64,000 bases of DNA from Sphingomonas ginkgonis. Its GTDB lineage: Bacteria; Pseudomonadota; Alphaproteobacteria; Sphingomonadales; Sphingomonadaceae. Under the pieces are notes generated by a model. That model was not told the origin of the DNA. It was given only the letters and a program-made list of their open reading frames with translations, and did no database searches. Shown in pieces: positions 1 to 64,000 of the stretch. Every line of letters starts with the position of its first letter. Position 1 is the first letter of the stretch. The position numbers and the translations under genes were made by a program. The stretch covers positions 676,501-740,500 of the forward strand of contig NZ_RWJF01000001.1 in NCBI RefSeq assembly GCF_003970925.1, read 5' to 3'.

Positions 1-238
1 TCGCCTCGCCGAGGTGCAGCCCCTCGACCCGGCCGCGCAGCTGCTCGACGTCGATCGGCCGGGCGAAGGTGGTGCGGATCATCTGGCCGCCGACGAAGTC
101 GACGCCGAAGTTCAGCCCCTGGACGGCGGTGAAGCCGATCGCCAGCACGGTGACGATCAGCGAGATCACCAGCGCCACGTTGCGGTAGCGCATGAAGTCG
201 AGATTGGTGTTCTCGGGAACAAGCTTGAGCAGCTTCAT
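1..238 (-). CDS. secF: SecF, protein-export membrane subunit (N-terminal part only)
   Basis: The gene runs off the window edge, so only about 79 residues are visible. The N-terminus begins MKLLKLVPENTNLDF, followed by one hydrophobic segment (about residues 18-40) and the SecF-typical stretch LNFGVDFVGGQMI. SecF joins SecD in the inner membrane and uses the proton-motive force to help SecYEG move proteins across. It starts 12 bases after the secD stop on the same strand, giving the usual yajC-secD-secF order. Identification is firm from order and the GVDFVGG motif; the rest of the protein is not in view. Confidence 0.93.
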   Translation of the reverse strand, partial: MKLLKLVPENTNLDFMRYRNVALVISLIVTVLAIGFTAVQGLNFGVDFVGGQMIRTTFARPIDVEQLRGRVEGLHLGEA

Positions 239-250
239 CGCTGGCAGCCC

Positions 251-1840
251 CTAGATATGCAGTTCGCGCGGACGCGAGCGCCGTGCCCACAGCGCGACCA
301 GCATGCGGGTGAAGAAGACGGCGGTGAAGAAGGAGGTGACGACGCCGATCAGCAGGACCACCGCGAAGCCGCGGACCGGGCCCGAGCCGAAGTAGACCAT
401 CAGCATCGCCGCGATGACGTGGGTGAGGTTGGCGTCGAAGATCGCGCGCCGCGCCTCGTGGTAGCCGGTCTCGATCGCGTCGAGCACCCGCCGACCGCGA
501 CGCAGTTCCTCGCGGATGCGCTCGTTGATCAGCACGTTCGCATCGACCGCGGCACCGATCGTCAGGATGAAGCCGGCGATCCCGGGCAGGGTCAGCGTGG
601 CGTTGAACATCGCCATGATGCCGAGGATCAGGAAGGCGTTCACGATCAGCGCGGCGGTCGCATAGACCCCGAAGCGGCCATAGGTCAGCAGCATGAACAC
701 GATCACCGCGAGCACCGCGACGATCGAGGCGATCGCGCCCTTGTGGATCGAGTCCTTGCCGAGGTCGGGCCCGACGCTGCGCTCCTCGACCACGTTCAGC
801 TTCACCGGCAGCTTGCCCGAGGCGAGGCTGATCGCGAGGTCGTTGGCGCTCTGGACGGTGAAGTTGCCGCTGATCTGCGCCGAGCCGCCGAGGATCGGCT
901 CGTTGATGTTGGGCGCCGACAGCACCTTGTCGTCGAGGATGATCGCGAAGGGCTTGCCGGTATTTTCCTGGGTGACCCGGGCGAAGCGCTTGGCGCCCGC
1001 CGTGTTGAACTTGAGCGTGACCACCGGGCGGCCGTCCTGGTCGAAGCTCTGGCGCGCATCGGTAACCTGGTCGCCGGACACGATCACCCGGCGCTTGACC
1101 GCGATGGCGCCGCCGCCGCTGGCCATCGGCAGGACCTGGCTGCCGGCCGGCGCGTGACCCGCCGCGACTTCCTGCGGGTTGGCCTGGAGGTCGACCAGCT
1201 TGAACTCGAGACGGGCGGTCTGGCCGATCAGCTTCTTCAGCGCCTCGGGGTTCTCGACGCCCGGGACCTGGACGAGAATGCGGTTGTCGCCCTCGTTGAT
1301 GACGGTGACTTCCTTGGTGCCGCTCGGATCGATGCGGCGGCGCACGACGTCGCGGGCGACGGTCATCGCTTGTTTCAGCGCATTGGCCGAGCCCGTCGCG
1401 GTCGGCGTGAGAACGATGCGGGTTTGGTCGACCACCGCCACGTCCCAATCGCGCGCGCCGGTCAGCGCGACCGGGCGGGTCAGAGTCCGAATCCGCTCGA
1501 CCGCGGCATCGAGCTGGGTCGGGTCGCGGACCATGAAGCTCAGGCGGCTGTTGGCGGTCGACACGTCGCCGATCTCGATCCGTGGATCGCGGCGGAGTTC
1601 GGTCGAAACCTCGTCCTCCATCGCCGCGACGCGCTGCTTGGCGGCGTCGACGGCATCGGCCTCGAGCAGGAGGTGCGAGCCGCCGGCGAGATCGAGTCCG
1701 AGGCTGATCTGCTCCTTGGGCGCCCACGACGGCCAGGTCTCGACCTGTGACTTGGGGAACAGGCTGGGCACCGCCAGCACGATCCCGACCGCGATCACGA
1801 GGAAGATCGTCCAGACCTTCCACTTGGGGAAATCGAGCAT
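251..1840 (-). CDS. secD: SecD, protein-export membrane subunit
   Basis: 529 residues, a normal length for the alphaproteobacterial form. An N-terminal membrane helix (about residues 10-28) is followed by the conserved LGLDLAGGSHLLLEAD, a long periplasmic P1 region, and five closely spaced helices in the last 180 residues, including the TIGAAVDANVLINERIREE motif of the RND-like SecD/F core. It acts with SecF after SecYEG-mediated translocation. The start ATG overlaps the yajC stop by one base (TGATG), which points to translational coupling within a yajC-secD-secF operon. Confidence 0.97.
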   Translation of the reverse strand: MLDFPKWKVWTIFLVIAVGIVLAVPSLFPKSQVETWPSWAPKEQISLGLDLAGGSHLLLEADAVDAAKQRVAAMEDEVSTELRRDPRIEIGDVSTANSRLSFMVRDPTQLDAAVERIRTLTRPVALTGARDWDVAVVDQTRIVLTPTATGSANALKQAMTVARDVVRRRIDPSGTKEVTVINEGDNRILVQVPGVENPEALKKLIGQTARLEFKLVDLQANPQEVAAGHAPAGSQVLPMASGGGAIAVKRRVIVSGDQVTDARQSFDQDGRPVVTLKFNTAGAKRFARVTQENTGKPFAIILDDKVLSAPNINEPILGGSAQISGNFTVQSANDLAISLASGKLPVKLNVVEERSVGPDLGKDSIHKGAIASIVAVLAVIVFMLLTYGRFGVYATAALIVNAFLILGIMAMFNATLTLPGIAGFILTIGAAVDANVLINERIREELRRGRRVLDAIETGYHEARRAIFDANLTHVIAAMLMVYFGSGPVRGFAVVLLIGVVTSFFTAVFFTRMLVALWARRSRPRELHI

Positions 1841-2184
1841 CAGTCGTTCGCCGGCTTGGTCGAGGCGGCGGTCACCACCTGGGTGAAGGTCGACTTGACC
1901 ACCCGGACGCGGACGGTCGGGGCGATCTCCACCTCGGCCTCGTCGTCGCCGACCAGTTTGGTCACCCTGCCGCGGATGCCGCCGCCGAGGATCACCTCGT
2001 CACCCTTCTTGACCGCGGCGATCGCGGCGCGATGGGTCTTCACCTGCTGCGCCTGCGGCCGCCACACCAGCAGCCAGAAGATCAGGAGCATCAGCCCCAT
2101 CGGGATCAGGAAGGAGAGGCCGGCGGCGGCGCCGCCCGGGGCGCCCGCGGCTGCAGCCGTGCTCAGGAGGAAATGGGATGACAT
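1840..2184 (-). CDS. yajC: YajC, preprotein translocase accessory subunit
   Basis: 114 residues, normal size. One transmembrane helix at about residues 22-42 (LSFLIPMGLMLLIFWLLVW) is followed by the YajC hallmark RPQAQQVKTHRAAIAAVKKGDEV and a small beta-rich domain. It is a single-pass inner-membrane partner of SecDF. The start at MSSHFLLST is preferred because the upstream in-frame extension is only the reverse side of the tRNA-Pro gene. First gene of the yajC-secD-secF cluster. Confidence 0.94.
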   Translation of the reverse strand: MSSHFLLSTAAAAGAPGGAAAGLSFLIPMGLMLLIFWLLVWRPQAQQVKTHRAAIAAVKKGDEVILGGGIRGRVTKLVGDDEAEVEIAPTVRVRVVKSTFTQVVTAASTKPAND

Positions 2185-2220
2185 CCGCTTCGATGACACT
2201 CGCTCAAAGGGGCAAGATGG

Positions 2221-2294
2221 TCGGGGCGACAGGATTCGAACCTGCGACCTCCACACCCCCAGTGTGATGCGCTACCAGGCTGCGCTACGCCCCG
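2221..2294 (-). tRNA. tRNA-Pro (anticodon GGG)
   Basis: The minus strand folds into a complete 74-base cloverleaf. The acceptor stem is CGGGGCG paired with CGCCCCG and the discriminator is A. The D arm has stem GCGC/GCGC, and the anticodon stem is TCACA/TGTGG with loop CTGGGGG, placing GGG at positions 34-36. The T arm loop is TTCGAAT. CCA is not encoded. It sits just upstream of yajC on the same strand. Confidence 0.95.
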
Positions 2295-2352
2295 ACTATC
2301 AAGGCGCGGCATCTAGTGGGGCCAGCCGGGCAAGGCAAGGGAGGGGTGGCAA

Positions 2353-3060
2353 ATGGCGCGACGGCGCCGGCGTCGAAGCGCGGGAAAACGCCTGTTGCTG
2401 GCCATTCTGGCGTTGCCCGCGCTGTATCTCGCGGCGGCGTTGGCAGGATCGCTGATCCCGGCCAATGGCGCCTGGCGCGAGCCCGCGCAGGGCGTCACCG
2501 TCTATCTCGCATCCAACGGGATCCACACCGATCTCGTTCTCCCGGCTCGCGCCGAGGGGCTCGACTGGAGGCCGTTGCTGCCGACGCGGGACTTCGCCGA
2601 TCCCGATCCCGGCGCGCGCTGGGTGGCGTTCGGGATGGGCGAGAAAAGGGTCTATCTCGACACGCCGCGCTGGCGCGACCTACGCCCACGGACGCTCTGG
2701 TCGGCGCTCGCGGGCGGCGAGCGGGTGATGCACGTCGAGTGGGTGAGCGACCCGGCGTGGCACGCCCGGACGATCCGGCTGCGCCCCGAGGAATATCGCC
2801 GGCTGTGGGCGGCGATCCGCGCCGGCTTCGCGCTGGACCCGCGGGGGCGCCCGCGGCGGATCGACCATTCGGGCTACGGGCCGGCAGATGCCTTTTACCG
2901 TGGGACCGGCCGGGCCAACGCGCTCGCCACCTGCAATGCCTGGACCGCGGACCGGCTGCGGCTGGCAGGCGTCAGGACCAGCCTGTGGCCGCCCTTCGCG
3001 CAGGGACTGACGTGGCGCTATCGCGAACCATCGACCGAGACTTTGCCCGCGGGCTCCTGA
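2353..3060 (+). CDS. DUF2459 (TIGR02117-like) family protein
   Basis: 235 residues. A basic N-terminus and one hydrophobic segment (about residues 14-32) suggest membrane anchoring or a signal sequence. The remainder matches the DUF2459 family by eye: VTVYLASNGIHTDLVLP, a WVAFGMGEKRVYLDTPRW block, and near the end GRANALATCNAWTADRLR. Members have been called urease-associated from genome context only; the biochemical role is not established. No urease genes are in view. The ATG lies 58 bases past the tRNA on the opposite strand, with GGGAGGGG just upstream as a ribosome site. Confidence 0.8.
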   Translation: MARRRRRRSAGKRLLLAILALPALYLAAALAGSLIPANGAWREPAQGVTVYLASNGIHTDLVLPARAEGLDWRPLLPTRDFADPDPGARWVAFGMGEKRVYLDTPRWRDLRPRTLWSALAGGERVMHVEWVSDPAWHARTIRLRPEEYRRLWAAIRAGFALDPRGRPRRIDHSGYGPADAFYRGTGRANALATCNAWTADRLRLAGVRTSLWPPFAQGLTWRYREPSTETLPAGS

Positions 3061-3098
3061 TGTGACAGGCTGGCCAACCAACGGTCGCGGGAGCGTGA

Positions 3099-4508
3099 AT
3101 GACCTCGGACGGAGCGGCGGCGCGGGACGAGGCGATGCTGGGTCACCCGCGCGGACTGTGGGTGCTCGCCGGGACCGAGCTGTGGGACCGCATCAGCTTC
3201 CACGGCATGCAGGCGATCCTCACGCTCTATCTCGCGGGGGAGCTGCTGACGCCAGGCCATGCCGAGCGGGTGGTCGCGCTCGGGCCGTTCCGCCGAGCAA
3301 TCGAGGCGGTGACCGGCCCGCTCACCATTGAGGCGCTCGCGACCCAAACGTTCGGCATCTACGTCGCGCTGGTCTACGCCACCCCGATCCTCGGCGGATG
3401 GATCGGTGACCGTTTCCTCAGCCGGCGGCTGACCGTCACGCTCGGCGCGCTGCTGATGACGATCGGCCATTTCAGCCTTGCCTTCGACGCAAGCTTCCTG
3501 TTCGGCATGCTGTTCGTGGCGGTCGGCGCCGGGCTGCTGCGCGGCAACCTTATGCCGCAGCTCAAGCTGCTCTACCCCGCCGGCGACCGGCGCCAGGCCG
3601 ACGCCTTCCAGCTCTACTATCTCGGGATCAACGTCGGCGCGTTCATCGCCCCGATTGCGACCGGCGCATTGGCCGCCTTCTGGGGCTGGCACGTCGGGTT
3701 CGGCTTTGCCGGGCTGGGGATGCTGGCGGGGCTGCTGCTCTACGTCTGGGGGCAGCGCTATCTCGCCCCCGAGCCGCCGCGCGCGGCGCCGGCCGAGCGC
3801 GTCCCGCTATCGCAGGAGGAGCGGCGGCGGGTTGGGTTGCTGCTCGCCGTCTGGCCGCTGCTGAGCGGGTTCTGGATCGCGCAGACCCAGGTCTGGAACA
3901 CCTACAACCTGTGGGTGCGCGACCAGGTCGACATGGTCGTGCTCGGCTTCCCGGTGCCGGTGCCTTGGCTCCAATCGCTCGACGGGATCAGCCCGGTGCT
4001 GTTCCTGCCGCTCGCGCTGCTGTTCTGGCGGCGGCAGGCGGAACGCGGACGCGAGCCGTCGATGCCGGCCAAGATGGGGATCGGCTGCCTGATCTTCGCC
4101 GCTGGGGTGCTGATCCTGGCCGCGGCGTCGCAGCCGCGCGGAAGCCCGGAGCGCGTCCCCCTGGTGCTGCCGGTGCTGTTCCACCTGGTCTCGAACAGCG
4201 GCTGGCTGTTCTTCGCGCCGGTCACCAACGCCTTTTTCCTGACCCGAGCGCCGGAGCGGACCCGCGGCGCGATGCTCGGGCTGGTCATGCTGGCGGTGAC
4301 GACCGGAAGCCTGGTCAGCGGCCGGCTCGGCGGGCTCTACGGGAGCTGGCCCGCGCGTTCCTTCTGGCTGCTCCACGCCGAGATCGTCGGCGGCGCGGGA
4401 CTCTGCTTCCTGCTGCTGGCTGGCACGCTGACCCGCCGCCTGCCCGAGGCAGACGACGGGTCCGTGCTGCCCGAAGTGCAACCCGACGCGGTACCCCAGC
4501 CGGGCTGA
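3099..4508 (+). CDS. POT/PTR-family proton-coupled oligopeptide transporter
   Basis: 469 residues with about 12-14 membrane helices. The first helix carries a POT-type signature in which the usual ExxER is ELWDR (Glu then Asp), followed by ISFHGMQAILTLYL. The second POT signature region has YYLGINVGAFIAPIATG. Members import di- or tripeptides with protons across the inner membrane. Substrate cannot be read from sequence, and the Glu-to-Asp change in ExxER may alter proton coupling. Stands alone between a DUF2459 gene and a convergent secreted-protein gene. Confidence 0.88.
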   Translation: MTSDGAAARDEAMLGHPRGLWVLAGTELWDRISFHGMQAILTLYLAGELLTPGHAERVVALGPFRRAIEAVTGPLTIEALATQTFGIYVALVYATPILGGWIGDRFLSRRLTVTLGALLMTIGHFSLAFDASFLFGMLFVAVGAGLLRGNLMPQLKLLYPAGDRRQADAFQLYYLGINVGAFIAPIATGALAAFWGWHVGFGFAGLGMLAGLLLYVWGQRYLAPEPPRAAPAERVPLSQEERRRVGLLLAVWPLLSGFWIAQTQVWNTYNLWVRDQVDMVVLGFPVPVPWLQSLDGISPVLFLPLALLFWRRQAERGREPSMPAKMGIGCLIFAAGVLILAAASQPRGSPERVPLVLPVLFHLVSNSGWLFFAPVTNAFFLTRAPERTRGAMLGLVMLAVTTGSLVSGRLGGLYGSWPARSFWLLHAEIVGGAGLCFLLLAGTLTRRLPEADDGSVLPEVQPDAVPQPG

Positions 4509-4535
4509 CCGGCCGGGTCGCGCGCGGGCAAGCCG

Positions 4536-5237
4536 CTACTTCTTCTTCGACCGGGTGGTCGTCTTGGTCGATGCAGCCGGGGCCGCCTTGGCCGACGCCG
4601 CCTCGAGCTCGGCCTTGGTCATGCTCATGACGAGGCCCTTGTCGTTCTTGCCGAAGCTGGTGGTCGGGATCTCGGCGCGGGCCTTGCCCGTGGCGACCAC
4701 CACGCCGCTGGCGCTGACCTTCTCGACCTTGCCGACGACGCCGCCCTGGGCGTCGAACACCGGAACGCCGGCCTTGATGTCGGCGGCGGTCGCGGCGGTC
4801 ACCGTCGCACCGGTCTTGTCGGTCGCGGGTTCGGTGGTCGTGGTCGTGGTCGACGTGGCCGACGTCCCGCTGGCGTCAGGAGCCGTGGTCGTCGTCGAGG
4901 TGGTGCGCTGGGTCGCGCTCGGCGAGGCGGGCGTGGCCGGGGTCGCCGGAGTGGCGGGCGTGCCCGCCCCGTTCGGGGTGGCCGAGGTGGCGGGGGTCGC
5001 CGGCTGCGTGGTCGTCGTCGCGGTCGTGTCGGTCGTCCGCTGCGTGCCCATCATCGTGCCGGTGGAATCCGGAACCGGCGTCGTCGCGGTCGTGCTGTTC
5101 GTCGTTGTCGTCCGGGTCTGGGCCGGCGTCGTCGGCTTCACCACCGGGGCGGTGGTGGTCGCCGTCTGGGCATGGACCAGCGCCGGCGAGCAGGCCGTCA
5201 GCAGCGCGGCGCTCAGCAATTTGGCTCGGATACTCAT
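4536..5237 (-). CDS. Thr-rich secreted protein with C-terminal PRC-barrel-like domain
   Basis: 233 residues. A signal peptide (MSIRAKLLSAALLTACSPA, cleavage after VHAQ) is followed by about 120 residues of low-complexity Thr/Ala/Pro/Ser sequence with runs of TTTTT. The last 80 residues form a compact segment (IKAGVPVFDAQGGVVGKV, then IPTTSFGKNDKGLV) resembling PRC-barrel-like domains common in sphingomonads, and a basic tail ends RSKKK. The start is fixed by GGAGG five bases before ATG at 5237. Function unknown; likely periplasmic or surface-exposed. Convergent with the POT transporter, 27 bases apart. Confidence 0.75.
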   Translation of the reverse strand: MSIRAKLLSAALLTACSPALVHAQTATTTAPVVKPTTPAQTRTTTTNSTTATTPVPDSTGTMMGTQRTTDTTATTTTQPATPATSATPNGAGTPATPATPATPASPSATQRTTSTTTTAPDASGTSATSTTTTTTEPATDKTGATVTAATAADIKAGVPVFDAQGGVVGKVEKVSASGVVVATGKARAEIPTTSFGKNDKGLVMSMTKAELEAASAKAAPAASTKTTTRSKKK

Positions 5238-5333
5238 CAAAACCTCCGTTTTTCTGCCGTTTCCAACGGCCCTGCGCGCACGGAGGTTCAGCCTTTACGG
5301 CGAAGCGAGTGATTCGGGAGGATGACCGCAAGC

Positions 5334-6629
5334 TTACAGGACGTAGCGCGACAGGTCGGCGTTGCGGGCGATTGAGGAGAGCTGGCGATCGACGAACCCG
5401 GCGTTGACGGTGAGCGTCTCGCCCCGCCGATCCTCGGCTTCGAAGCTGATATCCTCGAGCAGCTTCTCCATCACGGTCTGGAGCCGGCGCGCGCCGATGT
5501 TCTCGACCGCCTCGTTGACCTCGGCGGCGATGCGCGCGAGCGCGGCGATCCCGTCGTCGGTGAAGCCAACGGACACCTCCTCGGTGGCGAGCAGCGCCTT
5601 GTACTGGTCGGTGAGGCTGGCGCGGGTCGCGGAGAGGATCCGGACGAAGTCTTCCTGGCTGAGCGCGCTCAGCTCGACCCGGATCGGCAATCGTCCCTGG
5701 AGCTCGGGAAGAAGGTCGGCGGGCTTGGCGACGTGGAAGGCGCCCGAGGCGATGAACAGGATATGGTCGGTCTTGAGCGGCCCGTACTTGGTCGACACCG
5801 TGGTGCCCTCGATCAGGGGCAGAAGGTCGCGCTGGACGCCCTCGCGGCTGACCGACCCGCCGCGCACGTCGCTCACCGCGATCTTATCGATCTCGTCGAG
5901 AAAGACGATCCCGTTGGCCTCGGCGTCGGCCAGCGCGACGCGGGCGACATCGTCCTGATCGAGCCGCTTGTCGGCCTCTTCCTCGACCAGCCGCGTGAAT
6001 GCGTCGGGAACCTTCAATTTGCGCCGCTTCTTGGGCGCGCCGCCCATCGCCTTGGACATCATCTCTGAGAGGTTGATCATGCCGATGCCGTTGCCCGGCA
6101 TCTCAAACGGCATGGCGGGCGCCTCGCTGACCTCGATCTCGACCTCGGCGTTGTCCAGCGCCTTGTCGCGGAAGCGCTGGCGAAAGCTCTCGCGGGTCGC
6201 CTCCGACGAGCCCTTGCCAGTGAGCGCGTCGAGCAGCCGGTCCATCGCCGCGCCCTCCGCGGCATCCTTGACCTTCAGGCGGCGCCGCTCGCGCTCGAGC
6301 CGGACCGCCTCCTCGACCAGGTCGCGGGCGATCTGCTCGACGTCGCGGCCGACGTAGCCGACCTCGGTGAACTTGGTCGCCTCGACCTTGACGAAGGGTG
6401 CGTCGGCGAGCTTCGCCAGCCGCCGGCTGATCTCGGTCTTGCCGCAGCCTGTCGGGCCGATCATCAAAATGTTCTTGGGCGTGACCTCGTCGCGCAAATC
6501 GGCGCCGAGCCGCTGCCGCCGCCAGCGGTTGCGCAGCGCCACCGCGACCGCGCGCTTGGCCTCGGTCTGGCCGACGATATGCTCGTCCAATGCAGCAACG
6601 ATCGCCTTAGGAGTGAGATTGTCGTTCAT
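5334..6629 (-). CDS. hslU: HslU, ATPase subunit of the HslVU protease
   Basis: 431 residues, standard length. The N-terminus has [20 protein letters not shown]. Walker A is GPTGCGKT (about residues 58-65), the pore loop is [11 protein letters not shown], Walker B is [10 protein letters not shown] near residue 240, and the C-terminal tail ends DLSRYVL, the peptide that inserts into HslV. HslU is the AAA+ unfoldase that feeds substrates to the HslV peptidase in the cytoplasm. It follows hslV by 20 bases on the same strand, forming the usual hslVU operon. Confidence 0.98.
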
Positions 6630-6649
6630 GTTGTTCCTTGTGCGACGGC

Positions 6650-7183
6650 CTAGACCGTCTCGACTGTCAGCCGGTCGTTGGTGAAGACGCAGACTTCGGC
6701 GGCGATTGCCATGGCGCGGCGGGCGAGCTTCTCGGCGTCGGGCTCATAGTCGGCGAGTGCGCGGGCCGCGGCCAGCGCATAGTTGCCGCCCGAGCCGATC
6801 GCCGCGATCCCCGCCTCGGGCTCGAGCACGTCGCCGTTGCCGGTGAGGATCAGCATCGTCTCCTCGTCGGCGACGATCATCATCGCCTCAAGGTTGCGCA
6901 GATATTTGTCGGTGCGCCAGTCCTTGGCGAGCTCAACCGCGGCGCGCATCAGCTGGCCGCGATACTGTTCGAGCTTCTTCTCCAGCCGCTCGAACAGGGT
7001 GAAGGCGTCGGCGGTCGCGCCGGCGAACCCGGCGATCACCTTGCCTTCGGCGCCGAGCCGGCGGACCTTCTTCGCGTTGGGCTTCATCACCGTGTTGCCC
7101 ATCGATACCTGACCGTCGCCGGCGATGACGGTCCTGCCGTCGCGCCGAACGCCCAGGATCGTCGTCCCGTGCCATTGTTCCAT
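6650..7183 (-). CDS. hslV: HslV, peptidase subunit of the HslVU protease
   Basis: 177 residues. The start [12 protein letters not shown] is chosen because it leaves the short alphaproteobacterial propeptide ahead of the catalytic Thr (Thr7); the longer in-frame extension lacks family similarity. Family blocks include [44 protein letters not shown] and [13 protein letters not shown]. HslV forms the double-ring proteolytic core capped by HslU. First gene of the hslVU pair. Confidence 0.97.
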
Positions 7184-7240
7184 GCTTCGTACCCGCTCCT
7201 TGAGCGGCGATGTGGGAAGCGCGCCGAGGCGCTGCAAGCG

Positions 7241-8179
7241 TCAGCTGTGATCGAGCAGGAAGCGGGTCACGTCGGCCAGCGCGGGCGAGCGGCCGCGGAA
7301 GGTGCGGGAGAAGCTCAGCATCAGGTCGATGTGCCCGACGCCGCGATAGCTGCGGAATTCGGCCGGCGCGCCGAGCTCCGCCAGCCGCTGCGCGAGGTGT
7401 CGGCTATTGCGCGGGTAGACCAGCTTGTCGTTGCTGCCGGTGGCCAGCAGCAGCGGCGGCGCGCTGCGCCGGGCGAAGCTGATCGGCTGGGTCTCCTCAG
7501 GCCGCTTCCAATGGCCGAAGGCATTGCGGCCGCGATACTCGGTGAAAGGCGCGAAGTCGTATGGCCCGGCGAGCAGCGCGCCGGCGCGGACGATCCTGGG
7601 ATCGACCCCGATCCGCCGCAGCCAGCGCCGGTCGAGGCTGAGCATGGCGCCGATGTAGGCGCCGGCGCTGTGCCCGCAGACGCTGATCCGCTCCGGATCG
7701 CCGCCGAACAGGTGGGCATGGTCGCGAACCCAGCGGATCGCCTCGGCGCCGTCCTCGATCATGGCCGGGAAGCGGCCCTCGGGAACGAGCCGGTAGTCGG
7801 GGACGACCACCACGAAGCCCTCACCCGACAGCGCCGCGCCGGCGAAGGCATAGTGCGACCGCTCACCCCGGTGCCAGCCGCCGCCATAGAAGAAGACGAC
7901 CACCGGCAGCGGCTGACCGCGGTGGCGGCGGGCGGACGGAGTCCAGACGTCGAGGCGCTGACGCGGGTGGAGACCGTAGGCGACGCCCTGCGCGGCGAGG
8001 TTGGCGCCGCTGCGGGTCGGCAAATAGCGGTCGATGGTGTTGAGGAGGTCGACCGGCTGCCAGCCCAGGCGGCGGGCGAAGGTCGCGCCCCAAGTCTTGA
8101 GGTTGCGCGCCTTGCGGCGGCGCGGGCGCAGCGTTGCCGGGGGCGTGATGTCGGGCGGCAATTCGCTGCGGGTCGCCAC
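7241..8179 (-). CDS. alpha/beta hydrolase, HSL/carboxylesterase type
   Basis: 312 residues without a clear signal peptide. The oxyanion motif FFYGGGW (about residues 96-102), a PDYRLVPEGRFP block and the nucleophile elbow GHSAG (Ser near 161) are seen, with candidate acid and base in TGSNDKLVYP and GVGHIDL. This is the hormone-sensitive-lipase-like esterase layout. It hydrolyses an ester or acyl bond in a substrate that cannot be named. It is a close paralogue of the next gene upstream (8241-9125), with the same YDF-PFTE-RGR and ETQP blocks, so the pair arose by tandem duplication. Confidence 0.88.
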   Translation of the reverse strand: MATRSELPPDITPPATLRPRRRKARNLKTWGATFARRLGWQPVDLLNTIDRYLPTRSGANLAAQGVAYGLHPRQRLDVWTPSARRHRGQPLPVVVFFYGGGWHRGERSHYAFAGAALSGEGFVVVVPDYRLVPEGRFPAMIEDGAEAIRWVRDHAHLFGGDPERISVCGHSAGAYIGAMLSLDRRWLRRIGVDPRIVRAGALLAGPYDFAPFTEYRGRNAFGHWKRPEETQPISFARRSAPPLLLATGSNDKLVYPRNSRHLAQRLAELGAPAEFRSYRGVGHIDLMLSFSRTFRGRSPALADVTRFLLDHS

Positions 8180-8240
8180 GGTTGGTCGGAGTCCTTCTCT
8201 CCCCGTAACAACCCGTGGCGGGCGATGCGAGTTCCGGCCG

Positions 8241-9125
8241 CTACGGCCGGTCGTGCAGGGCGAGGAAGCGAGCCGAGTCGGCCAGCGCGGGATTGGACCG
8301 CCGGAACAGCGGCGACAGCGCCTTGGCGAGGTCGATGTGGCTCTGCCCGGGGTAGATCCTCAGTTCGACCGTCGCCCCGGCGCGGCGCAGGGCGTCGGCC
8401 AGCGCGATGCTGTTGCGCGGCTCGACCACCTCGTCGGCGCTGCCGTGAAGCAGCAGCAGTGGCGGCGCGTCGCGGCGGACGAAGTGGACCGGCTGCGTCT
8501 CGAGCGGGCGCGGCCAGGCGCCGAGCGCATCCCGCCCGCGCTGCTCGGTGAAGGGATAGAAGTCGTACGGCCCCGACAGGAGCGCCGCCGCCTTGATCGT
8601 GCGCGGCGGCAGCCCGGCGTCGGCCAGAAAATGCGGGTCGAGCGCGAGCATGGCGGCATTGTAGGCGCCGGCGCTGTGGCCGCTGAGCGCGATACGGTTC
8701 GGGTCGCCGCCGAAGCGGGCGATATTGTCGTGGACCCAGCGCACCGCCGCCGCCCCGTCCTGGAGGAAGGTCGGAAAGCGGACCTCGGGTACGAGGCGAT
8801 AGTCCGGAACCACGGCGATGAACCCGCGCGCGGCGAGAGCCCGGCCGGCGAACCCATAGTCGCCCCGGTTCCCCGCCACCCAGCCGCCGCCGTAGAAGAA
8901 GACGACCACCGGGAGCGGCCCCGCCGGACGCCGGTCGGGCACCCAGACGTCGAGCTTCAGCCGGGGGTCGGGGCCGAACGGCTTCCCGGCGGCGGCCCGG
9001 TGGGCGCGGTCGGCCCCGGCGAGGCTGCTGGCGCCGTTGAGCAGGCCGGCGGGGCTGCAGGCGGCGAGGGCAAGGGTGGCAAAAGCCCCGGCGACAAGGG
9101 CGCGGCGGGTAAGTCGGGCGGTCAT
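8241..9125 (-). CDS. alpha/beta hydrolase, predicted exported lipoprotein
   Basis: 294 residues from the ATG at 9125; longer in-frame starts would read through repeat sequence. The N-terminus TRRALVAGAFATLALAAC combines a twin-arginine-like n-region with a lipobox whose Cys is residue 23, so the enzyme is probably exported and lipidated. The catalytic core repeats that of its neighbour: FFYGGGW, VPDYRLVPE, GHSAG (Ser near 141), GSADEVVEP and GQSHIDL. Unlike the paralogue at 7241-8179, this one carries an export signal, so the two copies probably work in different compartments. Confidence 0.87.
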   Translation of the reverse strand: MTARLTRRALVAGAFATLALAACSPAGLLNGASSLAGADRAHRAAAGKPFGPDPRLKLDVWVPDRRPAGPLPVVVFFYGGGWVAGNRGDYGFAGRALAARGFIAVVPDYRLVPEVRFPTFLQDGAAAVRWVHDNIARFGGDPNRIALSGHSAGAYNAAMLALDPHFLADAGLPPRTIKAAALLSGPYDFYPFTEQRGRDALGAWPRPLETQPVHFVRRDAPPLLLLHGSADEVVEPRNSIALADALRRAGATVELRIYPGQSHIDLAKALSPLFRRSNPALADSARFLALHDRP

Positions 9126-9164
9126 TAGAGGGCGAACGTTTGGGTGGTGGGGATGGGTCCTGTG

Positions 9165-9300
9165 CCCCTCTCCCCGCCGGGAAGAGGGGGGCGCCGCGTC
9201 AGCACTGGAAGGGTGAGGGGCGACCACGCCGCGGTTGCGCGGCGCCGAAGCGCGGCCCCCCTCATCCGGCCCTTCGGGTCACTCTCTGCTAGCCGGGAAG
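9165..9300. repeat. intergenic dyad-rich repeat (CTCTCCCCGCCGG type)
   Basis: The 185-base gap between two minus-strand genes holds an imperfect dyad CCCCTCTCCCC-GCCGGG-AAGAGGGG at 9165-9189, then GAAGGGTGAGGGGCG and a CCCTTCGGG-type arm. The same vocabulary (CCCTCTCCCC, CCTCACCC, GGGGAGAGGG) recurs at 14334-14434 and 58021-58080. These look like copies of one dispersed non-coding repeat family; no coding potential is seen. Confidence 0.6.
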
Positions 9301-9310
9301 AAGGACATTG

Positions 9311-9724
9311 TTACCGCTCCACCCCCTTGATCTTCCCCCAGGTCCGTGCCGCGGTGTAGCCGAGGTAGCCGGTGCCGAAGAGGGTGTAGAGTTCCTCCGG
9401 GATGCCGCGGAGATAGGTGGTCATGCCGGCGGCGATGCCCTGCGCCATCTGCGGCTGGACCGCGGCGATGAGGCCCATCGGGATCGACCAAAGGATGAGC
9501 GCATACATCATGTAGAGGAAGCTGGGGCGGGCCCGGCTGGTCCAGGGATCGGCCGAGTTGGCCTCGGCGACAATCGCCTGGAGCTGGGCGCTTACCGCGG
9601 CGAGGTCCTGCTCGCCCTGCAGCTTCAGCAGCGCGAGCTTGGCCTCGTCGCGCTGGCGGGGGTCGGGGATGATCTTGTCGAGAAGGTTGGCGATGGGGCC
9701 GATGACGGCGTCGAGAATGGCCAT
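9311..9724 (-). CDS. 3TM-type phage/GTA holin
   Basis: 137 residues. The start ILDAVIGPIANLLDKIIPDPRQRDE, followed by a Lys/Gln-rich helix, ADPWTSRARPSFLYMMYALI and two to three membrane helices, matches the GTA_holin_3TM family. Holins form lesions in the inner membrane that let an endolysin reach the cell wall. It lies 81 bases downstream of a GH108 endolysin on the same strand, together forming a compact lysis cassette. No capsid or tail genes are nearby, so this is either a domesticated lysis pair or a remnant. Confidence 0.82.
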   Translation of the reverse strand: MAILDAVIGPIANLLDKIIPDPRQRDEAKLALLKLQGEQDLAAVSAQLQAIVAEANSADPWTSRARPSFLYMMYALILWSIPMGLIAAVQPQMAQGIAAGMTTYLRGIPEELYTLFGTGYLGYTAARTWGKIKGVER

Positions 9725-9805
9725 GGATTTGCTCCCTGTGTGGGTGGGTCGATCGCGCGAATGGTCCGAAAGGTCACAGCGTCGGGCGAAGAGTGCCGGG
9801 CTTGG

Positions 9806-10366
9806 TCAGCTGACGTTGCCGAGCCGGTTGGCGAGCCACCCGTAGAGGAAGGTCTCGTTGGCCGGGCGGCGTTCGGCGAGGCGGAGGTAGCGCTCGCCCT
9901 GCAGCGCCTCGAGCGCGCGGAGCAGCACCGTCTCGCCGCCGCCGAGCCCGCGGCGCGCGAAATAGCCGTCGAGCGCGGCGAGCGTGCGCGGGCCGACCCG
10001 GCCGTCGGGGGCGAGGTCGGGATAGTCCTTGGCGTTGCGGTTGAGCGCGGTCAGCGCGCGCTGCAGGAAGGTGACGGCGACCGCCGGCCCCATGTTCACG
10101 CCGGTGTCGAACAGTTCCTCGGCGATGCGCGTGCTGCGCTCGGCGATCGCATCGAGCCTTGGTCGGAACCAGTAGAGGCGCTTGTAGATCGCCACCGCCT
10201 CGTCGCGCGGAAGCGCGTCCATCGGCCCCGAATAGCCGTGTGCGCGGGCCACCGCCTCGGTGATCCCGTAGCGGGTCGGTCCGCCGCGGTCCGCCGAGTT
10301 GCTGACGTAGCCGCCTTCCCGTTCGATCAGCGCCTCGACGAGGGAGGATGCGAGATTTTCGTTCAT
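9806..10366 (-). CDS. GH108 phage-type endolysin with C-terminal peptidoglycan-binding domain
   Basis: 186 residues from ATG at 10366. The glycosyl-hydrolase 108 signature is at the N-terminus: EREGGYV (catalytic Glu17), then DRGGPTRYGIT. The second half (DLAPDGRVGPRTLAALDGYF) is the PG_binding_3 domain. It cleaves the glycan strand of peptidoglycan; no signal peptide is seen, so release probably depends on the adjacent holin. A conserved motif at 10403-10427 lies about 37 bases upstream of the start and is shared with the HTH gene at 22687-23826. Confidence 0.88.
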   Translation of the reverse strand: MNENLASSLVEALIEREGGYVSNSADRGGPTRYGITEAVARAHGYSGPMDALPRDEAVAIYKRLYWFRPRLDAIAERSTRIAEELFDTGVNMGPAVAVTFLQRALTALNRNAKDYPDLAPDGRVGPRTLAALDGYFARRGLGGGETVLLRALEALQGERYLRLAERRPANETFLYGWLANRLGNVS

Positions 10367-10402
10367 GTCCCATTCCCTGCTGGTAAACCGAGTCGGATAC
10401 AT

Positions 10403-10427
10403 GTAACCAAATCGGTTTCAAGTAGGA
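10403..10427 (-). promoter_or_regulatory. candidate operator shared by the endolysin and HTH genes (copy 1)
   Basis: On the minus strand this reads TCCTAC, two bases, GAAACCG, A, then TTTGGTTAC; it contains an AACC-5-GGTT dyad. A near-identical element (one base shorter) is at 23861-23884. Both end about 35-37 bases before an ATG of a phage/GTA-type gene. The conserved position suggests a regulator site or alternative promoter. Nothing shows which protein binds. Confidence 0.5.
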
Positions 10428-10486
10428 CAGTGGATTGTGCCCGATCCATGCCTTGCGAGGGCGCCTCCAGCCGCTAGTGTCGAGCC

Positions 10487-11788
10487 ATGCTGCGCTTCCT
10501 GATGCCGGCGGCCCTGCTCGCCGCTGCCGTTCCCGCCCATGCCGCCCTGACCGCGCCGGAGCGGCGCATGGTCCAGACCGTCGATGCCGAGCGCGAGCGG
10601 CACATCGCGCTGCTCCAGAAGCTGGTCGACCAGAACAGCGGGAGCCACAATCTCGCCGGGGTCGAGGCGGTCGGGCGGATGGTTCGCGCCGAGCTCGAGC
10701 CGCTCGGTTTTCAGGTCCGCTGGATTCCGCTGCGCGAGACCGGCCGCGCGGGCCACCTCGTCGCCACTCATCCGGGGCGGCGCGGCGGCAAGCGGCTGCT
10801 GCTGATCGGGCATCTCGACACGGTGTTCGAGCCGGACTCGCCGTTCCAGAAGTTCGTTCGCGAAGGCGACCGGGCGCGCGGGCCGGGGATCGAGGACGAC
10901 AAGGGCGGCGACGTGGTGATGATCGCTGCGCTCCGGGCGATGCAGGCGGCGGGAACGCTGAAGGCCGCCAACATCGAGATCGTGCTCACCGGCGACGAGG
11001 AGGACACGGGCAAGCCGGTGGCGCTCGCCCGCCGCGACCTGATCGCCGCCGGCAAGCGCGCCGACGTGGCGCTCGATTTCGAGGGGCTGGCGCAGGAGAA
11101 TGGCCAGGACATGGGCTCGGTCGCGCGGCGTAGCGCGGGTGGCTGGACGCTGACCGTCTCGGCCCGGCCGGCGCATTCGAGCGGCGTGTTCGCGCCCGGC
11201 GTCGGGTCCGGCGCCATTTACGAGTTGGCGCGGATCGTCGACACCTTCCGCCGCGAACTGCGCGAGGACAAGCTGACCTACAATGTCGGGCTGGTCGGCG
11301 GCGGCCAGACCGCGGCGCTCGACGAGGGTCAGATCCGGCTCGCCGCGAGCGGCAAGACCAACATCACCGGGGCCACGGCGGTCGCGCGCGGCGACCTGCG
11401 CGCGATCAGCCAGGACCAGATCGACCGCACGCGGGCGAAGATGCAGGCGATCGTCGCGCAAAACCTGCCGGGAACGCGGGCGGTGCTGAGCTTCGACGAC
11501 GATACCTACCCGCCGATGCCGCCGACCGCCGGCAACCTCGCGCTGCTCGACCGGCTCAACCGCGTCAACGGCGACATGGGGCTGCCAGCAATGGGCGCGC
11601 TCGATCCGCTAAAGCGCGGGGCGGGGGACATCAGCTGGGTGGCAAAGGACGTCGACGGGCTGGTCGGGCTGGGCGCGGCGAGCACCGGCGCGCACACCGA
11701 CCAGGAGACGATCGACCTGCCCTCGATCAGCCGGCAGGCGAAGCGTGCCGCCATCCTGATGAGCCGGCTCGCCGCCGAACGCCGCTGA
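10487..11788 (+). CDS. M20-family zinc metallopeptidase (glutamate carboxypeptidase-like), exported
   Basis: 433 residues with a signal peptide (MLRFLMPAALLAAAVPAHA). The metal-binding motifs of the M20/CPG2 group are present: GHLDTVF (His about 109, Asp 111), GPGIEDDKGG (bridging Asp) and TGDEEDTG (catalytic Glu about 161). The dimerisation insert begins near RPAHSSGVFAPGVG. It likely removes a C-terminal residue such as glutamate from peptides in the periplasm; exact substrate unknown. Divergent from the endolysin gene, separated by 120 bases. Confidence 0.9.
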   Translation: MLRFLMPAALLAAAVPAHAALTAPERRMVQTVDAERERHIALLQKLVDQNSGSHNLAGVEAVGRMVRAELEPLGFQVRWIPLRETGRAGHLVATHPGRRGGKRLLLIGHLDTVFEPDSPFQKFVREGDRARGPGIEDDKGGDVVMIAALRAMQAAGTLKAANIEIVLTGDEEDTGKPVALARRDLIAAGKRADVALDFEGLAQENGQDMGSVARRSAGGWTLTVSARPAHSSGVFAPGVGSGAIYELARIVDTFRRELREDKLTYNVGLVGGGQTAALDEGQIRLAASGKTNITGATAVARGDLRAISQDQIDRTRAKMQAIVAQNLPGTRAVLSFDDDTYPPMPPTAGNLALLDRLNRVNGDMGLPAMGALDPLKRGAGDISWVAKDVDGLVGLGAASTGAHTDQETIDLPSISRQAKRAAILMSRLAAERR

Positions 11789-11951
11789 CGCGAGCGCTTG
11801 CCGTAGCGTCAACTGTTGCATCGGAAGCACCGGACGCGGCGGAAATGCACCGCCCGCGTGCGCGGCGCTTGTCTGACGCCCGGACGAACGGCAGTTTGCC
11901 GCCATTGAACAAGGACCTCGGCTCCAGAAGGTCCGGGAGGGGATGCACCAG

Positions 11952-13763
11952 ATGAAGAAGCTCGTCACCGCCGCCTGCGCCCTGCTCGGCGCGACCGCGC
12001 TCGCCACCCCGGCCGAGGCGCAGCGCGTCACCCGCATCGTCGCGTTCGGCGACAGCTTCGCCGACACTGGGAACGCGTTCCGGCTCGGGCTTCCGCCGCA
12101 GGCCGTCTACCCGGCCAACCGGTTCACCAACGGCTACAACTACATCGACACCCTCTCGACTCTGACCGGCGCGCCGCAGGCCAATTTCGCGATCGGCGGG
12201 GCGCTGACCAGCAACGCCAACACCATCCCCGGGCTGCCCGGCTTCACCTATGAATATACCCGCTTCCTGGCGGGCGGCGGAACGCCCTTCCCGAGCGTGA
12301 GCCCGACCTTCGGCGCCAACGACCTTCTGGCCCTGTCGATCGGCGGCAACGACGCGCGCATCTACCAGTCGGGCGGCGGCACGATCGCCGGCGCGCCGAC
12401 CGCGGCAGGGACCGCGGTGGCGAGCGTCAAGACCGGGCTCGACGCGCTGGTCAACGCGGGTGCGCGCAACATCAGCTATGTCGCGGTCAACACCGCGCTC
12501 GCGCCGGAGATCGCCGGCAACGCGAACGGTATCGCCGTCCGCAACGCCTATGCGACCAGCTTCAACACCGGGCTGCAGGGCCTCTTCGCGGGCTATGCCT
12601 CGCGCGGGGTCATCGTGAACTATCTCGACCTTGCCACCCTGGGCCAGGAGATCACCGCCAATCCCGCCGCCTACGGCCTGACCAGCGCCGGCGCCTGCCC
12701 GGTCGCCTCGGGCGCGGCGTGCGTCGGGCCGCTCGGCAACCAGTATCTCTTCTACGTCGACCAGCTGCACCTCAGCCAGCAGGGCTTCGCGATCGTCGCC
12801 CAGTATATCGACGCGCAGCTGCGCGCGCCGCTGACGCTGCAGGCGCCGCGCGAGGTCGGGCTGGCGACCGGGCGGCAGTTCGGGCGGACGCTGCTGGCGC
12901 AGCTCGACGCCGCCGCCCCGCGCGACGGGGAGACGGCCGACGGCGTCCGCTTCTTCGTCACCGGCGACGGCTTCACTACCAAGCGCCGGGCAACCGACCG
13001 CAACGACCAGTTCAACGTCAACGGCGCCGGGGCGACCGCGGGCGTCGAGTTCGGGATGGGCAACTCGGTGGTCGGGATCGCCGGCAACTATTCGCGGCCC
13101 AAGACCGACTTCGGCAACGACAGCGCGACCATTCACAGCCGCAGCTGGCAGGTCGGCGCCTATGCCGGCACGGCGATCGGCCCGATCTTCGGCGAGGGCT
13201 ATGCGGGCTATGGCTGGGACAAGCACCGGGTCGATCGCAACGGGCCGGTCTACGACCTCGCCGCCCGGCCGAGCGGCAAGCATTACGAGGCGGGCGGCAA
13301 GCTCGGCTACCTTGGCGGTTTCATGGGGCTGCGGGCCGGCCCGGTGCTCGCGCTCGACTATGCCCACGCCCGAGTCGACGGCTACACCGAGACGGGCGAT
13401 CCCGCGCTCAACCTCGCCGTGTCGCGGACCCGCGGCAGCAATCTGACCGGCGGCGCCGGGCTCGAGGTGCGCGGCGTGATCGGCGACGCGGCGGCGGCCT
13501 TCCACCCCTTCGCCCAGGTGATGGCCGAGAAGCGGCTGTCGGGCAGCGCGGGCGGCGTGACCTACGCGCAGACCGCCTCGCCGACGATCGTCAACAGCTA
13601 TGGCTTCGCCAACGCCAGCAAGAAGGTCTATGCGCGCGGTACGCTCGGGGCGGACGTCAACCTGTTCGCCAACACCGCGCTCCATGCCGTCGTCAGCAAC
13701 ACCTTCGGGCGCAAGGACGGCAGCGACCTGTCGGGGCAGGTCGGCTTCAAGCTGGGCTTCTGA
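11952..13763 (+). CDS. autotransporter GDSL/SGNH esterase
   Basis: 603 residues. After a signal peptide (MKKLVTAACALLGATALA), a GDSL passenger begins with RIVAFGDSFADTGNAF (nucleophile Ser about 35). The block SIGGNDARIY supplies oxyanion residues and DQLHLSQQGF the Asp/His pair. The last 280 residues form an autotransporter beta-barrel ending with a terminal Phe (SGQVGFKLGF). This is the EstA architecture: a lipase/esterase displayed on the outer membrane. ATG at 11952 is preferred over the ATG three codons earlier because of spacing from the GGGAGGGG ribosome site. Confidence 0.92.
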   Translation: MKKLVTAACALLGATALATPAEAQRVTRIVAFGDSFADTGNAFRLGLPPQAVYPANRFTNGYNYIDTLSTLTGAPQANFAIGGALTSNANTIPGLPGFTYEYTRFLAGGGTPFPSVSPTFGANDLLALSIGGNDARIYQSGGGTIAGAPTAAGTAVASVKTGLDALVNAGARNISYVAVNTALAPEIAGNANGIAVRNAYATSFNTGLQGLFAGYASRGVIVNYLDLATLGQEITANPAAYGLTSAGACPVASGAACVGPLGNQYLFYVDQLHLSQQGFAIVAQYIDAQLRAPLTLQAPREVGLATGRQFGRTLLAQLDAAAPRDGETADGVRFFVTGDGFTTKRRATDRNDQFNVNGAGATAGVEFGMGNSVVGIAGNYSRPKTDFGNDSATIHSRSWQVGAYAGTAIGPIFGEGYAGYGWDKHRVDRNGPVYDLAARPSGKHYEAGGKLGYLGGFMGLRAGPVLALDYAHARVDGYTETGDPALNLAVSRTRGSNLTGGAGLEVRGVIGDAAAAFHPFAQVMAEKRLSGSAGGVTYAQTASPTIVNSYGFANASKKVYARGTLGADVNLFANTALHAVVSNTFGRKDGSDLSGQVGFKLGF

Positions 13764-13785
13764 CGAGGAGCGGTACCGCGCCGGC

Positions 13786-13816
13786 TTGACTTGACCTTCA
13801 ACAGGTCCAGTCTTCC
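13786..13816 (+). promoter_or_regulatory. candidate MerR-type promoter
   Basis: A -35-like TTGACT at 13786 is separated by exactly 19 bases from TCTTCC at 13811, and the over-long spacer contains the dyad GACCT-TCAAC-AGGTC. Long spacers with a central dyad are the mark of promoters activated by MerR-family regulators. The gene at 13865 starts about 50 bases later. No MerR gene is in the window, and the -10 is weak, so this is tentative. Confidence 0.35.
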
Positions 13817-13864
13817 GCCGGCGCGGGCCCTTCGAAGGCGCGCGCGCTCGAAGGGGGTTCGACC

Positions 13865-14326
13865 ATGACTGACATGATTGCCGATCACGAAGTGCGTCTG
13901 GCCTCGCGCACGCCGCTGCACCTGTGGATCGTGGGCGTGCTCTCGCTGTTGTGGAACAGCATCGGCTGCGTCGACTATACGATGAGCCGGCTGCACAACG
14001 CCGCCTACCTCGCCAACATGCCGGCCGAGCAGCTGGCCTATTTCGACAGCTTCCCGGCCTGGGCGATCGCGCTGTGGGCCTTCGGCGTGTGGGGCGCTCT
14101 GGCGGGATCGGTCCTGCTCCTCCTGCGCAAGCGCTGGGCAGTGACGGCCTTCGCCATCTCGCTGGCGGGCCTGGTGCTGATGACCGTGTACCAGCTCGGC
14201 CTGTCGAACGCCCCCGCGATGATGCACACGGCGAGCAACTACGGCTTTACCGCGCTGCTCTGGCTGATCGCCATCGCCCTGCTGTTGTATGCGCGGCGGC
14301 AGGCGGCCAACGGCGTGCTGCGGTAG
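13865..14326 (+). CDS. four-helix membrane protein of unknown function
   Basis: 153 residues with four hydrophobic helices (about 18-40, 62-85, 93-115, 125-147), both termini probably cytoplasmic. The loop between helices 1 and 2 has SIGCVDYTMSRLHNAAYL, and the third helix is preceded by LRKRWAV. Similar proteins are widespread in sphingomonads but have no assigned role. It may be controlled by the MerR-like promoter just upstream. Convergent with uvrB across a repeat-filled gap. Confidence 0.75.
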   Translation: MTDMIADHEVRLASRTPLHLWIVGVLSLLWNSIGCVDYTMSRLHNAAYLANMPAEQLAYFDSFPAWAIALWAFGVWGALAGSVLLLLRKRWAVTAFAISLAGLVLMTVYQLGLSNAPAMMHTASNYGFTALLWLIAIALLLYARRQAANGVLR

Positions 14327-14333
14327 ACGAGAA

Positions 14334-14434
14334 CCCCTCCCCCGACGGGGAAGGGAGGTCGCGCCGCGGTGAGAGGGTGAAGCCGGAACTCTCTCCTGCC
14401 GCCCTCACCCAACCCTCTCCCAAGGGGAGGGGGC
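14334..14434. repeat. intergenic dyad-rich repeat between convergent genes
   Basis: The first arm is CCCCTCCCCCGACGGGGAAG at 14334, and a second CCCTCTCCCAAGGGGAGGGG arm ends near 14434, with GGTGAGAGGGTG and CCCTCACCC between. It belongs to the same family as 9165-9300 and 58021-58080. Lying between two convergent stops, it may also act as a bidirectional terminator, although no T-run follows either dyad. Confidence 0.6.
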
Positions 14435-14440
14435 CTCGGT

Positions 14441-16645
14441 TCAAGCCCGCTTCCGCTTGTTCATGCGCATCTGCTGCTGCTTGCCGAAGCGGGTCTTGCG
14501 GGTGCCGGGCTTGCCCTCGGTCGAGTGGCCGAGCGGGCTTTGGGCGACTCGGTCGGGCTCGGGAATGCCGAGCTCGTCCTCCTCCAGCCGGCGGATCTGG
14601 TCGCGCAGCCGGCCCGCCTCCTCGAACTCGAGGTCGGCGGCGGCCTTGCGCATTCGCTGCTCGAGATCGTTGATGTAGGCGCGCAGATTGTGCCCGACGA
14701 GATTGTTGCGATCCTCGTCGCCGGTCTCGACCACCACCCCGTCGCGGGTCGACACGTGCGCGATGATGTCGCTGATCTGGCGCTTGATGGTCGCCGGGGT
14801 GATCCCGTGCTCGCGGTTGTACTCCTCCTGCTTCTCGCGGCGGCGGCTGGTTTCCGCCAGCGCGCGCTCCATCGAGCCGGTGACCGTGTCGGCGTAGAGG
14901 ATGACGCGCCCGTCGACGTTGCGCGCGGCGCGGCCGATGGTCTGGATCAGCGAGGTTTCGGAGCGGAGGAAGCCTTCCTTGTCGGCGTCGAGGATCGCGA
15001 CCAGCCCGCACTCGGGAATGTCGAGCCCTTCGCGCAGCAGGTTGATCCCGACCAGCACGTCGTAGACTCCGAGCCGGAGGTCGCGGATCAGCTCGATGCG
15101 CTCCAGGGTCTCGACATCGGAGTGCATGTAGCGGACCTTCAGCCCGGCCTCGTGGAGGAACTCGGTGAGGTCCTCGGCCATGCGCTTGGTGAGCGTGGTG
15201 ACCAGCGTCCGATAGCCGTTGCGCGCCGTTTCCTTCGCCTCGTGGATGAGGTCGTCGACCTGATCCTCGACCGGCTTGATGGTGACCGGCGGGTCGATCA
15301 GCCCGGTCGGGCGGATGACCTGTTCGGAGAAGACACCGCCGGTCTCGGTCATCTCCCACGGGCCGGGAGTCGCCGAGACGAACACCGACTGCGGGCGCAT
15401 CGCGTCCCACTCGTTGAAGCGCAGCGGCCGGTTGTCGATGCAGCTCGGCAGGCGGAAGCCATATTCGGCGAGCGTGATCTTCCGCCGGTGGTCGCCGCGC
15501 GCCATCGCGCCGATCTGCGGCACCGTCTGATGGCTCTCGTCGACGAACAATAGCGCGTTGTCGGGAAGATATTCGAACAAGGTCGGCGGCGGCTCGCCCG
15601 GAAGCCGGCCGGTGAGGAAGCGGGAGTAGTTCTCGATCCCGGCGCAGCTGCCGGTGGCCTGGATCATCTCGAGGTCGAAATTGGTCCGCTGCTCGAGCCG
15701 CTGCGCTTCGAGCAGCTTGCCCTCGGCGACCAGTTCCTTGAGCCGCTCGGCGAGCTCGTGCTTGATCGCCTCCATCGCCTGTTTGAGCGTCGGCCCGGGC
15801 GTTACATAGTGCGAGTTGGCGTAGACCTTGATGCTGTCGAGCGAGGCGATCTTCTTGCCGGTCAAGGGATCGAACTCGACGATGTCCTCGATCTCGTCGC
15901 CGAAAAAGCTGATCCGCCAGGCGGTGTCCTCATAGTGCGAGGGAAAGATCTCGAGGCTGTCGCCGCGGACGCGGAAGTTGCCGCGGACGAAGGCGGCGTC
16001 GTTGCGCTTGTACTGGAGCGCGACGAGCTTGCGGATGATCTCACGCTGGTCCTCCTGCCCGCCCTTCTTCATGCTGAAGACCATCGCCGAATAGGTCTCG
16101 ACCGAGCCGATGCCGTAGAGGCAGGAGACCGAGGCGACGATGATCACGTCGTCGCGTTCGAGCAGCGAGCGGGTGGCCGAGTGGCGCATCCGGTCGATCG
16201 CCTCGTTCACGCTCGACTCCTTCTCGATGTAGGTGTCGGTACGCGGGACGTAGGCTTCGGGCTGGTAATAGTCATAGTAGCTGACGAAATATTCGACCGC
16301 GTTGTCGGGGAAGAAGCTCTTGAACTCGCCGTAGAGCTGGGCGGCGAGGATCTTGTTGGGGGCAAGGACGAGCGCGGGGCGCTGCGTCGCCTGGATCACC
16401 TGCGCCATGGTGTAGGTCTTGCCCGAGCCGGTGACGCCGAGCAGCACCTGGCTTGTCTCGCCGTTCTCGGCGATTCCCTCGACCAGTTCCCTGATCGCGG
16501 TCGGCTGGTCGCCGGCCGGGCTGTAGTCCGACGTCAGGTTGAAGCTGCGGCCGCCCTCGGCCTTGTCGGGGCGGGCGGGGCGATGCGGGACGAAGCTCTC
16601 GCCGGTCTCGGGCTCGGCGAGCGAGGTGCGGATCTGGATGGCCAT
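14441..16645 (-). CDS. uvrB: UvrB, excinuclease ABC subunit B
   Basis: 734 residues, longer than the roughly 670 of enterobacteria owing to a 38-residue N-terminal extension and a basic tail ending NKRKRA. Walker A is GVTGSGKT (about residues 70-77). The beta-hairpin region has [12 protein letters not shown] and the Walker B/DEAD-like site is LFVDESHQT. Helicase motifs [14 protein letters not shown] and QTIGRAARN are present, and a C-terminal UVR domain (about 640-675) binds UvrC. It verifies DNA damage handed over by UvrA in nucleotide-excision repair. Confidence 0.98.
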
Positions 16646-16699
16646 TGCGGACGAATATGGGGGCGCGCAAGCGGTGCGGCAATTGCCCGCCGCGCGGGT

Positions 16700-16909
16700 T
16701 CAGCCCTTGGCGTAGTTCTCGAGGAAGCCGCAGCGCTGGCAGCGCAGGCTGACGACCGGCAGGTTGCGCACGCCCCTGATCTTCGTCCCCGTCCAGATGC
16801 TGGATACCGGGGTTCCCGCGTACCAGCGGCTCGGGGTCCGGGTGCCGTAGCCGACGTCGAGGATGAAGCCTTCCTCCATCCGGCCCTGGCACTTGGGACA
16901 TTCGCTCAT
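16700..16909 (-). CDS. small zinc-ribbon protein (DUF6487-like)
   Basis: 69 residues. Two CxxC knuckles, SECPKCQGRM at the start and LRCQRCGFLE at the end, are separated by a segment rich in Tyr, Trp and Gly (YGTRTPSRWYAG). This layout is typical of short PF20097-type zinc-ribbon proteins. It could bind nucleic acid or protein; no direct evidence of role. The start at MSECPKC follows from the first knuckle; upstream sequence in frame is low-similarity. It follows the divergent HNH gene and precedes uvrB by 54 bases. Confidence 0.75.
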   Translation of the reverse strand: MSECPKCQGRMEEGFILDVGYGTRTPSRWYAGTPVSSIWTGTKIRGVRNLPVVSLRCQRCGFLENYAKG

Positions 16910-17011
16910 GATCCGCCGCTCCGTGGTTGCCCGGCGCATCATGCGGGGCGGGCGGCGCGGTGACAATGGCGCCCGGGTGGCGGGCAGCGCCGGCGCTCCT
17001 ATATCCGGCAG

Positions 17012-17290
17012 GTGAGCGTCGATCCGGAGTCCTGCTGGCTGTGCGCCCGCCCGCTCGGCCGGCGGGTCGAGCAGCACCATCCGGTGCCCAAGAGCCGCGG
17101 CGGCCGGTTGACGGTGCCCGTCCATCCGATCTGCCACCGAACGCTCCACGCCCGCTTCACCAACGTCGAGCTGGCGAAGACCGACGGCGAGCGGGACGCG
17201 CTGGCCGCCGACCCGGAGCTTGCGCGCTTCCTCGCCTGGATCGGGGGCAAGCCGCCCGATTTCCACGCGCCGACGCGGCGGCGGCGCTGA
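17012..17290 (+). CDS. small HNH-endonuclease-like protein
   Basis: 92 residues beginning at GTG. The ordered features CWLCARPLG, QHHPVPKSRGG and VHPICHRTLHARF give CxxC, HH and HPxC-x3-H elements of an HNH nuclease fold with a structural zinc. Such short free-standing HNH proteins are common and mostly untested. There is no restriction-modification partner next to it. Its 3' end is followed by a region without a clear start for the next gene. Confidence 0.7.
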   Translation: MSVDPESCWLCARPLGRRVEQHHPVPKSRGGRLTVPVHPICHRTLHARFTNVELAKTDGERDALAADPELARFLAWIGGKPPDFHAPTRRRR

Positions 17291-17399
17291 GCCTTGTGCG
17301 CGGGCGCGGCTCGGATATGCTGCGCCGGTCCTGGCGGCGAGGAATGTTCATGGCGATGATGCGACACGAACAGCCTCTCCGCCGCCGAACGGCCCGGCG

Positions 17400-19085
17400 C
17401 TGAACCCGCGTCGCCTGCTAGCCGCCGCGACGGCGCTGCTGTTGCTCGGCGCCGCGTCGCCGCCGTCCTACGACCTCATGGTGCGCGGCGGGACGATCGT
17501 CGACGGCAGCGGCGGCGCGCCCTTCACCGGCGATGTCGCGGTGCGCGGCGGGCGGATCGTCGCCGTCGCGCCGCATCTCGCCGGGCGCGCGGCGCGGACC
17601 ATCGACGCGCTCGGACTGGCGGTCGCGCCAGGCTTCATCAACATGCTGAGCTGGGCCGACGAGCCGCTGATCGCGGATGGCGCGGCCGAGAGCGACATCC
17701 GCCAGGGCGTGACGCTCGAGGTGTTCGGCGAGGGCTGGTCCAACGCCCCGATCAACCAGCGCGGCGCGGACTACCTCCGGAAGAACCAGGGCGACATCCG
17801 CTATCCCGTCACTTGGCGCAGCCTCGACCAATATTTCGCGGCGATGGAGAAGCGCGGGATCGCGCCCAACATCGCCAGCTTCGTCGGCGCGACGACAGTC
17901 CGGATCGACGTGCTCGGGCAGGACGACGTGCAGCCCGCGCCGGCGCAGCTCGCGGCGATGCAGCGGCTGGTTCGCGAGGGGATGAACCAGGGCGCGATGG
18001 GCCTCGGCAGCTCGCTCATCTACGCGCCCGCCAGCTATGCCGGGACGCCCGAGCTGGTGGCGCTGGCGACCGCCTCCGCGCGCTGCGGCGGCATGTACAT
18101 CAGCCACCTGCGCAACGAGAGCGACCGCCTGCTGGAAGCGGTCGACGAGCTCGTCACCATCGCCCGGGAGAGCGGCGGCCCGGCGGAGATCTACCATCTC
18201 AAGCAGGCCGGGCGCGGCAACTGGAACAAGCTCGACGCGGTCATCGCGCGGGTCGAGGCGGCGCGGGCGGCGGGGGTGCGGATCACCGCCGACATGTACA
18301 ACTATACCGCCGGCGCGACCGGGCTCGACGCGGCGATGCCGACCTGGGTGCAGGCGGGCGGCTACGACAAGTGGCGGGCGCGGCTGCTCGACCCGGCGAT
18401 CCGGGCGCGGGTGCTGAAGGAGATGCGCGGCAAGCCCGATGGATGGGAAAGCCTGCTCTACCAGGCGGGCAGCCCGGACAAGGTGCTGCTGCTCGGGTTC
18501 AAGAACCCCAAGCTCAAGCCGCTCACCGGCAAGACGCTGGCCGAGGTGGCGAGGATCCGCGGCAAGAGCGCGGAAGAAACCGCGATCGACCTCGTCGTCG
18601 AGGACGGGAGCCGGGTCGGCACCGCCTATTTCCTGATGGACGAGAAGAATGTCGCTCGGCAAACCGCGCTGCCTTGGGTCAGCTTCGGGAGCGACGCCGG
18701 GGCGCTCGCGCCGCGCGGCGTGTTCCTCCTGTCGAGCACCCATCCGCGCGCCTACGGCAATGTCGCCCGGCTGCTTGGCCGTTACGTCCGCGACGAGAAG
18801 ACGACCACGCTGGCGGACGCGGTCCGGCGGCTCTCGGCCTTTCCCGCGGCCAATCTCGGGATTCGCGACCGCGGGATGGTCCGCGCCGGGATGCGCGCCG
18901 ATCTCGCCATCTTCGATCCGGCGACGATCGCCGACCATGCGACCTATGAAAAGCCGCAGCAGTTTGCCACGGGCATGCGCTATGTCGCGGTCAACGGCCG
19001 GCTGGTGCTCGACGACGGGCGGATGACCGCCGCCCGGCCGGGTCGCGCGGTGCGCGGGCCGGGATGGAAGAAGTGCAAGGTCTGA
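17400..19085 (+). CDS. N-acyl-D-amino-acid deacylase-like amidohydrolase, exported; start codon unclear
   Basis: About 561 residues from a possible CTG at 17400. A signal-like stretch RRLLAAATALLLLGAAS is followed by the amidohydrolase blocks YDLMVRGGTIVDGSGG and LAVAPGFINMLSWADE. The usual metal-binding HxH of this step is absent (NMLSW instead). ISHLRNESDRL and EIYHLKQAG keep two later His ligands, and SFGSDAGA holds the Asp. The family removes acyl groups from N-acyl-D-amino acids or D-dipeptides. No ATG, GTG or TTG occurs in frame after TTG 17220, which lies inside the HNH gene. A peptide with a good ribosome site (ATG 17344, stop 17401-17403) overlaps the CTG in another frame, so a CTG start or a single-base frameshift are the options. 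Confidence 0.82.
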   Translation: MNPRRLLAAATALLLLGAASPPSYDLMVRGGTIVDGSGGAPFTGDVAVRGGRIVAVAPHLAGRAARTIDALGLAVAPGFINMLSWADEPLIADGAAESDIRQGVTLEVFGEGWSNAPINQRGADYLRKNQGDIRYPVTWRSLDQYFAAMEKRGIAPNIASFVGATTVRIDVLGQDDVQPAPAQLAAMQRLVREGMNQGAMGLGSSLIYAPASYAGTPELVALATASARCGGMYISHLRNESDRLLEAVDELVTIARESGGPAEIYHLKQAGRGNWNKLDAVIARVEAARAAGVRITADMYNYTAGATGLDAAMPTWVQAGGYDKWRARLLDPAIRARVLKEMRGKPDGWESLLYQAGSPDKVLLLGFKNPKLKPLTGKTLAEVARIRGKSAEETAIDLVVEDGSRVGTAYFLMDEKNVARQTALPWVSFGSDAGALAPRGVFLLSSTHPRAYGNVARLLGRYVRDEKTTTLADAVRRLSAFPAANLGIRDRGMVRAGMRADLAIFDPATIADHATYEKPQQFATGMRYVAVNGRLVLDDGRMTAARPGRAVRGPGWKKCKV

Positions 19086-19098
19086 CAAGGGGAAGAGG

Positions 19099-19614
19099 AT
19101 GACGCGTTTTCTGTTCTGTGCCGCCGCGCTGGCGCTGCTGTCCGCGTGCGGCGACGACACGCCCGCCAACAACACCGCCGCGGCGACCGCCAAGGGTCTG
19201 GAGAAGGGCGAGTATGAGATCGTTACCACGGTGAAGAGCCTCGCCTCTACCGACAAGACGACTCCGGCGACCGACTGGAAGGCGGGCTCGACCGCCACCG
19301 CGCGGGTCTGCTTCGCCGGCGGCGACAAGCCTACCGCCGACTTCTTCACCGCCAAGGGCGACAGCTGCGAGGACATCTCCAGCTTTGTCACGTCGGGCGG
19401 GATGCTGAGCATGCAGGTGCGCTGCACGCGGCCGAAGAACCCGGGCTTCGTGATGATCAGCGCTGACGGCCAGCTCAAGCCCGGCGGCTTCGAGACGACC
19501 GGCACGGTCAACACCAGCTTCAGCGGGTCCGGCGACTACACCGCTCAGATCGCGCAGAAGGCGACGCGGGTCGGTGACTGCTCGGCGGCGGCGACCACGC
19601 CCAAGAAGGCCTGA
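19099..19614 (+). CDS. DUF3617 lipoprotein
   Basis: 171 residues. A lipobox LALLSAC puts the lipidated Cys near residue 17. The mature part has the DUF3617 pattern: KGEYEIVTTVKSL early, ARVCFAGGD, then GDSCEDISSFVTSGGMLSM and a C-terminal beta-rich block with DYTAQIAQKATRVGDC. Four spaced cysteines may form disulfides. Members are abundant in sphingomonads and their role is unknown. It begins 13 bases after the deacylase stop and has a GGGGAAGAGG ribosome site. Confidence 0.85.
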   Translation: MTRFLFCAAALALLSACGDDTPANNTAAATAKGLEKGEYEIVTTVKSLASTDKTTPATDWKAGSTATARVCFAGGDKPTADFFTAKGDSCEDISSFVTSGGMLSMQVRCTRPKNPGFVMISADGQLKPGGFETTGTVNTSFSGSGDYTAQIAQKATRVGDCSAAATTPKKA

Positions 19615-19666
19615 CCCTGACTCGCTCGTCATGGAGCCGAATGTGCCAGCGAGCCGTTCGGCGGCC

Positions 19667-20548
19667 ATGAAGGCGATCGTCATCGTCAACAAGGGCGGCG
19701 GAAGTGCGGACGGCGATGCGCCGCAACGGCTCGAGGCGGCGCTGGCGGACGCCGGCGTCGAGGCCGAGATCGTGCTGGTCGAGGGCGCGCGCTGCGCCGA
19801 GCGGGCGGCCGAGGCGTTGAAGCAGGGCCGGACGCCGATCTGCGCGGCGGGCGGGGACGGCACGATCAGCGCCGTCGCCGGCGCGCTGGCCGGGGCCGAC
19901 GAGCCGCTCGGCGTGCTTCCGCTCGGCACGCTCAATCATTTCGCCAAGGACATCGGCATGCCCGCCGACCTCGCCGAAGCGGCGAAGGTGATCGCCGCGG
20001 GCAAGACCCGCTTGGTCGACGTGGCCGAGCTCAACGGCCGGATCTTCATCAACAACAGCGCGATCGGGCTCTACCCGCTGATGGTGCTCGACCGCGACAA
20101 CCAGCGCGAGAAGCTCGGGCGCTCCAAGCGGCTGGCGATGCTGGTCGCGGGCGTGCGCACCCTCGTCCGCTTCCGCCACCACCGGCTGAGCCTGACGATC
20201 AACGAGGAACAGCGCGCGACGCTCGACACGCCGCTGCTGTTCGTCGGCAACAACGACTATGAGCTGAGCCTGCCGCAGGCAGGGCAGCGCCAGACGCTCG
20301 ACGACGGCAAGCTGTGCGTGATGATCCTGCGATCCAAGAGCCGCGCCGGGCTGATGGCGGCCACGCTCCGGGCGCTGGCTGGGCGGGTGCGGAGCGACGA
20401 CATGATCCGCCTCGACGACGTCACCCGGCTGCGGGTCGCCAGCCGCCGCAGCCACCTGACGGTGGCGATCGACGGCGAAACCGAGATGATGCGCGGCCCG
20501 CTCGACTACCGCATCCGCCCGGCGTCCCTTAAGGTGATCTGCCCATGA
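19667..20548 (+). CDS. diacylglycerol-kinase-family lipid kinase
   Basis: 293 residues. The N-terminal strand MKAIVIVNKGGGS starts the DAGK catalytic fold; the nucleotide motif AAGGDGTISAVAGAL (GGDGT about 62-66) and the LGVLPLGTLNHFAKDI block follow. The C-terminal half is the usual beta-sandwich. This fold phosphorylates diacylglycerol, sphingosine-like or related lipids with ATP. ATG at 19667 is chosen because it begins directly on the first core strand; ATG 19631 would add 12 residues. Its stop overlaps the PPK2 start by four bases. Confidence 0.88.
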   Translation: MKAIVIVNKGGGSADGDAPQRLEAALADAGVEAEIVLVEGARCAERAAEALKQGRTPICAAGGDGTISAVAGALAGADEPLGVLPLGTLNHFAKDIGMPADLAEAAKVIAAGKTRLVDVAELNGRIFINNSAIGLYPLMVLDRDNQREKLGRSKRLAMLVAGVRTLVRFRHHRLSLTINEEQRATLDTPLLFVGNNDYELSLPQAGQRQTLDDGKLCVMILRSKSRAGLMAATLRALAGRVRSDDMIRLDDVTRLRVASRRSHLTVAIDGETEMMRGPLDYRIRPASLKVICP

Positions 20549-21324
20549 AGCGCAAGAAATATGAGGCGCGGCTGAAGCCGATGCAGGCCGAGTTGGTGGC
20601 GTTGGCGCGCTGGGCGCAGGCGACCGGGCAGCGCATCCTGATCCTTTTCGAGGGGCGTGACACGGCCGGCAAGGGCGGCGCGATCGCCGCTATCGCGGCC
20701 CGGCTCAACCCGCGCCAGTGCCGGGTCGTGGCGCTGTCCAAGCCGAGCGAGGCGGAAACCGGCCAATGGTATTTCCAGCGCTACGTGCCGCACCTGCCCT
20801 GCAAGGGTCAGATCGTGTTGTTCGACCGCAGCTGGTACAACCGCGCCGGGGTCGAGAAGGTGATGGGCTTCGCCACCGCGACCGAGGTCGAGGCCTTCCT
20901 CGAGGCGGTGCCGACCTTCGAGAAGATGCTGGTCGACGACGGCATCCTCCTGTTCAAATACTGGCTCGGCTGCGACCAGGAGCAGCAGGAGGAACGGTTC
21001 GCCGAGCGGGCCAAGGATCCGCTCAAGCGGTGGAAGCTGTCGCCGATCGACCAGGCCGCACGCGACCATTACGCCGACTATGGCGCGGCGCGCGACGCGA
21101 TGCTGAAGGCGACTCACCACAGGAAGACGCCGTGGACGCTGGTCGACTTCAACGACCAGCGGCGCGGACGGCTGACGCTCATCCGCGACCTGCTCGACCG
21201 GCTGCCCGACTGCACGGTCCCGGAGGAGGCGACCGACTGGCCGCCGCTCGGCCATGCACCGCTCGACGAGGATTACCGCGTGCTGGAGCCGATCCCGAGC
21301 TTCGGGCACGAGCACAAGGATTGA
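20545..21324 (+). CDS. PPK2-family polyphosphate kinase
   Basis: 259 residues, typical of single-domain PPK2. Walker A is GRDTAGKGG (about 37-45), Walker B is LFDRSWYNRAG (about 93-103), and the lid region has KRWKLSPID; FKYWLGCDQEQQEERF is also characteristic. PPK2 enzymes move phosphate between polyphosphate and nucleoside mono- or diphosphates in the cytoplasm. The class (I, II or III) cannot be settled by eye. Translationally coupled to the lipid kinase (ATGA overlap). Confidence 0.93.
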   Translation: MKRKKYEARLKPMQAELVALARWAQATGQRILILFEGRDTAGKGGAIAAIAARLNPRQCRVVALSKPSEAETGQWYFQRYVPHLPCKGQIVLFDRSWYNRAGVEKVMGFATATEVEAFLEAVPTFEKMLVDDGILLFKYWLGCDQEQQEERFAERAKDPLKRWKLSPIDQAARDHYADYGAARDAMLKATHHRKTPWTLVDFNDQRRGRLTLIRDLLDRLPDCTVPEEATDWPPLGHAPLDEDYRVLEPIPSFGHEHKD

Positions 21325-21358
21325 GGCGGGCGGCGCGACCCGGCGCCGGCGGCGAGGA

Positions 21359-21601
21359 TCAGCGGATCGGCTCGCAGGCGAGGCCGTCGCCGTCCATGTC
21401 CGAGCGGTAGCCGGGCTCGCCGGCCCGGAGCGGCGCCTTGCCTTGCGAGCGCAGCTCGTCGCAGCCGCCGTAGCTCGCGCTGGCCTCGATCGCGGCGCGC
21501 TGCTGCGGCGACTGGAACAGCGAGGACGGCAGCTGGCACCACAGGACCGTGCCGAGCATGCCGGTCATGGCGGCCTTGGGGAAGAGATCGCGCGTGGGCA
21601 T
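21359..21601 (-). CDS. excalibur calcium-binding domain protein
   Basis: 80 residues from ATG at 21601. A short hydrophobic segment (AAMTGMLGTVLWC, near residues 10-25) may anchor or export it. The C-terminus is an excalibur domain: YGGCDELRSQGKAPL, a Gly/Tyr turn, then the calcium loop DMDGDGLACE. Such domains are extracellular and resemble DNase-associated calcium sites. No catalytic residues are present, so it is a small binding protein of unknown role. Convergent with PPK2. Confidence 0.8.
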   Translation of the reverse strand: MPTRDLFPKAAMTGMLGTVLWCQLPSSLFQSPQQRAAIEASASYGGCDELRSQGKAPLRAGEPGYRSDMDGDGLACEPIR

Positions 21602-21731
21602 CGAGCGCAAGCTTGCCGGACGATGGTTGACGACCGGTGAACGCGGCCCGCGGGCGCTGACGCGGCGATGACCGGAAAGGGTCCGTTCCGGCGCTAACCC
21701 TCTGTCAACCCGGACCGGCTAGGCTCGCGCC

Positions 21732-21992
21732 ATGGCCACTCCGCTCGGCACCGGGAAGAAGACCGTCGACCTCGCCACCAATGGGCCGCGGCGCCGGGTG
21801 CAGATCCGGCGCGACCCGCCGCCGGTCCCGGCCAAGCCGCCGAGCGCGCAGGACATCCGCGAACGCGAGACCCGCGAGCTGGTGGTCGGGGTCGTCGTCT
21901 TCGCGGTCGCGCTGGTCGCCCTCTTCATCCTCGTCGAGCGCGCGCTCGGCTGGACGCAAAGCCCGCCAGCGACGATCGTCCTGGTGCTCTGA
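21732..21992 (+). CDS. small single-helix membrane protein
   Basis: 86 residues. The first 45 are basic and proline-rich (RRRVQIRRDPPPVPAKPP), then a charged linker RERETRELV leads into one helix VVGVVVFAVALVALFILVERAL. The topology is N-in with a short outside tail. No family is recognised. It is a plausible gene because of its start context (ATG after GCTCGCGCC), codon use and position, but function is unknown. Confidence 0.6.
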   Translation: MATPLGTGKKTVDLATNGPRRRVQIRRDPPPVPAKPPSAQDIRERETRELVVGVVVFAVALVALFILVERALGWTQSPPATIVLVL

Positions 21993-22018
21993 CCGACTTG
22001 CGTTCGCCGCGGCGCTGC

Positions 22019-22594
22019 TCAGGCGGCGCCGGGCATCGTCCCCGGGCGGACGTAGGCGAACATGTGCGGGACATAGTCGATCTTGCCGATCGGAACGCCC
22101 GCTTGGCGCAGCAGCGCATAGGCCATGGCGACGTGGAAGCCGACCTGCGGGATCGCCCAGTCGCGCACGAAGCTGTCGCCGGTCATGTCGAACACCATTC
22201 CCATCGGCAGCGGGTGGGCGAGCGGCGCGTCGGCGCCAGCGTCGAACTCCGCCGGCCCGACCGCGCGGAGGAGCGCGAGGGTCTCCGCCACCAGCGCCCT
22301 GGCCTCGGCCCAGGTGCCGGGCCGCTCGCCGCCGTCGCGGCCGGCCTGGCGGATCGCGTCCACCGCCGCGGGCACCGGCTCCCCGCGGAGGCGGTGGAGG
22401 CTCTCCTGCGACTGGAAGGCGGCGAGCCGGACCTGGCTGGCGAGCGGCCACATGTCGGGCGCGAGGCGCAGCGCGAGCAGCGCGTCGGGGCTCTCCCCGC
22501 GCGCGGCGGCGAACGCCTCCCCCTTGTCGAGCCAGCCGGCAAGCGCGGCGAGCGGGTTGACGAGGCTGGGGACGAGGAGGGCGGTGAGGTGCAT
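22019..22594 (-). CDS. DUF1993 family protein
   Basis: 191 residues, all helical in appearance. The start LTALLVPSLVNPLAALAGWLDKGEAFA, the middle LAPDMWPLASQVRLAAFQSQESLHRL and the end DWAIPQVGFHVAMAYALLRQAGVPIGK match DUF1993, a DinB-like four-helix fold with His residues that may bind metal. Function is unknown; cytoplasmic. It stands alone between a small membrane protein gene and the HTH gene. Confidence 0.85.
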   Translation of the reverse strand: MHLTALLVPSLVNPLAALAGWLDKGEAFAAARGESPDALLALRLAPDMWPLASQVRLAAFQSQESLHRLRGEPVPAAVDAIRQAGRDGGERPGTWAEARALVAETLALLRAVGPAEFDAGADAPLAHPLPMGMVFDMTGDSFVRDWAIPQVGFHVAMAYALLRQAGVPIGKIDYVPHMFAYVRPGTMPGAA

Positions 22595-22686
22595 GGGCTT
22601 CCCGGCAGGCGGTGGAGGACCAGGCCCTCCTAGCCGGCGCGGGCGGCGGTTAGAAGCCGGCGCTCAGCCCCCGGCCGGGCCGCCGG

Positions 22687-23826
22687 TCAGCGTCGCCGCG
22701 GCGGCCGCCGAACGTCGTCCGGCTCGTCGCCAAGAGTCCGAAAGGTCACACGGCTGGCGATGGTCTCGGGATCGGCGAGCGCGGCGGCGGTCGCGGCGGC
22801 GATGGCGCGGACGCTGGCGGCATCGAGCCAGGCCGAGCCGGTCGAGTCCGGACGGTCCGAGCCGTCCGAAGAGTCCGAAGAGTCCGAACGGTCATGGTGC
22901 CGGGGCGTGGCGGCGGGGACGGAGACGGCGGCGGGCGCGGAGGGCGCGCTCGCAGCGGCCGGGCGCGGCGAGGCGGTCGCCGGGGCGGGTCGCGGACCGG
23001 CGCTCGGGGCGGACGCGGCGACCGGCGCGGGAGGCGGCGGCGGCGGCGGCGGCGCGGGAGGCGCGGGGGTGGCGGTGCTCGCCGGGGCCGGGGCGGCGGG
23101 CTGGGGAACGGGCGCGGGCTGCGGCTGCGGCTGGGGCGCGGGCGGGGTTTCGGCGGCGGGCGGCGGGGGCATTCGGACGAGATCGTCGCCGACGTCGACC
23201 AGCGCGTCGAGCAGCGCGGGGAGCGCGGCGAGCGCCTCGGCCTGCGGGTCCGGCGCCTGGTCGGCGCCGCGCCGCTCCCACGGCAAGGCGAAGCGGTGCG
23301 GGTCGAGGCGGACGAGGAGCCACATCAGCAGCTTGTCGCTCGGCACGCGCTTCTCGCCGACCAGCTCGCCGTCCTTCCAGATCTGCTCGATCCGGCCGTT
23401 GATCGCGCGGTCGAGCGCGACGCTGACCAGCCGCCCGGCGGCGAGCGGCAGCGCCGCGGCCCAAGCCTGGGCGAAGGGCAGCGAGCGGACCCGCAGCCGG
23501 TAGGCCGAGCGGGCGGAGATGCCCGCGGCCTCGGCGGCGGAATGGACCGAGCCGGTCTGGGCGAGCGCGTCGATGAACATGCGCTGGCGGAGGCCGCACC
23601 AGCCGTTGACGCGGCGCCGGCTCGGCTCGGGGACGAAGTCGATCGCGCTGACCTCGCCGGGGACGAGCTCGTCGTCGGGGGCGCAGGCGAAGGGGACGGT
23701 GGCGGGGGCGGGGACGAAGCTGACCCGCGGCCCGCCCTCCTCCCGGGCCGCGTCCTGCGCCCGTTCGGCATCGTCGCTGGCGCGCATCCAGGCGCCGAAC
23801 TCTTCCATCGTCATGTCCTTGCCCAT
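22687..23826 (-). CDS. HTH protein resembling phage terminase small subunits, with Pro/Ala-rich linker
   Basis: 379 residues from ATG 23826, which has a clear AAAGGA ribosome site. The core (about residues 75-190) has GLRQRMFIDALAQTGSVHSAAEAAGISARSAYRLR, a helix-turn-helix with the wording of small terminase or phage DNA-binding proteins. A 100-residue Pro/Ala/Ser linker with Asp-Ser repeats and a helical C-terminus ending RRPPRRR follow. A putative operator 35 bases upstream is almost the same as that before the endolysin at 9806-10366, linking the two to one phage/GTA-derived regulon. No large terminase or portal gene is in view. Confidence 0.65.
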   Translation of the reverse strand: MGKDMTMEEFGAWMRASDDAERAQDAAREEGGPRVSFVPAPATVPFACAPDDELVPGEVSAIDFVPEPSRRRVNGWCGLRQRMFIDALAQTGSVHSAAEAAGISARSAYRLRVRSLPFAQAWAAALPLAAGRLVSVALDRAINGRIEQIWKDGELVGEKRVPSDKLLMWLLVRLDPHRFALPWERRGADQAPDPQAEALAALPALLDALVDVGDDLVRMPPPPAAETPPAPQPQPQPAPVPQPAAPAPASTATPAPPAPPPPPPPPAPVAASAPSAGPRPAPATASPRPAAASAPSAPAAVSVPAATPRHHDRSDSSDSSDGSDRPDSTGSAWLDAASVRAIAAATAAALADPETIASRVTFRTLGDEPDDVRRPPRRR

Positions 23827-23860
23827 GTCGGTCCTTTCGCTGCGGATAAACGGCGAGAGA

Positions 23861-23884
23861 GTAACCAAACGGGTTCGTGTAGGA
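23861..23884 (-). promoter_or_regulatory. candidate operator shared by the endolysin and HTH genes (copy 2)
   Basis: Minus-strand reading TCCTAC, two bases, GAACCCG, then TTTGGTTAC, matching the element at 10403-10427 with few differences and a one-base gap. It ends 35 bases before the ATG of the HTH gene. The AACC-5-GGTT dyad is kept in both copies. Confidence 0.5.
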
Positions 23885-23931
23885 AAGAGTTGGTGGTTCG
23901 CGCTGAGACGCGGAGGCGCGGAGTGGCGCGG

Positions 23932-24426
23932 TTAGAGGCTGGCGGTCAGGTTCGCGAGGCGATCGCACAGGCTGCGGCCGCTCCCCGACAGCGTCTTGAG
24001 CAGCTCACGCGCATCGGCCTGGTCGATCGCGCCGGTTTCAACCGAATGGCGCGTCGCCGCCGAGCGGAAACGATAGCGCCACAGCCAGCGACCCTTCTGA
24101 TCGAACCAGATCGATCCGGTCGAATGAACGATGGCGTTGCGGAGCTTAAGCGGTGCGCGAAGGTCGAGCAGCGCGGCCAGGCATTTCTTGGCGACGGCGG
24201 ACGGATGGTCCGCCAGAGCTTCCTCCAGCGCCGCCAGCCGAGCCCCGAAGGTCGCCGGATTATGCGTCTGGAGGTTCTTGGCGACCATCGCCTCCATGAC
24301 CTCGAAGCTCGCCTGCTCCACCCGGGCGAACCAGTCGAGGCAATGGCCGCGCCAGCAATTGATCTCGTCCGTGGCCTGCCGGTGCTGCTCCTGCGGCATG
24401 ATGCTGATGCGCTGAAGCTCGGTCAT
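23932..24426 (-). CDS. hypothetical protein with HEPN-like motif
   Basis: 164 residues, mostly helical. The central stretch LDLRAPLKLRNAIVHSTG contains R-N-x3-H, the RX4H signature of HEPN ribonuclease and toxin domains, in a suitable position after a long helix. The preceding helices (FARVEQASFEVMEAMVAKNLQ and ARLAALEEALADHP) are consistent with a HEPN bundle. ATG 24426 is preferred over the TTG ten codons earlier; neither has a strong ribosome site. It sits near the reverse-transcriptase island, separated by the GFA gene. Function is inferred only. Confidence 0.55.
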   Translation of the reverse strand: MTELQRISIMPQEQHRQATDEINCWRGHCLDWFARVEQASFEVMEAMVAKNLQTHNPATFGARLAALEEALADHPSAVAKKCLAALLDLRAPLKLRNAIVHSTGSIWFDQKGRWLWRYRFRSAATRHSVETGAIDQADARELLKTLSGSGRSLCDRLANLTASL

Positions 24427-24546
24427 CGCCGGCGTCGTAACGGCAAGGACTTGCAAAGCGGTTAGCGCGCGCCTCTGCGTCTCTGCGCGAGGATATGCGT
24501 GCTATTGTCGCTGCCGGGAAACAGTCGCAGCAGGAGGAGCGCGAGG

Positions 24547-24993
24547 ATGGAGCGGGTGACGCGGGGCGGGTGCCTGTGCGGGGCGGTGCGGGTGGAGGCG
24601 CGGGGCGAGCCCAAGCGGGTGGGGCTGTGCCACTGCCTCGACTGCCGCAAACATCATGGCGCGCTGTTCTTCGCCGCGGCGATCTTCGCCGCCGAGGCGG
24701 TGAGCGTCAGCGGTGAGACGCGGGCGTGGAGCAAGCCGGCCGCGGACCCGGAGGCGCCGCACGCCTCCGGCGCGCGACACTTCTGCCCCACCTGCGGCTC
24801 GTCGCTGTTCGGGCGGTGGGGGGAGGAGGTGGACCTCCACCTCGGCACCCTCGACGCGCCCGACCAGTTCCGGCCGAGCTACGAGCTGTGGACGGTGCGG
24901 CGGGAGGAATGGCTGCCGGATTTCGGGCTGGAGGGGTTCGAGGGGGATCGGCCTTGCATGAACGAACAATCACCCCGCCCCGGGTCAAGCTAG
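24547..24993 (+). CDS. GFA family protein (glutathione-dependent formaldehyde-activating-like)
   Basis: 148 residues. The GFA zinc ligands are visible: GGCLCGAV (CxC), CHCLDCRKHHG (CxxC with upstream Cys) and HFCPTCGSSLF. ATG at 24547 follows GCGAGG. Most members are glutathione-binding, cysteine-rich proteins without proven formaldehyde chemistry. The last residues (NEQSPRPGSS) look unconserved and overlap the 3' end of the convergent reverse transcriptase by nine bases, so the native end may have been altered when the island arrived. Confidence 0.87.
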   Translation: MERVTRGGCLCGAVRVEARGEPKRVGLCHCLDCRKHHGALFFAAAIFAAEAVSVSGETRAWSKPAADPEAPHASGARHFCPTCGSSLFGRWGEEVDLHLGTLDAPDQFRPSYELWTVRREEWLPDFGLEGFEGDRPCMNEQSPRPGSS

Positions 24994-26466
24994 CGATGGC
25001 ATGAACGCGACCCCGTTATTGCTTAGAACCTTGAATATCCCGGTCTCGTCCGCAACAGTCTTAAGATAACCGCAACGATAAAGCTCGTAAGTTAACATCC
25101 AATATCGGTGACGATCATGGATGTCTGGCGCACCTATTATGCGCCGAGCAAAGGGCAAGATTGCCTTTCTCTGACCAGTGTCCGAAAACCGAAAAGCTGT
25201 CAAAATCGCGAGGCAGTCAAGACTTTCAACGCATTTGCGCACTGTTTCGTCCGGCAGTGAGCCGCCGATCAAGTCAATATAATACATAGCCCAGCAGGCA
25301 AGATCCGTGCGATCACGTGAAACACTGTCCTCGAGGATCGAGAGTAGTTTCTCTTGAAGTATCAATCGACCTGACCGATTTGCTGCGTTTAGCATAAACG
25401 GGAGTAGGGCCGGAACGATCGAAGGAAACCTCGATACAAGTAATAAGCCATACTCAACCACAACGCTATCTGTCCAATAGTGCCTATCCTTACTTGCGAG
25501 TGCGCGATAGGCATACTTCAAGCCGTTCGGATCACCTGAGATCTCGAATAGAAGCAGTGCGAAGTCAATAAAGTCGACGGCTGCTCCCGGCCTTACCGGC
25601 TCATCTAAAACCCGTATTTTCCGTCGTATCTGCAGGACCCAGTCAGGGGACACAGAATGCGGTAGGTCGGAAAAGCGCGTTTTGGAGTGATTTAAAGTCA
25701 GTTTGAATTTAGCAAGCGCGCGTTCTAAATCGCGAACAAACCGACGCGCCTCCTCGATAGTTGTGCAGAATGCCGTGTAGTCGTCTATATAACGATGAAA
25801 GAGGTAGCCCTTTAGATCTTCGTCCACTTTCTCCAAAACAATCTCGGCGAATATGTTGGACGTTCCCGGTCCAACGGCTATTCCATTAGTTTCACGTCTT
25901 TTGCAGAATTGAAGCGCGTTATCTAGGTCGTTGTACCATAGCGGCTGCTTTATAGTCGACTTGGCAGTCTTTATTCCTACAAGTGCCCACGGTATCGAAT
26001 GTGTGTACAAGCTACCAAAAAAGTTCGCGATGTCTGCCTTAACTAAGACTTTTGCGCCGAAGCTCTCACGGATATGTCCTAGTGTTCTAGTCTGCCATTC
26101 TCCGTAGTTCATCACCACAATTCGGCCGTCCGGGTGGCGCCGTGGTCTGATCCGGCTCTTGGTATTGTGACAGATGTGCTCCAGGCCGGCCCAATGGGCG
26201 TGGATCAGATCAACGAGTCGCCCATATGCTGATGGATGCGGAATTGACGTAATGCGAAGCTGTCCGTCGGCGCGAGTTTGGCCAAGCTCCACGGAGTCAT
26301 AGCCTGGCTTCGGGTTTGAGTTTGGCGCACCTGCGAATTGACCTACGATTGTAAGAGTCAAATCTTGCGACGTGAGCAGTGGGGGCAACTCATCCGCGCT
26401 TTTACGTTGCCTCGGAAGGTAGTTCGCCTGCAGTAGCGAGGTTGCAGCGGCTTGAGCGGTAAGCAG
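24985..26466 (-). CDS. Abi/UG-type reverse transcriptase, candidate antiphage RT
   Basis: 493 residues if translation starts at CTG 26466. An N-terminal motif NYLPRQRKSADELPPLLTS resembles the ELPP-x-FT block of Abi-like RTs. Polymerase motifs follow: A, VLVKADIANFFGSLYTHSIPWAL; B, GIAVGPGTSNIFAEIVLE; C, HRYIDDYTAF with the catalytic YIDD; D, KLTLNHSKTRF. The last 220 residues are helical, as in UG/Abi RTs whose C-terminal repeats replace RNase H or maturase domains. Base composition is far lower in GC than neighbours, indicating transfer. AGGAG lies five bases before the CTG; the first conventional start, TTG 26388, falls inside the ELPP motif. Preceded by a small winged-helix gene. No maturase, integrase or retron RNA is seen, so defence is more likely than mobility. 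Confidence 0.85.
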   Translation of the reverse strand: MLTAQAAATSLLQANYLPRQRKSADELPPLLTSQDLTLTIVGQFAGAPNSNPKPGYDSVELGQTRADGQLRITSIPHPSAYGRLVDLIHAHWAGLEHICHNTKSRIRPRRHPDGRIVVMNYGEWQTRTLGHIRESFGAKVLVKADIANFFGSLYTHSIPWALVGIKTAKSTIKQPLWYNDLDNALQFCKRRETNGIAVGPGTSNIFAEIVLEKVDEDLKGYLFHRYIDDYTAFCTTIEEARRFVRDLERALAKFKLTLNHSKTRFSDLPHSVSPDWVLQIRRKIRVLDEPVRPGAAVDFIDFALLLFEISGDPNGLKYAYRALASKDRHYWTDSVVVEYGLLLVSRFPSIVPALLPFMLNAANRSGRLILQEKLLSILEDSVSRDRTDLACWAMYYIDLIGGSLPDETVRKCVESLDCLAILTAFRFSDTGQRKAILPFARRIIGAPDIHDRHRYWMLTYELYRCGYLKTVADETGIFKVLSNNGVAFMPSLA

Positions 26467-26490
26467 AAAGACTCCTATCTGGAACTCGGC

Positions 26491-26724
26491 CTAAAGCAAA
26501 AACCAAGTGCGGCCTGCACCTTTCTTTCTAAGCTTTCCCTCCATTTGTAACTGCTGGCCAGCCCACCTCATCGCATACTGCCAAGTGTAAAAGAGGTTCC
26601 CGGAAGAACGAAGTTCCGCTTCGTGATTGTCCCAGATGTGCTTTGCAATCTGCGGTACCGTGGCTGGGCCGCTGCTCTGAAGTGCATCGACGACCCACAC
26701 TTTCAGGTCGGAACTTGTTGCCAT
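26491..26724 (-). CDS. small winged-helix DNA-binding protein paired with the RT
   Basis: 77 residues from ATG 26724, with TTGGAG seven bases upstream. The layout VWVVDALQSSGPATVPQIAKHIWD, then SSGNLFYTWQYAMRWAGQQLQ and a C-terminal GKLRKKGAGRTWFLL is that of a winged helix with a beta-hairpin wing. It lies upstream of the RT on the same strand and in the same reading frame, separated by one TAG stop and 24 bases to the proposed RT start. It may be a repressor or sensor for the RT. A run of 12 C residues lies 24 bases upstream of the ATG. Confidence 0.75.
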   Translation of the reverse strand: MATSSDLKVWVVDALQSSGPATVPQIAKHIWDNHEAELRSSGNLFYTWQYAMRWAGQQLQMEGKLRKKGAGRTWFLL

Positions 26725-26747
26725 TGAGTTCTCCAATTAGACAGAGC

Positions 26748-26759
26748 GGGGGGGGGGGG
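26748..26759 (-). repeat. homopolymer: 12 C residues upstream of the winged-helix/RT genes
   Basis: Twelve consecutive G on the plus strand (C on the minus strand) start 24 bases before the winged-helix ATG. The run lies where core promoter spacing or the 5' leader would be. Long homopolymers slip during replication and often drive on/off expression. It marks the right boundary of the AT-rich island. Confidence 0.85.
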
Positions 26760-26803
26760 CGGCGGAACTTACTTTAGCTCCTTAAGGGGTCGTGGCAGAG
26801 TAG

Positions 26804-27877
26804 TCACTCCGCCGCCACCCCGGCGGCCGAGAACATGTCCCCGTCGCTCGCGCCGTCTCCGGACGCCGCTTCCGCCGCGTCGTTGGCAACGCCGGCCTTG
26901 GCCTTCTGGCGGCGGTCGAAATTGTCCCAGACCTGGTTCCAGTTCCCGCGCGTGGCGGCCTTGCTGTACTCGGTCGCGCGGGTCTCGAAGAAGTTGGCGT
27001 GCTCGACGCCGTTCAAGAGCGGGGCGAGCCAGGGGAGCGGGTGCTCGTCGACCATGTAGATCGGCTTCAGGCCGAGCTGGCCGAGGCGCCAGTCGGCGAT
27101 GTAGCGGATATACTTCTTGATCGCCTTGGGGGTCATTCCCTCGACCGGACCCATCTCGAACGCGAGGTCGATGAAATTGTCCTCGAGCCGGACGGTCTTC
27201 TGGCAGGCGTCGATGATGTCGTCCTGGACCGAGCGGGTGAGGCAGTCGCGCTCCTTGACGAAGGCGTGGAAGAGGCGGGTGATGCCCTCGCAGTGGAGGC
27301 TCTCGTCGCGGACCGACCAGCTGACGATCTGCCCCATGCCCTTCATCTTGTTGAAGCGCGGGAAGTTCATCAGCATCGCGAAGCTGGCGAACAGCTGCAG
27401 CCCCTCGGTGAAGCCGCCGAACATGGCGAGCGTCTTGGCGATGTCCTCGTCGGTGTCGACGCCGAAGGTCGAGAGATAGTCGTGCTTGTCCTTCATCTCC
27501 TTGTACTGGAGGAAGGCGCTGTATTCGCTCTCGGGCATGCCGATCGTGTCGAGGAGGTGCGAGTAGGCGGCGATGTGCACCGTCTCCATGTTGGAGAAGG
27601 CGGTCAGCATCATCTTGATTTCGGTCGGCTTGAACACGCGGCCGTACTTGTCGTGGTAGCAGTCCTGCACCTCGACGTCGGCCTGGGTGAAGAAGCGGAA
27701 GATCTGGGTGAGGAGGTTGCGCTCGTGCGGGGAGAGCTTCTGCGCCCAGTCGCGGCAGTCCTCGCCCAAGGGCACTTCCTCGGGCATCCAGTGGATCTGC
27801 TGCTGGCGCTTCCAGTACTCGAACGCCCAGGGATATTCGAACGGCTTGTAGGTCTTGGAGGCTTGGAGGAGGGGCAT
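26804..27877 (-). CDS. nrdB: NrdB, class I ribonucleotide reductase beta subunit
   Basis: 357 residues. All metal ligands and the radical Tyr fit the NrdB pattern: Asp67, Glu98 and His101 in NMETVHIAAY, Tyr105 as the radical residue, a second Glu in GFTEGLQLF and Glu/His in RDESLHCEG. It provides the diiron-tyrosyl cofactor for NrdA, making dNTPs. The tail (GDGASDGDMFSAAG) is Asp-rich and lacks the typical conserved end. nrdA is not in the window. It starts three bases after the preceding small membrane-protein gene, so it shares an operon with a PepSY-type gene set. Confidence 0.96.
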   Translation of the reverse strand: MPLLQASKTYKPFEYPWAFEYWKRQQQIHWMPEEVPLGEDCRDWAQKLSPHERNLLTQIFRFFTQADVEVQDCYHDKYGRVFKPTEIKMMLTAFSNMETVHIAAYSHLLDTIGMPESEYSAFLQYKEMKDKHDYLSTFGVDTDEDIAKTLAMFGGFTEGLQLFASFAMLMNFPRFNKMKGMGQIVSWSVRDESLHCEGITRLFHAFVKERDCLTRSVQDDIIDACQKTVRLEDNFIDLAFEMGPVEGMTPKAIKKYIRYIADWRLGQLGLKPIYMVDEHPLPWLAPLLNGVEHANFFETRATEYSKAATRGNWNQVWDNFDRRQKAKAGVANDAAEAASGDGASDGDMFSAAGVAAE

Positions 27878-27880
27878 GGA

Positions 27881-28237
27881 TTAGGCTCCTTTGAGCGAGA
27901 TGAAGGCGGCGGCGGTAAGGACGGCGGCGACGACGAGGGTGGTGAGCGCGATGGCCTTGCGGTTTTTCGCGCGCTGCTCCTCGGTATCGAGGCGGGGCAG
28001 CTCCTCGCGGCGGGAATAGACCAGGAGCTGGCCGATCAGCATCGGAAAGACGCCCGGCGCCTTGCGGAAGGCGGCGAAGGCGGGGAGCCCGGCCGCGCCG
28101 GCGAGCTGGGCGAGGAACAGCGCGACGCCGACGACGAACAGCGCGACTCCGGTCCACTGGACCCAGTTGAACGGGCGCAGCGGCTTGCCCTGAACGGTCG
28201 CGGCAAGCGGATCGTAGCTGGACTGGCGGTAGGTCAC
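27881..28237 (-). CDS. small two- to three-helix membrane protein
   Basis: 118 residues starting at GTG 28237 with GGGAGG before it. Helices at about residues 27-50, 60-75 (weak) and 95-112, with charged loops (YSRREELPRLDTEEQRAKNRK). No family is recognised. The GTG overlaps the stop of the upstream 76-residue gene by four bases, and its own stop is three bases before nrdB, showing tight operon packing. Confidence 0.65.
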   Translation of the reverse strand: MTYRQSSYDPLAATVQGKPLRPFNWVQWTGVALFVVGVALFLAQLAGAAGLPAFAAFRKAPGVFPMLIGQLLVYSRREELPRLDTEEQRAKNRKAIALTTLVVAAVLTAAAFISLKGA

Positions 28238-28464
28238 CGCACCTCCCCCGTGCTGTTGAAGTCGTAGGGCTTGGTCGTGGCGTAGGCGATCGCGAAGCCG
28301 GCGAGGATGAGGCCGAAGGCGGCGGCCATGGTGCCGGCGATGAGCAGGGCTTCGCCGCGCTTCTCGTCGGTCTTGCGCGCGGCGATGCCGAGGCCGAGCG
28401 CGGCGAGCCCGCCGAGCAGCATCAGCGCGCCGAACACGACGAACAGGATGTTGGCGCCGCTCAC
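28234..28464 (-). CDS. small two-helix membrane protein
   Basis: 76 residues with two glycine/alanine-rich helices (ILFVVFGALMLLGGLAALGLG and LLIAGTMAAAFGLILAGFAIA) joined by a charged loop ARKTDEKRGE. Probable inner-membrane hairpin. Function unknown. Its stop overlaps the next gene's GTG start by four bases, and it follows the lipoprotein gene by three bases. Confidence 0.65.
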   Translation of the reverse strand: MSGANILFVVFGALMLLGGLAALGLGIAARKTDEKRGEALLIAGTMAAAFGLILAGFAIAYATTKPYDFNSTGEVR

Positions 28465-28467
28465 CGC

Positions 28468-28776
28468 TCACCGCTCGCGGACCCGGACGATGCGATCGCG
28501 GGTCACGACATGGCCCTTGCGCGCGCCAACCCCGAACACGACGATGCCGAGGAAATAGCCGAAGTCGTACCAGCCGCCGTCGTTGGGAACGGCGTAGATG
28601 GCGGCGCGAGGGTCGAACAGGCTGATCACCCAGGCGACCGGGAAGATGAAGCCGTGCCACAGGCCGAGCAGGAAGCCCGGCGCGCCCGGCGCGACCGCGC
28701 TCGCCGCCTCGCGTGCGCAGGCGGCGAGGAGGAGCGCGGGGGCCAAGAGGGCGAGCGGGGCGGCGCGGCGGCTCAT
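28468..28776 (-). CDS. small lipoprotein with two hydrophobic segments
   Basis: 102 residues. A lipobox LLAAC puts the lipidated Cys at residue 20. The remainder has FLLGLWHGFIFPVAWVISLFDPRAAIYAVPNDGGWYDFGYFLGIVVFG, resembling small conserved proteins annotated only as hypothetical. Its start overlaps the PepSY gene stop by four bases (ATGA), so the two are translationally coupled. Confidence 0.7.
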   Translation of the reverse strand: MSRRAAPLALLAPALLLAACAREAASAVAPGAPGFLLGLWHGFIFPVAWVISLFDPRAAIYAVPNDGGWYDFGYFLGIVVFGVGARKGHVVTRDRIVRVRER

Positions 28777-29183
28777 CGCCAGAAGAAGCGCTCCCGCGCG
28801 GTCGGGTTGGGGAGCCGCTTCAGCCGGCCGGTGTAGAGCTGGACATACATCCACATGCCCGACACCGAGAAGAAGACCAGCGCGGCGCCGGAGAGGAGGG
28901 AGAGGACCATCCCGACGATCCCGAACTGCTCGCCCGAGTGAAGCTCGGTCACGAAGTGGATGACCTGGCGCAGCCGACTCTGCGGCGGACGCTGGCCGGC
29001 GGCGGCGGGCGGCGGGCCCTCGCGCTCCCGAACCTGCGGCGCGCCGGGCGCGGCGGGCGCGGCGGCGGGACGCGGCTGGCCCTGGGCGTAGATGCGCCCG
29101 CCCTGGACGACGACCCCGGTGACGGCGATCCACAGCATGAACAGGCCGAAGAGAACGGATGTCCAGCGGTGCCACTTACGCAT
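28773..29183 (-). CDS. PepSY-associated membrane protein
   Basis: 136 residues from ATG 29183 with AAGGAG six bases upstream. A first helix after MRKWHRWTSVLFGLFMLW, a proline/alanine-rich loop, then VIHFVTELHSGEQFGIVGMVLSLLSGAALVFFSVSGMWMYVQL gives the two-helix core of PepSY_TM proteins, with His residues that could bind heme or iron. Such proteins go with siderophore or ferric uptake. The perfect palindrome at 29195-29215 just upstream fits iron control. Confidence 0.78.
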   Translation of the reverse strand: MRKWHRWTSVLFGLFMLWIAVTGVVVQGGRIYAQGQPRPAAAPAAPGAPQVREREGPPPAAAGQRPPQSRLRQVIHFVTELHSGEQFGIVGMVLSLLSGAALVFFSVSGMWMYVQLYTGRLKRLPNPTARERFFWR

Positions 29184-29194
29184 GCAATGCTCCT

Positions 29195-29215
29195 TGTTGC
29201 GAATGGTTCGCAACA
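29195..29215 (-). promoter_or_regulatory. perfect palindrome, candidate Fur/iron-response box
   Basis: Half-sites TGTTGCGAA and TTCGCAACA flank TGG, a perfect 9+3+9 dyad. The pattern TGCGAA-3-TTCGCA resembles alphaproteobacterial Fur-type sites. It lies 11 bases upstream of the start of the PepSY gene, where binding would block transcription or initiation. Binding protein not shown. Confidence 0.6.
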
Positions 29216-29865
29216 GGAGAAAGCCGAACCGGCGCCGGGATGCAAGGGGCAGGAGTCAGCCGCGCGTAAGCCACGGAGGCACCGAGCGGCGTCCGCATCC
29301 TGCTCCAGCGCTGTCCCGTATCTGCCCGCATGGCCCTTCCGCTTATCCCCCGACTCAGCCCGTCGCTCACTGTAACCGCGAACCGGCATCGCTCTAGGCG
29401 GAATCTGCTCGGGCAGCACAAAGTTGGGGATATTTCGTCACCATATATAGGGGATATGTGAGCAGATTGCCACGACATGTGCCGTTAGTCTCGGTGAGGC
29501 GAAACGATCGCCAGACCGGGTCATCTTACGCGATGTTCCTGATATGTTCTCGTAGCGGATCGCCATGGCCGGCGCCAAGACCGACGGCCGGACGAACCGC
29601 TGCCGTGAATGATTGGCAAATATCCTGACGGAGACGAACCGACGGGAGCCTTGGCGAGGGTCGAACCGTTTCCATCGGGTGCGACATCGCTGCGGGCCGA
29701 GGTTCAGCAGAGACCTTCAACCGATAAAGCGAACAATTACAATTATTTAACAAGCACTGTTCGTCCCGAGTCTGAGGCAACTCCCCGTGTTTGGCGGTGG
29801 TTGCCCTTGCCGGGACGGGACAGGCCGGGCAGCGCGCGCGCCCTGCGATCATAGGAGAAACCATT
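29216..29865. other. 650-base intergenic region without a supported gene
   Basis: No open frame here has convincing codon use or family similarity. GC falls around 29400-29500 and near 29740. An inverted repeat AATCTGCTC (29402-29410) / GAGCAGATT (29460-29468) encloses two direct copies of GGGGATAT (29427 and 29450). AGGAG at about 29853 is the ribosome site of the next gene. The segment separates a minus-strand operon from a plus-strand gene and should hold both promoters. Confidence 0.6.
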
Positions 29866-31440
29866 TTGGATATGGCCCGGGGCCAGGTGGCCCCCGTCGG
29901 CATCGACTATCGGGTCGGGACCCACTGGTGGGAGAAGCGCAGCTTCGCGCTGCTGCTGATGGTGCTGGCCGCGGTGCCGCTGCTCTATCCAACCGTTCCC
30001 CCGCTGCTCGACCTCCCGTCGCACATGGCGCGCTACCGGGTCGAGCTCGACGGCGCGCAGTCAGCGCTCCTCTCGCGCTACTACACGTTCCACTGGACGC
30101 TGATCGGCAATCTTGGGGTCGACCTGCTGGTCTGGCCGCTCGGCAAGCTGCTCGGGCTCGAGCCGGCGGTGAAGCTGATCACCCTGTCGATCCCGCTGCT
30201 CACCGCCGCGGGGCTGTTGTGGATCGCGCGCGAGATCCACGGGCGGCTGCCGCCGACCGCCGCGCTGGCGCTGCCCTTCGCCTACGGCCAGCCCTTCCTC
30301 TACGGCTTCGTCAACTATGCGCTGGGCATGGGGCTGGCGTTCCTCGCCTTTGCGCTGTGGCTGCGGCTGGAGCGGCTCGGCCGGCAGCGGCTGCGGGCGG
30401 CGCTGTTCGTCCCGATCAGCCTCGCGATCTGGGTCTGCCACATGTACGGCTGGGGCCTGCTCGGGCTGATGGTGTTCGGGTCGCAGGCGGTCCGCCGCCA
30501 CGACCAGGAGCGGCCGTGGTGGCAGGCGCTGTGGCGCGCCGGGCTCGACTGCCTGCCGCTCGCCGCGCCGCTGCTGCCGATGCTGCTGTGGCGCGAGAAC
30601 GGGCTCGGCAAGACCGAGAACTGGGGCGCCTATCTCAAGGCGATCTACATCGGCCAGGCGCTCCACGACCGTTCGCGGCTGATCGACATGGGCTCGATGG
30701 CGCTGCTGATCGTGGCGAGCGGCGCGCTGCTCGCGTGGCGCGGCGGGCTCGCCCTCTCGCGCACGCTGGCGGCGAGCGCGGTGCTGCTGCTGGTCGCCTT
30801 CATCGCTCTCCCGCAGAAGGTGTTCGGCTCGGACTTCGCCGACGAGCGGATCGTCCCGGCGCTGTGCGCGATCGCGTTGCTCTGCCTGCGCCCGCGGGCG
30901 GGCAGCAGCGCGCGGGCGATGAACCTGGTGGCGATCGGCTCGCTCGCCTTCTACCTGTTCCGGATCGGGGTGGTCACCACCAGCCTCGCGGTCACCGCGC
31001 AGGCCCAGAACGCCGACCTTCGCGCGCTCGACCGGGTGCCGGAGGGGTCGCGCGTGCTGTCCTTCGTCTACAATTATTGCGGGCACGAGGGTTTCCCGCT
31101 GCCGCGCAACAACCACCTCAACTCGATGACGGTGGTGCGACGGAGCGGCTTCGCCAACGACATCTGGGACATGCCAGGGGCCAAGCTGCTGACGATCAAG
31201 CCGATGGAGGCCGAGCCCAACCGCGCCGATCCCTCGCAAGTGACGCTGGCGCCGGGCTGCCAGAAGGACTGGCCGGCGACCGCCAAGGAGGTGGTCCCGC
31301 GGTTCCGGACCGCGCGGTTCGACGCCTTCGACTATCTCTGGCTGATCGACTTCCCCTCGCTCGACCCGCGGCTGCTGCCGCCCGGCGCGACCCCGGTCTA
31401 CCGCTCGCCCGGCGCGATCCTCTACCGCCTGCATCGCTGA
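29866..31440 (+). CDS. polytopic membrane protein, possible GT-C-type glycosyltransferase
   Basis: About 524 residues with 10-12 predicted helices. The first loop LLDLPSHMARYRVELDG, after helix 1, has the Asp-containing position of GT-C glycosyltransferases; YYTFHWTLIGNLGVDLLVW follows. A soluble C-terminal domain of about 130 residues begins near RALDRVPEGSRVLSF. GT-C enzymes move sugars from lipid carriers on the periplasmic side; this assignment is tentative. TTG 29866 lies eight bases after AGGAG; ATG 29872 is the alternative. Confidence 0.6.
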   Translation: MDMARGQVAPVGIDYRVGTHWWEKRSFALLLMVLAAVPLLYPTVPPLLDLPSHMARYRVELDGAQSALLSRYYTFHWTLIGNLGVDLLVWPLGKLLGLEPAVKLITLSIPLLTAAGLLWIAREIHGRLPPTAALALPFAYGQPFLYGFVNYALGMGLAFLAFALWLRLERLGRQRLRAALFVPISLAIWVCHMYGWGLLGLMVFGSQAVRRHDQERPWWQALWRAGLDCLPLAAPLLPMLLWRENGLGKTENWGAYLKAIYIGQALHDRSRLIDMGSMALLIVASGALLAWRGGLALSRTLAASAVLLLVAFIALPQKVFGSDFADERIVPALCAIALLCLRPRAGSSARAMNLVAIGSLAFYLFRIGVVTTSLAVTAQAQNADLRALDRVPEGSRVLSFVYNYCGHEGFPLPRNNHLNSMTVVRRSGFANDIWDMPGAKLLTIKPMEAEPNRADPSQVTLAPGCQKDWPATAKEVVPRFRTARFDAFDYLWLIDFPSLDPRLLPPGATPVYRSPGAILYRLHR

Positions 31441-31504
31441 GCGGACCCGAAGCGGGCCGTCCGGCGTTGCTTCGGGCAAGTCGGGGGTGGGTGAGGAGAG
31501 TCAG

Positions 31505-31804
31505 ATGCTTGCCTTGCTGCTTGCCGCCGGAATGGTCGCCGCTCCGCCCGTGGGCGCGACCCCGCAGCCGGTGTCGGTCAACCCCTACGCAAACGAGCTG
31601 TTCGACCGCGATCCCGCGCTGAAGAACTGGGCGACCCAGGTCTACGATACCGGCCACAAAGGCTGGCTGACGACCTTCGAGGCGCAGCGCGCGCTGGCCG
31701 CCTTCAAGGAGATCGCCGACGGCGACCATGACGGGCGGGTCACGGTCGCCGAATATGAGGAAGCGAAGCGGTTCATCGCCGCGCGCTGGGCGCTCGGCAA
31801 CTAG
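31505..31804 (+). CDS. exported EF-hand protein
   Basis: 99 residues. A short signal peptide (MLALLLAAGMVAAPPVGA) is followed by one helical pair and a canonical calcium loop DGDHDGRVTVAE within DGDHDGRVTVAEYEEAKRF. A preceding DTGHKGWLTTFE loop is a weaker EF-hand lacking acidic residues. Probably a periplasmic calcium-binding protein. ATG 31505 has GAGGAG upstream. Convergent with the ACT gene, four bases apart. Confidence 0.78.
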   Translation: MLALLLAAGMVAAPPVGATPQPVSVNPYANELFDRDPALKNWATQVYDTGHKGWLTTFEAQRALAAFKEIADGDHDGRVTVAEYEEAKRFIAARWALGN

Positions 31805-31808
31805 CCGC

Positions 31809-32069
31809 TCAGACCGCGGCGCCGGCCTCGGTCGGGCGCATGTCGATCCGGCCCATGATCTCGTCCATGCTCTCCAGCTCGCCGAGCAGGGGCATGTAGT
31901 GGAACGGGTCGGACGGGCCGCCGAGATTGAGGTGCAGCGTCGAGGCATGCCGCGCGAAGGTCGGGATGACCCGGATCGAGCGGATGTAGCAGCCGTGACG
32001 GCCGACGCAGTCGAGGATCTGCGGGACGGTCTGTTCGCCGGGCTGGAAGTCGATGGTCAGGCTGGCCAT
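31809..32069 (-). CDS. stand-alone ACT-domain protein (IlvM/IlvN-like)
   Basis: 86 residues from ATG 32069 with GGAG upstream. The order FQPGEQTVPQILDCVGRHGCYIRSIRVIP, then STLHLNLGGP and MPLLGELESMDEIMGRIDM gives the beta-alpha-beta-beta-alpha-beta ACT fold seen in small regulatory subunits of acetolactate synthase. No large subunit is next to it. Upstream are an attenuator terminator (32106-32138) and a leader peptide (32167-32274) rich in Val and Leu, which suggests expression rises when branched-chain amino acids are scarce. Confidence 0.7.
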   Translation of the reverse strand: MASLTIDFQPGEQTVPQILDCVGRHGCYIRSIRVIPTFARHASTLHLNLGGPSDPFHYMPLLGELESMDEIMGRIDMRPTEAGAAV

Positions 32070-32105
32070 GGGTCTTGCTCCTTCGTTCGCGCTGGTCGTG
32101 GGCAA

Positions 32106-32138
32106 TAAAAAACCCGCTTCGGGCTGGCCGGAGCGGGT
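32106..32138 (-). terminator. attenuator terminator in the leader of the ACT gene
   Basis: Minus-strand hairpin ACCCGCT-C-CGG / CCG-A-AGCGGGT is followed by six T. It lies between the leader peptide stop and the ACT gene start. Its 5' arm, CCCGCTCCG, is also complementary to CGGAGCGGG in the leader-peptide coding region (32183-32191), giving the two exclusive structures needed for attenuation. Confidence 0.75.
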
Positions 32139-32166
32139 GGTGAGCTCTTCTTCCTGGCTGGATCAG

Positions 32167-32274
32167 CTAGTCAGAGGCGGCTCCCGCTCCGTCGACGAGA
32201 CGTACGCGTACGCCCGCCGCCGCAAGGAGCGCGGTCGCGGACATGATGGTCGGGCGACGATCGGTCATCGACAT
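32167..32274 (-). CDS. candidate leader peptide for attenuation of the ACT gene
   Basis: 35 residues, MSMTDRRPTIMSATALL through VRVRLVDGAGAASD, starting at ATG 32274 with AAAGGAG upstream. The control region around codons 16-27 has Leu-Leu and Val-Arg-Val-Arg-Leu-Val, using CTT, GTA and CGT, which are rare in this GC-rich sequence. Stalling there leaves the pre-emptor CGGAGCGGG free to pair with the terminator's 5' arm; a ribosome reaching the TAG covers it and lets the terminator form. No protein function is expected. Confidence 0.65.
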   Translation of the reverse strand: MSMTDRRPTIMSATALLAAAGVRVRLVDGAGAASD

Positions 32275-32472
32275 GGGACAAGCGCTCCTTTCACCGGCGG
32301 TTGTGCGCAATCCGGCGCGGGCCTGTCCAGCGCGAAGCCGGTCACAAGTTGACGGGGCAGGCCGCTTTTGCCGCGGCCCCTGCGCCGCGCCGCCACCGTC
32401 CAGGGACGGAGACGGACGACCCCGCGCGAGAGCGGGGCAGGCGGTAAAATTTTGACTCGCGGAGGCGGCCGG

Positions 32473-34806
32473 TCAGCCGGCCATGCGCTTGGAGGCGAGC
32501 CCCGTCACCATCTGGTTGGCGCGGTCGAACGACAGCGGGCGGCCGAACAGATAGCCCTGGATCGTGTCGACCCCGAGATCGCGCATCCGCTCGAAATCCT
32601 CGGCCGTCTCGACCCCTTCCGCGGTGACGTTCATCCGGAAGCTCTTGGCGAGCTGGACGATCGACTGGATGATCGCGACATTCTCGGGCCTCGTGCCGGC
32701 CTCGCGGACGAAGCTGCCGTCGATCTTCAGCTTGTGGAAGACGGCCTTGTTCAGATAGCCGATCGACGAATAGCCGGTGCCGAAGTCGTCCAGCGCGATG
32801 CCGACGCCGAGCGCGCGAAGGCGGCTGAGGACGTCGAGCGTCTGGTTGTTGTCGCCAAGGAAGACGCCCTCGGTGACCTCCAGCTCGATCCGGTTGCCCG
32901 GGATCTTGTAGCGGCCGAGCGCCTGGCTGACCGTGTTGGGCAGCGAGGGCAGGATGATCTGCTTGGGGCTGATGTTGAGCGCGACGGTGATCGGCTCGGG
33001 CCATTGCGCGGCGGCGCGGCAGGCCTCGTCGACCACGAACTCGCCGAGCGGGCCCATCAGGCCGCATTCCTCCGCGACCGGGATGAACACGTTGGGGGGC
33101 ACGAAGCCGCGCTTGGGGTGGTTCCAGCGAATGAGCGCCTCGAACCCGACCAGCTTCTGGGTCTTGGCGCTGACCAGCGGCTGGAAGGCGAGGTGGAACT
33201 GGCGGCTGTCGATCGCGGCGCGGATGTCGCCCTCGAGCCGGACCCGGTCGTCCTGCTCCGACTGGAGCTCGGAGGAGAAATAGCGGGCGACCCCGCGGCC
33301 GGCATCCTTCGCCTGGTAGAGCGCGAGGTCGGCCTTGAGGATGAGGTCGTCGACCGTCGCCCCGTCGATTGGGCCGAAGGCACAGCCGACCGAGACGCCG
33401 ATGCGGATCTCGGTCTGGTCGATCATATAGGGTTCGCGGATCGAGACGATGATCCGGTCGGCGAGCTGCTCGACCTTCTTGCGGCTCTGCCCGTCGGGAA
33501 TGACGATGGCGAACTCGTCGCCGCCCATGCGGCCGACGGTGCCCTCCGGACCGACCTCGTCGCACAGCCGTTTGGCGACCGCCTGAAGGACGGCGTCGCC
33601 CTTGGGATGGCCGAACGTGTCGTTGACCGGCTTGAACCCGTCGAGATCGAGGAACATGATCGCGCAGGGGACATTGCTGACCGTCGCCTGGCGGAGCGCC
33701 TCGCCGAGCAGCTGGCGGACCCGGCCGCGGTTGGGCAGGCCCGACAGCACGTCCATGTTGGCGAGGTGGGTCAGCCGCTCCTGCGTCTGGCGGATGTCGG
33801 TGATGTCGCTGCCGACCCCGCGGAAGCCCTCGAAGCGGCCGGCGGTGTCGATGATCGGGTCGCCCGCCATCGAAATCCAGCGGGTCCCGCGCGGGGTCTT
33901 CAATTCCATCTCGAGCGCGTTGAACGGCTGCTTGCCGAGCAGCACCCGGCCGAGCTCGGCATGACCGCCGAGCAGCGCGGGGAGCGAGTGGCCGAGCAGG
34001 GCGTTGGCCGGACGGCCGAGCAGCGCGGTCATGCGCGAGCTGATGTAGGTGACGCGGTTGTCGCCATCGACCTGCCACAGCCAGCCCACGCCGCGCTGCT
34101 CATATTCCTGGAGCAGGAGCGAGGCGCTCTCGCTGGCCGAGCCCATGTCGGCGTTGGTCTTGAGCTGGTGCAGCGCCCAGCGGGCGACCGTCAGCACCCC
34201 GAACACCGCCACACCCATGGTGAAGATGATCGACAGCATGTGCTGGAAGGGCACGCTGGCCCGGCCGACGAAGAGGACGGTGCAGAGGCCGGCGGTGAAG
34301 GCGCTGACCCAGGCCAGCGCGCAGGAGGGGACGACGATGAGGCCGAGCGCGGCGACTCCGAGCCCGGCGAGAATCGAGGCGGCGATCAGCTGCGCGCCGG
34401 GATCGAGATTGGCGAACTGCCACAGCGGCAGGCTCATCCAGACGAACGCGCGGGCGAGCACGTCGGCGAGCATCATCCATTGCGGGACCGGCCGGCCGGA
34501 GCGGCCGACGCAGGTCACCGCCTGGTTGCGCGCCCAGTGCATGAGGAGGAAGTTGAGGCCGCCCACCGCGGCCATCCAGCCGAGCAGGTAGCCGGGCTTG
34601 ACCGACCCCCACAGCCCGCCGACGGCGAGCAGCGCGGCGACCATGTTGGCGGCGGCGAAGAAGGGAGCGAGCTGGCCGCGGGCGATCAGCTGGGCGTCGC
34701 GGAACGGCGAGGCGCCGTCCTCCACGCCCTGCGCGAGCGCAGCCGATTCGCCGTCCGGAAGCCGGGCGGCAATCATTCTTTTATAGCGATCTGGAGCCTC
34801 GTACAC
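32473..34806 (-). CDS. membrane-bound PAS-GGDEF-EAL cyclic-di-GMP protein
   Basis: 777 residues from GTG 34806 (the next ATG is ten codons later). Order: six or so helices (about 45-215), a PAS domain (about 240-345), GGDEF with intact MGGDEFAIV (near 425), and EAL with FEALIRW, DDFGTGYSS and TAEGVET. Both catalytic signatures are intact, so it can make and cleave cyclic-di-GMP; which dominates cannot be read. No RxxD inhibitory site is seen five residues before GGDEF. It sits apart from other genes. Confidence 0.93.
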   Translation of the reverse strand: MYEAPDRYKRMIAARLPDGESAALAQGVEDGASPFRDAQLIARGQLAPFFAAANMVAALLAVGGLWGSVKPGYLLGWMAAVGGLNFLLMHWARNQAVTCVGRSGRPVPQWMMLADVLARAFVWMSLPLWQFANLDPGAQLIAASILAGLGVAALGLIVVPSCALAWVSAFTAGLCTVLFVGRASVPFQHMLSIIFTMGVAVFGVLTVARWALHQLKTNADMGSASESASLLLQEYEQRGVGWLWQVDGDNRVTYISSRMTALLGRPANALLGHSLPALLGGHAELGRVLLGKQPFNALEMELKTPRGTRWISMAGDPIIDTAGRFEGFRGVGSDITDIRQTQERLTHLANMDVLSGLPNRGRVRQLLGEALRQATVSNVPCAIMFLDLDGFKPVNDTFGHPKGDAVLQAVAKRLCDEVGPEGTVGRMGGDEFAIVIPDGQSRKKVEQLADRIIVSIREPYMIDQTEIRIGVSVGCAFGPIDGATVDDLILKADLALYQAKDAGRGVARYFSSELQSEQDDRVRLEGDIRAAIDSRQFHLAFQPLVSAKTQKLVGFEALIRWNHPKRGFVPPNVFIPVAEECGLMGPLGEFVVDEACRAAAQWPEPITVALNISPKQIILPSLPNTVSQALGRYKIPGNRIELEVTEGVFLGDNNQTLDVLSRLRALGVGIALDDFGTGYSSIGYLNKAVFHKLKIDGSFVREAGTRPENVAIIQSIVQLAKSFRMNVTAEGVETAEDFERMRDLGVDTIQGYLFGRPLSFDRANQMVTGLASKRMAG

Positions 34807-34906
34807 TGAGCCGTCCGCCTTTCTGGTCGGATCGGCGGTAGCGAAAGAGGGTTGAGGCGCAGTTAAAGGCGGCGCCTGGGTACGCCGACAATCTTGGCAA
34901 GCTTGA

Positions 34907-36817
34907 TTAAGAAAGCTTCAGCTTGTCGAGGTCGCGCGTGACCAGCGGGTGATAGCCCGGCCGCGCCCTGGCGTAGAGGCGGCGGGCGATCGGCAGGCCC
35001 CACTCGGGGTCTTTTGCAAGCGCGGTGAACAGCGGCTTCACGAACTTGCCGCGACCCTGCCCGGTGAGGAACTGCTCGAGGCTGGGCAGCGCCGGGTCGA
35101 AGCGGTTGGCGACGGCGAGGCTGAGCCAGGCGAAGCGCACCTCGCTGTTGCCGATGCGATCGAGCCCGAAGCCCTGGTCGAGCGCGGCGAGACGGGCGGC
35201 GGGGAGCTTGCGCGGGAGCCGGTTGAGGAAGCGCAGCCGCTCGTCGGTGTCCCACCCGCGCCAGGCGGCGAGGTCGGGCTGGCCGCCGCGGGCATAGGCG
35301 GCGACCGCGCGGTCGACCGTGGCGAACGCCTGCGGGTCGGCGGGAACGGCGTTGGCGGGGATCCCGGGCTGGTAGACCCAGCGGTCGAGTTGGAGCCTGT
35401 TCTCAAGCGCGGCATCGCCCTTGACGAGGTGCTGGCGGAGGTCGGCGAGGAATATCGCCGAGGTCACCGGCTGGAAGGCGTGGCGGTCGAACCAGCCCTT
35501 GAGGAAGGCGTCGAAAGCGGGGCGGCCGACCGCCTTCTCGAGCATCCGCATGAAGGCGGCGCCCTTCTCGTAGGCGATGTCGGTCAGCCCGTCGTCGGGG
35601 TTGCGGCCCTTGAGGTCGAGGTGGAGGCGGGTGTCGGCGCCGGTCGGACCACCGGCGTCCTTCACCGCCTGGTTGAGGGCGTCGATCCCGAGCGCGACCT
35701 GCTGCGCGGCGACCTTCGGGCCGTAGAGCGTCTCGACGATCCGCCGCTCGGCATAGGTGGTCAGCCCCTCGTTGAGCCAGAAGTCGTTCCACGTCGCGTT
35801 GGTGGCGAGATTGCCCGACCAGCTGTGGGCGAGCTCGTGGGCGACGAGGCTGACGAGGCTGCGGTCCCCGGCGAGGAAGGTCGGGGTGAGGAAAGTGAGG
35901 GTCGGGTTCTCCATCCCGCCAAAGGGGAAGGCGGGGGGCAGGATGATCATGTCGTAGCGGCCCCAGCGATACGGGCCGTAGAGCTGCTCGGCGGCGTCGA
36001 TCATCTTCTCGGTATCGCCGAGCTCGCGCGCGGCGGCGGGGAGGGTGGCGGGCTCGGCCCACACCCCCGAGCGCGGCCCGAGCGACCGGAAGGCGAGGTC
36101 GCCGACCGCGATCGCGATCATGTAGGGCGCGACCGAGTGGGGCATTCGGTAGGAAAAGACGCTCTCGCCGCCCTGGGTGATCGGCTCGGCGGCGCGCGGC
36201 GCGCTCATCACCGCGGTCATCCCGGCGGGAACGTGGATGGTCGCGTCCCAGCTCTGGCGGATGCTTGGGGAATCCTGGGTCGGGATCCAGCTGCGGGTTT
36301 CGATCGCCTCGCCCTGGCTGAACAGGAAGGGCTGCTGGCGGCCCGCGGTCTGCTGCGGGGTCAGCCACTGCAGCGCGGCGGCGTCGGGCGCGCTGTGATA
36401 GCGGATCGCCAGCCGCCGGGTGTCGGGCCGGAGCGCGATGGCGAGCGGGCTGCCGAGGTTGGGATCGCGGGCGCCGAGCCGATAGTCGAGCGGCCGGCCG
36501 CGCTGGTCGGCAACCGCCTCGATCGCCAGCCCCTTGCTGTCGAGCAGGATCTCGCGGGCGTCGGGGCGGCGCTGGAGGTCGAGCGTGGCGGTGCCGCCGA
36601 TGGTGCGCGCGTCGAAGTCGACCGCGAGGTCGAGCGAGACATGGGTGACCCGAGCCACCTCGGGGCGGGCGAGGCTGTGGCTGTCGACCGCGTCGGCGCC
36701 GCGCAGCAGCGGGGCGGCGGCGGGCTCGGCCGGACCGGTCGCGCGCGGCTCCGGGTCCTGCCGGCAGGCGGCGACCGCCAGGAGGAGGAGGGCGGCGGCG
36801 CGGCGGGTCGGGGTCAT
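34907..36817 (-). CDS. M1-family aminopeptidase (LTA4-hydrolase-like), lipoprotein
   Basis: 636 residues from ATG 36817. The lipobox LAVAAC places the lipidated Cys near residue 17. M1 signatures: FGGMENPTLTF (exopeptidase GxMEN), VAHELAHSWSGN (HExxH) and the following WLNEGLTTYAERR with the third zinc ligand Glu. The C-terminal helical domain ends the protein as in leukotriene-A4-hydrolase-type enzymes. It removes N-terminal residues from peptides in the periplasm. Divergent from the LytS gene. Confidence 0.92.
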   Translation of the reverse strand: MTPTRRAAALLLLAVAACRQDPEPRATGPAEPAAAPLLRGADAVDSHSLARPEVARVTHVSLDLAVDFDARTIGGTATLDLQRRPDAREILLDSKGLAIEAVADQRGRPLDYRLGARDPNLGSPLAIALRPDTRRLAIRYHSAPDAAALQWLTPQQTAGRQQPFLFSQGEAIETRSWIPTQDSPSIRQSWDATIHVPAGMTAVMSAPRAAEPITQGGESVFSYRMPHSVAPYMIAIAVGDLAFRSLGPRSGVWAEPATLPAAARELGDTEKMIDAAEQLYGPYRWGRYDMIILPPAFPFGGMENPTLTFLTPTFLAGDRSLVSLVAHELAHSWSGNLATNATWNDFWLNEGLTTYAERRIVETLYGPKVAAQQVALGIDALNQAVKDAGGPTGADTRLHLDLKGRNPDDGLTDIAYEKGAAFMRMLEKAVGRPAFDAFLKGWFDRHAFQPVTSAIFLADLRQHLVKGDAALENRLQLDRWVYQPGIPANAVPADPQAFATVDRAVAAYARGGQPDLAAWRGWDTDERLRFLNRLPRKLPAARLAALDQGFGLDRIGNSEVRFAWLSLAVANRFDPALPSLEQFLTGQGRGKFVKPLFTALAKDPEWGLPIARRLYARARPGYHPLVTRDLDKLKLS

Positions 36818-37032
36818 GGGGCTCCGGTCGGGAAATGGCGGGAATGCGGGGTCGAAGACCCGCCTATCCGGCCTTTTGCGCCGCTTGTCATCTCCCGCCG
36901 GCGGCCACGGCGGACGGGCTGCGAGGCGCGCGACGGACGTTCGTCGAAAGTCGCCGCCGCCGGCGATCGGCTGTTGGACCCTGCGGCCGAGCACGCCTAT
37001 ATGGACGCGATGCCCAGCGAGAGACGGCAGGG

Positions 37033-38205
37033 ATGGCGACCAGCGTAGCTCCGGCGGCGGTCCCCGCGCACGCCCAGCAGCCGCACCCCAAGGTGCGCTC
37101 GCCGGCGCGCCCGATCCTCAAGGGCGTGGGGCTCGACGCCCCCTTTTTCCAGGACAAGAACCGCGCCTTCTGGACGCTCCAGTCGATCGGCTGGAGCGGC
37201 TATTTCATCCTCCGCCTGCTGAGCGGCTTCGCCAACAACATGGGGGCGATGTTCGTCGTCCACACGCTGCTGCTGACGGCGACCGGCTATTCGCTGACGC
37301 TGCTGATGGGGTCGCTGTTCCGCCGCCTCATCACCATGCGCGCGGCGCTGACCGTCATCCTCTCGCTGATCGCGGTAATGGTCGCGGCGCTGTCCTTCTC
37401 GATCATCGAGACGTGGAGCTACGCCACCTTCCTCAAGCCCGGGGCCAAGCCGGTCGGGGTCGCCTATCTCGGCGCCATCCTCCTCAACTTCGCGCTGCTC
37501 GCGGCCTGGTCGGCGCTCTACTACGGGATCAACTACTACCTCCTGCTCGAGGAGGAGATCGACCAGCGCACGGCGCTCGAGCTGCAGGCGTCGAGCGCGC
37601 AGCTGGCGATGCTTCGCTACCAGCTCAACCCGCACTTCCTGTTCAATACGCTGAACAGCATCTCGACGCTGGTGCTGCTGAAGCAGACCGAGCGGGCCAA
37701 CGCGATGCTGGCGCGGCTGTCGAGCTTCCTCCGCTACACGCTGGTCAACGAACCGACTGCCCAGGTGACCCTGGCGCAGGAGGTGGAGACGCTGAAGCTC
37801 TATCTCGAGATCGAGAAGATGCGGTTCGAGGACCGGCTCCGCCCGCACTTCAAGATCGACCCGGCGACGATCGGCGCGCGGCTGCCCTCGCTGCTGCTCC
37901 AGCCGCTGATCGAGAATGCGATCAAATATGCGGTGACTCCGAGCGAGACCGGGGCGGACATCTGGCTCCGCGCGACGCGCGAGGGGGCGGGGGTGCGGAT
38001 CGAGGTGACGGACACCGGCTGCGAGGGATGCGACGGGCTCTCCGCCACCCAGTCGACCGGAGTCGGCCTGGCGAACATCAGGGACCGTCTGGCGCAAGCC
38101 TATGGTGCGGCCCAGAGCTTCACGACACGAGCGAACGAAGACGGGGGATTCAGCGTTATCATCGACATTCCGCTCGACGCGCGGCCACTCGACAGCCGCC
38201 CATGA
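37033..38205 (+). CDS. LytS-type sensor histidine kinase
   Basis: 390 residues. Four N-terminal helices (about 50-170) are followed by the His_kinase domain with RYQLNPHFLFNTLNSIS (phospho-acceptor His about 200) and a HATPase domain with LIENAIKYAV and GVGLANIRDRL. This is the LytS/YehU class that pairs with LytTR regulators. ATG 37033 is chosen for the GGCAGGG upstream; the longer frame reads through non-conserved GC-rich sequence. The LytTR gene follows 19 bases later. Confidence 0.92.
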   Translation: MATSVAPAAVPAHAQQPHPKVRSPARPILKGVGLDAPFFQDKNRAFWTLQSIGWSGYFILRLLSGFANNMGAMFVVHTLLLTATGYSLTLLMGSLFRRLITMRAALTVILSLIAVMVAALSFSIIETWSYATFLKPGAKPVGVAYLGAILLNFALLAAWSALYYGINYYLLLEEEIDQRTALELQASSAQLAMLRYQLNPHFLFNTLNSISTLVLLKQTERANAMLARLSSFLRYTLVNEPTAQVTLAQEVETLKLYLEIEKMRFEDRLRPHFKIDPATIGARLPSLLLQPLIENAIKYAVTPSETGADIWLRATREGAGVRIEVTDTGCEGCDGLSATQSTGVGLANIRDRLAQAYGAAQSFTTRANEDGGFSVIIDIPLDARPLDSRP

Positions 38206-38224
38206 GCGCTAGCAAGGACAAGGC

Positions 38225-39028
38225 ATGACGATCCGAACCATTCTCGTGGACGACGAAACGCTGGCGACCCAGGGTCTCCGGCTGCGGCTCGAGGCCCATG
38301 ACGACGTCGAGATCGTCGCCACCGCCGCCAACGGCCGCGAGGCGATCCGGCAGATCAAGACCCACAAGCCCGACCTCGTCTTCCTCGACATCCAGATGCC
38401 CGGGTTCGACGGCTTCTCGGTGATCCAGGGGCTGATGGAGGTCGAGCCGCCGCTGTTCGTCTTCGTCACCGCGTTCGGCGAGCATGCGGTCCGCGCCTTC
38501 GACGCGCAGGCGACCGATTACCTGGTCAAGCCGGTCGACGAGGACCGGCTGGCGGCGACGATGGACCGGGTCCGCCAGCGGCTCGCCGAGAAGCGCGGGG
38601 TGACCGAGGTCGAGCGGCTGAAGGAAGCGCTTGCCGAACATGCCCCGGAAGCGGCCGGCGAGCTTGCCGACGCGGCGCCCGACGCCCCCGCCGCGGGCCG
38701 GTTCGAGAAGATGATCAACATCAAGGACCAGGGGCAGATCTTCCGCGTCGACGTCGACACGATCGAGCGGATCGACGCCGCCGGCGACTATATGTGCATC
38801 CAGACCGGCGACAACACGCTGATCCTGCGCGAGACGATGAAGGACCTGGAAAAGCGGCTCGACCCGCGGCGCTTCCAGCGGGTCCACCGGTCGACCATCG
38901 TCAACCTCGACCTTGTCCGCCAGGTCAAGCCGCACACCAACGGCGAATGTTTCCTGGTGCTCGATTCGGGCGCGCAGGTGAAGGTCAGCCGCAGCTACCG
39001 CGACGTGGTCGCGCGCTTCGTCCACTGA
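38225..39028 (+). CDS. LytTR-family response regulator
   Basis: 267 residues. The receiver has the acidic pair VDDE (Asp9, Asp10), phospho-acceptor Asp55 in LVFLDIQMPG, Thr/Lys positions in FVTAFGEHAVRAF and LVKPVDED. An Ala/Glu/Pro linker leads to a LytTR DNA-binding domain (about 165-267) with IERIDAAGDYMCIQ and RFQRVHRSTIVNL. It is the partner of the LytS kinase encoded just upstream and would act as a transcription regulator. Confidence 0.94.
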   Translation: MTIRTILVDDETLATQGLRLRLEAHDDVEIVATAANGREAIRQIKTHKPDLVFLDIQMPGFDGFSVIQGLMEVEPPLFVFVTAFGEHAVRAFDAQATDYLVKPVDEDRLAATMDRVRQRLAEKRGVTEVERLKEALAEHAPEAAGELADAAPDAPAAGRFEKMINIKDQGQIFRVDVDTIERIDAAGDYMCIQTGDNTLILRETMKDLEKRLDPRRFQRVHRSTIVNLDLVRQVKPHTNGECFLVLDSGAQVKVSRSYRDVVARFVH

Positions 39029-39089
39029 TCCGCTGACTCTTTCCGGCGCCGCCGCCGGGCGGGGGCGGCGTCCGTCCTAAAATGGCTCC

Positions 39090-40970
39090 GTGCTCGAGGC
39101 GTGGAAGCAACCCACGGACTGGCGACGGGATTTCCTGTTCCACTTCCTGATGCCGCTGGCGGTGATCGTCGGCGGCCTCGGCCTCGCGCTGCTCGCGGCC
39201 GTGCTGTGGATGACCCGGGCGCAGGACCGCGCCGAGCTCGGGCGCGAGAAGCAGCTGATCGAGACCGCGATCGCGGCGCGGCAGGAGATGATTCGCCGCA
39301 ATCTCGGCGACTATGGGGTGTGGGACGACGCGGTCGAGCGGCTGGTGCTGCGCTTCGACCCCGAGTTCGTCCGCGCCAACTACGCGCCCTATCTCTACTC
39401 GGTCCAGGGCTATGAGCATGTGTTCGTGGTCGACGGGCGCGACCGCATCCTGCTGTCCAGCGACCGCGACCGGCTGACCCGCGACGACCCGGCGGCGCTG
39501 CTCGGCGCGCCCTATGCCAGCGCGCTGCGCGAGCTGCGGCGGCGGCCGGTCGGGACCGACCAGCGGCTGACCGGGCTGACCCGGGTGCGGGGGATGCCGG
39601 CACTGTTCGGGATCGCCGCGGTGGTCCCGAGCGACACGGCCCGGCTGCCGCCCGGCCCCGCCACCTACATCGTGTTCGTCAAGCTGGTCGACCCGCGGCT
39701 GCTGGGCGAGCTCGGCCGCAACTACGACATCCGCGGGCTCCAGCTGGCCTCCGCCGCGAGCGCGCCGATCGTGCTTCGCGACCCGGCCGGGCGGTCGGTC
39801 GGCGGGCTCGCCTGGGACGAGGGTCGGCCCGGCACCGAGCTGCGCGCGCGGGTGCTTCCGCTGGTGCTGCTGGTGTTCCTGCTGATCGGCGTGCTGTGCC
39901 ACCTGCTGGTGCTGCAGAGCCGCTCCAACGTGCGGCGGATGATCGCGGCGCAGCGCCAGGCCTCGGCCGACGCGACAACCGCCTGCACCGCGCTGGACGA
40001 GCTGCACGACGCCAAGGAGCGGCTGGTCGCGCAGCAGGAGGCCGGGCAGGAGGAACTGCGCCGGACCATCGCCGCGGTCCGGCAGGAGAATGAACGGCTG
40101 AACGCGGCGATGGCCGAGCAGCGGGTGACGCTGGTCGCCGAGCTGGCGGAGGCGTTCGAGCAGACGGTGGGCGACGTCGCCGACTCGCTGCTCGGCGCGG
40201 CGCGGCAGCTGGGCGGGTCGGCGAGCCAGCTCGACCGGCTCACCCGCGACACCAGGGCGATCGTCACCGAGGCCTCGATCCGCGCCGACGACGCCAGCGG
40301 CGCGGCGGGCGAGGTGGCGACCGCGACCCAGGAGCTGCTCGCCTCGATCGTCGCCATCGCCACCGAGGTGAAAAGCCAGGCCGACCTGTCCCGCACCGTG
40401 GTCCGCTCCAGCGCGCACGGCGACCAGGTGGTCCGCTCGCTCGCCGACGGCGCCGCCGACATCGGCACGATCGTCGGCTCGATCGAGGAGCTGGCGACCC
40501 AGACCGACCTCCTCGCGCTCAACGCCAGCATCGAGGCGGTCCGCGCCGGGCCGGCGGGGGCGGGGTTCAGCATCGTCGCGTCGGAGGTGAAGGGGCTCGC
40601 CGGGATGACCGCTCAGGCGACCTCGACGATCGCCGCGCTGGTGCTGGCGGTGCAGGAGAAGGTCGGGGACGCGGTGGCGACCTTCGGCCATGTCTCGGGC
40701 CAGGTCGGGTCGATGTCGGCGATCAGCACCACCATCGCCTCGGCGGTCGAGGAGCAGCGCAGCGCGACCGACCAGATCGACCGCCATGCCGCCGCGGTCG
40801 CGACCAGCGCCCGGGAGATCAAGAGCCGCTTCGCGCGGGTCGCGCAGACCATCGGCAGCGCGGGCGAGCTGTCGGCCGAGGTGGCGCGCGCGTCGAGCGA
40901 ACTGGCGGGCCGGGCCGAGCAGCTGCGCGCGGCCTCGGCCCAGTTCATCGAGCGGCTTCGCGCCGCCTGA
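39090..40970 (+). CDS. chemoreceptor-like protein with CHASE4 sensor domain
   Basis: 626 residues from GTG 39090. Helix 1 (about 17-42), a periplasmic CHASE4 domain (MIRRNLGDYGVWDDAV, then YSVQGYEHVFVVDGRDRIL), helix 2 (about 253-275), coiled coil, and an MCP signalling domain whose hairpin tip reads IEELATQTDLLALNASIEA. It resembles methyl-accepting chemotaxis proteins, but no che genes are close, and there is no clear HAMP domain. TorF-like porin gene follows 22 bases later. Confidence 0.88.
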   Translation: MLEAWKQPTDWRRDFLFHFLMPLAVIVGGLGLALLAAVLWMTRAQDRAELGREKQLIETAIAARQEMIRRNLGDYGVWDDAVERLVLRFDPEFVRANYAPYLYSVQGYEHVFVVDGRDRILLSSDRDRLTRDDPAALLGAPYASALRELRRRPVGTDQRLTGLTRVRGMPALFGIAAVVPSDTARLPPGPATYIVFVKLVDPRLLGELGRNYDIRGLQLASAASAPIVLRDPAGRSVGGLAWDEGRPGTELRARVLPLVLLVFLLIGVLCHLLVLQSRSNVRRMIAAQRQASADATTACTALDELHDAKERLVAQQEAGQEELRRTIAAVRQENERLNAAMAEQRVTLVAELAEAFEQTVGDVADSLLGAARQLGGSASQLDRLTRDTRAIVTEASIRADDASGAAGEVATATQELLASIVAIATEVKSQADLSRTVVRSSAHGDQVVRSLADGAADIGTIVGSIEELATQTDLLALNASIEAVRAGPAGAGFSIVASEVKGLAGMTAQATSTIAALVLAVQEKVGDAVATFGHVSGQVGSMSAISTTIASAVEEQRSATDQIDRHAAAVATSAREIKSRFARVAQTIGSAGELSAEVARASSELAGRAEQLRAASAQFIERLRAA

Positions 40971-40992
40971 CTTCCATGGAGGAGGAGCGACC

Positions 40993-41709
40993 ATGCGCCT
41001 GAACCTGATCGCGGCGGGGATGCTGCTCGCACCGGCGGCGACGACGGCGGCGGCGGCGTCCGAGCTGCCGACCGAGCGGCCCGCGGCGGCGCCGGTGCCG
41101 GCCCTCGCGCTCGACTACCGGCTGTCGACGGTGAGCGACTATCGCAACCGCGGAATCACCGTGACCCGCCGCCGCGCGGCCCTCCAGCAGGAGCTGCGGC
41201 TCGGCTATGAAGGGGGCGCCTACGGGACGCTGTGGACCTCGACCATCGCCGGCAACGGGCGCAACAACTGGGAGATCGACGCGATCGCCGGTTGGACGCA
41301 CCCGCTCGGCGGGGCCGAGCTCGACCTCAGCGCGGTCTATTATGTCTTCCCCGGCATCGGGCGGAGCGACTATGGCGAGCTCAACGCGCGGATCGCCCGC
41401 TCGCTCGGCGGACCCGAGGTCGGGCTGCTGGTCAGCTACGCGCCGCGCCAGCGCGCGCTCGGCGGCCGCGACAATGTCTATGTCCAGGCGACGGGGAGCC
41501 TGCCGCTGCCGCGCACGCCGCTGACCCTGCAGGTTAGCTTCGGGGTCGAGCAGGGGGCGTTCGGCAACGCCAAGCGCGACTGGACGCTCGGGGTTTCGGT
41601 CGAGCGCGCGGGCTTCACCTGGACCGCGACCTATGTCGACACGGCGCACAGCGGCGGCGACCCGCTCGGCCGGGCGGGGCTGGTGCTGGGGCTGGGCCGG
41701 GGCTTCTAG
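40993..41709 (+). CDS. TorF-family (Gcw_chp) putative porin
   Basis: 238 residues from ATG 40993 with GGAGGAG. Signal peptide to about residue 22 (AAAAS), then a strand-rich barrel with ALDYRLSTVSDYRNRGITV, the hallmark Gcw_chp entry, and a C-terminal VLGLGRGF ending in Phe as outer-membrane barrels do. Proposed outer-membrane channel; substrate unknown. Its end overlaps the convergent epimerase stop by four bases. Confidence 0.85.
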   Translation: MRLNLIAAGMLLAPAATTAAAASELPTERPAAAPVPALALDYRLSTVSDYRNRGITVTRRRAALQQELRLGYEGGAYGTLWTSTIAGNGRNNWEIDAIAGWTHPLGGAELDLSAVYYVFPGIGRSDYGELNARIARSLGGPEVGLLVSYAPRQRALGGRDNVYVQATGSLPLPRTPLTLQVSFGVEQGAFGNAKRDWTLGVSVERAGFTWTATYVDTAHSGGDPLGRAGLVLGLGRGF

Positions 41710-42569
41710 CCCTGGGCAACCTCGAAGCGGACCGAGATGCTGCGCTCGTCGCCCGGCGCGAGCATGACGATGCCGAGCTCCGCCCAGCGCTCCTCGGGCT
41801 CGTTGAGCGCGGCATTGGCGTGCTGCACCGGCTCGGCGACGACGATCCCGCCGGTCGCGGGCGAATAGACCTGGAAATAGCGCGCGTCGGACGAGCGGAT
41901 GGTGCAGCTCAGCCCGTCGGACCAGCGGAGCAGCGCCTGGCCGTTCCAGCCGTCGAACCCGTTGTCGAGGTTCTGCCCGCAGATGCGGCGCTGGCGGAGG
42001 TCGAAGCGGCCCTCGGCGGGGACGCGCTCGACCGGCAGGACCTTGTCGTCGATCGTCCAGGCGGCGGTCACCCCGGTATCAAGCAAAGTCTCGCCGTCGC
42101 AGGGAAAATAGGGGTGGATGCCGAGGCCGCACGGCATCGGCGTGTCCGACAGGTTGCGGCAGGTCAGCAGCACGAACAGGCCGGTGGGATCGAGCATGAA
42201 GCGCTGCACCGCGTCGTAGCGCCACGGCCATTCGCCCGGTTCGTGGCGGTAGGCGAGCACCGCGCTCTCGTCGTCGGCCTCGACCACCGTCCACTCGCTG
42301 AGCCAGCCCTGGCCGTGCAGCGGGCTGGGATCGTTCGCCATGTTGGGGGCGAGTTCGACCGTCACGCCGCCGCAGCGGAAGCGGCCGTCGCGGATGCGGT
42401 TGACGAACGGGACCAGCGGGAAGCTGGCCATCTCGAGCACCGCCTCGGTGGCGTCGGGCGCCGGCCGCATTACCGGGCGGCCGCCATGGTCGAACCGGGC
42501 GATCGCTCCCCCGTGCTGGGGGGCGAGATCGAGGGTCAGGGGACCGGCGCTGAGGTGAAGTCGGGACAT
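41706..42569 (-). CDS. aldose 1-epimerase family protein
   Basis: 287 residues. Family blocks: HGGAIARFDHGGRPVMRPAPD, PLVPFVNRIRDGRF, LHGQGWLSEW (first catalytic His), GLGIHPYFPC (second His) and a final EPVQHANAALNEPE. Interconverts sugar anomers in the cytoplasm. Substrate range cannot be predicted. It follows the small gene at 42583-42774 by 13 bases. Confidence 0.9.
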   Translation of the reverse strand: MSRLHLSAGPLTLDLAPQHGGAIARFDHGGRPVMRPAPDATEAVLEMASFPLVPFVNRIRDGRFRCGGVTVELAPNMANDPSPLHGQGWLSEWTVVEADDESAVLAYRHEPGEWPWRYDAVQRFMLDPTGLFVLLTCRNLSDTPMPCGLGIHPYFPCDGETLLDTGVTAAWTIDDKVLPVERVPAEGRFDLRQRRICGQNLDNGFDGWNGQALLRWSDGLSCTIRSSDARYFQVYSPATGGIVVAEPVQHANAALNEPEERWAELGIVMLAPGDERSISVRFEVAQG

Positions 42570-42582
42570 CCGCCCCGACTAA

Positions 42583-42774
42583 TCATTCCCCGATCGCGAT
42601 GGCAACCTTGTCGGCCAGGTCGGACCCGCCGAGCGCGTCGCGCACGCTGCGACGCAGGTGCATCGCGGCAAGGTCGACATGGGCCCGGACCGCCGCTGGA
42701 AGCCGCGCCTCCCGCGCGCGGTCCAGCTCCGCCTGGGCCCTTCGGAAGTGGTACACATGCTCCTCGTCGTACAT
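42583..42774 (-). CDS. small helical protein of unknown function
   Basis: 63 residues starting at MYDEEHVYHFRRAQAELDRA, after a GGGAGA site. It is an almost continuous amphipathic helix pair (AVRAHVDLAAMHLRRSVRDAL), without membrane segments. Similar short proteins occur in sphingomonads, function unknown. It reads in the same direction as the epimerase and is divergent from the Crp/Fnr gene. Confidence 0.65.
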   Translation of the reverse strand: MYDEEHVYHFRRAQAELDRAREARLPAAVRAHVDLAAMHLRRSVRDALGGSDLADKVAIAIGE

Positions 42775-42945
42775 GGTTTCATTCTCCCGCTCTTGCGCCC
42801 AGACTGTGCCGGAAACGGGGGCGAGTCGCATTTACAAAGGTGAATTTCCGCCATTTCGCGCAAATCGACCATGGAGCCCGCGGGACCGGCGGCGGCCCTA
42901 ACATAGGTAAGCGGCACCCGGGCTTCCTTCGCCTAGTCAGACAAG

Positions 42946-43707
42946 ATGGGGGCGATCAGTGACGGCGTGGCAAACGCTTTAATCCGACGGCTCGAAGCCT
43001 ATGTCCGACTGTCCGCCGACGATCGGAAGGCGCTGCTGCTCGCCGCCGGCGAGGGCATCCGGACCTTCGATGCCCGGCGCGACCTGATGCGCGAGGGCGA
43101 CGAGCCGCGCGTCGTCAACCTCATCCTCTCGGGCTGGGCCTGCCGCTACAAGACGCTGCCCGACGGGCGGCGGCAGATCGTCGCGCTGTTCGTCCCGGGC
43201 GACCTGTGCGACCCGCACATCTACATCCTCAAGCGGATGGACCATAATGTCGGGGCGATCACCCCGGTCACCGCCGCCCAGGTCGGCCGCGACAGTTTCG
43301 AGCGGCTGATCAGCGAGCGGCCGCGGATCGTCCAGGCGCTGTGGTGGCACGAGCTGGTGGTGACCGCGATCCAGCGCGAGTGGACGCTCAACATCGGCCA
43401 GCGCACCGCCTACGAGCGGATGGCGCACCTGATGGTCGAGATGTTCCTCCGCCTGCAGACGGTCGGCATGGCCGAGGGCAACAGCATCGAGTGGCCGCTG
43501 ACCCAGCTCGACCTCGCCGACGCGACCGGGCTGACCCCGGTCCATGTCAACCGGACGCTGCAGGCGATGCGGCGCGACGGGCTGATCGAGCTGGCCGGGC
43601 GGCGCCTCACCATCCTCGACATGGCCGCGCTCAAGTCGACCGCCATGTTCAACCCGGAATATCTGCACCTCGAGCATGAGGGGGCGCACCTCGACGCCAA
43701 TGAATAG
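42946..43707 (+). CDS. Crp/Fnr-family transcription regulator
   Basis: 253 residues. A cyclic-nucleotide-binding-type beta-roll (REGDEPRVVNLILSGWACRYK, then LPDGRRQIVALFVPGDLCDPH) is joined by a long helix to a Crp-type winged helix: LTQLDLADATGLTPVHVNRTLQAMRRDGLI. There is no N-terminal Cys cluster for an iron-sulfur centre, so it is not an Fnr oxygen sensor. The ligand is unknown. Confidence 0.92.
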   Translation: MGAISDGVANALIRRLEAYVRLSADDRKALLLAAGEGIRTFDARRDLMREGDEPRVVNLILSGWACRYKTLPDGRRQIVALFVPGDLCDPHIYILKRMDHNVGAITPVTAAQVGRDSFERLISERPRIVQALWWHELVVTAIQREWTLNIGQRTAYERMAHLMVEMFLRLQTVGMAEGNSIEWPLTQLDLADATGLTPVHVNRTLQAMRRDGLIELAGRRLTILDMAALKSTAMFNPEYLHLEHEGAHLDANE

Positions 43708-43812
43708 GGCTGGAGCGGTCCCCTGTGCGCCATTTGCCGCAGTCGAGGGCGGCAATCGCCCGGCCGCGACGGGCTGCGGCACCCCGCAACCCGGTCTGCG
43801 TTGAGGGGAACC

Positions 43813-44869
43813 ATGGTTCTGAGTGGCCTGCTTCGCCGGTGGCTGGGGTCCGGGACGTCCGTGTCCGGGGGCGGTTCGGGCGAGGTGCGCTGGCACCTGC
43901 TGCTCGCCGGGCTGGCGCAGGCCTGCTGGGAGAGCGACGCGCAGGGACAGGGGCTGGGGCGGAGCCGGAGCTGGTCCGACTTCACCGGGCAGACGCTGGC
44001 CGAGGCCAAGGGCTGGGGCTGGCTCGACGCGATCCATCCCGACGACCGCCCCGCCACCCGCGCCGCGTGGGAAGCGGCGGTCGCCGCCGGCGACGGGTTC
44101 GACGCCGAATACCGGATCCATCGCGCCGGGAGCGGCGGCTGGTGCTGGACCAACGGCCGGGCGGTTCCGGTCCGCGACCGGGCCGGCCGGCTGACCGGCT
44201 GGCTCGGGTTCAACCTCGACATCGACGGGCGCAAGCAGGCCGCGGCGGAGGAGCAACGGGTCCTCCTCGCCGAGCCGCTGCACCGGGTCCGCAACACGCT
44301 GGCGGTGATCCGCTCGATCGTCCGCCGGACCGCGAGCAACAGCGGCAGCGTCGAGGAGTTCGACCAGAACCTTCAGGGCCGGCTGGGAGCGTTCAGCCGG
44401 GTCCAAGGCGATTCTCGCGCGCGATCCCCGGCGCGGGATCGTGCTGCGCGAGCTGGTCGAGGACGAGCTGCTGGTCCATGCGGTCCAGGAGGGCGGCCAG
44501 GTGACGATCGACGGGCCCGAGGTGGCGCTCGATTCGCGCCGCGCGGAGAGCGTCAGCCTGGCGATGCACGAGCTGGCCAGCAACGCGGTCCGCTACGGGG
44601 TGCTCGGCGACGGGCAGGGCCGGCTGTCGGTCCGCTGGTCGGTGGTCGGGCCGACGCTCCAATTCCTGTGGCGCGAGACGGGGCGTCCGGCCGGCGGGCC
44701 GCCCGGGCCCCCGGGATTCGGCAGCGAGCTGCTGCTGCAGAGCCTGCCCTACGACCTCAAGGCGGAAACCCGGCTCGAGCTGAAGCCCGACGGGGTGAGC
44801 TTCACGCTCGCGATGCCGCTTCCCGACGCCCCCACCAGCGCCGTGCCGGCCGCTGCGCCCCGGACTTGA
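43813..44869 (+). pseudogene. PAS-HWE histidine kinase, split by a +1 frameshift
   Basis: The first frame (from ATG 43813, after GAGGGG) gives a PAS domain (GWGWLDAIHPDDR, then GRAVPVRDRAGR) and the HWE H-box EPLHRVRNTLAVIRSIVRR. At about 44404 the frame breaks: GTCCAAGGCG needs to be GTCCAGGCG to continue AILARDPRRGIVLREL. The other frame then carries the N-box HELASNAVRYG and GFGSELL of the ATPase domain to 44869. An extra A at 44405-44406 disables the kinase unless it is a sequencing error. The 3' end overlaps the convergent ABC permease by 68 bases. Confidence 0.8.
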
Positions 44870-46028
44870 GCACCGAGCGGCGGAACAGCCGGGCGACGAA
44901 GAGGAGGATGAGGGCGACCCACAGCGCCTGCCAGGCGAGCGCCACGAGGTGCGGCCAGAGCACCCCGCTCTCTGCCGCCCGCGCCACCATCGTCAGCGGC
45001 GACGACAGGGGGAAGAGCGCGGCGGCGAGGCCGATCGGCCGGTCATACTGGCCGACCGCGGCCGAGGCGAGCGCGAACAGGGCGAGCTGCGACATGGTGA
45101 CCGGCATCGACATGGTCTGGACTTCGCGCGCGGTCGAGGCATGCGCGCCGATCCCGAGGAAGGCGGCGCCGAGCAGCAGGTAGCTCATCACGAAGTAGAG
45201 CGCGCCCATGACGAGGAACAGCGGCCAGCCGACCGCCGGGACCGGGATGCGCGGGGCGAGGTCGGGAGCGAAGGCGAAGATCGCGGCGACCACCGTCGAG
45301 ACCCAGATGACGATCCCGACCAGCGAGACGCACAGCATCCCGAACAGCTTGCCGACGAACATCGCCTCGACCGGGACCGCCGCGGCGACGATCTCGATCA
45401 CCTTGTTGGACTTCTCCTCGATCAGCTGGCTGAGCAGCATGCCGGCGAGCAGCAAGGTGAAGAAGAAGAGCACGACCTGGCCGGCGCGCGCGGTCTTCTC
45501 GCGCTCGGCGGCGGGGGGCGGGGCGCCCGGGCCGGCGCGGACCACCGCAAGCGGCGCGAGCGGCGCGGCGGCGGGCTGGCGGGCGGCGGCGACGATCCAC
45601 CGCATCTGCCGCGCGGGATCGCTGTCGCTGCCGAGGCTGCCGGTGAGGAGCGGTCGCTCCAGCCCGCCGCTCAGCACCGCCAGCGGCGGGTCGGGCGCGG
45701 TGAGCAGGGCCTGGACCTGGCGCCCGGGTCGGCCGGCGGGCGCGACTGGTCGGAGCTCGGGCAGCTGGTCGCCGGGGATCGCCTCGGCGAGCTGGGCACG
45801 CGCCGCCTGAAGCCGGCCGACCTCGGCCGGGGAAGCCAGCACCGCGATGTGCGGCGCGGCACTGTCGGCGGCGGTCTTGCCGGCGATGGTGCCGAACAGC
45901 CCGCCGAACAGGACGGGGAAGAAGGGCCCGACCAGGAACAGGATGAAGGTCTTGGAGAAGATGGTCGCGGTGAAGTCGCGGCGACCGATGACGAAGGCGG
46001 CCTCGATCATTCGGCGAAAGCGGGTCAT
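44802..46028 (-). CDS. ABC-2-type permease (NatB-like)
   Basis: 408 residues. One N-terminal helix (IFSKTFILFLVGPFFPVLFG), a large periplasmic loop of about 150 residues, then five helices (VLFFFTLLLAGMLLSQL, LVGIVIWVSTVVAAI, and others) with EEKSNKVIEIVAAAV, the signature of NatB/ABC-2 exporters. It pairs with the ATPase encoded just upstream (four-base overlap) and would export sodium, a drug or another substrate. Confidence 0.88.
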   Translation of the reverse strand: MTRFRRMIEAAFVIGRRDFTATIFSKTFILFLVGPFFPVLFGGLFGTIAGKTAADSAAPHIAVLASPAEVGRLQAARAQLAEAIPGDQLPELRPVAPAGRPGRQVQALLTAPDPPLAVLSGGLERPLLTGSLGSDSDPARQMRWIVAAARQPAAAPLAPLAVVRAGPGAPPPAAEREKTARAGQVVLFFFTLLLAGMLLSQLIEEKSNKVIEIVAAAVPVEAMFVGKLFGMLCVSLVGIVIWVSTVVAAIFAFAPDLAPRIPVPAVGWPLFLVMGALYFVMSYLLLGAAFLGIGAHASTAREVQTMSMPVTMSQLALFALASAAVGQYDRPIGLAAALFPLSSPLTMVARAAESGVLWPHLVALAWQALWVALILLFVARLFRRSVLKSGAQRPARRWWGRREAASRA

Positions 46029-46981
46029 GGCTGCGGCTCCGTGCCGGCGGTGCCCATGGCACGGGCGGCGGCGTCGCCGGCGATGGCGACGAAGGCGTCG
46101 TGTAGGCCGGGGCGCTCGATCGACAGGGTCTCGATCCCGGCATCGCCGTCGAGCAGCGCGCGGAGCAGCGGCTCGGGGCCGCCCGCCGGAAGCTCGAAGG
46201 TGAAGTCGCGGCCGGCGACCTGCGCGGTGGCCGGGATCGCCGAGCGCCACGGACCGTCGGCGGCGCGGGTGCGCAGGCGGACGATCGGCTGCAATCGGTC
46301 GCGCGCCTCGGCGACCGCGCCCTCGAACGCGACCTTGCCCCCGGCGATGATCGCGATCCGCTCGCACAGCCGCTCGGCGTGGGCGATGACATGGGTCGAG
46401 AAGAGGATGGTGGCGCCCTCCGCGGCCTTGCTCCGGATCAGCTGCTCGAGCTTGCCCTGGTTGATCGCGTCGAGCCCCGAGAAGGGCTCGTCGAGGACGA
46501 TCAGCCGCGGCTCGTGGACCAGGGTGCCGAGCAGCTGGACGGTCTGCGCCATGCCCTTGGACAGGGTGCGGATCGGCTTTCGCGCCCAGTCCTGAAGCGC
46601 GTAGTCGGCGAGCAGCCGGTCGGCGCGGCGGCGGCCTTCGCGCAATGGGAGCCCGCGCAGCGCGCCCATGAAGGCGATCGCCTCGCGCGCCGGCATGGCG
46701 GGGTAGAGGCCGCGCTCCTCGGGGAGGTAGCCGACCTCGCGCGCCATCTCGAGCGGGCGCTCGCTCCCGAGCAGTCGGCGGATCCCGCTCGACGGGTCGA
46801 TGATCCCGAGCAGCATGCGCAGCGTGGTGGTCTTGCCCGCGCCGTTGGGGCCGAGGATGCCGTAGATGCTCCCGGCGGGGACGCTGAGGCTGACGCCGTC
46901 GACCGCGCGCTTGTCGGCGAAGTCCTTGACGAGGTCGATCGCCTCGATCGCCGGAGCCTGGAGGGAGGAGTGTTGCAGCAC
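46025..46981 (-). CDS. ABC transporter ATP-binding protein (NatA-like)
   Basis: 318 residues. Walker A is GPNGAGKTT (about 45-53), the ABC signature is the variant LSKGMAQ, Walker B is LIVLDEPFSGLD and the switch His lies in FSTHVIAHAE. The C-terminal 90 residues form the accessory domain common to NatA-type exporters. It drives the permease encoded by the next gene (ATG/stop overlap). The lone upstream ATG at 46981 has weak ribosome-site context (GGAGGGAGGA is inside the gene). Confidence 0.9.
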   Translation of the reverse strand: MLQHSSLQAPAIEAIDLVKDFADKRAVDGVSLSVPAGSIYGILGPNGAGKTTTLRMLLGIIDPSSGIRRLLGSERPLEMAREVGYLPEERGLYPAMPAREAIAFMGALRGLPLREGRRRADRLLADYALQDWARKPIRTLSKGMAQTVQLLGTLVHEPRLIVLDEPFSGLDAINQGKLEQLIRSKAAEGATILFSTHVIAHAERLCERIAIIAGGKVAFEGAVAEARDRLQPIVRLRTRAADGPWRSAIPATAQVAGRDFTFELPAGGPEPLLRALLDGDAGIETLSIERPGLHDAFVAIAGDAAARAMGTAGTEPQP

Positions 46982-47040
46982 GGTTCACCTGGCACGAGCA
47001 AGGACCTGACGAGCGGCCCGTCAGCGAGTAGTGAGACGGC

Positions 47041-48074
<1,034 letters not shown>

Positions 48075-48078
<4 letters not shown>

Positions 48079-48422
48079 CGGGCGAGGCTGGTCGCGCAGC
48101 CGGCCTGGTCGGTGTCGCGGCCGTCGGGGCGGCGGGCATCGACATGGGTGACCTGCTCGCTCCCGCCGCTCGCCGGGGCGTAGAGATAGGCGTCGAGCAC
48201 GCAGGCGGCGCCGGCCCATTGCAGCTTGAGCCCCGGCCCCTCGCGGACCTGGAAGGCGGGGGCGCCGAAGCGGGCGGTGATCTGCTGCAGCGAGAGGCCG
48301 ACCAGCTGGCCGCTCGGCTGGGGAGCGGGGATCGGCGCGGCGACCTCGGGCGCGGGCGCCGGGGTCGAGGCGCAGGCGGCGGCGAGCAGGGCGGCGGCGG
48401 GGGCGAGACGGCGGAGACGCAT
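48075..48422 (-). CDS. small lipoprotein
   Basis: 115 residues. Signal peptide with lipobox LLAAAC (Cys near 17), then an Ala/Pro-rich linker and a compact domain with VGLSLQQITARFGAPAFQVREG and WAGAACVLDAYLYAP. The ITxRFGxP wording is like SmpA/OmlA-type small lipoproteins, but the match is loose. Two Cys in the domain may pair. Function unknown. Convergent with queG. Confidence 0.7.
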
Positions 48423-48532
48423 GGTCCTTAGTGTAGCGCGGCCAGCCGCGACGTCACCCCCGACGGTGGTTGAAGGCCAACGCGCGGGCGGCTAACCGGC
48501 GCGGCAATCCCCCCGTTCAGCCAGGAAATCCC

Positions 48533-49525
48533 ATGACCGACCGACCGCTCGACGTTCTCTGCATCGGCAACGCCATCGTCGACGTGATCAGCGACTCCAG
48601 CGACGAGTTCATCACTGCGCAGGGGCTGGAGAAATCCTCGATGCGGCTGATCGACGAGGAGGAGGCGGTGCGGCTCTACGGGCTGATGGGCCCGGGGCGC
48701 GAGGTGAGCGGCGGCTCGGCCGGCAACACCGCGGCGGGGATCGCCGCGCTCGGCGGGGCGGCGGGGTTCATCGGCCAGGTCGCCGACGACGCGCTGGGCG
48801 ACATCTACCGCCACGACATCCGCGCCGCCGGGGTCCGCTTCGACACGCCGGCGCGCGGCGACGTCGGGGCCAGCGCGCGCTGCCTGATCCTGGTCACCCC
48901 CGACGCGCACCGGACGATGAACACCTTCCTCGGCGCGGCGCAGAAGCTCGAGCGGTCGAGCATCGACGCGGCCGAGATCGCGGGCGCCAAGATCCTCTAC
49001 CTCGAGGGCTATTTGTGGGATCCAGAGGCGCCGCGGGCGGCGATGAAGGAGGCGATCGAGGCGGCGCGGGCGGCGGGAACCAAGGTCGCCTTCACCCTGT
49101 CCGACAGCTTCTGCATCAGCCGCCACCGCGACGACTTCCTGGCGCTGGTCAACGAGGGCAAGCTCGACATCCTGTTCGCCAACGAGGCCGAGATCGGCGA
49201 GCTGGCCGGGGTCGGCGACTTCGACATGGCGCTGGCGGCGGTCGGCGCTCGGGTCCCGCTGCTGGTCGTCACCCGCTCCGAGAAGGGCGCGGTCGCGGTG
49301 CGTGGGGAGGAGAAGGCGAGCGTCGCCGCCGAACCCATCGAGAAGCTGGTCGACACGACCGGGGCGGGCGACCTGTTCGCCGCCGGCTTCCTGCTCGGCG
49401 AGGCGCGCGGGCTGGACCTCGAGCAGTCCTTGAAGCTCGGCGCGATCGCCGCGGCCGAGGTGATCCAGCACTATGGCGCGCGGCCCGAGGCCGACCTCAA
49501 GACGCTCGCCGCGGGCCTACTCTAG
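48533..49525 (+). CDS. adenosine kinase (PfkB family)
   Basis: 330 residues from ATG 48533. PfkB motif 1 (VSGGSAGNTAAGIAALGG), the ligand-binding N-terminus (LDVLCIGNAIVDVISDSSDEF), and motif 2 with the catalytic Asp (VDTTGAGDLFAAGFLLG). The wording follows bacterial adenosine/ribokinase-like enzymes, most often annotated as adenosine kinase, making AMP from adenosine. The substrate is inferred. No operon partners. Confidence 0.88.
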   Translation: MTDRPLDVLCIGNAIVDVISDSSDEFITAQGLEKSSMRLIDEEEAVRLYGLMGPGREVSGGSAGNTAAGIAALGGAAGFIGQVADDALGDIYRHDIRAAGVRFDTPARGDVGASARCLILVTPDAHRTMNTFLGAAQKLERSSIDAAEIAGAKILYLEGYLWDPEAPRAAMKEAIEAARAAGTKVAFTLSDSFCISRHRDDFLALVNEGKLDILFANEAEIGELAGVGDFDMALAAVGARVPLLVVTRSEKGAVAVRGEEKASVAAEPIEKLVDTTGAGDLFAAGFLLGEARGLDLEQSLKLGAIAAAEVIQHYGARPEADLKTLAAGLL

Positions 49526-49596
49526 GCCCGGCGGGCGGACGGTCGCGGCGCCGCAAAGGCCGTGACCTTGCCCGGCAAAGCTGTCATGCTCCCGGC

Positions 49597-52344
49597 ATGG
49601 GGGCGCGTGACCCTTCGTGGCCGGCCGGCGGCGGGATGGCGGAGCGGATCGCCCGGTTCGACTGGGCGTCGGGTCCGCTGGGAGCCGTCCCGGGCTGGGC
49701 GCCCGAACTGCGCGCCGTCGTCGACCTGATGCTCGCCTCGCTGCCGATCGCCTCGGTGGTGGTCGGGGCGGAGCGGGTCCTCCTCTACAACGACGCGGCC
49801 GCCGCGCTCTACGGCGCCTTCCACCCGGACGCGCTCGGACAGCCGATCGGCGCGACGTTCGGTCCGGAATATGCGCGGGTCGCGCCCGCTTACGACCGGG
49901 TGTTCGCGGGCGAGAGCGTGCACCTGCCGGCGCAGAGCCTCGACACCGCTCGGCGCGGCGTCGAGGAGGTGTTCGACGCTTACCTGACCCCGATCCGCGA
50001 CGGCTCGGGGCGGGTGATCGCCGCGCACATGCTGGGGTTCGAGGTCGGGACCAAGCTGCGCGCCGAGCAGGCGCTGCGCGAGAGCGAGGACCGCACCGCC
50101 TTTCTGCTCGCGCTGAGCGACGCGCTGCGCCCGCTGCGGAGCGCAGCGGAGATCGAGGAGACGGCGGCACGGCTGCTCGGGCAGAAGCTGCGGGTGGCGC
50201 GGGTCAACTATGGCCGGATCGAGCGCAGCGAGGTGGTGATCGAGCGCGGCTACCACGCCAACGGCTCGCCGGTCGGGCGGCGGATCCCGCTCCGGCTGTT
50301 CGGCCGGCGCCTGTCCGAGCAGCTGTCCGCGGGCCGGGTCGACGTGGTCGACGACACGCTGGCCGAACCGGCGCTCGATCCCGAGCAGCGCGACGCCTAC
50401 CGGGCGTTCGAGGCGCGCGCGCACGTCGGGGTGCCGCTGGTCAAGGGCGGCCGGCTGGTCGCGACCCTATGCGCGATCGACGACCGGCCGCGCGACTGGA
50501 CCCCGGCCGAGGTGCTGCTGATCGAGCAGGTCGCCGAGCGGACCTGGGGAGCGATCGGGCAGATCCGCGCCGAGGCAGCGCTGCGCGAGAGCATGGGTCG
50601 CTACGAGCGGCTGTTCGAGCATGCCAGCGACGCGATCTGGGTGGCCGAGCAGAGCGGCCGCTTCCTCGAGGTCAACCCGGCGGCGCTGCGGCTGCTCGGT
50701 TACTCGCCCGAGGAGCATCGCCAGCGGTTCGCCTGCGACCTCGTCCGCCCCGAGCAGCGGCCGCGGCTCTTCTCGCTGCTCGGCGAGCTGGCCGACGGGC
50801 AGCAGGTCACCGAGACGTTCGACGTGCTGCGCTCGGACGGGAGCTGGATCCCGCTGGAGATCAGCAGCAGCTTCACCTCCGAGGGGCTGTGGCAGGCGAT
50901 CGGCCGCGACGTCACCGAGCGGACCCGCGCCGAGCAGGCGCTGCGAGCCAGCGAGGAGCGGTTCCGCCAGTTCGGCGAGGCCTCGTCCAACGTGCTGTGG
51001 ATTCGCGATGCCGCCAGTCTCGAGATGGAATATGTCAGCCCTGCCTTCGAGCAGGTCTATCGCCGCCCCTGCCACGAAGTGATGGGCGACGTCCGGCGCT
51101 GGGCGGCGCTGGTGGTGCCGGAGGACCGCGCGCCGGCGCTCGAGCGGCTCGAGCAGGTCCGCCGCGGCCAGCCGGTGGTCTACGACTTCCGGGTCCGCCG
51201 CGCCGACGGGGCGTTCCGCTGGATCAGCCATGCCGACTTCCCGCTGTTCGACGCGAAGGGACGGGTCGAGCGGATCGGCGGGATCGCCACCGACGTGACC
51301 GACGCCCGGCAGCTCGCCCAGCACCAGTCGATCCTGCTCGCCGAGCTTCAGCACCGCGTCCGCAACATCCTCGCGATGGTCGCCTCGCTGACCGCCCGGA
51401 CCGCCGAGTCGGCACGCAGCGTCGACCATTATGCCGAGCTGATCGCCGGGCGGCTGATGGCGCTGTCGCGGACCCAGACGCTGCTGACCCGCTCCCCCGG
51501 GAGCGGGGTGGCGGTGCGCGCGCTGGTCGAGGAGGAGGTCGCCGCGCAGGCCCATTCGCCCGACCAGTACCGGCTCGACGGGCCCGACCTCACGGTCCCG
51601 CCGAAATCTGGCGAGGTGCTCGCGCTGGCGGTCCACGAGCTCGCCACCAACGCGCTCAAGCATGGCGCGCTGGCGGTGCCGGAAGGCCGGCTGCGGGTCG
51701 CGTGGACGGTCGAGGAGGACGCGGCGGGGCCGCGGTTCCGGCTGCGCTGGAACGAGACGCGGCCCGCGCTGGCGGACTGGACTCCGCCGGCGCGGCGCGG
51801 GTTCGGGACCGAGCTGATCGAGCGGCGCGTGCTCTATGAACTGGGCGGCGAGGGGCGGCTGACGATCGGCGAGCATGGCGCCGAGGCGGTCATCAGCTTT
51901 CCGCTGACCGCCCGCCCCAGCCTGCTCGAGACCGGTGCGCCCAACCCGCCGGCGGTCAGCGGGGGCTCGCTCGACACGAGCGGCGAGCCGGACCTCGCGG
52001 GGACGCCGGTGCTGGTGGTGGCGGACGACCGGCTGCTCGCCAGCGATCTCGCCCATGCGCTGGCGGATGCCGGGGCGGCGGTGCTCGGCCCGTTCGGAGC
52101 GGCGGAGGAGGCGAGCGCGGCGATCGCGGCGCGCGTGCCCGGCGCGGCCGTGCTGGCGCCGCGGGCCGGGGCGAGCCCGTGCCCGGCGCTGGCGGCGCGG
52201 CTCCGCTCGGCGGGGATCGTGCCGCTGCTGGTCGGGGCGGAGGAGCCGCGCGCGGTGGTCCGGGCGGTCGCACTGACGCTGGCGGCGCAAGCCCCGAACG
52301 AAAACGGGGAGGCCGAAGCCTCCCCGTCGAACGTCGCGGTCTGA
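49597..52344 (+). CDS. PAS/GAF HWE histidine kinase with C-terminal degenerate receiver domain
   Basis: 915 residues from ATG 49597 (49636 is an alternative). Order: PAS (about 35-150), GAF (165-325), PAS (335-455), PAS (458-575), HWE H-box LAELQHRVRNILAMVASL (phospho-acceptor His about 586), N-box VHELATNALKHG and GFGTELIERRV. A receiver-like domain (about 803-900) follows: VLVVADDRLLASDLAHAL is normal, but the phospho-acceptor Asp position reads AAVLAPRAG. So phosphotransfer to this receiver is unlikely. The last codons double as an intrinsic terminator for the convergent permease. Confidence 0.9.
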   Translation: MGARDPSWPAGGGMAERIARFDWASGPLGAVPGWAPELRAVVDLMLASLPIASVVVGAERVLLYNDAAAALYGAFHPDALGQPIGATFGPEYARVAPAYDRVFAGESVHLPAQSLDTARRGVEEVFDAYLTPIRDGSGRVIAAHMLGFEVGTKLRAEQALRESEDRTAFLLALSDALRPLRSAAEIEETAARLLGQKLRVARVNYGRIERSEVVIERGYHANGSPVGRRIPLRLFGRRLSEQLSAGRVDVVDDTLAEPALDPEQRDAYRAFEARAHVGVPLVKGGRLVATLCAIDDRPRDWTPAEVLLIEQVAERTWGAIGQIRAEAALRESMGRYERLFEHASDAIWVAEQSGRFLEVNPAALRLLGYSPEEHRQRFACDLVRPEQRPRLFSLLGELADGQQVTETFDVLRSDGSWIPLEISSSFTSEGLWQAIGRDVTERTRAEQALRASEERFRQFGEASSNVLWIRDAASLEMEYVSPAFEQVYRRPCHEVMGDVRRWAALVVPEDRAPALERLEQVRRGQPVVYDFRVRRADGAFRWISHADFPLFDAKGRVERIGGIATDVTDARQLAQHQSILLAELQHRVRNILAMVASLTARTAESARSVDHYAELIAGRLMALSRTQTLLTRSPGSGVAVRALVEEEVAAQAHSPDQYRLDGPDLTVPPKSGEVLALAVHELATNALKHGALAVPEGRLRVAWTVEEDAAGPRFRLRWNETRPALADWTPPARRGFGTELIERRVLYELGGEGRLTIGEHGAEAVISFPLTARPSLLETGAPNPPAVSGGSLDTSGEPDLAGTPVLVVADDRLLASDLAHALADAGAAVLGPFGAAEEASAAIAARVPGAAVLAPRAGASPCPALAARLRSAGIVPLLVGAEEPRAVVRAVALTLAAQAPNENGEAEASPSNVAV
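52301..52327 (-). terminator. intrinsic terminator of the APC permease inside the kinase gene's 3' end
   Basis: Perfect stem ACGGGGAGGC / GCCTCCCCGT with loop CGAA (52304-52327) is followed on the minus strand by TTTT at 52301-52304. It sits 28 bases past the permease stop. On the other strand the same bases encode the last residues of the kinase. The T-run is short. Confidence 0.65.
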
Positions 52345-52354
52345 GCCCTAGACG

Positions 52355-53947
52355 TCAGGCGTCGCGATAGCCCGGAGTCGGCGCGCCCGGCATCGGCGGG
52401 ACCGGCTGCGGCGGCGCGTCGCTGTCCGCCTCGGGGACGTCGAGGATCCCGCGCCCGACATGGCTGCGGCTGCGCGAATAGCCGAAGTAGACGAGCAGGC
52501 CGGCGGCGCCCCACACCACCAGCACCATCTTCGCGATGAACGGCAGGTTGAGGTAGAGGCCGATGCAGCCGATGATCGCCAGCGGCGAGATGATCGCCAC
52601 CGCCGGGGTGCGGAACGGGCGGTGCCGCGACGGGTCCTGCCGGCGCAGCACGAACACCGCCAGCGCCACCATGGCGAAGGCGAACAGCGTGCCCGAGTTG
52701 GAATAGTCGGCGAGCTGGCCGACCGGCAGGAAGGCCGCCGCGAGCGTGACGACGATGCCGGTGAAGGCAGTCACCACGTGCGGGGTCTTGTACTTGGGAT
52801 GGACCGCGGCGAGCCGCTCGGGGAGCAGGCCGTCGCGCGCCATGACGAAGAAGATGCGGGTCTGGCCGAACATCATCATCAGCACCACCGAGGGCAGCGC
52901 GATGAAGGCGGCGACGCCCATCAGGTCGCCGAGCCGCTGGTAGCCGATCGAGCGGAGGACGTGGGCCAGCGCCTCGCGGCTGCAGACCAGCGGCTCGGTC
53001 GCGCCGGAGGCGACGATCGACTGGCACTGCTGGGTGAGCTCGGCCGAGCCCGGGGCGAGCACCGCGCCGGCGGCGTTGCGGACCGGGTCGGCGCCGAGCG
53101 CGCCGATCGCGCCCGCCGCGACCAGCAGGTAGAAGACGGTGCAGAAGAGCAGCGAGCCGATCAGCCCGATCGGGACGTTGCGCTGCGGGTTGACCGTCTC
53201 CTCCGCCGCGGTCGAGACGGCGTCGAACCCGACATAGGCGAAGAAGATCGAAGCGGCGGCGCCGACCACGCCGTAGGTCCCCCAGCCGTTGGGGATGAAG
53301 GGGGTGAAGTGCGACCCGTTGAGCACCGGCAGGGTGAGGATGATGAAGGCGGTCAGCGCGACCACCTTGACCAGCACCAGCGCCGAGGTGAAGCGCGCGC
53401 TCTCCTTGGTGCCGAGGATGAGCAGGCCGGTGATCAGCAGCGAGATGACCACCGCGGGGAGGTTGATGAGCCCGCCGCCGGACGGCCCAACCGCAAGCGC
53501 CTCGGGGACGATCACCCCCCAGCTCTTGAGGAGGCCGACGAAATAGCCCGACCAGCCGACCGCCACCGCGGAGGCGCCGACGGCATATTCGAGGATCAGC
53601 GCCCAGCCGACCATCCACGCCAGCACCTCGCCCATCACGGCGTAGGTGTAGGTGTAGGCGGAGCCCGAGACCGGGACCATCGAGGCCAGCTCGGAATAGC
53701 AGAGCGCGGCGACGGCGCAGACGAAGCCGGCGATCACAAAGCTGATCATCATCGCCGGGCCGGCCTTCTGCGCGGCCTCGGAGGTGAGCACGAAGATCCC
53801 GGTGCCGATGACGGCGCCGATCCCGAGCATGGTCAGCTGGAAGGCGCCCAGCGTCCGGTGAAGCGATTTCTTTTCGGCCGTGGCCAGAATGGCGTCGAGC
53901 GGCTTGACCCGTCCGAGCAATCCTCCGCGTGGTGCGGCAGTCGCCAT
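52355..53947 (-). CDS. APC-family amino acid permease (cationic type)
   Basis: 530 residues, 12-14 helices. The first helices carry GIGAVIGTGIFVLTS and YSELASMVPVSGSAYTYTY, and later FFAYVGFDAVSTAAEE, all standard APC/CAT signatures for substrate binding. C-terminal tail is Pro-rich. It imports amino acids (arginine or lysine type likely from CAT resemblance) with protons or sodium. It has its own terminator at 52301-52327. Confidence 0.92.
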   Translation of the reverse strand: MATAAPRGGLLGRVKPLDAILATAEKKSLHRTLGAFQLTMLGIGAVIGTGIFVLTSEAAQKAGPAMMISFVIAGFVCAVAALCYSELASMVPVSGSAYTYTYAVMGEVLAWMVGWALILEYAVGASAVAVGWSGYFVGLLKSWGVIVPEALAVGPSGGGLINLPAVVISLLITGLLILGTKESARFTSALVLVKVVALTAFIILTLPVLNGSHFTPFIPNGWGTYGVVGAAASIFFAYVGFDAVSTAAEETVNPQRNVPIGLIGSLLFCTVFYLLVAAGAIGALGADPVRNAAGAVLAPGSAELTQQCQSIVASGATEPLVCSREALAHVLRSIGYQRLGDLMGVAAFIALPSVVLMMMFGQTRIFFVMARDGLLPERLAAVHPKYKTPHVVTAFTGIVVTLAAAFLPVGQLADYSNSGTLFAFAMVALAVFVLRRQDPSRHRPFRTPAVAIISPLAIIGCIGLYLNLPFIAKMVLVVWGAAGLLVYFGYSRSRSHVGRGILDVPEADSDAPPQPVPPMPGAPTPGYRDA

Positions 53948-54018
53948 GAAATTCCCCTTGGTAAACTCTCTCTCGTGGGCGCGGAGCCTAGCGGGGAATG
54001 GGGAGGAAACAAGCTTCG

Positions 54019-54396
54019 TTAGCGCGCGAGCATGGGCCCGAGCGGCTGGCCGCCGAAGATATGGACGTGGAGGTGGGGGATTTCCTGGTGCGCACGCTTG
54101 CCGGTGTTGGCGAGCACCCGGTAGCCCTGCGCGCTCGCCCCGACCTGCCGCGCCGCCTCGCCGATCGCGCGGGTGAAGTCGGCGATCTCGGCGTCCGAGG
54201 CGCGCGCGGAGAAATCGTCCCAGCTGACGTAGGCGCCCTTGGGCATGACCAGCACGTGGATCGGCGCCTGCGGGTTGATGTCGTGGATGGCGAGGCTGTG
54301 CTCGGTCTCCAGCACCGGCTTGGACGGCAGCTCGCCGCGCAGCACGCGGGCGAGGATGTTGGTGTCGTCATAGGCTTTGGTGTGATCGACCGGCAT
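54019..54396 (-). CDS. HIT-family nucleotide hydrolase
   Basis: 125 residues from ATG 54396. The HIT triad is HLHVHIFGG, with AIHDINPQAPIHVLVMPK and ANTGKRAHQEIPH before it, as in HinT-type proteins. These cytoplasmic enzymes split AMP-lysine or other nucleoside phosphoramidates. It is divergent from sspB, whose start is 54 bases away. Confidence 0.92.
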   Translation of the reverse strand: MPVDHTKAYDDTNILARVLRGELPSKPVLETEHSLAIHDINPQAPIHVLVMPKGAYVSWDDFSARASDAEIADFTRAIGEAARQVGASAQGYRVLANTGKRAHQEIPHLHVHIFGGQPLGPMLAR

Positions 54397-54449
54397 TTGC
54401 GCTTCGTCCCTGCTTGACCCTCGATTCCGCCGCGCTACCACGGACCGCG

Positions 54450-54932
54450 ATGAGCGACGAGACGCCCGAGAGCCTGATTCCCTACGACGAGATCGTGCAG
54501 GAGGCGCTGCGCGCGGTCGTCGGCCGGGTGCTGCACGAGGTGGAGCAGACCGGGACCCTGCCGGGCGGCCACCATTTCTACATCACCTTCAAGACCAAGC
54601 TGCCGGGGGTGTCGATCCCCAAGCACCTGCAGGAGCGGTTCCCGGACGAGATGACGATCGTCATCCAGCACCGCTTCTGGGACCTCAAGGTGGCGGACGA
54701 CCATTTCTCGGTCGGCCTGTCGTTCGGCGGGGTGCCGGCGACTCTCCGCGTACCGTTCGCGGCGGTGACCGACTTCGTCGACCCGGCGGTCGACTTCAGC
54801 CTCAAGTTCCAGGCCAACGGCGCGCCCGACGGCCACGAGGAACATGACGAGCCGGAGAACGACGGGCCGGCGATCCCCCCGGTCGAGGACGGCTCCAACG
54901 TCGTCAGCGTGGACTTCACGCGCAAGAAATAA
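54450..54932 (+). CDS. sspB: SspB-family ClpXP adaptor
   Basis: 160 residues from ATG 54450. The alphaproteobacterial SspB core is clear: SLIPYDEIVQEALRAVV, then HHFYITFKTKLPGVSIP and MTIVIQHRFWDLKV. The acidic C-terminal tail ends SVDFTRKK, the ClpX-binding XB-like motif. It tethers ssrA-tagged peptides to ClpXP for degradation. Confidence 0.92.
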   Translation: MSDETPESLIPYDEIVQEALRAVVGRVLHEVEQTGTLPGGHHFYITFKTKLPGVSIPKHLQERFPDEMTIVIQHRFWDLKVADDHFSVGLSFGGVPATLRVPFAAVTDFVDPAVDFSLKFQANGAPDGHEEHDEPENDGPAIPPVEDGSNVVSVDFTRKK

Positions 54933-55009
54933 GCCGCCGTCCGGCCCGGCATCGCGTCACCCTGAACTTGTTTCGGGGCCCCTTTCCCCGCTAGGCGCGA
55001 CCTCGACCC

Positions 55010-55039
55010 ATGGGTGCTGAACCCGGTTCAGCATGACGG
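55010..55039. repeat. REP-like dyad (copy 1), upstream of fumC
   Basis: ATGGGTGCTGAACC, C, GGTTCAGCATGACGG contains the perfect dyad TGCTGAACC-n-GGTTCAGCA. The second copy at 57026-57055 differs at one base. It is preceded by CACCCTGAACTTGTTTCGGGG, also typical of dispersed sphingomonad repeats. Confidence 0.75.
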
Positions 55040-55053
55040 AAAAGAGGATCAGC

Positions 55054-56448
55054 ATGCCCACCCAGACCCGCACCGAGACCGACAGCTTCGGACCGATCGA
55101 GGTTCCCGCCGACTGCTACTGGGGCGCCCAGACCGAGCGGTCGATCGAGAATTTCCCGTTCGGGCCGCGCGAGCAGATGCCGGCCGAGATCGTCCATGCG
55201 CTGGGCTTCGTGAAGCAGGCCGCGGCGCGGGTGAACGCCCGGATCGGCGGGCTCGACCCGGAGATCGCCGAGGCGATCCAGCAAGCCGCGGAGGAAGTCG
55301 CGCGCGGCGACCTCGACAGCCAGTTCCCGCTGGTCATCTGGCAGACCGGCTCGGGCACCCAGTCCAACATGAACGCCAACGAGGTGATCGCCGGCCGCGC
55401 CAACGAGCGGATGGGCGGCAAGCGCGGCGGCAAGTCGCCGGTCCACCCCAACGACCATGTCAACAAGGGCCAGTCGTCCAACGACAGCTTCCCGACCGCG
55501 ATGCACATCGCCGCCGGGCGCGCGGTCAGCGAGAAGCTGCTGCCCGCGCTGCGGACGATCCACGCCCGGCTCGCCGACCAGGCCAGGCGCTGGGACCATA
55601 TCGTCAAGATCGGGCGGACCCACCTGCAGGACGCGACCCCGCTGACGCTGGGCCAGGAATTCTCCGGCTATGCGGCGATGATCGAAGACGACATCGCGCG
55701 GGTCGAGAGCGTGCTGCCGCGGGTGATGCGGCTGGCGCAGGGCGGGACCGCGGTCGGCACCGGGCTGAACGCGCCCAATGGGTTCGCCGAAGCCTTCGCC
55801 GCCGAGGTCGCCAAGCTGACCCGGCTGCCCTTCACCTCGGCCCCCAACAAGTTCGCCGAGCTCGCCGCGCACGACACGCTGGTCGAGCTCCACGGGGTGC
55901 TGAACACGATCGCGGTTTCGCTGTCCAAGATCGCCAACGACGTGCGGCTGCTGGGCTCGGGGCCGCGCTGCGGGCTGGGCGAACTCAAGCTGCCGGAGAA
56001 CGAGCCGGGCAGCTCGATCATGCCGGGCAAGGTCAACCCGACCCAGGCCGAGATGCTGACGATGGTCGCCGCGCAGGTAATGGGCAACCAGGTCGCGGTC
56101 ACTATCGGTGGGCTCCAGGGTCACATGGAGCTGAACGTGTTCAAGCCGCTGATCGGTGCCAACGTGGTGCGCTCGATCAACCTGCTGAGCGTCGGGATGG
56201 AGAGCTTCACGACACGGATGCTCGACGGCACCGAGCCCGACGAGAAGCGGATCAGCGAGCTGATGAATCGCTCGCTGATGCTGGTCACCGCGCTGGCGCC
56301 GGAGATCGGCTACGACAATGCCGCCAACATCGCCAAGCACGCCCACAAGAAGGGGCTGACGCTGAAGGAGGCGGGGCTCGAGCTGGGGCTGGTCGACGAG
56401 GCGACCTTCGACCGGGTGGTCAAGCCCGAGGCGATGCTTGGGCGGTAG
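55054..56448 (+). CDS. fumC: FumC, class II fumarate hydratase
   Basis: 464 residues from ATG 55054 (AGAGGA upstream; the earlier ATG lies inside the repeat). The start is [20 protein letters not shown], with [21 protein letters not shown] and [17 protein letters not shown] as fumarase blocks. The signature [16 protein letters not shown] (about 318-333) includes the catalytic Ser loop. It converts fumarate to malate in the TCA cycle and has no iron-sulfur centre. Confidence 0.98.
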
Positions 56449-56983
56449 GACCCGGCTGGCGGCGCTTGGCGCGGGACTGGCGCTGGTCGCCGGCTGCGCC
56501 GCCGAGCGCCCGGTTGGGCCGGGAGCGGCCGCGACATCGCTGCGGTCGGGCCCGCGTGGCGCCGCCGCGGAAGAAGCGCCGGTCGCCACGCCCGCCGCCT
56601 ATGTCGCGCGGGCCGCGTCCTACAACCTGCTGGTGATCCGGGCGTCCGAGCTGCTGCCGGCGCCCGCCGCCAACCTGGCGCACAACCTCGCCGCGCTGGA
56701 CCTAGCGCGGGATCATCGCGGGCTAGCGGCACAGCTGTCGTTCGCCGGGCGGCGGCTCGACCTGCTGCCGGGCGCGGGGCTGCTTCCCAACCACCAGCGC
56801 TGGCTCGACGAGTTCGCCGCCGCTCCGACCGAGGCGGCCTACCTTCGGCTGATGCGGCGGGTGCACCAGAACAGCCATGCGCTGCATGCGGCCTTCGCGG
56901 CGCGGGGGACCAGCCCGACGCTGCGCGCGGTCGCGGCGAACGCGGCGGCGGTGGAGCGGCGGCACTGGGGACTGCTGCAGTAG
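56438..56983 (+). CDS. DUF4142 lipoprotein
   Basis: 181 residues from TTG 56438, 11 bases before the fumC stop, with GAGG seven bases upstream. Lipobox LVAGC (Cys about 20). The helical body [35 protein letters not shown] and [18 protein letters not shown] matches DUF4142, often periplasmic and stress-linked, but with no proven activity. Translationally linked to fumC by overlap. Confidence 0.75.
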
Positions 56984-57025
56984 GGAGCCGGCGCCCTGTC
57001 TTCTCGCGGCGGGTAGCGCTTCACG

Positions 57026-57055
57026 ATGGGTGCTGAACCAGGTTCAGCATGACGG
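57026..57055. repeat. REP-like dyad (copy 2), upstream of the ArsR gene
   Basis: Same 30-base element as 55010-55039 with one substitution at the centre (A for C). It lies 60 bases before the ArsR-family start. Confidence 0.75.
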
Positions 57056-57115
57056 TCGGTGAAGGGGTGCTTGGCGCGTTGCGTCCGGCCCGCCGAGCTG
57101 ATAATAGTGAACCAC

Positions 57116-57475
57116 ATGGTTCAGTATGCGCTGCCCTCGCTCGATCTCTCCTTCGCCGCGCTGGCGGACGCGACCCGGCGCGGGGTGATCGAGCAGCTCG
57201 GCCGCGCCGACGCCTCGATCAGCAGCCTCGCCGACCGGTTCCAGATGACCCTGACGGGCATGAAGAAGCATATCGCCGTGCTCGAGCGGGCGGGCCTCGT
57301 CGTCACCGAGAAGGTCGGGCGCGTGCGGACCTGCCGGCTGGAGCGTGGCGCGCTCGCGGCGGAAGCGGACTGGATCGCGGCGCACCGCCGGCTGTTCGAG
57401 GCGCGGTTCGACGCGCTCGACCGGATCATTCTCGAACTCAAGCAGGAGGAAGACGATGGACCAGCAAGCGACTAG
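57116..57475 (+). CDS. ArsR-family transcription regulator
   Basis: 119 residues from ATG 57116. The ArsR winged helix is clear: FAALADATRRGVIEQLGRAD, then ISSLADRFQMTLTGMKKHIAVLERAGLV. No CxC metal site is seen, so it belongs to the metal-free group that controls an adjacent SRPBCC gene. It overlaps that gene by 20 bases. Confidence 0.9.
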   Translation: MVQYALPSLDLSFAALADATRRGVIEQLGRADASISSLADRFQMTLTGMKKHIAVLERAGLVVTEKVGRVRTCRLERGALAAEADWIAAHRRLFEARFDALDRIILELKQEEDDGPASD

Positions 57476-57953
57476 CCACCCGTTCGCGCCGAACCGCACC
57501 GAGGTCGAGCGCACGTCCGACCGCGAGCTGGTCGTCACCCGCCTGTTCGACGCCCCGCCGAGGCTCGTGTTCCGGGCGTGGAGCGACCCCGAGCTGTTCC
57601 GCCGCTGGTGGGTGCCGCAGGGCATCGGGCTCCAGCTGCTGGCCTGCGAGCTCGATGTTCGCACCGGCGGCGGATACCGGCTGGTGTTCGCCATGGGCGA
57701 GGACAGCATGGCGTTCCACGGCAAATATCTGTCGGTGGCGCCCGACGAGCGGATCGTCTGGACCAACGAGGAGGAGGAAGACGGCGCGGTCACCACCGTC
57801 ACCTTCGAGGACCGGGGCGGCCAAACGCTGCTGACCTTCCACGAAATCTATCCGACCAGCGAAGGGCTCGAGGAAGCGATGAAGGGGTCGGCCGCCGGCC
57901 TGCCGACGCAGCTGGACCAGCTGGCCGAGCTGCTGCCGACGATCGCGGGCTGA
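57456..57953 (+). CDS. SRPBCC (AHSA1/START-like) domain protein
   Basis: 165 residues from ATG 57456. AHSA1 pattern: ELVVTRLFDAPPRLVFRAWSDPELFRRWW at the start, GGGYRLVF, GKYLSVAPDERIVWT and a final helix SAAGLPTQLDQLAELL. The helix-grip fold binds hydrophobic ligands. ArsR-SRPBCC pairs are common, and the ArsR protein here likely represses this operon. Confidence 0.9.
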   Translation: MDQQATSHPFAPNRTEVERTSDRELVVTRLFDAPPRLVFRAWSDPELFRRWWVPQGIGLQLLACELDVRTGGGYRLVFAMGEDSMAFHGKYLSVAPDERIVWTNEEEEDGAVTTVTFEDRGGQTLLTFHEIYPTSEGLEEAMKGSAAGLPTQLDQLAELLPTIAG

Positions 57954-58020
57954 ACCCGGGGCGGAGCCGGTCCGGAGGGAGGGATCAGGGGAGCGGCGGC
58001 GCTCGCGCGCAGCCGCGAAC

Positions 58021-58080
58021 CCCCTCACCCTCCCACCGCTGAGCGGCGGGCTCCTCCCTCTCCCCGCCGGGGAGAGGGAA
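58021..58080. repeat. intergenic dyad-rich repeat between convergent genes
   Basis: Contains CCCCTCACCCTCCCACCG and the perfect dyad CCCTCTCCCCG-C-CGGGGAGAGGG at 58056-58078. Same family as 9165-9300 and 14334-14434. Confidence 0.65.
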
Positions 58081-58098
58081 GGCAGGCGGTCCGGCCGC

Positions 58099-58461
58099 CT
58101 AATGGCGGATGACGATGTCGACCTGCTCGGGGGCGACGTCGAAGAGGTCGGCGATTTCGCGGCGATAGCGGTCGAGCCGTTCGCGGCGGCTGGGTTCGGG
58201 TTGGCCGGGCGCGGGAGCGTCAGCCGCGAAAGGGGCCGAGACATTGTCGTCGCTGCGCGCGCTCATCAGCTGCATCCAGTCGACCTCGAGCACCTTCTCG
58301 AGGCGGAGGACGACCTCCATCCGCGGCATCACGCCCTGGTCTTCCCAGTTGTTGACCGCGGTCGGGCTGACCCCGACCCGCCGCGCCAGCTCCGACTTGC
58401 TGAGACCCGCCAGCTCGCGGAACCGCTTGATGCGGGCGCCGACCCGCTCTGCCCTGTTCAT
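58099..58461 (-). CDS. XRE-family HTH transcription regulator
   Basis: 120 residues from ATG 58461. N-terminal XRE domain: VGARIKRFRELAGLSKSELARRVGVSPTAVNNWED (about residues 7-60), then a linker and SRRERLDRYRREIADLFDVAPEQVDIVI, a likely dimerisation or ligand part. Two GTTTAAAC half-sites 34-60 bases upstream may be an autoregulatory operator. Confidence 0.88.
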   Translation of the reverse strand: MNRAERVGARIKRFRELAGLSKSELARRVGVSPTAVNNWEDQGVMPRMEVVLRLEKVLEVDWMQLMSARSDDNVSAPFAADAPAPGQPEPSRRERLDRYRREIADLFDVAPEQVDIVIRH

Positions 58462-58494
58462 GGTCCTTCCTTCCCGCGCAACGTTGAAGGGAAG

Positions 58495-58520
58495 GTTTAA
58501 ACTAAAGTTTGTGTTTAAAC
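58495..58520 (-). promoter_or_regulatory. paired GTTTAAAC elements upstream of the XRE gene
   Basis: Two identical palindromic octamers at 58495-58502 and 58513-58520, 18 bases centre to centre, in a locally AT-rich stretch between the PagL-like gene and the XRE gene. Such spacing (near two helical turns) is common for HTH operators. It could also include a -10 region. Confidence 0.45.
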
Positions 58521-58562
58521 AATGGTGGAAACAGGGCTGCCGTTTCAAGGGCGCTCTGTGCG

Positions 58563-59072
58563 CTACAACCGGAAGGTCAGCCGTGCGCCGATGTTGTCGA
58601 TGCCGGGGTTCTCGCGGCTGAACAGCTGGGCGTGGCTCAGGTGGACCCAGCTCGCCTCGAGGCTGACGCGGTCGCCGAGGTCGGTGCCGATGCCGAGCTC
58701 GGGCTCGAACAGGATCCGGCTGCCGAAGGCGATCCGGTCGGAGCGGTAGTAGCGGCCGGCCGAGCCGTTGTGGATGGCGAGGCCGAGCCCCGGGCGGACG
58801 AAGATGCGGCGGCCGAACCTGGCCGAGAGGCCGGCAGCGGCATAGTCGGTGTCGCCGTTGCTGTTGAGCGCGCCGAAGGCGTAGGGCTGGAGCTTCCACA
58901 GGACCGGACGGCCGCGGAGGCCGAGCTGCAGGTCGACCCCATGCTCGAGCCCGCCGCCGAGCGAGAGCGGCGTGTCGACCGCATGCTTGTAGAGCCCGCC
59001 GAACAGCTCGCCGGCCTGGGCAGGCGCCGCGGCGAACCCGGCGAGGCCGATGAGAAGAATTTTCCGCATCAT
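58563..59072 (-). CDS. PagL-family acyloxyacyl / lipid A 3-O-deacylase-like outer-membrane protein
   Basis: 169 residues. Signal peptide to AQAGE (about 20). The barrel ends in ASWVHLSHAQLFSRENPGIDN and ARLTFRL. The catalytic HxS of PagL is kept (His144, Ser146), but the Asn after Ser is His and the Glu position is Asp159. PagL removes the 3-O acyl chain of lipid A. Activity of this variant is uncertain. Start either at 59072 or the next codon. Confidence 0.78.
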   Translation of the reverse strand: MMRKILLIGLAGFAAAPAQAGELFGGLYKHAVDTPLSLGGGLEHGVDLQLGLRGRPVLWKLQPYAFGALNSNGDTDYAAAGLSARFGRRIFVRPGLGLAIHNGSAGRYYRSDRIAFGSRILFEPELGIGTDLGDRVSLEASWVHLSHAQLFSRENPGIDNIGARLTFRL

Positions 59073-59104
59073 CCTCAACGGTTTGCGAAAAAGGGGCGGG
59101 GGCG

Positions 59105-59683
59105 TCAACCGCCGGCTTGCCAGGCCCGGATCGCCGCCGAGGGGTGGAGCAGCATGAGGATGTTCAGGCTGAGGTTGTCGCGGATCTCGTAAAGCGGGAC
59201 GAGTTCGAGCGCGACCACCGCGGCGATGCTCGCCCACAGCGGGAGGCGGCGGGCGAGGAAGAAGCCGACCGCCATCATCACGATGTCGGAGACGCTGTTG
59301 ACGATGCTGTCGCCGGTATAGCCGATCGCCGCGGTGACCGAGCGGTAGCGGTGGATGACGAGCGGGCTGTTCTCGACCAGCTCCCAGAAGCTCTCGACCG
59401 AGACGGCGAGCGCGAAGCGATGCTCGGGGCTCCAGCGGCGGAGCAGCAGCCACAGCGCGCCGTAGAAGAGGAAGCCGTGGACGATGTGGCTGAGGCTGTA
59501 CCAGTCGGCGAGCATCTGGCTGGTCCGCGGCGAGCTGGCGCTGCCGACCCACAGGTCGATCCGCCCGCAGGTGCAGATCGGCGGCCGGTTCATCAGGTAG
59601 AGGACCGCCGCGGTCAGCGCGACGATCGCGACGCTGAACGGGGTGAGGGCGAGACTGATCCTGCCCGAGCCACCCTTTGCCAT
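59105..59683 (-). CDS. UPF0314 (DUF2585) membrane protein
   Basis: 192 residues. Helices at about 15-32, 62-82, 120-150 and 155-172, with LADWYSLSHIVHGFLFYG and VESFWELVENSPLVIHRYR as the family signature, including several His and Glu facing one side. Members occur in many alphaproteobacteria; function unknown. Same strand as the PagL-like gene, which starts 32 bases later. Confidence 0.88.
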   Translation of the reverse strand: MAKGGSGRISLALTPFSVAIVALTAAVLYLMNRPPICTCGRIDLWVGSASSPRTSQMLADWYSLSHIVHGFLFYGALWLLLRRWSPEHRFALAVSVESFWELVENSPLVIHRYRSVTAAIGYTGDSIVNSVSDIVMMAVGFFLARRLPLWASIAAVVALELVPLYEIRDNLSLNILMLLHPSAAIRAWQAGG

Positions 59684-59769
59684 GCCTTACTCCCCCTGAC
59701 GCCCCGGACGCCTCGCTAGCGGACTGCGACGGCCCTTGCCAAGCCGGTTGCGGGAAGGGACAAGCGGCG

Positions 59770-60753
59770 ATGCTTCGCTCCTATGGACCCGGCTGCGACG
59801 GCGGCGTCATCAAGGCCGAACAGGGGGTGCATATCCCCGACCATGCGACCTGGATCGACCTCGAGGAGCCGACCCGCGAGGAGGAGCAGCTGGTCGAGCG
59901 CTGCGTCGGGGTCGAGGTGCCGACCCGCGACGAGATGGCCGAGATCGAGCCGTCGAGCCGTCTCTACGAGAAGAAGGGCGCGCTTTACCTCACCCTCTCC
60001 ACCCTGTTCGGGGTCGACGAGGGGCATCCGACCGCCGAGCCGATCACCTTCGTCCTGACCAGGGACCGGCTGGTGACGGTCCGCTACGCCACCCCCAAGC
60101 CGATCCGCAGCTTTTCCGACCATGTCTTCCGCGAGCCCGAGCTGGCCCGGACCGCGCTCGGCACGCTGACCAACCTGCTCGACGTGATCATCGAGCGGCT
60201 GGCCGACGAGATCGAGAATGTCGGCGGCGAATATGAGACCATTTCCGACCGCATCTTCCGCTCCGACGTGGCGACCAGCCGGCGCATCCCGACCGACAAG
60301 CTGCAGGTGCTGATCCTGCGGGTCGGGCGGGCCCAGTCGCTGCTGGCGCGGATCCGCGAGACGGCGGTCAGCACCGCCCGGCTGCTGTCCTTCCTCGGCG
60401 CCAGCGCGCGACTCCACGAGAAGGGGGAGGAGGGCGCGCTCGACCATGTCCGCAGCCTCGCCGCCGACGTCTCCAGCCTTGTCGACCATTCGACCTTCCT
60501 GTCGGGCAACATCACCTTCCTGCTCGACGCCGCGCTGGGGCTGATCGGGATCGAGCAGAACGCGGCGATGAAGCTGTTCAGCTGGGCCGCGGTGGTGTTC
60601 CTCCCGCCGACGCTGATCGCCGGCATCTACGGGATGAACTTCGAGCACATCCCCGAGCTCAAGTGGCTCTACGGCTATCCCTGGGCGCTCGGGCTGATGC
60701 TGCTGAGCGGGATCGGCCCCTATTTCTATTTCCGCCGCCGCGGCTGGATCTGA
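59770..60753 (+). CDS. corA: CorA-type magnesium/cobalt transporter
   Basis: 327 residues from ATG 59770. Large soluble N-terminal funnel (to about 260), then two helices with the CorA motif YGMNF (near 287-291) after VFLPPTLIAGI; the second helix runs WALGLMLLSGIGPYFYF. It forms a pentameric channel for magnesium in the inner membrane. The loop between the helices reads EHIPEL, close to the usual MPEL. Confidence 0.93.
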   Translation: MLRSYGPGCDGGVIKAEQGVHIPDHATWIDLEEPTREEEQLVERCVGVEVPTRDEMAEIEPSSRLYEKKGALYLTLSTLFGVDEGHPTAEPITFVLTRDRLVTVRYATPKPIRSFSDHVFREPELARTALGTLTNLLDVIIERLADEIENVGGEYETISDRIFRSDVATSRRIPTDKLQVLILRVGRAQSLLARIRETAVSTARLLSFLGASARLHEKGEEGALDHVRSLAADVSSLVDHSTFLSGNITFLLDAALGLIGIEQNAAMKLFSWAAVVFLPPTLIAGIYGMNFEHIPELKWLYGYPWALGLMLLSGIGPYFYFRRRGWI

Positions 60754-60852
60754 GCGGCCGGCCTCCGACTTATGGCCGGGGGCCTTTGCGGCGCGCCGAA
60801 CCACTTGCTAAGGGCGCCCGCAACCCCCTCAGGACAAAGCAGGACGCGCCCG

Positions 60853-63531
<2,679 letters not shown>

Positions 63532-63552
63532 GGTCCGGGCTTCCTTCCTGGC

Positions 63553-63630
63553 CGTCACCCCCGCGGAAGCGGGGGTCCTGCCTTTCGGTGGTGGGACGAA
63601 GCTGGATCCCCGCTTTCGCGGGGATGACGG
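63553..63630. repeat. paired-palindrome repeat, copy 1
   Basis: Begins CGTCACCCCCGCGGAAGCGGG and ends GCTTTCGCGGGGATGACGG, with the reversed arms about 50 bases apart. Copy 2 at 63700-63782 has the same two halves. Resembles a BIME-like element, common in intergenic DNA of sphingomonads. Confidence 0.75.
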
Positions 63631-63699
63631 CAAGAGGTTGGCGGAGGGACGACGCGCGGGGGTTCGGGGCCGACGGGAACGGGTTACCGGCCCTACTTT

Positions 63700-63782
63700 C
63701 GTCACCCCCGCGAAGGCGGGGGTCCCGCTGCCTTCGGGTGGCGGGACGGGAAGCTGGATCCCCGCTTTCGCGGGGATGACGG
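63700..63782. repeat. paired-palindrome repeat, copy 2
   Basis: CGTCACCCCCGCGAAGGCGGG at the left and GCTGGATCCCCGCTTTCGCG at the right arm, then GGGATGACGG. Same layout and near-identical right half to copy 1; the centre differs. Lies directly before the start of the last gene. Confidence 0.75.
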
Positions 63783-63798
63783 CGGGGTGCTTGTGGGG

Positions 63799-64000
63799 AT
63801 GGCGGCAATGGCGCTGGGAATCGACCTGATCGGCTGGGCGGCGGCGGGGTTGATCCTGGCCGCCTATGCGCTGCTGACCGCCGGCCGGCTGTCGGGCGAC
63901 AGCGCGGCCTACCAGTGGCTGAACGTCGCCGGCGCGGCGGGGTTCGTGCTCAACTCGGGCTGGCACGGCGCGGTGCCCTCGGCGGTGCTCAACGTGGTCT
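63799..64000 (+). CDS. CBU_0592-like membrane protein (partial)
   Basis: About 67 residues before the window ends. Two helices (LIGWAAAGLILAAYALLTAG and LNVAGAAGFVLNSGWHGA) with the linking SGDSAAYQWLN; the NxxGAxGFxxNS wording fits CBU_0592-type proteins, whose role is unknown. The start at ATG 63799 has GTGGGG upstream; ATG 63808 is the alternative. Confidence 0.65.
   Translation, partial: MAAMALGIDLIGWAAAGLILAAYALLTAGRLSGDSAAYQWLNVAGAAGFVLNSGWHGAVPSAVLNVV

Follow-up and report, generated by a model that had tools for sequence, protein, structure and literature searches.

A predicted DRT4-type reverse transcriptase in a variable AT-rich island behind nrdB of Sphingomonas ginkgonis

Bacterial chromosomes carry defence hotspots flanked by core genes, in which the flanks are fixed and the defence cargo is variable. 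Among the reverse transcriptases (RTs), two reviews describe DRT4 as a polymerase encoded by a single gene, which is primed by a tyrosine and works without a template; the random single-stranded DNA (ssDNA) that it makes becomes toxic once the end of this DNA is protected by ORF55, a phage protein (PMC13213688; PMC13314766). A DRT4 hexamer is mentioned in a further paper (PMC13174585). The same paper places DRT3b (UG8) among the Class 1 UG RTs (PMC13174585). Protein-primed, untemplated synthesis is also reported for AbiK and Abi-P2, the priming residue of AbiK being Tyr44, located in a loop (PMC9508834). Phages that escape DRT9 are reported to carry mutations in their ribonucleotide reductase genes (PMC12483538). 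In this study, we analysed a stretch of 64,000 nucleotides from S. ginkgonis (the window), in which an RT gene and a small winged-helix (WH) gene share an island beside a ribonucleotide reductase gene. Taken together, it is probable that this island is one filling of a swap slot, with the RT as a single-gene DRT4-type enzyme of a distinct lineage and the WH gene as independent cargo.

The GC content is 0.48-0.54 across about 25,000-26,750 and 0.66-0.72 in adjoining 500-base segments; it amounts to 0.506 in the RT, 0.526 in the WH gene and 0.638 in nrdB, compared to 0.697 in the whole window. The sharply AT-rich island that a first, sequence-only reading had placed at 24985..26760 was thus borne out. 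Joint and separate arrival of the WH gene (0.526) and the RT (0.506) cannot be told apart by these values. On the minus strand follow one another nrdB (26804..27877), a run of twelve C read in the sequence (26748..26759), the WH gene (26491..26724) and the RT frame (24985..26466, open to 26490). From its sequence, we take the gene at 26804..27877 to be nrdB, encoding the small subunit of class I ribonucleotide reductase; it forms the one fixed flank and is matched in 289/296 genomes of the order (E 1e-60). The other flank is a GFA-family gene on the plus strand (24547..24993; Pfam GFA, 6.5e-26), which is convergent with the RT gene, the two frames overlapping by 9 bases. Against Rfam, positions 24000-28500 matched no described RNA family at E values up to 0.1, and a DGR-type repeat pair was not recognised in 24000-27200, in line with the earlier statement that retron-like RNA and DGR repeats are absent. 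Sigma-70-like promoters were not found within the island (0 versus 1.4 expected).

Read from 26490 to 24985, the RT frame stays open over 501 codons and carries both DELPP and RYIDDY, the latter with the catalytic YIDD at 25780..25791, so that the RT with YIDD and an ELPP-type motif of the first reading was confirmed. By its sequence and its predicted fold the RT is a divergent DRT4 (UG15), of a lineage apart from other DRT4s. It matched the DRT4/UG15 profiles of PADLOC best over its whole length, and not other UG types: two Drt4 models aligned with nearly the whole RT at 2.2e-154 (513 bits) and 1.2e-131 (438 bits), and the next named type, Drt6, reached 261 bits (5.5e-78). Against the assignment stands the NCBIfam Drt4 model NF041749, where the RT scored 427.8 bits and thus failed the equivalog cut-off of 450 by 22 bits; therefore we speak of a divergent DRT4 lineage and not of an equivalog by that model. 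The UG15 entry 21ou was among the best solved relatives by sequence. Here the match stops at residue 504/540, so the last ~36 residues of 21ou are absent in the RT of 493 aa. The AlphaFold model (pLDDT 83.9) shows an RT palm with YIDD and a helical C-terminal domain, and superposes on 9l9s (UG15), 9vdv (DRT4) and 9vdo at TM 0.88-0.89 (0.89 for both 9l9s and 9vdv) with 30-31% identity. These DRT4 structures and the RT are therefore alike in whole-length sequence, predicted fold, YIDD and helical C-terminal domain. The RT differs from DRT4 in its own lineage, its score below the NCBIfam cut-off, its lack of a canonical start codon and its location at nrdB. DRT6 has a related fold (TM 0.81), but its model scored 261 bits for the RT and that of Drt4 513. 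AbiK, Abi-P2 and AbiA likewise combine an RT with a helical domain, but share only 13-19% identity with the RT over the fold match, with TM 0.65-0.69 for AbiK and at most 0.60 for Abi-P2. DRT3b (UG8) matched with 124 bits, in the palm alone. Group II intron RTs and retrons were rejected as candidates, with 45 and 33 bits versus 428 for Drt4 (NCBIfam) and poor superposition of their structures. DGR RTs were rejected as well, their structures giving TM 0.29-0.35 and template/variable repeats being absent from 24000-27200.

Two trees bear on the placement. The first, with 42 rows, left the fork joining the query lineage to DRT4 unresolved, which also counts against the DRT4 reading. The second, with 27 rows, was built after it from a selection of rows that leaves out fragments, near copies, and P0044, G218, P0023, P0024 and others. 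In this tree the query lineage (the RT, P0004, G083, P0006 and P0007) was recovered at 100/99, and these five join, as sister, 14 other DRT4-type rows at 99/98, the tested group having been named once the first tree had been seen. P0035, also a Drt4 by PADLOC, falls outside the 19 DRT4-type rows on a long branch. Forcing the query lineage together with seven DRT6-like rows was disfavoured (p-AU 0.021); two of these seven were scanned, and for both the Drt4 and Drt6 models nearly tie. Thus the RT, for which the sequence-only reading could not name a described DRT type, is a divergent DRT4 by profile (PADLOC 2e-154), superposition (TM 0.89) and tree. Its wider assignment to the Abi/UG defence class with helical C-terminal domain is supported by profile scores and superposition, and the phylogeny that it had called for groups the RT with DRT4 at 99/98 in the second of the two trees. 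Low model scores for group II introns and retrons, and poor superposition for these two and for DGRs, keep the RT outside all three classes, a placement inside which that reading would have taken as refutation.

The start of the RT gene is unusual. The RT frame begins directly at the WH stop codon and keeps the register of WH. Between this stop and ELPP, ATG, GTG or TTG do not occur; the first such codon is a TTG, the Leu of ELPP itself. The first plausible start is likely the CTG at 26466-26464, 24 nt after the WH stop codon, which gives 493 codons plus stop. When the RT was aligned with 12 relatives, this CTG came to lie opposite the Met of the 493-aa relative P0004, and a Shine-Dalgarno-like AGGAG, read in the sequence at 26472..26476, ends 5 nt before it; from both we infer a weak CTG start. 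The main rival to this start is that the RT is cryptic or decaying, its start codon having been lost by insertion or point change, so that it is barely made. The lack of a canonical start codon, which also counts against the DRT4 reading, would fit such a cryptic gene, as would the protein-database gene call in this genome, a piece of 375 aa (P0002). However, the frame has stayed open over 501 codons and the RT shows 0 departures at the 76 near-invariant columns, in which 10 or more of the 12 relatives share the same residue; the position of AGGAG before a CTG aligned with the relative's Met likewise speaks for an intact gene. We regard a cryptic RT as a serious but unlikely explanation and continue with an RT that is probably translated weakly from CTG.

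At E 1e-40 or better, DRT4s were found in 2/397 genomes of the family (the window's genome and G083) and in 3/296 genomes of the order (the same two and G218). The G083 protein is 45% identical to the RT; its gene has a GTG start and begins 390 bp after nrdB, with no WH gene present. In G218 the DRT4 is located far from nrdB, which counts against a fixed link of DRT4 to this place. Two of the three DRT4s hence lie in the same slot.

The WH gene has 77 codons, from ATG at 26724 to TAG at 26493-26491, in frame with the RT. It yielded a confident winged-helix model of three helices and two strands (pLDDT 93), in agreement with the 77-residue winged-helix protein that had been read just upstream of the RT. 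The N-terminal domain of Mrr (Mrr_N, PF14338) is a winged helix as well. Mrr_N was matched weakly in 9/30 members of the WH family (best E 7.8e-4), but the WH protein of the window stands alone with 77 aa and has no Pfam match; solved structures gave no match at E 0.001 or better. The relatives comprise 74 proteins including the window's own (E up to 1 among 74 candidates), from a search whose length limit hides fusions. In genome contigs 113 places encode a WH relative, of which the best 80 were analysed. Of these 80, six have nrdB, all six among the seven closest. Other WH loci form groups that share a neighbour, named by eye as aldehyde-dehydrogenase-like (10), dihydropyrimidinase-like (8) and Vsr-like endonuclease (10). 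Within the order sample, WH was matched in 9/296 genomes. Five of the nine, namely the window's genome, G065, G145, G170 and G207, have it downstream of nrdB at a distance of at most 0.5 kb, the frame of G170 being interrupted by a TAG; in the remaining four nrdB is not its neighbour, the neighbourhoods of G261 and G295 having been read in part.

It had been proposed that the two genes form a defence unit with WH as partner of the RT. In such a unit, WH could repress the RT, or sense phage DNA and release it. Both genes are AT-rich and lie on the same strand, with 24 nt from the WH stop to CTG. However, a match to the RT was found at none of the best 80 of 113 WH loci (tblastn 1e-3, up to 6 kb on each side), and in the small set of DRT4 neighbourhoods checked, those of G083 and G218, no WH match occurred within ~7 kb. 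Furthermore, different cargo comes after WH in other genomes, namely a TIR-like protein in G207 and DUF4160/DUF2442-like proteins in G065 (names by eye). A genuine two-gene unit is improbable on this evidence, and the recurrence of WH beside related RTs that it would entail was not seen at the 80 loci or in G083 and G218. WH does not look like a regular partner of the RT; its sequence relatives point to a separate Mrr_N-like family travelling as independent cargo. A single WH-RT protein made by readthrough of TAG is very improbable, since the shared register with one TAG between the frames has a one-in-three chance and a Shine-Dalgarno-like site lies between the genes. A WH-RT fusion would measure ~580 aa, and DRT4-type matches reach 559 aa.

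We compared the DNA behind nrdB in other genomes. Loci of up to 6 kb after nrdB were taken from 80 Sphingomonadaceae genomes, mostly those with the most similar nrdB, and islands and open reading frames (ORFs) were defined by a fixed GC rule and longest open frames. The tallies exclude the window, L035, L037 and L043 as well as G207 and G145, which had been fetched for their known WH. In consecutive 400-bp bins after nrdB, the GC content was below 0.55 in 39/78, 43/78, 38/78, 25/77, 11/77 and 1/77 loci (bins 1-6), in 0/76 in each bin from 2.4 to 3.6 kb, and in 1-3/76 per bin further out. In 52/78 family genomes, one or more of bins 1-5 fell below 0.55. By the GC rule an island is present in 53/78 (mean GC 0.506), among them at least one false island, L218, whose ORFs were read by eye as housekeeping genes. 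Within the window's genus the count is 19/21, or 20/23 if the window and L037 (G170, of the same genus and without an island by the rule) are counted. Outside the family, 18 of 20 loci from relatives in the class were usable, one of the others being from the family and one too short. Eight of the 18 have high GC and none of these (0/8) a bin below 0.55; for the nine whose GC is mid or low over the whole locus, the measure is uninformative. Against the slot reading stand L250, which resembles an island outside the family, and the later-fetched family genome G005 (L239), which has none.

Four other genomes, G190, G555, G580 and G581, have this GFA gene as well, 1.5-2.9 kb beyond nrdB. When the stretches between nrdB and GFA of these four and of the window were compared with one another, no DNA similarity was seen at 1e-5. 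The cargo of the four includes a Schlafen AlbA_2 protein in G555, DUF4145 plus a PemK-like toxin in G581 and DUF3800 in G190. Near the nrdB stop codon, the first co-directional ORF (at least 100 aa) has its first ATG 4-18 bases after this stop in 9/47 islands. With ATG, GTG and TTG counted, a possible start lies 3-18 bases after it in 21/47, an upper bound that uses the first such codon, and 7 of these 21 frames reach more than 60 bases into nrdB without a stop. In two of 84 loci, L215 and L195, the 3' end of nrdB occurs once more just before the cargo (aligned over 48 and 41 residues). As a lead, these sequence copies would fit an exchange of cargo together with the nrdB tail.

The cargo often resembles defence genes. 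Among 75 island ORFs, 236 PADLOC families were matched at 1e-8 or better, compared to one among 61 control ORFs, a count of families that overstates gene number since one ORF can match many. The 75 were scanned out of 90 island ORFs of at least 100 aa, 15 having been dropped by eye beforehand. Controls were taken at least 3 kb downstream in the same loci, 61 of 78 loci giving one, and had been picked for high GC3 and at least 150 aa, so that their composition is not matched to that of the island ORFs. The 25 of 236 PADLOC families listed include Drt2, BstA, Pycsar PycC, ThsB, PD-T7-4 and type II methyltransferases; the 25 of 39 Pfam families listed include BglII, NaeI, AIPR, GmrSD_N, TIR_2 and PycTM, and no recombinase family is among these 25. 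DRT2 occupies the slot of L164, which belongs to the window's genus. When 30 island ORFs were scanned singly (30/51 islands with an ORF of at least 100 aa, in locus order, the one of L183 not being the longest), PADLOC matched 15 at 1e-5 and 9 at 1e-8. The other 15, without a match at 1e-5, count against a defence slot; as half of these 30 islands match defence models, the unlabelled half might be viewed as candidate new systems. With the same flanks, different cargo and enrichment in defence families, the slot follows the scheme of core-gene-flanked hotspots, but is anchored at the nrdB stop codon. In the open-licence literature, judged by title and the start of the abstract, a description of a slot behind nrdB was not found.

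In our preferred reading, the island would be one of the fillings of a slot between nrdB and the GFA-family gene, with the RT as main cargo and WH perhaps as a DNA-binding regulator. Both genes share the strand of nrdB, with which they are probably co-transcribed. By homology to DRT4, the RT may act as a homohexamer and make untemplated ssDNA on its own tyrosine; a phage DNA-binding protein would then shield this ssDNA, to the harm of the infected cell. Polymerase product, trigger and phage defence are all taken here from this analogy. It is tempting to speculate that the Sphingomonadaceae have, on the 3' side of nrdB, a defence slot that is specific to this clade and does without recombinases. 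Unrelated defence genes would be exchanged there by recombination inside the 3' end of nrdB, and each would be hitched to the nrdB promoter and sometimes to its translation, a possible but rather doubtful scenario. If it were true, the dose of defence genes would be tied to nucleotide synthesis, nrdB encoding a dNTP-making enzyme, and DNA-making systems such as DRT4 and DRT2 would be tied to their own substrate. The address at a nucleotide reductase also makes it possible to test whether defences that make DNA are linked to the supply of dNTPs. With the RT, a defence family of only recently described chemistry would gain a separate lineage. The slot would matter more than the RT, since it offers a single fixed address for sphingomonad defence genes that can be reached from nrdB alone.

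Concerning the wider occurrence of the RT, the RT part of the island matched only the window's genome among 61 genomes of the genus, and the 4.2-kb query found some match in 56 of the 61; as up to four candidates were scored in each genome, the absence of the RT elsewhere carries less weight than it would seem to, although the protein searches agree. At the limits used, one distant DRT4 was recovered from plasmids and none from phages. In viral contigs, 17 loci encode relatives of the RT, five of them over most of its length. In addition, G161 carries a DRT4-like gene in two pieces that lie in different frames.

At the surveyed nrdB loci (L145-L224), a cargo slot sits downstream of nrdB. When 30 islands were scanned one by one, half had no match to the PADLOC defence-family models at 1e-5, and the islands without a match could be a source of undescribed systems. 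In another genome of the window's genus (locus L164), the nrdB slot is occupied by a DRT2 system (PADLOC, 3.2e-129). At two loci, part of the nrdB 3' end occurs a second time directly before the cargo, about 144-287 bp past the nrdB stop in L215 and 322-444 bp past it in L195. In the window, nrdB is separated from the winged-helix gene by a C12 run (26748-26759), which may be variable in length, with a possible effect on spacing or expression.

Among the best 80 of 113 loci encoding homologues of the winged-helix protein, the homologue adjoins an aldehyde-dehydrogenase-like gene at one constant position in 10 genomes (L053, L054, L056, L058, L062, L069, L072, L084, L087, L101), as if it were vertically inherited there. 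At 10 loci (L066, L074, L088, L094, L095, L099, L106, L107, L112, L118), a Vsr-like endonuclease, a name assigned by eye, was found no more than about 2.5 kb from the homologue, and this proximity suggests a restriction-modification role.

The relative of the reverse transcriptase with the longest 65% match is P0003. Its gene call begins only at an internal methionine, and its 5' end may likewise be missing a canonical start.
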